NCBI GenBank assembly: GCA_025453925.1
Contig: JALOPK010000117.1
Span: forward strand, 1 to 16,958
Reading direction: 5' to 3'
Length of the DNA stretch: 16,958 bases
Origin: Candidatus Eiseniibacteriota bacterium
GTDB taxonomy: Bacteria > JAFGKV01
The position numbers were made by a program, and so were the translations under genes. Shown in pieces: positions 1 to 16,958 of this stretch (the stretch's first letter is position 1; the number at the start of each line of letters is the position of its first letter). The notes beneath the pieces are model-generated. The model saw only the letters and a list, made by a program, of their open reading frames with translations. It was not told the origin of the DNA and did not search any database.

Positions 1-768
1 CTTGCGGGCGTGCAGAGGCCCTCACGCGGCGTGATCCGAGTCTTCGGACAGGACTCCTGGCGCAACAGAGTTCGGGCTCTGACGCGAGTCGGCCTCGTGC
101 CTGAAGAGCCGGACCTCCCGGCCGACATGTCTGCCGGCGAGCTATCGTCCTTCTGCGGGCGGGTGTTCCGCACGTGGGATTCCTCGGGATTCGCTGGCCG
201 CTGCAACCGGTTGTCGATCGCCCCATCCCTCCCCTTCGAGCACTTGTCCCGGGGCGAACGCCGCCTATTGTCGCTCGCGGTCGGTTTGGGCGGCCGTCCC
301 GACCTGCTGATTCTCGATGATCCGACCAGCGGCCTCGATCCGGCGGCCCGCTCCTGGTTACAGGACGAGTTGATCCGCGAACTGGCCGATCGCGAATCCA
401 CGATCCTCCTGGCCACCCACGACATGGACTTCGCTGAGCGAGTGGCAACCCATGTCACGGTGCTTCACGGGGGCGCCATGCAGGTCCATGAAACGATGGA
501 GACACTGAAGAACAGGTTCTGGAGAATCCACCTCCCCGGGGCCGCCGGACCACGCGATTCCATACAGGAGACCATTGTGCGCGACGCGCACGTCGTCCGC
601 ATCATCCGCCGCGGGTCAGGCACCGATCTGGTAGTGAAGGATGACCTCGGCGCCGTGCTCGGGGTTCTGCGCTCGGCGGCGCTGGAGCCAACGGGCGAGG
701 CGGAGCACCTGTCGCTGGAGCAGGTCTTCCTGGCGCTGTGCGAGAATGAGAAGGAGGCTACCCGATGA
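1..768 (+). CDS. ABC transporter ATP-binding protein, 5'-truncated by the window edge
   Basis: This is the nucleotide-binding subunit of an ABC transporter, working with the membrane protein that follows. The reading frame is open from base 1 and begins LAGVQRPSRG, which normally lies just after the Walker A loop, so the start and Walker A are outside the window; the GTG at 10 is not a credible start. Visible motifs are the signature LSRGE (244-258), Walker B with D-loop (LLILDDPTSGLD, 304-339) and the H-loop histidine (418-420). The TWD segment after the Q-loop region and the overall pattern resemble YtrB/BcrA-like ABC-2 exporter ATPases (family knowledge). Two substitutions stand out: the Q-loop position reads VPEEP instead of VPQ, and the catalytic glutamate after Walker B is aspartate (319-321). 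The stop overlaps the next start (ATGA at 765-768). Substrate unknown. Confidence 0.9.
   Translation, partial: LAGVQRPSRGVIRVFGQDSWRNRVRALTRVGLVPEEPDLPADMSAGELSSFCGRVFRTWDSSGFAGRCNRLSIAPSLPFEHLSRGERRLLSLAVGLGGRPDLLILDDPTSGLDPAARSWLQDELIRELADRESTILLATHDMDFAERVATHVTVLHGGAMQVHETMETLKNRFWRIHLPGAAGPRDSIQETIVRDAHVVRIIRRGSGTDLVVKDDLGAVLGVLRSAALEPTGEAEHLSLEQVFLALCENEKEATR
751..757 (+). promoter_or_regulatory. Strong Shine-Dalgarno AAGGAGG for the permease gene
   Basis: AAGGAGG lies 7 bases before the ATG at 765, inside the end of the ATPase gene. Together with the ATGA overlap it supports the start chosen for the permease and suggests translational coupling. Confidence 0.75.
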
Positions 769-2720
769 ACGCCATACTGGCAATCGTGGTGTGCGAGTTC
801 CGGGCGCGACGCGTGGTACTTGCCGCCGCCGCCGTCCTTGGCGGCGCGATGGTGCTTCTGACGTGGATCACCGGCGGATGGCTGTGGGGCCGGTCAGAGG
901 CCGTGGCGGCACTTGCCTGGTGGGTAGGCGGGATGTTCACGGTGGCCATCGCCGTCGCGATTGGGGCCGAGTCGGCGGTCAGGGACTCAGGCCGGGGACG
1001 GCTCGCCTTCTATCTCCGGCTCCCGATGCCGGCGCTTTCGATCTGGGTCGGAACGACCTTGTCCAGCCTTCTGATCGTCCTCGGGTCCGGCATCGCGGTG
1101 GCGGGGCCAGCGGCGCTGCTGCTCGGAGCAAAGGCTATGCGCCAGGCGATGCCGTTGAGCGGTCCGCTGGGGGATATGGCGATCCCCTATGCGGCCCATC
1201 CCTTGGTGCTCATGGCATTGCCGGTGATCGTCTTCCTCGTCGCCCGGGCGGTTGCCGTGACACTGGCCGACCGATCGCCGCTGCTCCTCCTGGATGTCGC
1301 CGCTGCCGCGGCGTGCGCCGGGCTACTGTGGAAAGGGGTATCTGATCTGTTCGCGGTACAGGCGCGCAGGGATCTGGCCCAGGGGCTCGCTCCGGCGGCG
1401 CCTGCTTTGCTCATGGCCCTCGTGCTGGGAGGCGCGGCAGCGGTCATCTGGGGGCGAGCCGACCGGCGGAGGGCGCATCGAGCCCTCACGCTGACCTTGT
1501 GGCCGCTGGCGCTCGTGGCTGCCTTCGGATTCGTCCGATACTCGGCCTGGGTGCTCGCGCCCCGGCCATCCGACATCACCGAGGTCTACCGGGCCGATGT
1601 CGCCCCGCAGGGGCCCTGGATCGCGGTCGGGGGCCTTGCGAAGGGGCGGATCGACTACAAGCCTGCGCTCCTGGTCAATACCGACACCGGCCGGCACTAC
1701 TCCATCGGTCCGTTGATGGGCTCCGATCTCCCGTCCGTCATGTTCGCGGCCGACGGGAGCGAGGTCTTCTGGGTCGAGTCGATCAAAGGAAGGGGCGGCC
1801 AGGACAACATGCTGATGCAACGTTCCCTGGCGAATCCCTCCGAGCCGCCTCGCCAGGCCGTGTGGATCGGTCATCAGGCGGGGCAGCCCTGGAGTCCATG
1901 GATGACACTCGCACCTGATGGCAGCGCCATGGCGACCGTGCTCAACAGGACGATTCACGTATTCCGAACCGCCGACGGGCGATGCGTGTCGCTTGCCTCC
2001 CAGGCAGCCGATGCGTCGTGGTGGCGGCTGTCCTTCACGAGCCCCGACACGCTCCGTGCCGCGTGGTGGACCATGGACAAGGGAGACGGGATGTCGACCC
2101 TCCACCTCGGGGTGCTCCCGGTCGGATCGCAGACACTCCAGGAAACCGGTTCTATCGCAGGCCTGCGAACGTACGTCGCCAATGCCCAATTCGATCCGAC
2201 GTGGAAGACGGCCCTCATCCGGAACTCGGAGGACGGTCCTTGGTGGCTTAACCTCTATGACGGCATCTCTGGCACTCGGATTGCCGCGGTGGACTCCGGT
2301 CCAGCCGGCACCAAGGCTCCGTCGGCCCTCATGCTGGCCAATGGGCAAATCGCGCGCGTCATCATCAACCAGGGGAAGGTCGAGGTGCTTGTTGGTGGGA
2401 TCTCGGAGTTTGGCTATGCCATTCCACTCGGCCCCGGCTCCTACGTTCGATTGGCTGAGGAAGTCACTCCCGGGATAGTGTTAGCTTCGGTGAGCTCCGT
2501 AGAGCAGGAGAAGATACACGGCACCACCTACCTGGTGGACATCACGGGGAGAAACGCCCGTGTGCTCAGGGAAGGCGCCTGGGTTCCGCCCGAGTACTGG
2601 CGATCCGCCCCAGGCACATCCGCCACGCCCCGGCTGTGTCTCCTGACGGATGAAGAAACCGAGCGACTCCTCGTGGTCGACCCCGTCACCGGCCAAGTGC
2701 GCATGACCATCGGAGGGTAG
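765..2720 (+). CDS. ABC-2-like membrane subunit fused to a C-terminal propeller-like domain
   Basis: This 651-residue protein is probably the membrane partner of the upstream ATPase. Its N-terminal ~265 residues hold about seven hydrophobic segments (roughly 17-36, 47-68, 96-120, 146-166, 172-189, 209-229 and 241-262). A segment near 68-98 (AESAVRD...LRLPMPALSIWVG) resembles the loop of ABC-2 permeases where an E-R-G-type stretch precedes a proline before the next helix. Residues ~270-651 are soluble and beta-rich, with repeated D-G and W-containing strands (AADGSEVFW, APDGSAMATVL, DPTWKTALI, DPVTGQVRM), as in WD40/PQQ/TolB-like propellers. With seven helices and a cytoplasmic N-terminus, this domain would lie outside the membrane. 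Usual ABC-2 permeases are 250-400 residues with no such domain. The family is not recognised by name; the permease role rests on position and topology. Confidence 0.75.
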   Translation: MNAILAIVVCEFRARRVVLAAAAVLGGAMVLLTWITGGWLWGRSEAVAALAWWVGGMFTVAIAVAIGAESAVRDSGRGRLAFYLRLPMPALSIWVGTTLSSLLIVLGSGIAVAGPAALLLGAKAMRQAMPLSGPLGDMAIPYAAHPLVLMALPVIVFLVARAVAVTLADRSPLLLLDVAAAAACAGLLWKGVSDLFAVQARRDLAQGLAPAAPALLMALVLGGAAAVIWGRADRRRAHRALTLTLWPLALVAAFGFVRYSAWVLAPRPSDITEVYRADVAPQGPWIAVGGLAKGRIDYKPALLVNTDTGRHYSIGPLMGSDLPSVMFAADGSEVFWVESIKGRGGQDNMLMQRSLANPSEPPRQAVWIGHQAGQPWSPWMTLAPDGSAMATVLNRTIHVFRTADGRCVSLASQAADASWWRLSFTSPDTLRAAWWTMDKGDGMSTLHLGVLPVGSQTLQETGSIAGLRTYVANAQFDPTWKTALIRNSEDGPWWLNLYDGISGTRIAAVDSGPAGTKAPSALMLANGQIARVIINQGKVEVLVGGISEFGYAIPLGPGSYVRLAEEVTPGIVLASVSSVEQEKIHGTTYLVDITGRNARVLREGAWVPPEYWRSAPGTSATPRLCLLTDEETERLLVVDPVTGQVRMTIGG

Positions 2721-2755
2721 CACAGGCGGCGAAGAACGCGAAGCGAGCCACGATT

Positions 2756-4396
2756 GTGCGTGAACTCGCGGCGACCGGCCGGCGCGTTGAGACACCGGCG
2801 ACACTGCCGGAAGGATTCGCAGGTCTGTCGCTTCGGATCGAGGCCTCCATGACGCCGCACATGAGCCTTGTATCAGGCACACCAAACGGAGGTGGACTGG
2901 TTCGGCATGTGTGGGGCGGACCTCAGGGTTGGCAGATCGAGAATGTGGCGCCGTGCAAGGAGCACTGCTCGTCCGTGGCTGTGGCGCCTGACGGGGCGGT
3001 GCATATCGGATTCATCGGCGTTCCGGAATCTGGATGGTACGACCTGAGGCATGCGGCATCCAATGGCTCGGGCTGGGAAACCGAAGTGGTCGATGAGTAT
3101 GGGATAGCTGGGCGGTATCCGTCGTTGCAGCTCGATGACCTCGGTCTGCCGAGGATCGGCTACCGGGACGACACACGAGGCCTTCTCGCATACACCTTCC
3201 ATGACGGGACTACGTGGCACAAGGTCATCGCGGACTCGGTCGAAAACCGCGGGAAGAACCTCTCGCTGGCGCTGGATGCCGAAGGAGAGCCGCACATCAG
3301 CCACAACAACGCAGACGGTTCCTCGCCCACGAATCTCTGGCATACCTACCGGGAGAACGGTGTATGGCATACGGCGACTGTCCAGCCTGGGTCACGGGTT
3401 CATGGGGGGACCTCACTCGCCGTCGACAGCCAGGGGCGGTCGCACTTCTGCTACTCGCGCTACACCGGGGGAGACTACCGCATCCTCTATGCACGATGGG
3501 ATGGTGAAGTGTCCATCCAAGAGGAATTCGACCCCTCCGCGTTCTGCTATCACGGAGACTTCTCGATCGCAGTGGACGGAGCTGATCGCGCGCAGATTGC
3601 ATACTACGATGAGAGTCACGGCTGGCTGAAGTGGGCAAGGAGGACCGATGAGGGCTGGCACGTCGAGGTTGTCGACTACGGCGGCAACGTGGGCCTGCAT
3701 GTGTCTCTTGCCCTTGATGCCGACGGATGGCCTCACCTGGCGTATCAGGCTGAGATCGGAGACCTGAAGTATGCCCGACGCACCGATGACGGCTGGCAGG
3801 TCGAGATCGTGGACTCCGGCAATGATGTAGGCTGGTTCACGTCAATCGGTCTCACCACGGACGGGCACCCCGTGATCAGCTACCGTGACGCCACGACCGG
3901 CTACCTGAAGGCAGCGTGGAAATCAGGCGAGGAATGGCATGCCGAGCTCATCGCGTATGGAGGGAATGTCGATCTTTGGTTCTACAAGTACGGGACGTCG
4001 CTCAAGATTGATCCAGATAACACGGTGCTCATCGCGTTCTATGACAGCGACGACGAGGATCTCAAGCTTGCCCGTGGCACGGGGTCGCTTGGTGCTCGGG
4101 ATGACTCGCCCCGGATCGAAGACTTCACGCTGAGGCTGCTGGGCCCGGTACCGACGCCAGGTCTCGTCCGGTTGGCAATTGAGGCGCACGGGATGAGCAG
4201 GGTGCGCGCATCGGTCTGTAACGTGATGGGGCGGACAGTCCACACGTTGTTCGACGGTTGCATGGCGCCCGGAACTCACGAGTTGTCTTGGAATGGCGTC
4301 GGCGCATCGGGCCATCGGCTCGAGAGTGGCACCTACGTCATCGTCGCCAGAGTCGGCGATCGGCGCGGAAGTATGCCGCTGGTGGTCCTTCGGTAG
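2756..4396 (+). CDS. Eight-repeat beta-propeller-like protein with C-terminal FlgD/T9SS-like Ig domain
   Basis: This 546-residue protein carries eight copies of a short motif of the form S-L-A-x-D-x-x-G-x-P-H-I-x-Y (examples: LSLALDAEGEPHISHNN, VSLALDADGWPHLAYQA, TSIGLTTDGHPVISYRD), each followed by a strand like LKYARRTDDGWQVEIVD. The spacing of about 50 residues fits propeller blades or tandem beta repeats. Residues ~452-546 match the general pattern of FlgD-like/Por secretion C-terminal Ig domains (VRLAIE, VCNVMGRTVHTL, GTHELSWNG, LESGTYVIVA), which usually sit at the end of exported proteins in FCB bacteria. The oddity is the N-terminus: the GTG at 2756 gives a start with no signal peptide, and the in-frame ATGs at 2849 and 2861 do not give one either. 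The gene may be 5'-truncated or the start misread. It lies 35 bases after the permease on the same strand, so co-transcription is possible. Function unknown. Confidence 0.8.
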   Translation: MRELAATGRRVETPATLPEGFAGLSLRIEASMTPHMSLVSGTPNGGGLVRHVWGGPQGWQIENVAPCKEHCSSVAVAPDGAVHIGFIGVPESGWYDLRHAASNGSGWETEVVDEYGIAGRYPSLQLDDLGLPRIGYRDDTRGLLAYTFHDGTTWHKVIADSVENRGKNLSLALDAEGEPHISHNNADGSSPTNLWHTYRENGVWHTATVQPGSRVHGGTSLAVDSQGRSHFCYSRYTGGDYRILYARWDGEVSIQEEFDPSAFCYHGDFSIAVDGADRAQIAYYDESHGWLKWARRTDEGWHVEVVDYGGNVGLHVSLALDADGWPHLAYQAEIGDLKYARRTDDGWQVEIVDSGNDVGWFTSIGLTTDGHPVISYRDATTGYLKAAWKSGEEWHAELIAYGGNVDLWFYKYGTSLKIDPDNTVLIAFYDSDDEDLKLARGTGSLGARDDSPRIEDFTLRLLGPVPTPGLVRLAIEAHGMSRVRASVCNVMGRTVHTLFDGCMAPGTHELSWNGVGASGHRLESGTYVIVARVGDRRGSMPLVVLR

Positions 4397-4550
4397 ATCT
4401 CGGAGCCAGGAAGGATTCGAGCCACGCGATTCCCGATGGGGATCGCCGTCAGAATAGCGAGCGATGACTACCGCCAGAAATGGGGCCGTCAGTCCTCGGC
4501 AGTTCGCAGCCGCCGTCTGTGGCTGACAGCGGACAGTTGTCGGTTCTCCC
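4397..4550. other. Short gap between convergent genes
   Basis: These 154 bases separate the 3' ends of two convergent genes. I see no convincing rho-independent terminator with a T-tract and no small gene. Confidence 0.5.
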
Positions 4551-5285
4551 CTACCCCTCCGGGTCTTCGCCGCGGCTCCTGCGGTACATCTTCCGTGCCT
4601 CGTCCTTCATCTCCATTTGGTCATAGAGCACGCCCAGCCAGAAGTAGGCCTGACGAGCCGACGGGTCGACCTCGATGATCTTCTGGTAGGTTTCGAGAGC
4701 ACGATCGGACATGTGGCATGTCCGGTATGCCCGCCCCAGGGCAAACAGCGCATCGGTGTTCTTCGCATCAAGGCGAAGTGTGTTCCTGAGCGCGTCGATG
4801 GCCTTTCGGCACAAGCCGACCTTGATGTACGCCAGACCCAGGTTGTAGGAAGCCTCCAGACTGAGGGGATCGAGTTCCAGTGCCCGCTCGAAGTGGTGAA
4901 CCGCCCGCTCGAGGTCGCTCTGGTCGCCGTACATCGCCCCCAGGTTGAAATGCACCTGAGGATTCGTCGGTTCGGCCTCGGCAGCGGCCAGCAGCGTCTT
5001 GACGGCCCTATCCTGTCGGCCGGTGCGTTCGAACACTAGCGCGAGGTTGATCAGAGCATTGGTATGGGAGGGCTGAAGTTCCAGCGTCTTCTGGAAGTGT
5101 ATCTCCGCCTCTTCGTGCAGCCCCAGGCGAAACAGGGTCGCCCCCACCCGGTAGGTCAACACGGGATCAGCGGGGTGTTCCTTCAGTGCATCCCGAAAGA
5201 GCGCGAGCGCCTCGTGGTAGCGTTTCACCCTGTACAGGGCAAGCGCCTGGTCATGGAGTGCTTGAGCTGCTGGTGATCGTTCCAT
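4551..5285 (-). CDS. Tetratricopeptide repeat protein, seven TPRs
   Basis: The 244 residues are almost entirely TPRs in strict 34-residue register: about 8-41, 42-75, 76-109, 110-143, 144-177, 178-211 and 212-244. Consensus positions are clear, for example NLGAMYGDQSDLERAVHHFE and NLGLAYIKVGLCRKAIDALR, with P at the repeat ends. There is no signal peptide or membrane segment, so it is probably a cytoplasmic protein-interaction scaffold. The start at 5285 places repeat 1 correctly. A GAGGAGA element lies about 12 bases upstream, rather far for a Shine-Dalgarno. It is divergent from the UbiA-hisC-like operon and separated from it by 242 bases. The partner cannot be told from the sequence. Confidence 0.88.
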   Translation of the reverse strand: MERSPAAQALHDQALALYRVKRYHEALALFRDALKEHPADPVLTYRVGATLFRLGLHEEAEIHFQKTLELQPSHTNALINLALVFERTGRQDRAVKTLLAAAEAEPTNPQVHFNLGAMYGDQSDLERAVHHFERALELDPLSLEASYNLGLAYIKVGLCRKAIDALRNTLRLDAKNTDALFALGRAYRTCHMSDRALETYQKIIEVDPSARQAYFWLGVLYDQMEMKDEARKMYRRSRGEDPEG

Positions 5286-5335
5286 CCGGAATCAACGTCT
5301 CCTCGGTAAGACCATGCCGTGATATCGGTGCGCTA

Positions 5336-5364
5336 CAGTTAGGCGCTGCGAAGGTGGACGTCAA
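5336..5364 (-). promoter_or_regulatory. Possible sigma70-type promoter for the TPR gene
   Basis: Reading the minus strand, TTGACG (5364-5359) is followed after 17 bases by TAACTG (5341-5336). The -35 matches five of six consensus bases, while the -10 is weak. It would give a leader of about 40 bases before the start at 5285. Confidence 0.4.
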
Positions 5365-5380
5365 GGCCGAGGCTTGGCGG

Positions 5381-5408
5381 TTGACAAGCCGAGAGGGTCC
5401 CGTACCTT
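5381..5408 (+). promoter_or_regulatory. Sigma70-type promoter for the prenyltransferase/aminotransferase pair
   Basis: A perfect TTGACA (5381-5386) is followed after 16 bases by TACCTT (5403-5408), which keeps the key T, A and final T of the -10 box. It faces the downstream operon and predicts transcription starting near 5415, about 110 bases before the start codon. Confidence 0.55.
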
Positions 5409-5427
5409 GGTTCTCTTGGTGATTGTT

Positions 5428-5462
5428 CCGGCCCGCCCTATTCATCGCCAGGGACGGGCCGG
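5428..5462 (+). other. Stable leader hairpin upstream of the prenyltransferase
   Basis: CCGGCCCG-CCCT (5428-5439) pairs with AGGG-A-CGGGCCGG (5450-5462): a 12-bp GC-rich stem with one bulged A and a 10-base loop. No T-tract follows, so it is not a standard terminator. It lies just after the predicted transcription start and could affect mRNA stability or elongation. No known riboswitch is recognised. Confidence 0.55.
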
Positions 5463-5476
5463 CGCGGGTCGTGTCG

Positions 5477-5493
5477 CGGGGAGGCCTGCCCCG
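5477..5493 (+). other. Second small leader hairpin
   Basis: CGGGG (5477-5481) pairs with CCCCG (5489-5493) across a 7-base loop, between the larger hairpin and the weak AGGG ribosome-binding element (5517-5520). Confidence 0.35.
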
Positions 5494-5527
5494 GCGGCGA
5501 ACCCTCACCCGAGACCAGGGCTATTCC

Positions 5528-6415
5528 ATGACCCATCTCATCCGGCTGCTGCGCCCCCGGCAATGGACGAAGAATCTGGTGGTGTTCGCCGGTGTCGCCT
5601 TTGCCCAGCGCGCGACCAATTCATCGGACCTTCTGAAGGCCCTGGGCGCTCTCGGCGTCTTCTGCATCCTCAGCGGCGTCGTCTACGTCGTCAATGACAT
5701 CGCGGACCGCGAGGCTGACCGCAGACACCCGGCCAAACGCCACCGGCCCATCGCCTCAGGGGATGTGTCGGTGCGCACCGCGGCGATCCTGGCCACCGTG
5801 CTCGCGGTGATCGCCCTGTCGGCCGCGGTGGCGCTTTCCGTTCCGTTCGCCACGGTCGCCGGCGCGTACCTTGCCCTGATGCTGGCCTACAGCCGGTGGC
5901 TGAAGCATACCGTGATCCTCGATGTGTTCTCGATTTCCGCGGGCTTCGTACTCCGGGCGGTGGCGGGTGCCGCCGTGATCGGCGTGGAGATCTCTTCCTG
6001 GCTCATCGTGTGCACCATTTTGCTATCGCTGTTCCTCGGAATGAGCAAACGCCGCCACGAGTTGCTGATGCTCGAGACCGGCGCGGCGAATCACCGGCCC
6101 ATTCTGGCGGAGTACAGCCCTGAGCTCCTGGACCAGATGATCTCGGTAGTGACGTCTTCGACGGTGATCGCCTACGCGTTGTACACCCTCAGCCCCGAAA
6201 CGGTGGCCAAGTTCCATACTCACGCGCTTTCTCTCACAATACCATTCGTGCTCTACGGCATCTTCCGGTACCTCTACCTCGTGCACAAGCGGGATCTGGG
6301 TGGCAGCCCGGAGCGGGTGCTGCTCGAGGACAAACCATTGCTGGTCGCGGTGGCGGCGTGGGCGGTCTGCGTCGCGGTCGCGATCTACTACGTGGGCCCT
6401 CACAGGCTCCTGTAG
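5528..6415 (+). CDS. UbiA-family prenyltransferase, decaprenyl-phosphate phosphoribosyltransferase-like
   Basis: This is a 295-residue integral membrane enzyme of the UbiA superfamily. The N-terminus LLRPRQWTKNLVVFA is characteristic of the decaprenyl-phosphate phosphoribosyltransferase (DPPR synthase) branch, which moves 5-phosphoribose from PRPP to a polyprenyl phosphate on the way to prenyl-linked arabinose. The first Asp-rich motif is NDIADREAD (56-64). The second conserved region is YSRWLKHTVILDVF (121-134), with D132, followed by GFVLRAVAG. About eight or nine hydrophobic helices fill the rest. I chose ATG 5528 rather than the upstream in-frame codon at 5423 because family members begin a few residues before RPRQWTKN; the longer version has an arginine-rich, unconserved extension through the leader hairpins. 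The aminotransferase follows 34 bases downstream. The exact acceptor is not provable here; other UbiA activities are possible. Confidence 0.85.
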   Translation: MTHLIRLLRPRQWTKNLVVFAGVAFAQRATNSSDLLKALGALGVFCILSGVVYVVNDIADREADRRHPAKRHRPIASGDVSVRTAAILATVLAVIALSAAVALSVPFATVAGAYLALMLAYSRWLKHTVILDVFSISAGFVLRAVAGAAVIGVEISSWLIVCTILLSLFLGMSKRRHELLMLETGAANHRPILAEYSPELLDQMISVVTSSTVIAYALYTLSPETVAKFHTHALSLTIPFVLYGIFRYLYLVHKRDLGGSPERVLLEDKPLLVAVAAWAVCVAVAIYYVGPHRLL

Positions 6416-6431
6416 ACTACCGGGACGCCCC

Positions 6432-6444
6432 CCCGAACAGGAGA
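6432..6444 (+). promoter_or_regulatory. Ribosome-binding region of the aminotransferase gene
   Basis: CCCGAACAGGAGA ends 5 bases before ATG 6450 and contains AGGAG. It fixes the start at 6450 rather than the upstream in-frame codon at 6300. The same 13 bases occur at 10835-10847 at the same distance from the beta-barrel gene start. Confidence 0.7.
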
Positions 6445-6449
6445 AACTC

Positions 6450-7556
6450 ATGGCTGGTAATCCTGCGCACTTGATCCGTCCCCACGTTCATGGAATACCG
6501 CTCTACGTGCCCGGGAAGCCCATTGAGGAAGTCGAACGCGAACTAGGGATCGTCGCCGCCAAGCTGGCGTCCAATGAGAACCCATTGGGACCGGCCCCGG
6601 AGGTGGTCACCGCCATCGCCGCTGCCGCAACCAAGATGAACCTCTACCCCGAGCTCGAGGCCCCCGTGCTGCGGCGAGCCATCGCCGGCAGGCTGCGCGT
6701 CGAGGAGGATTCGGTGCTAGTCACCGCTGGCGCGAGCCACTTCCTCGAGATCGCGGCCCTGGCGTTCCTGGGGCCCGGCCTGACGAGCCTCGGCCCCTGG
6801 CCGTCGTTCGTGCACTACGTGATCGCCTCAAGGATGGCTGCCGGTGACTTCGTGCAGGTTCAGGCCGCTGATCCAAGGAAGGCGACCGTTGAGGAAATCC
6901 TCGGCAGCGTAACCCCGGCGACGCGCCTTCTGTTCATCGCCAATCCCAACAATCCGACCGGCGCCCACTACGGCAGGGGTGAGCTGGAGGCTCTTTTGTG
7001 CGGGCTCCCCGAGCACACCATGCTGCTGTGGGATGAGGCCTACTTCGAGTACGTCACGGCCGAGGACTACCCGGACGGCATCGCCTATCTGGCCAGGGAT
7101 CCCCGCATGATGGTTGTCAGAAGCTTCAGCAAGGTCCATGCGTTGGCCGGGCTGCGCGTTGGGTTCGGCGTCGGCCATCCCGCCATTATCCGGGAATTGG
7201 CCCGCATCCGTGGGCCATTCAAGATCTCGCTGCCGGCGCAGGCTGCGGCAGTAGCGGCCCTGGACGCGACAGATCACATGGCGCGGAGCATCGCCCTGGC
7301 GATCGAGGGCCGGGCGTTCCTGGCTGAGACCTTGGCGGGCATGGGGCTCCGAGTGTGGCCGAGCCAGGCGAACTTTGTGACGGTGGACGTGGGGGCCGAC
7401 GCAGGGGAGGTGGCCGGACGTCTGGAGAGGACCGGCTACATCGTTCGACCGCTGAAGCCTTTCGGCCTCCCGACCTGCCTTCGCATCACCGTGGGCACCA
7501 TGGAGCAAAACGCGGGCTTCGTGCGGGCGCTGGCCGGCCTGCGCCTCTGCGCCTGA
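6450..7556 (+). CDS. HisC-like PLP-dependent aminotransferase (histidinol-phosphate aminotransferase family)
   Basis: This 368-residue fold-type I PLP enzyme has the length of HisC (~350-370). Conserved elements are SNENPLG (41-47), NPNNPTG (165-171), D195 and Y198 in LLWDEAYFEY, the Schiff-base lysine K228 in SFSKVHALAGLRVGFG with R236, and the carboxylate-binding R345 in LRITVGT. Family members transfer an amino group between glutamate and histidinol phosphate or a related phosphorylated or aromatic substrate. The PLP-phosphate region usually reads GSDE/GADE but here is AGASHFLE (93-100), so the Asp-Glu pair is missing. Substrate assignment is therefore uncertain, and I give no gene symbol. 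It is probably cytoplasmic and co-transcribed with the UbiA-family gene. No other his genes are nearby. Confidence 0.85.
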   Translation: MAGNPAHLIRPHVHGIPLYVPGKPIEEVERELGIVAAKLASNENPLGPAPEVVTAIAAAATKMNLYPELEAPVLRRAIAGRLRVEEDSVLVTAGASHFLEIAALAFLGPGLTSLGPWPSFVHYVIASRMAAGDFVQVQAADPRKATVEEILGSVTPATRLLFIANPNNPTGAHYGRGELEALLCGLPEHTMLLWDEAYFEYVTAEDYPDGIAYLARDPRMMVVRSFSKVHALAGLRVGFGVGHPAIIRELARIRGPFKISLPAQAAAVAALDATDHMARSIALAIEGRAFLAETLAGMGLRVWPSQANFVTVDVGADAGEVAGRLERTGYIVRPLKPFGLPTCLRITVGTMEQNAGFVRALAGLRLCA

Positions 7557-10500
7557 TCAGGGTCCGTCGCGGACGACTATCCCACGACCTGACTTCCCGT
7601 CGACCAGAATCCGCAGTGCTTCCTGAAGGCGCACGTGTCTGACCGCGCCATCGAGGTACTCGCTTGCCGCGGGTTGGCCCTGGAGCCAACCCCAGTCGAT
7701 GCACCCATCTCCCCTCCCCTGGTGCACCGTGAGGTAGGCAATGCCGAACGTGGTGAGATTGTCGAAGAAATGGGAGCCGAGAGAGGGCTCTACTTCCAGA
7801 TCCGGGAAGTCGGTTTCGACGATGGCCCGGGCGCTGGAAATCTGATGCCACGCAACGGGAATGCCAAGCCAGGGGTCGCTGGATCCCCACCGGCCGGGAC
7901 CGATGAGCAGGCAGTTTCTCTCCTCCGCCCGCATCACACCGTTGAGACGCTGGAGGATCTCCGCCACGCGACCAGTTTGAGACCGGTCAAGCCGTGACGG
8001 GTCCACCATGATCACATCGCGCACAAACGATGTCCGGCCATGGCCAAGGGCGCACTCCGAGCGCACGAGGATCGGTTGCTCGTCGCCGATGCGATCGAGG
8101 TCGATCTCGTCACCCATTCGCTCCACCACCATTGGACGCACCTGGAGCACGTGGAACTCGTGGGGCGCGGCACGGCCGGCCTGCAGATCCATGGCGAACT
8201 CGATCTCCACAGGCATCCCGAATCCCGCCTCGGTGACCGCCAGAAGACGCTGCATGAGCCGCGGGAGGGAGAAATGGTACCCTTCCAGGAGCCCCGCGAA
8301 GGTCACCAGGGGAATTCCCCCCACGTCCAGGCCGGCCACGATTCGTTCGTTGTCGGGGAAGTAGGAGGAGGCGATGGCATCCGCCTCGCCCGCTCGCAAG
8401 GCATCGACTGTGTCGCAGGCGACGATGTTCGCATCCAGCGCCAGACCGGGGATCATGCCTTCCTGCCCCAGATCGAGGGAAAAGAACCGGTGTTGCGCGG
8501 AGCGGAGGATGTCGGGCACCCGTGAGAACTGGGGTAACACCTCGGGCCGCGCCGGGCAGAATCGAAGACCCTCCCGGCCTTCCACCACGCTCTTGCCGAG
8601 GCCCATTGCCGTCAGGGTCACGCCGTCCTCGGGCCGCATGCCGCGAATCGGGTAGAAGTTGTATGAGAGAGCAACTCCCGAAAACGTGGGGTAGAACCGG
8701 TTCCCTCGGCCGCTCCCAACCAGCCGCTGCACCAAAACAGCCATCCGCTCCTCCTCGACTCGGTGGGGCGTCGTCGCCAGGTACTCCCTGGCCGCTCGAA
8801 AGGCCGTCGAGGAATAGACCACCTTGATGGCCTCGATGAGCTGCGCCAGCCTGACGTCGAGACTGGGGTGATTGTTGGGGAGCATGACCGTGGCGTACAC
8901 CCCCGCGAAGGGCTGCAGCACCGAGTCCTCGAGAATGCTGGACGACCGCACCGCCAGTGGTCCCCGCAAGGAGCGCCGCCAGCTCGGCCCGGCGCCCGTG
9001 GCCGAAGCGACCGCCCCGGAATGCATCCAGCACGTCCTGATCGGTGCGCTCCCCGGGTTCCAGGACCATGGCTTTCAGCTTATTCTCGGCCACGAACTCC
9101 TCGAACACATCGCTGGCCAGCACGACCGTGTCGGGGATGCACACCTGGACGCCCGGAACGCCGATGTCTTCCTGCGCCAGGAGCTTGTGCATGAAGGCAA
9201 GACCCCGGCCCTTCCCTCCCAGTGAACCCTGGCCGATCTTGGCGAACGCTACGAAGTCGTCATACCGCGACACATCGAAATCCGCGATGATGTGCCGCTG
9301 TATCTGCCTGAGGTAGGTGACGAAAGACTCCAGCAGGTACCGGCGGAGATCCGCGATGCTGGGGAACTCCGACACCCGCTTCGGACGGATGAGGGAGGCG
9401 AGCTCGAACTCGGATCTGGCCTTAAGCCACCGGGAGAAATGGTTCCTGCGGGCATGGAAGTCGATCGACTCGTCGGGCACCTGCCGGAGACTGTCCACCA
9501 TTCCTTTGATGGTGCCGGCACGCCCGACTTCGCGGCCGTCGAGCGCACGGAACACGAAGTCGCCGAAACCGAAGTGGGTCATGATGAAATCGCGAATCTC
9601 ATCCAGAAGCCGGGGCGACTCCTTGTGCACGAAAAACGCGCCGGCGGCATGGGCACGCTCTGCGTTTCGAGAATCGGTGGACTGGAGGAGGAGCGGCACG
9701 TCTGGATCCCGCTCTCGAATCCTTCGTGCCAGCTTCAGCCCGGCTTCGCTGTCATACACGCCTTCACAGTGATAGCTGACATCGGAAATCACGCCCAGGA
9801 GGTTTTCCGCGTAGCGTTCATAGAGAGACCAGGCTTCCTCGAACGACTGCGCCAGCAGGATCTTCGGCCGGGCCCGGGTGCGAAGCAACCGGTGGGAAAG
9901 GTTGAAACCTTCGTCCAGCAGACGGCCGGTCTGCCTCGTTACCTCCGCGTAGATCTGGGGGAGAAACGAGGAGAAGAACCGAACTTCGTCCTCCACCAGA
10001 ATAATCACCTGAACCCCGCTCTCCAGCACGTCATGATCCGCATTCTCGCGGTCTTCGACCTGCTTGATCATGGCCAGGAAGACCTTGAGATCGCCTTGCC
10101 AGAGGAAGACCCAGTCGATGACACCCCGGTCCCGCATCCCTTCCAACCGTGGCAGATCCCAGGCATGGGCCGCCAGGAGCGCGACATGTACGCCGGGGTG
10201 CGCCGCTTTCACCTCCCGGCCGAATACTTCGGGTTCCATGTCCCCGATGCGGGAGGTGGTGATGACGAGGTCAAACGGTTTGGCGGCAAGCAGCTCAAGC
10301 GCCTGGCGGCCGCTTCCCGCAAGGGTGAACCGCGGCGCGAATCGGAGGTTCAGCTCGAGATTCCGATACTCCTGGAGCACCAGCTCGGTGAGGTGGCCGT
10401 CTTCCTGGAGGATGAAAGCATCGTACTGCGAGGCAACCATGAGGATCTCCTGCACCCGGAATCCCATCAGGGAGGAGAACTCGTCGGTGTGCATGCCGTA

Positions 10501-10608
10501 GGTCGGGACGGCCATGCGGGCAGCCGGCCGGGGCCTGGTCGCGGGAATGGAGACACAACTGCCGACCACATCATAACGCCGCCCGTGCGCGGCTGCAAGA
10601 CACGCCAT
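7557..10608 (-). CDS. Double-receiver / PEP-synthase-like ATP-binding protein, broken by a one-base frameshift
   Basis: The gene reads in one frame from 10608 to about 8968 and in another from about 8966 to 7557; dropping one base of the GGGG run (8965-8962) gives one 1016-residue protein. Residues ~54-185 look like a receiver domain that has lost its phospho-acceptor (ITTS in place of the Asp). Residues ~199-345 form a second receiver with an acidic E206-D207-E208 cluster, D276 in GVISDVS, S310/T311 and K329. A PEP-synthase/PPDK N-terminal ATP-binding domain follows: GGKGRGLAF (464-472), RSSSILEDS (554-562), EIEFAMD (801-807) and LQVRPM (821-826). A C-terminal region has GPGRWGSSD (903-911) and GSHFF (944-948). 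The swivelling phosphohistidine domain and PEP-binding barrel of true PEP synthase are absent. A GAGGAT element supports the 10608 start, though ATG 10515 (residue 32) is an alternative. Reaction and partner unknown. Confidence 0.85.
8962..8970 (-). other. Frameshift site in the PEP-synthase-like gene
   Basis: The upstream frame reads AELAALL up to 8968, and the downstream frame resumes at GPLAVRSSS from 8963. The total span of 3052 bases is 3 x 1017 + 1, matching one extra base, most simply in the four-base homopolymer 8962-8965. This could be a real mutation, an assembly error or a recoding site. Confidence 0.8.
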
Positions 10609-10666
10609 CGATCCTCATGCTCCGGCCGATTGCGGTCTTGGGATGAGTCTGCCCGACGGTATGCTC

Positions 10667-10678
10667 ACCGTGAACGGT
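10667..10678. promoter_or_regulatory. Small inverted repeat in a divergent intergenic region
   Basis: ACCGT-GA-ACGGT lies in the 244-base gap between the PEP-synthase-like gene and the beta-barrel gene, which diverge. It could be an operator, but so short a repeat can arise by chance. I could not find a convincing promoter for either gene in this gap. Confidence 0.2.
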
Positions 10679-10834
10679 CGGCCCTCCCATCCCGTGCCAG
10701 GCCCCATCCGCTTCAGACTCCACTTCCGGTTCACGCGCCCGCGATCACAGATCTTGCCCTCTCCGGCCGGCAACGCCTTCTTCCCGATGCTGCTTCCAAC
10801 GTCACAGTATCCGGGAGCCGGCAATACCGCCCAA

Positions 10835-10847
10835 CCCGAACAGGAGA
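10835..10847 (+). promoter_or_regulatory. Ribosome-binding region of the beta-barrel gene
   Basis: CCCGAACAGGAGA, identical to the element before the aminotransferase gene, ends 5 bases before ATG 10853 and decides the start. Confidence 0.65.
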
Positions 10848-10852
10848 GCCCA

Positions 10853-11605
10853 ATGTCTCGGATTCACCCTGCAACCCGCAGCCTTCCACTTGCCCTCTGC
10901 CTCCTCGCGGCTCCTGCACCCGCCCGGGCGGGTTGGCAGTTCGATGTCGAGACCGGCGCGGTGCTCAGCGGCTACAACGACGTGGGAATCCCCGGATCCA
11001 CGGGCACAAGGTTCTCCCTCTCCGACGACCTCACCACCGCAACGTCGCCCTACATCCGGGCGCGGCTCACCCACACGTTCCGGCTGAGGCACGCGCTGTC
11101 GGTGCTGGCAGCCCCCCTCACGCTGGAACCCGAGGGCGCATTCGGCGACACCGTTCACTTCGCGGGTGCGGCGTTCCCTGCGCAGAGCCGCGTTAATGGC
11201 ACCTACCGGTTCGATTCATACCGGCTCACCTACCGGTACGACGTGCACCGGAGTCAGAAGGTAAAGGTCGGGTTGGGGATCACGGCCAAGATTCGGGACG
11301 CGGAGATCGCGCTGCGAAGCGGGAGCCAGTATGCGACCAAGATCAACACCGGCTTCGTCCCCCTCCTCCACGGCTCGTTTGAATGGTGGTTCGCGGACCG
11401 ATCCTCCCTGCTGGTAGTAGCCGACGCGCTGGCGGCCCCCCAGGGGCGGGCCGAGGACGTGCTGGTCGCCTTGCGATTCGAGGCCGTCCCCCCCCTGGCG
11501 ATCCGGGTCGGCTACCGTATCCTGGAGGGCGGCGCCGACAACGACGAGGTCTACACCTTCGCGCTCCTGCACTACCTTGCCATGGGGTTCACCATTACCA
11601 TCTGA
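10853..11605 (+). CDS. Putative outer-membrane beta-barrel protein
   Basis: This 250-residue protein starts with a typical Sec signal peptide: basic MSRIHPATR, hydrophobic LPLALCLLAAPAP, then cleavage after ARA at about residue 26. The mature part shows alternating hydrophobic strands (FRLRHALSVLAAPL, YRFDSYRLTYRYDV, KVKVGLGITAKI, VLVALRFEAV, LAIRVGYRILEGG) and ends in a hydrophobic strand, as in outer-membrane barrels. Before residue 1 there is an AGGAG (10842-10846) six bases from ATG, so I reject the upstream in-frame start at 10643, which would bury the signal peptide. It probably sits in the outer membrane as a small barrel. No specific family or ligand is recognised. It is divergent from the PEP-synthase-like gene. 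Confidence 0.8.
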   Translation: MSRIHPATRSLPLALCLLAAPAPARAGWQFDVETGAVLSGYNDVGIPGSTGTRFSLSDDLTTATSPYIRARLTHTFRLRHALSVLAAPLTLEPEGAFGDTVHFAGAAFPAQSRVNGTYRFDSYRLTYRYDVHRSQKVKVGLGITAKIRDAEIALRSGSQYATKINTGFVPLLHGSFEWWFADRSSLLVVADALAAPQGRAEDVLVALRFEAVPPLAIRVGYRILEGGADNDEVYTFALLHYLAMGFTITI

Positions 11606-11616
11606 CCCATTCCACT

Positions 11617-11641
11617 CGGGCAGCATCCATCACCGTGCCCG
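11617..11641 (+). terminator. Possible weak hairpin terminator after the beta-barrel gene
   Basis: CGGGCA (11617-11622) pairs with TGCCCG (11636-11641) over a 13-base loop, 11 bases after the stop codon. No T-run follows, so intrinsic termination would be poor. Confidence 0.3.
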
Positions 11642-12244
11642 CCTCTGGGTGTCTGCGTACGGATGCCGTGAGATCGCCAGGCACTTGGTTTTGGGGTCCA
11701 CCACCCGGGCGGAGATGGTCGCACGGACAACGGGGAGTATCTCGCACTGGCGATCTTGCGTCTGCAGCGTGACGGCGAGTGATCAGGTGTGGAAGGCTCC
11801 GGGAAGATCGGATCGTATTCGTGACTGCTACGACGTGAAGCTATCCCTCAACATGACACGGCCACAGCGACCCTCCCTCCTTGCCTACCGTCAGCGGGCT
11901 GCGGAACTCACCTGCACCTCCATGTCAGAAGAGGCTCGTGCGAAACGCGGCCCATCAACGGTCGTGACGGAGCCCGACCCTCCAGAAGACAGACGGAACA
12001 GCCCGCATGGCAGATATGGAGGGACGACCTCCGTGTCGTCCGCAGGGGTTCTGCATGGGGCTCAGGAGTTGCCGTGTGTATGAGCAGGGCAACACCCGGG
12101 GCCGGGACTTGTTTGCGGACATGTGGTTACGCCGACAACGGTGAACACCTCGCACACTCGCATGCTGGAGCCCCGGCGCCCTGAGTCCGGTGATTGGGCA
12201 CGCCGGAGAGCGGCGCGGCGACAGCCTGCACGGATGAATCCGTA

Positions 12245-12260
12245 CTCTCAACCCTGAGAG
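12245..12260 (-). terminator. Small hairpin downstream of the GTPase operon
   Basis: CTCTCA and TGAGAG form a 6-bp stem with a 4-base loop, about 100 bases after the DUF456 stop. No T-tract is present on either side, so a role as terminator is only a guess from position. Confidence 0.25.
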
Positions 12261-12294
12261 GTCTCACGGCGCACCGCCCCCTCAGCGGCCCCAC

Positions 12295-12333
12295 GAACCC
12301 CGAGCACTCGACCGTGAACCCTGAGCCCCTCGA
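12295..12333. repeat. Imperfect direct repeat, two copies
   Basis: GAACCCCGAGCACTCGA (12295-12311) is repeated 21 bases later as GAACCCTGAGCCCCTCGA (12316-12333), with one substitution and a small shift near the end. Origin unknown. Confidence 0.4.
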
Positions 12334-12362
12334 ACTCCCCCCGGAGCGAGACGGCAGAGGGT

Positions 12363-12854
12363 TTAGGTCAGCAGGCCAACAACGATCAGCACGGCCATGG
12401 CGAGCGAGATGGCCAGCCGTACCACGGTGGTGAGCAGGCTTCCGATGCCGACACCGGCAGCAGCCTTGAGCGCCTGACGGGAAGTCCTCCCGGTGAGACG
12501 CTCGACGGCCGCCACGCCGATTAACGGGAGCACGAACACCAGCCACAACGGCCCGGCCAGGAACCCCACTGCCGCCAGCACGGTAGCTGCGATGATCGCC
12601 TTCCGGGACGCTCCGGCGCCGGCGGCGCCCGCGGCCCCCGCGAAGGAGTCGAAGATCAAGGAGACCGCCGTGAGTACCGCCAGGGCGATTATGGTGGGTG
12701 AGCCGTAGAATCGGAACCCCGTGGCCCAGGCATAGCCGGCGCCCGCGGCGAGGATGATCGGAGGGCCCGGCAGCAGCGGCAAGACGGATCCGACAACGCC
12801 CACGGCGGCACTGAGGGCCAGCGGAACTAGCAGCACGATCTCCCACCAGTTCAT
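12363..12854 (-). CDS. DUF456 family small membrane protein
   Basis: This 163-residue hydrophobic protein matches the DUF456 pattern: a first helix ending in GSVLPLLPGPPIILAAGAGYAWATG (glycine/proline hinge at ~22-46), then a helix ending in D69, a glycine-rich stretch with GASRKAI (81-87), and GPLWLVFVLPLIGVAAVERLTGR (101-123). About four or five helices are present and the length is normal for the family. Its biochemical function is not established. The start at 12854 is fixed by AGGAGG (12865-12860) five bases upstream and by a 4-base ATGA overlap with the stop of the GTPase gene. It is the last gene of the operon. A longer in-frame start at 13205 lies within the GTPase gene and codes an arginine-rich extension; rejected. 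Confidence 0.85.
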   Translation of the reverse strand: MNWWEIVLLVPLALSAAVGVVGSVLPLLPGPPIILAAGAGYAWATGFRFYGSPTIIALAVLTAVSLIFDSFAGAAGAAGAGASRKAIIAATVLAAVGFLAGPLWLVFVLPLIGVAAVERLTGRTSRQALKAAAGVGIGSLLTTVVRLAISLAMAVLIVVGLLT

Positions 12855-14521
12855 GACGCCCTCCTGCCGTCGCCGCCCTCGGACCCTGATTGAGCCAATG
12901 TCCCGAGAGCGCGCAGCGCAGACGACACAGCCGCGGCATCTCCCTGCGCACGACGTTCCACGGCTTCGATGGCGCCTCCGTGCAGGGCGAGAGCTTCGGC
13001 CTCGAGACCGGTGAGCACCGCAGCGATTGCGGCCCGCGCCCGCCGGCGGCTGCCCCACCGGAGGAGCCGGTGGACCAGCGTCCACTGCAGCGCGAGCGCA
13101 ACCGCCAGCACGACCGCGGCCCCGGTGAAAGATTCCCACTCCGGAGCCCTGCCGGCCAGCACGCGGCTGACCGTCCGCGCCACCCAGTAAGCAATCCAGG
13201 CCCACGCCGGCAGATCCATCAACAGACTCGACAACCTCCCCGGGGACCCGCTCCGACGCTCCAACTCCCGGCTGACGAGAACCGGCAACCTGGCGGCGAT
13301 CAGCTTCGGCGTAGTCTCCGAACCAAGGTGAGCCACAACCAGCCCGCGCACGACACCCCCGTCCATCCCGCGTTTCGTGGCGGCGAGCACGAAACCCTCG
13401 TGCAGCAGCGCGTCACCGTGCTCGTCGGATAGGACCATCTCGTCAACCTTGGCCCGCAGCCGTGCATCCAGCCGCTCCGCGGTGGTGGCCGAGCCCGTCT
13501 GCGCCAGTCTGCGGAGACCATACGCTATGGTGGCGAACAGGCCGAACACCCCGGTGAACGAACCTCCTCGCGCGGCAGTGATCAGGGAAGTGAGGCCGTC
13601 TTCGGGCATCACGACCCGACGCAGCGATCGCGCCGTCTCGGCGAAAGACATGACCACGGACTCTATACAATCCTCGCGCCAGGCCCGGGCCGCGGTCTCC
13701 CACCCCTCCGGGAGCGCACCGCGCACGAGCCGGGAGGCCAGCGAGGCCCGCTCAGCCATGTTGGACCGGACGATACCTGCCAGGCGGGAGCGATCAAGGC
13801 CCTCGGCAACAAAGGAAACGAGCTCATCAAATCGGTTCGCGGACGAGGTGCTCCCCTCAGTGTGCGGCCTGAGCGCCGCGCGGGCGGAAATCGGGTACAC
13901 GGGCGCCTCGGTGAAGCCCACCGTACGGATCACGCCCCGGAAGTCATCCACGGCAGCCCCATCGGGAAGCTGGTCGATCTTGTTGAAGACGAAGGCGAAC
14001 TCGCGCCCCTCCCGGTAGGCCGCCAGAAGACTCAGCACGCGCGCCGAGACATACTTCTCGCCGCTTACCACCACTAACACCATGTCGGCGAGATCGAGGG
14101 CGCCCTTCAGCATGACGAGGTGGTCCTCGCATGCGCTGTCCGCGTCGGGCGAGTCTATGATGACCTTGCCCTCTAGAGAAGCCCGTTGGTGGCGCACGAG
14201 TTTGACTTCCGGCAGCTCAAGGAGCCATGGGTCATCATCCCTGACATGCAGATATGCCGTGAACCCCGAGGTGGTCGGCCGCCGTTCACCCGTGACCGCC
14301 ACTGGTTCGCCGGCAAGGGCGTTTAGGAGGGTGGACTTGCCGACACCCGTCCCCCCGGCCAGAAGGATGCGGAATGGCCTGAAAGGAGCAGCGGCACCGT
14401 GCTCGATCTGCTCCGCCAGCGCGCGAAGTCCCGCGCCTGCCACTTGCAGACCGGGGAAGACGGATTCGGCGGCCAGGGCCTGCAGGGCCCGGGCAGTGTC
14501 TGCCGATCCCGCGAAGGTCAC
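12851..14521 (-). CDS. Dynamin-like membrane GTPase, second of a tandem pair
   Basis: This 556-residue protein has a GTPase domain at its N-terminus: P-loop GGTGVGKST (56-64) with K62, a switch I threonine at T83/T84, switch II D123-S-P-D instead of the usual DxxG, NKID (180-183) and a G5-like ISA (211-213). The rest is helical, with hydrophobic segments at about 322-338, 436-456 and 465-487; the last two can span the membrane as a hairpin, as in bacterial dynamin-like proteins and other membrane-anchored GTPases. The start is GTG 14521, overlapping the TGA of the upstream GTPase by 4 bases, and there is no better start. It shares DSPDxDS and an EKY motif (155-157) with its neighbour, so the pair probably arose by duplication. 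Membrane fission, fusion or stress-repair roles are known for dynamin-like pairs but are inferred here. Confidence 0.82.
   Translation of the reverse strand: MTFAGSADTARALQALAAESVFPGLQVAGAGLRALAEQIEHGAAAPFRPFRILLAGGTGVGKSTLLNALAGEPVAVTGERRPTTSGFTAYLHVRDDDPWLLELPEVKLVRHQRASLEGKVIIDSPDADSACEDHLVMLKGALDLADMVLVVVSGEKYVSARVLSLLAAYREGREFAFVFNKIDQLPDGAAVDDFRGVIRTVGFTEAPVYPISARAALRPHTEGSTSSANRFDELVSFVAEGLDRSRLAGIVRSNMAERASLASRLVRGALPEGWETAARAWREDCIESVVMSFAETARSLRRVVMPEDGLTSLITAARGGSFTGVFGLFATIAYGLRRLAQTGSATTAERLDARLRAKVDEMVLSDEHGDALLHEGFVLAATKRGMDGGVVRGLVVAHLGSETTPKLIAARLPVLVSRELERRSGSPGRLSSLLMDLPAWAWIAYWVARTVSRVLAGRAPEWESFTGAAVVLAVALALQWTLVHRLLRWGSRRRARAAIAAVLTGLEAEALALHGGAIEAVERRAQGDAAAVSSALRALGTLAQSGSEGGDGRRAS
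12860..12865 (-). promoter_or_regulatory. Shine-Dalgarno AGGAGG for the DUF456 gene
   Basis: AGGAGG on the minus strand, within the end of the GTPase gene, lies 5 bases before the ATG at 12854 and decides this start. Confidence 0.75.
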
Positions 14522-16218
14522 TGGAGCAGCTCCCTGGCGCCCGGGAGCTGGGCACCCACGTCTCGGATCCTCTCTGCGAGCCCCGGCTCGGGCAACGGCA
14601 CGGCTTGCCGCAGGGGAACCATCAGTTCATCGAGAAACCCTCTCAGCGACGCCTCGCGTACATCCAGAAGCCTGGACCGGCAGCGGAGAAAGTAGGGATG
14701 CCCCAGACCTCGCTCCAAGAGGAAGGCCATCAGGCGTTCCACCGCCGGCACCACGGCGAGATCACTCACGTTCAGACCGCCCGTCAGGATCCCGCCAAGG
14801 ACGCCAGCGCCGATCTGCAGGCACGACTTGACGCCGATCAGAAGCCGACGGACGCCGGGCCTGGCGCCGAGGGCGCGGGCGACGGTCTCGCTCTCCTCGG
14901 CCACCCAGCGTTCCACGTCCCGTTCGGCAGCCGCCAGAAATGCATCGATCCGTGGAAGATCGGCGCACTCGGGCATCGAGGCCCGCCATCGGAGGGAGGA
15001 GTCGCGGATCGGCAAAGGCACTCCTTCGAGTCGGCGCGCGAGATCCACCAGGAGGCCGCGGCACACGCCGGTAACCCGCCGCCGCTCCCGTTCGAGCATC
15101 GCCGCCCTGCCCTGATCGTCGGAGTCCCCCAGCCTGTGCCGCGCCCGTCCGACCACGGCGGTCCCCAGTGACCTGACCCCGTCATAGAAGTCATCGACGA
15201 CCGGGATCCTGAACTCCCGCATGAGCCGGCGGAACACCCGGTCGAGTTCCTCGAAACGCTCAGTCCGAACCTGCCTGCGGTAGGCGCGGACGGCCTCATC
15301 CGCGGCGGAAGCCATGCCCTGGTGCAGGTCATCCAGCCACCGATGCTCCTCGTCCACCAACTCCGCCAGACGCTCGAGGTGCATCCTCAGGGCGTGAACC
15401 GATCCGTCAAGAGCGGAGGCCTTCACGGCGACCCTATTGGCGCACCAGCCCTCAATCACCACGCTCAGCGGGGCCGCTTCGTCACGCATATCTGCGCGCC
15501 GCGGAAGAGCCAGGACAGGGGCCTTTCCCGCCACGGGCGTCCAGACGGCCTGGACAAAGTCCTCGAGCGCCTCGCGGCTGTCGGACTTGTTCATCACCGC
15601 GGCCAGCGCGCGACCCAAGCCGGAGGCCTGCCGCAGGAAGCTTCCCACCGCCGCATCGTGGTACTTCTCGGGAGTCGTCACCAGGACCAGCGCGTCCGCC
15701 GCGTGTAGCAGGCGATCCGCCCACGCACGGTTCGGCGCATAGTCACTATCCAGATCGGGAGAGTCGATCAGAAGGCATCCGTCGGGCAGTGAATCTGACG
15801 GGGCGAACACCACCGTGGGGTAGCGGTATGTCGCCGAGCCGGCTGCACCTTCGGCGCGGACCGTCGCGGCGCCGGGGAGTAAGGTTTCCATCCGCTCGAG
15901 CGTAGCGCGGGCACCGCATACCACGGGCGACTTGGTCCCCCGGGCCAACGCCGAGACGACGCTCACGGTCTCCCCGACCAGCAGATTGCATATGGTACTC
16001 TTGCCCACATTGGTGCCGCCCGCAAGCAGCACCAGCAGCGGCCGGTCGCCCGAGGCAAGCGCAAGCTTGTCGCGGATGATGGCCAGGGCAGACTCCCTGA
16101 CCTCGTCAGCCTGGACGGCATGCGCCCCGGTCCTCAGTCGCACGGAGGCCACCAAAGCGGCACACTGCGTGAGCGTTGACGCCGGGGATTCTCGCGGGGC
16201 ACCGGTGGGCTGCTTCAC
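14518..16218 (-). CDS. Dynamin-like GTPase, first of a tandem pair
   Basis: This 566-residue protein has a GTPase domain with P-loop AGGTNVGKST (66-75, K73), switch I T95 in RGTKSP, switch II D152-S-P-D in DSPDLDSD (152-159), and NKSD (210-213). EKY recurs at 184-186. The C-terminal part is mostly helical with charged stretches (for example 281-335 and 371-397), and has one glycine-rich hydrophobic segment at about 459-482 that may touch but perhaps not span the membrane. Start GTG 16218 is 4-base overlapped with the end of the kinase gene; a GGGTGA element upstream is a weak ribosome-binding site. The P-loop falls about 65 residues from the N-terminus, similar to its partner. A hetero-oligomer with the following GTPase is likely by analogy with other tandem bacterial dynamin-like proteins; a TrmE/Era-type GTPase is less likely because of the long helical tail. 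Confidence 0.82.
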   Translation of the reverse strand: MKQPTGAPRESPASTLTQCAALVASVRLRTGAHAVQADEVRESALAIIRDKLALASGDRPLLVLLAGGTNVGKSTICNLLVGETVSVVSALARGTKSPVVCGARATLERMETLLPGAATVRAEGAAGSATYRYPTVVFAPSDSLPDGCLLIDSPDLDSDYAPNRAWADRLLHAADALVLVTTPEKYHDAAVGSFLRQASGLGRALAAVMNKSDSREALEDFVQAVWTPVAGKAPVLALPRRADMRDEAAPLSVVIEGWCANRVAVKASALDGSVHALRMHLERLAELVDEEHRWLDDLHQGMASAADEAVRAYRRQVRTERFEELDRVFRRLMREFRIPVVDDFYDGVRSLGTAVVGRARHRLGDSDDQGRAAMLERERRRVTGVCRGLLVDLARRLEGVPLPIRDSSLRWRASMPECADLPRIDAFLAAAERDVERWVAEESETVARALGARPGVRRLLIGVKSCLQIGAGVLGGILTGGLNVSDLAVVPAVERLMAFLLERGLGHPYFLRCRSRLLDVREASLRGFLDELMVPLRQAVPLPEPGLAERIRDVGAQLPGARELLQ

Positions 16219-16693
16219 AGAATCACCCGTCGACGGTCACACTTACGCGGACGAGGCGACCCCAGGTGCCGAGCGAACCTGATCAGGGCGTACACCGCAA
16301 CAGGCCGGGGCCTCCCCGCATTGCGCTCCGCCCAGGTGCGAAAGGATGTGTCAAAGTAGCCCGCGGTCACGCTGCGTCCCGTCGACGCGGCGATTTCCAG
16401 GTGCTTCCGCCGGGCCGCGGGATCGGCGTTCGCTGCGTCGAAGACGACGTTCGATCCTGAGGCGAGGAGGTTGCTCAGCGCCGTCATTGCCATGCCGAAC
16501 ACCTCATCGTTGCGCTCTTCTCACGTGATCCGAAGGTGAATTCCCGACGAATGGCGTTCATGCATACCACGCGCCTCAGGTCGTGGAGAGCAGCCCATGT
16601 GCGCGTGCCGCTGGCCGGGAGACCCACCAGAATGAGCAGGCGCCCACTAGAAGTCCCCCCGCGGTTCCCGTCGGCCGAGACCGGGGCGCGCAC
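16215..16693 (-). pseudogene. Decayed P-loop kinase (AAA_33 / polynucleotide-kinase-like), frameshifted and Walker A-defective
   Basis: Two overlapping frames together encode one ~159-residue ATP-binding kinase-like protein. The first (from GTG 16693) has LLILVGLPASG, the beginning of a P-loop, then CMNAIRREFTFGS. The second resumes as ERNDEVFGMAM and continues through SNVVFDAANADPAARRKHLE, AGYFDT and RNAGRPRPVAVYALIR, the conserved C-terminal pattern of this family (nucleic-acid or small-molecule kinases). The frame break is near 16515-16522; adding one base restores the frame, and the span of 479 bases is one short of 160 codons. Independently, the Walker A sequence reads GLPASGTRTW where family members have GKST, so the catalytic lysine is lost. 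Its stop still overlaps the downstream GTPase start by 4 bases. A sequencing error could explain the frameshift but not so easily the lysine loss. Confidence 0.7.
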
Positions 16694-16853
16694 GAGACGG
16701 AGGATCTCCTCACGCTCTGCGAGGCGAGGGCCGAGCCGGCGGACTTGCCGTGTGACCGGGGCATACGATCACGGGATGCTCCTGCCCGGCAGCCCGGACA
16801 TCCGCGGGGGCGACTCGAAACGGCGGAGTCATCAGCGGAATCCCATCGTGCCC

Positions 16854-16958
16854 TCACGGGCGTTCCTCGTGGGCATCTTCCCATTCGCCGATCAGGGTCT
16901 CGATCCGCTCCTCCAGTGACCGTTGTTCCCGGTTGAGTTGCACCAAAGCTTCCCATCT
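16854..16958 (-). CDS. C-terminal fragment of a coiled-coil protein, possibly an ABC-F ATPase
   Basis: The minus strand is open from the window edge for 34 codons to a TGA at 16854. The peptide includes WEALVQLNREQRSLEERIET and ends GEWEDAHEERP. The heptad-like charge pattern and the L...EE...LE..IE.L..EWE form resemble the C-terminal coiled coil of ABC-F proteins (Uup/EttA-like), whose last helix often reads L-x-x-x-WE. This rests on 34 residues only, so the product is a guess. The rest lies outside the window. It is 161 bases upstream of the kinase-like gene on the same strand. Confidence 0.4.
   Translation of the reverse strand, partial: RWEALVQLNREQRSLEERIETLIGEWEDAHEERP

Follow-up and report, generated by a model that had tools for sequence, protein, structure and literature searches.

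Adjacent genes for two predicted dynamin-like GTPases with a non-canonical G3 motif in Fermentibacterota and Planctomycetota

Two neighbouring genes for homologous GTPases of predicted dynamin-like fold, here called A (upstream) and B (downstream), are a conserved unit, and their proteins share an unusual G3 motif. We consider it likely that A and B form a heterotypic bacterial dynamin-like pair that remodels membrane, B being membrane-inserted and A peripheral, with a DUF456 protein as an accessory at the level of the genus and with the kinase remnant upstream of A uninvolved. The window, by which we mean the whole stretch of DNA analysed (16,958 nucleotides), is an entire contig (C95) of one MAG (82% complete, 502 pieces). 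The Fermentibacterota sample consisted of three genomes, namely that of the window (G000), one from another species of the same genus (G001) and one from the sister genus (G002).

The genes concerned are listed in Table 1. The first-pass annotation, made from the letters of the window, had joined a kinase, two GTPases and a DUF456 protein into one operon through three four-base overlaps of stop and start codons. The overlaps at A/B (GTGA, 14521/14518) and at B/DUF456 (ATGA, 12854/12851) were as described there; the GTGA at 16218 is likewise present, but it is preceded by a disrupted gene. The two GTPases, which had been called homologous-looking, were indeed homologous (30% identity over 284 aa, E = 6e-15).

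Table 1. Positions of the genes in the window (contig C95) and of the separated homologues in G030
Feature	Contig or locus	Position	Strand	Basis and remarks
GTPase A, predicted dynamin-like, upstream partner	C95	14518..16218	-	ORF, 566 aa; fold prediction; homologues precede B in many genomes
GTPase B, predicted dynamin-like, downstream partner with hydrophobic C-terminal putative membrane segment	C95	12851..14521	-	ORF, 556 aa; fold prediction
DUF456 membrane protein, four hydrophobic segments	C95	12363..12854	-	163 aa; PF04306
N-terminal half of broken AAA_33-type kinase gene	C95	16484..16693	-	Frame differs from that of C-terminal half
C-terminal half of broken AAA_33-type kinase gene	C95	16215..16502	-	PF13671 match; stop overlaps start of A
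A and B homologues of G030	L043 and L044	6651-8360 and 5298-7073		In the tree, each groups with its own subfamily

A preceded B in all three Fermentibacterota genomes, with an overlap of four bases in G001 (where the contig starts inside A) and of one base in the sister genus. The A and B profiles were both searched against the same 392 Planctomycetota genomes; 78 of them, about a fifth of the sample, had a match, and 65 of these 78 had both genes. The genes were adjacent on one strand in 46 Planctomycetota genomes, always in the same A-B order (46/46; at four of these loci the upstream gene scored better to the B profile and was called A by position). They were apart in 19 of the 65, some at contig ends and four in single-contig genomes with the genes far from each other. 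In a wider draw of bacteria, A lay directly before B in seven genomes from six other families. The 9-Mb genome G030 carries its A and B homologues about 15 kb apart on contig C32, with other genes between them. Weaker matches without an A were ordinary single dynamins in the cases inspected (G062 and G085). An all-against-all comparison of the loci found no recurrent third gene, of defence or any other function, around the pair, and most of the apparent neighbour clusters turned out to be shadow frames antisense to A and B. One family of neighbours was seen in five loci.

The G1 P-loop (GxxxxGKS) is present in both proteins of the window (GGTNVGKS in A and GGTGVGKS in B) and in the relatives where it is readable. 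The G3 motif reads DSPD in both, and every readable A and B, the further pairs included, has DxPD at this site instead of the canonical DxPG, so that even the general DxxG pattern is lost; the site reads DTPG in two unpaired dynamins that came out of the same searches. Switch I of B is RPTT or a near variant (RRPTT at G2 in the window), and switch I of A is different. At G4, which is NKSD in the A and NKID in the B of the window, the aspartic acid of (T/N)KxD was retained in about 25 of 26 B proteins and in about 4 of 23 A proteins (both counts made by eye). In one Planctomycetota subgroup of B (L106-L110), QTHAD or a similar string replaces NKxD at G4, and G3 is CPDPD[TS]. As the G3 glycine is missing in both partners, A-B is a divergent variant and not a canonical member of the dynamins, and with such a G3 the hydrolysis of GTP by A or B is not assured. 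Judged from these sequences, the motif changes may alter the GTP cycle of the pair.

The structures were predicted with AlphaFold2 from shallow alignments (5-6 sequences), and the mean pLDDT was 76.8 for A and 80.4 for B, with low-confidence stretches in the trunk. Both predicted models have a G domain and a helical neck and trunk, and their N- and C-terminal helices join into a single bundle. In Foldseek searches against the PDB, the top matches of the A model were BDLP, the Campylobacter dynamin pair, OPA1, IniA, Fzo1 and mitofusins, and those of the B model were BDLP, IniA, the Campylobacter dynamin pair and mitofusins. The VIA Z score was 20.9 for A against Fzo1 and 21.6 for B against mitofusin 1, over about 300 residues that include the N- and C-terminal helices; below the top few, most rows of the VIA list for A were G domains of unrelated GTPases. 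Sequence searches of the PDB with the A and B profiles returned only G domains of the Era/Der type and matched no solved dynamin, and thus the dynamin link is drawn from the predicted structure together with weak Dynamin_N matches. A search of PHROGs gave nothing useful. The B model has a predicted hydrophobic tip, made up of a helix at residues 429-455 and the first part of the final helix, which is 83 residues long, and the hydrophobicity scan placed a hydrophobic segment of the window's B at about residue 465. At least one strong C-terminal hydrophobic segment was predicted in 25 of 26 B proteins, the remaining one being cut by a contig end, and about half of the B proteins had two; most A proteins had none or a weak glycine-rich one, and a few had a stronger one. 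The first-pass annotation had suggested that the two dynamin-like GTPases and the DUF456 protein form a membrane-associated machine, and for the two GTPases this proposal gains support from the predicted fold, the predicted membrane segment of B and the pairing of A and B in several families.

In a tree of 51 proteins, the details of which are not trustworthy (nine rows with less than half of the columns filled, and one very long branch), one branch separated all A proteins from the rest and another separated all B proteins, and the support for the two clades was moderate (74/61 and 83/88). Small clusters are repeated in both halves of the tree (G030, L105 and L111 form one of them), a pattern expected if the partners were inherited together. 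The topology fits one old duplication, as far as these sequences can indicate.

The supposed kinase upstream of A is broken. A GTG at 16693 opens a frame of 69 codons which contains a P-loop-like stretch and ends with a stop at about 16484, and the AAA_33-like half lies in a different frame (PF13671, E = 4e-9, 37.2 bits, last 92 aa); the stretch 16693-16215 has 479 bases and is not divisible by three. The P-loop of the remnant reads GLPASGTRT and lacks the Walker A lysine, so that no GxxxxGK[ST] is found in one open frame, and a composite of the readings of both halves matched a PNKP-type kinase domain weakly. The GC content by codon position is still coding-like in both halves, and any decay would therefore be recent. 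The frameshift could be explained by a base-call error, the lost lysine not readily so. In 30 genomes (one of the same genus, one of the same family and 28 others), no homologue of the C-terminal half was found. With its frames broken and no homologue in these genomes, the kinase was rejected as a conserved partner of A-B, and the linkage to a small P-loop kinase in the first-pass annotation falls with it. A divergent gene for a YchF-like GTPase (L042, 10272-11393) occupies, in the sister genus, the position just upstream of A at which the window has the broken kinase. Elsewhere in the window, on the minus strand at 7557-10608, two overlapping frames each hold part of a PPDK_N (pyruvate phosphate dikinase) domain, and a weak receiver-like match lies close to the N-terminus; this is a second frameshifted gene of the contig, whether the frameshift is real or a base-call error.

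The DUF456 assignment is clear (PF04306, 87.6 bits with a cut-off of 29.4, E = 1.2e-24, profile positions 1-138 of 139). In G001 the DUF456 gene begins 9 bases after the end of B, and when the contigs of the window and of G001 were compared, A, B and DUF456 were together despite differing flanks and nothing else matched. The genome of the sister genus had no DUF456. The family was present in 147 of the 392 Planctomycetota genomes; in the 32 of them with DUF456 plus A or B, the genes shared a contig in 12, with a nearest distance of about 200 kb. DUF456 was therefore rejected as a general partner: the sister genus lacks it, and in none of the Planctomycetota genomes examined did it lie close to the pair. 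Within the limits of this sample, its linkage to the pair is a feature of the window's genus (two species) and a local addition, so that the linkage seen by the first-pass annotation held in the other species of the genus but not farther. YqgC, the DUF456 protein of Bacillus subtilis, is encoded in an operon with sodA and has been linked to manganese homeostasis (PMC10888875). It belongs to the same Pfam family and is likewise a small multipass membrane protein, but the DUF456 gene of the window follows dynamin-like genes and not sodA, and the manganese link says little about a role beside A-B.

Three other explanations were weighed. That the kinase, both GTPases and DUF456 are one co-translated machine is suggested by the overlapping stop and start codons and by the persistence of A, B and DUF456 in two species with differing flanks, but we regard it as quite improbable, because the kinase is broken and without homologues in the relatives, and DUF456 is lacking in the sister genus and in further genomes that bear the pair. 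When related genomes were searched for the neighbourhood, as the first-pass annotation had proposed, A-B recurred across families, but DUF456 did not recur beyond the genus and the kinase did not recur at all. That annotation had also allowed that the DUF456 gene or either GTPase might usually stand alone and that the gene order might be peculiar to this strain; this proved to be so for DUF456 and the kinase and not for the two GTPases. A role in defence against phages, as a module of the kind of Eleos (LeoA/LeoBC), would agree with the weak matches that PADLOC gave for A and B against LeoA and LeoBC (E 5e-8 to 1e-2) and with the patchy distribution among the sampled Planctomycetota. The matches are, however, partial and mainly to the G domain, as would be so for any dynamin, no match was near full-length, and no defence gene or other neighbour recurs around the pair; we thus judge a defence function unlikely.

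A role in cell division or budding, for example as a replacement of FtsZ in Planctomycetota, is the explanation to which we give very little credence. Planctomycetota are without ftsZ and the mechanism of their budding is unknown (PMC4164004), and FtsZ was not found in four sampled Planctomycetota that bear the pair. However, the genes are restricted to about a fifth of the Planctomycetota sampled, and FtsZ occurs together with the pair in two Fermentibacterota genomes and in G030. FtsZ was not found in the window's own genome, though both relatives carry it, and this absence probably reflects the incompleteness of the assembly.

The preferred explanation, a membrane-remodelling pair of A and B, has precedents. 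Tandem dynamin-like GTPases are known in bacteria, as the first-pass annotation had stated; most bacterial DLPs are encoded as side-by-side gene pairs, and Cj-DLP1/Cj-DLP2 of Campylobacter jejuni form a 2:2 tetramer that tethers membranes (PMC6104087). The Campylobacter pair (5owv, 5oxf) resembles A-B in its adjacent homologous genes and is among the top fold matches of both proteins, but A-B differs from it by the DxPD at G3, the predicted membrane segment in B and an identity of only about 10% in structural alignments. BDLP of Nostoc (2j68, 2j69) and mitofusin/Fzo1 share with the models the G domain, the neck of N- and C-terminal helices and, in B, the hydrophobic tip before the last long helix, but they are single proteins with the canonical DxPG switch and are not encoded as such a pair. 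Mycobacterial IniA (6j72, 6j73), the second-best fold match of B, belongs to another lineage, and no close sequence similarity to it was found. LeoA/LeoBC of Eleos are also a dynamin-like pair with a weak profile match, and differ in the points given above. No description of such dynamins in Planctomycetota or Fermentibacterota was found in the literature searched, outside which most subscription papers lie.

By analogy, A-B most likely operates in the same general way as the Campylobacter pair, with B fixed in the membrane. Like mitofusins and BDLP, B would have its anchor in hydrophobic helices at the end of its helical trunk, and A would be its peripheral partner; the G domains of the two would dimerise, and the binding and hydrolysis of GTP would tether or reshape the membrane. 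The DxPD in both proteins and the loss of the G4 aspartic acid in most A suggest that the hydrolysis cycle is changed, and that B may act as the main GTPase while A may have an activating or regulatory function. DUF456 would be an accessory membrane protein in the window's genus only, and the kinase remnant would have no part. A further-reaching version, which we offer tentatively and consider doubtful though conceivable, is that A-B is a separate dynamin branch marked by the change of glycine to aspartic acid at G3 in both partners. It would be an obligate heterodimer and would run a GTP cycle of its own, in which B binds GTP, the G4-degenerate A is an activator, and the aspartic acid of switch II takes part in catalysis or in sensing of the nucleotide across the interface.

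Paired dynamin-like genes are of a kind already known in bacteria, and the fixed DxPD at G3 is the unusual part. Few cases are known of how work is shared between two unequal G domains of bacterial dynamin pairs, and the Planctomycetota, about a fifth of which carry the family in our sample, have membranes and an FtsZ-less budding that are poorly understood. A fixed change in an otherwise nearly universal GTPase motif would be a natural experiment on the way in which switch II drives the mechanics of dynamins.
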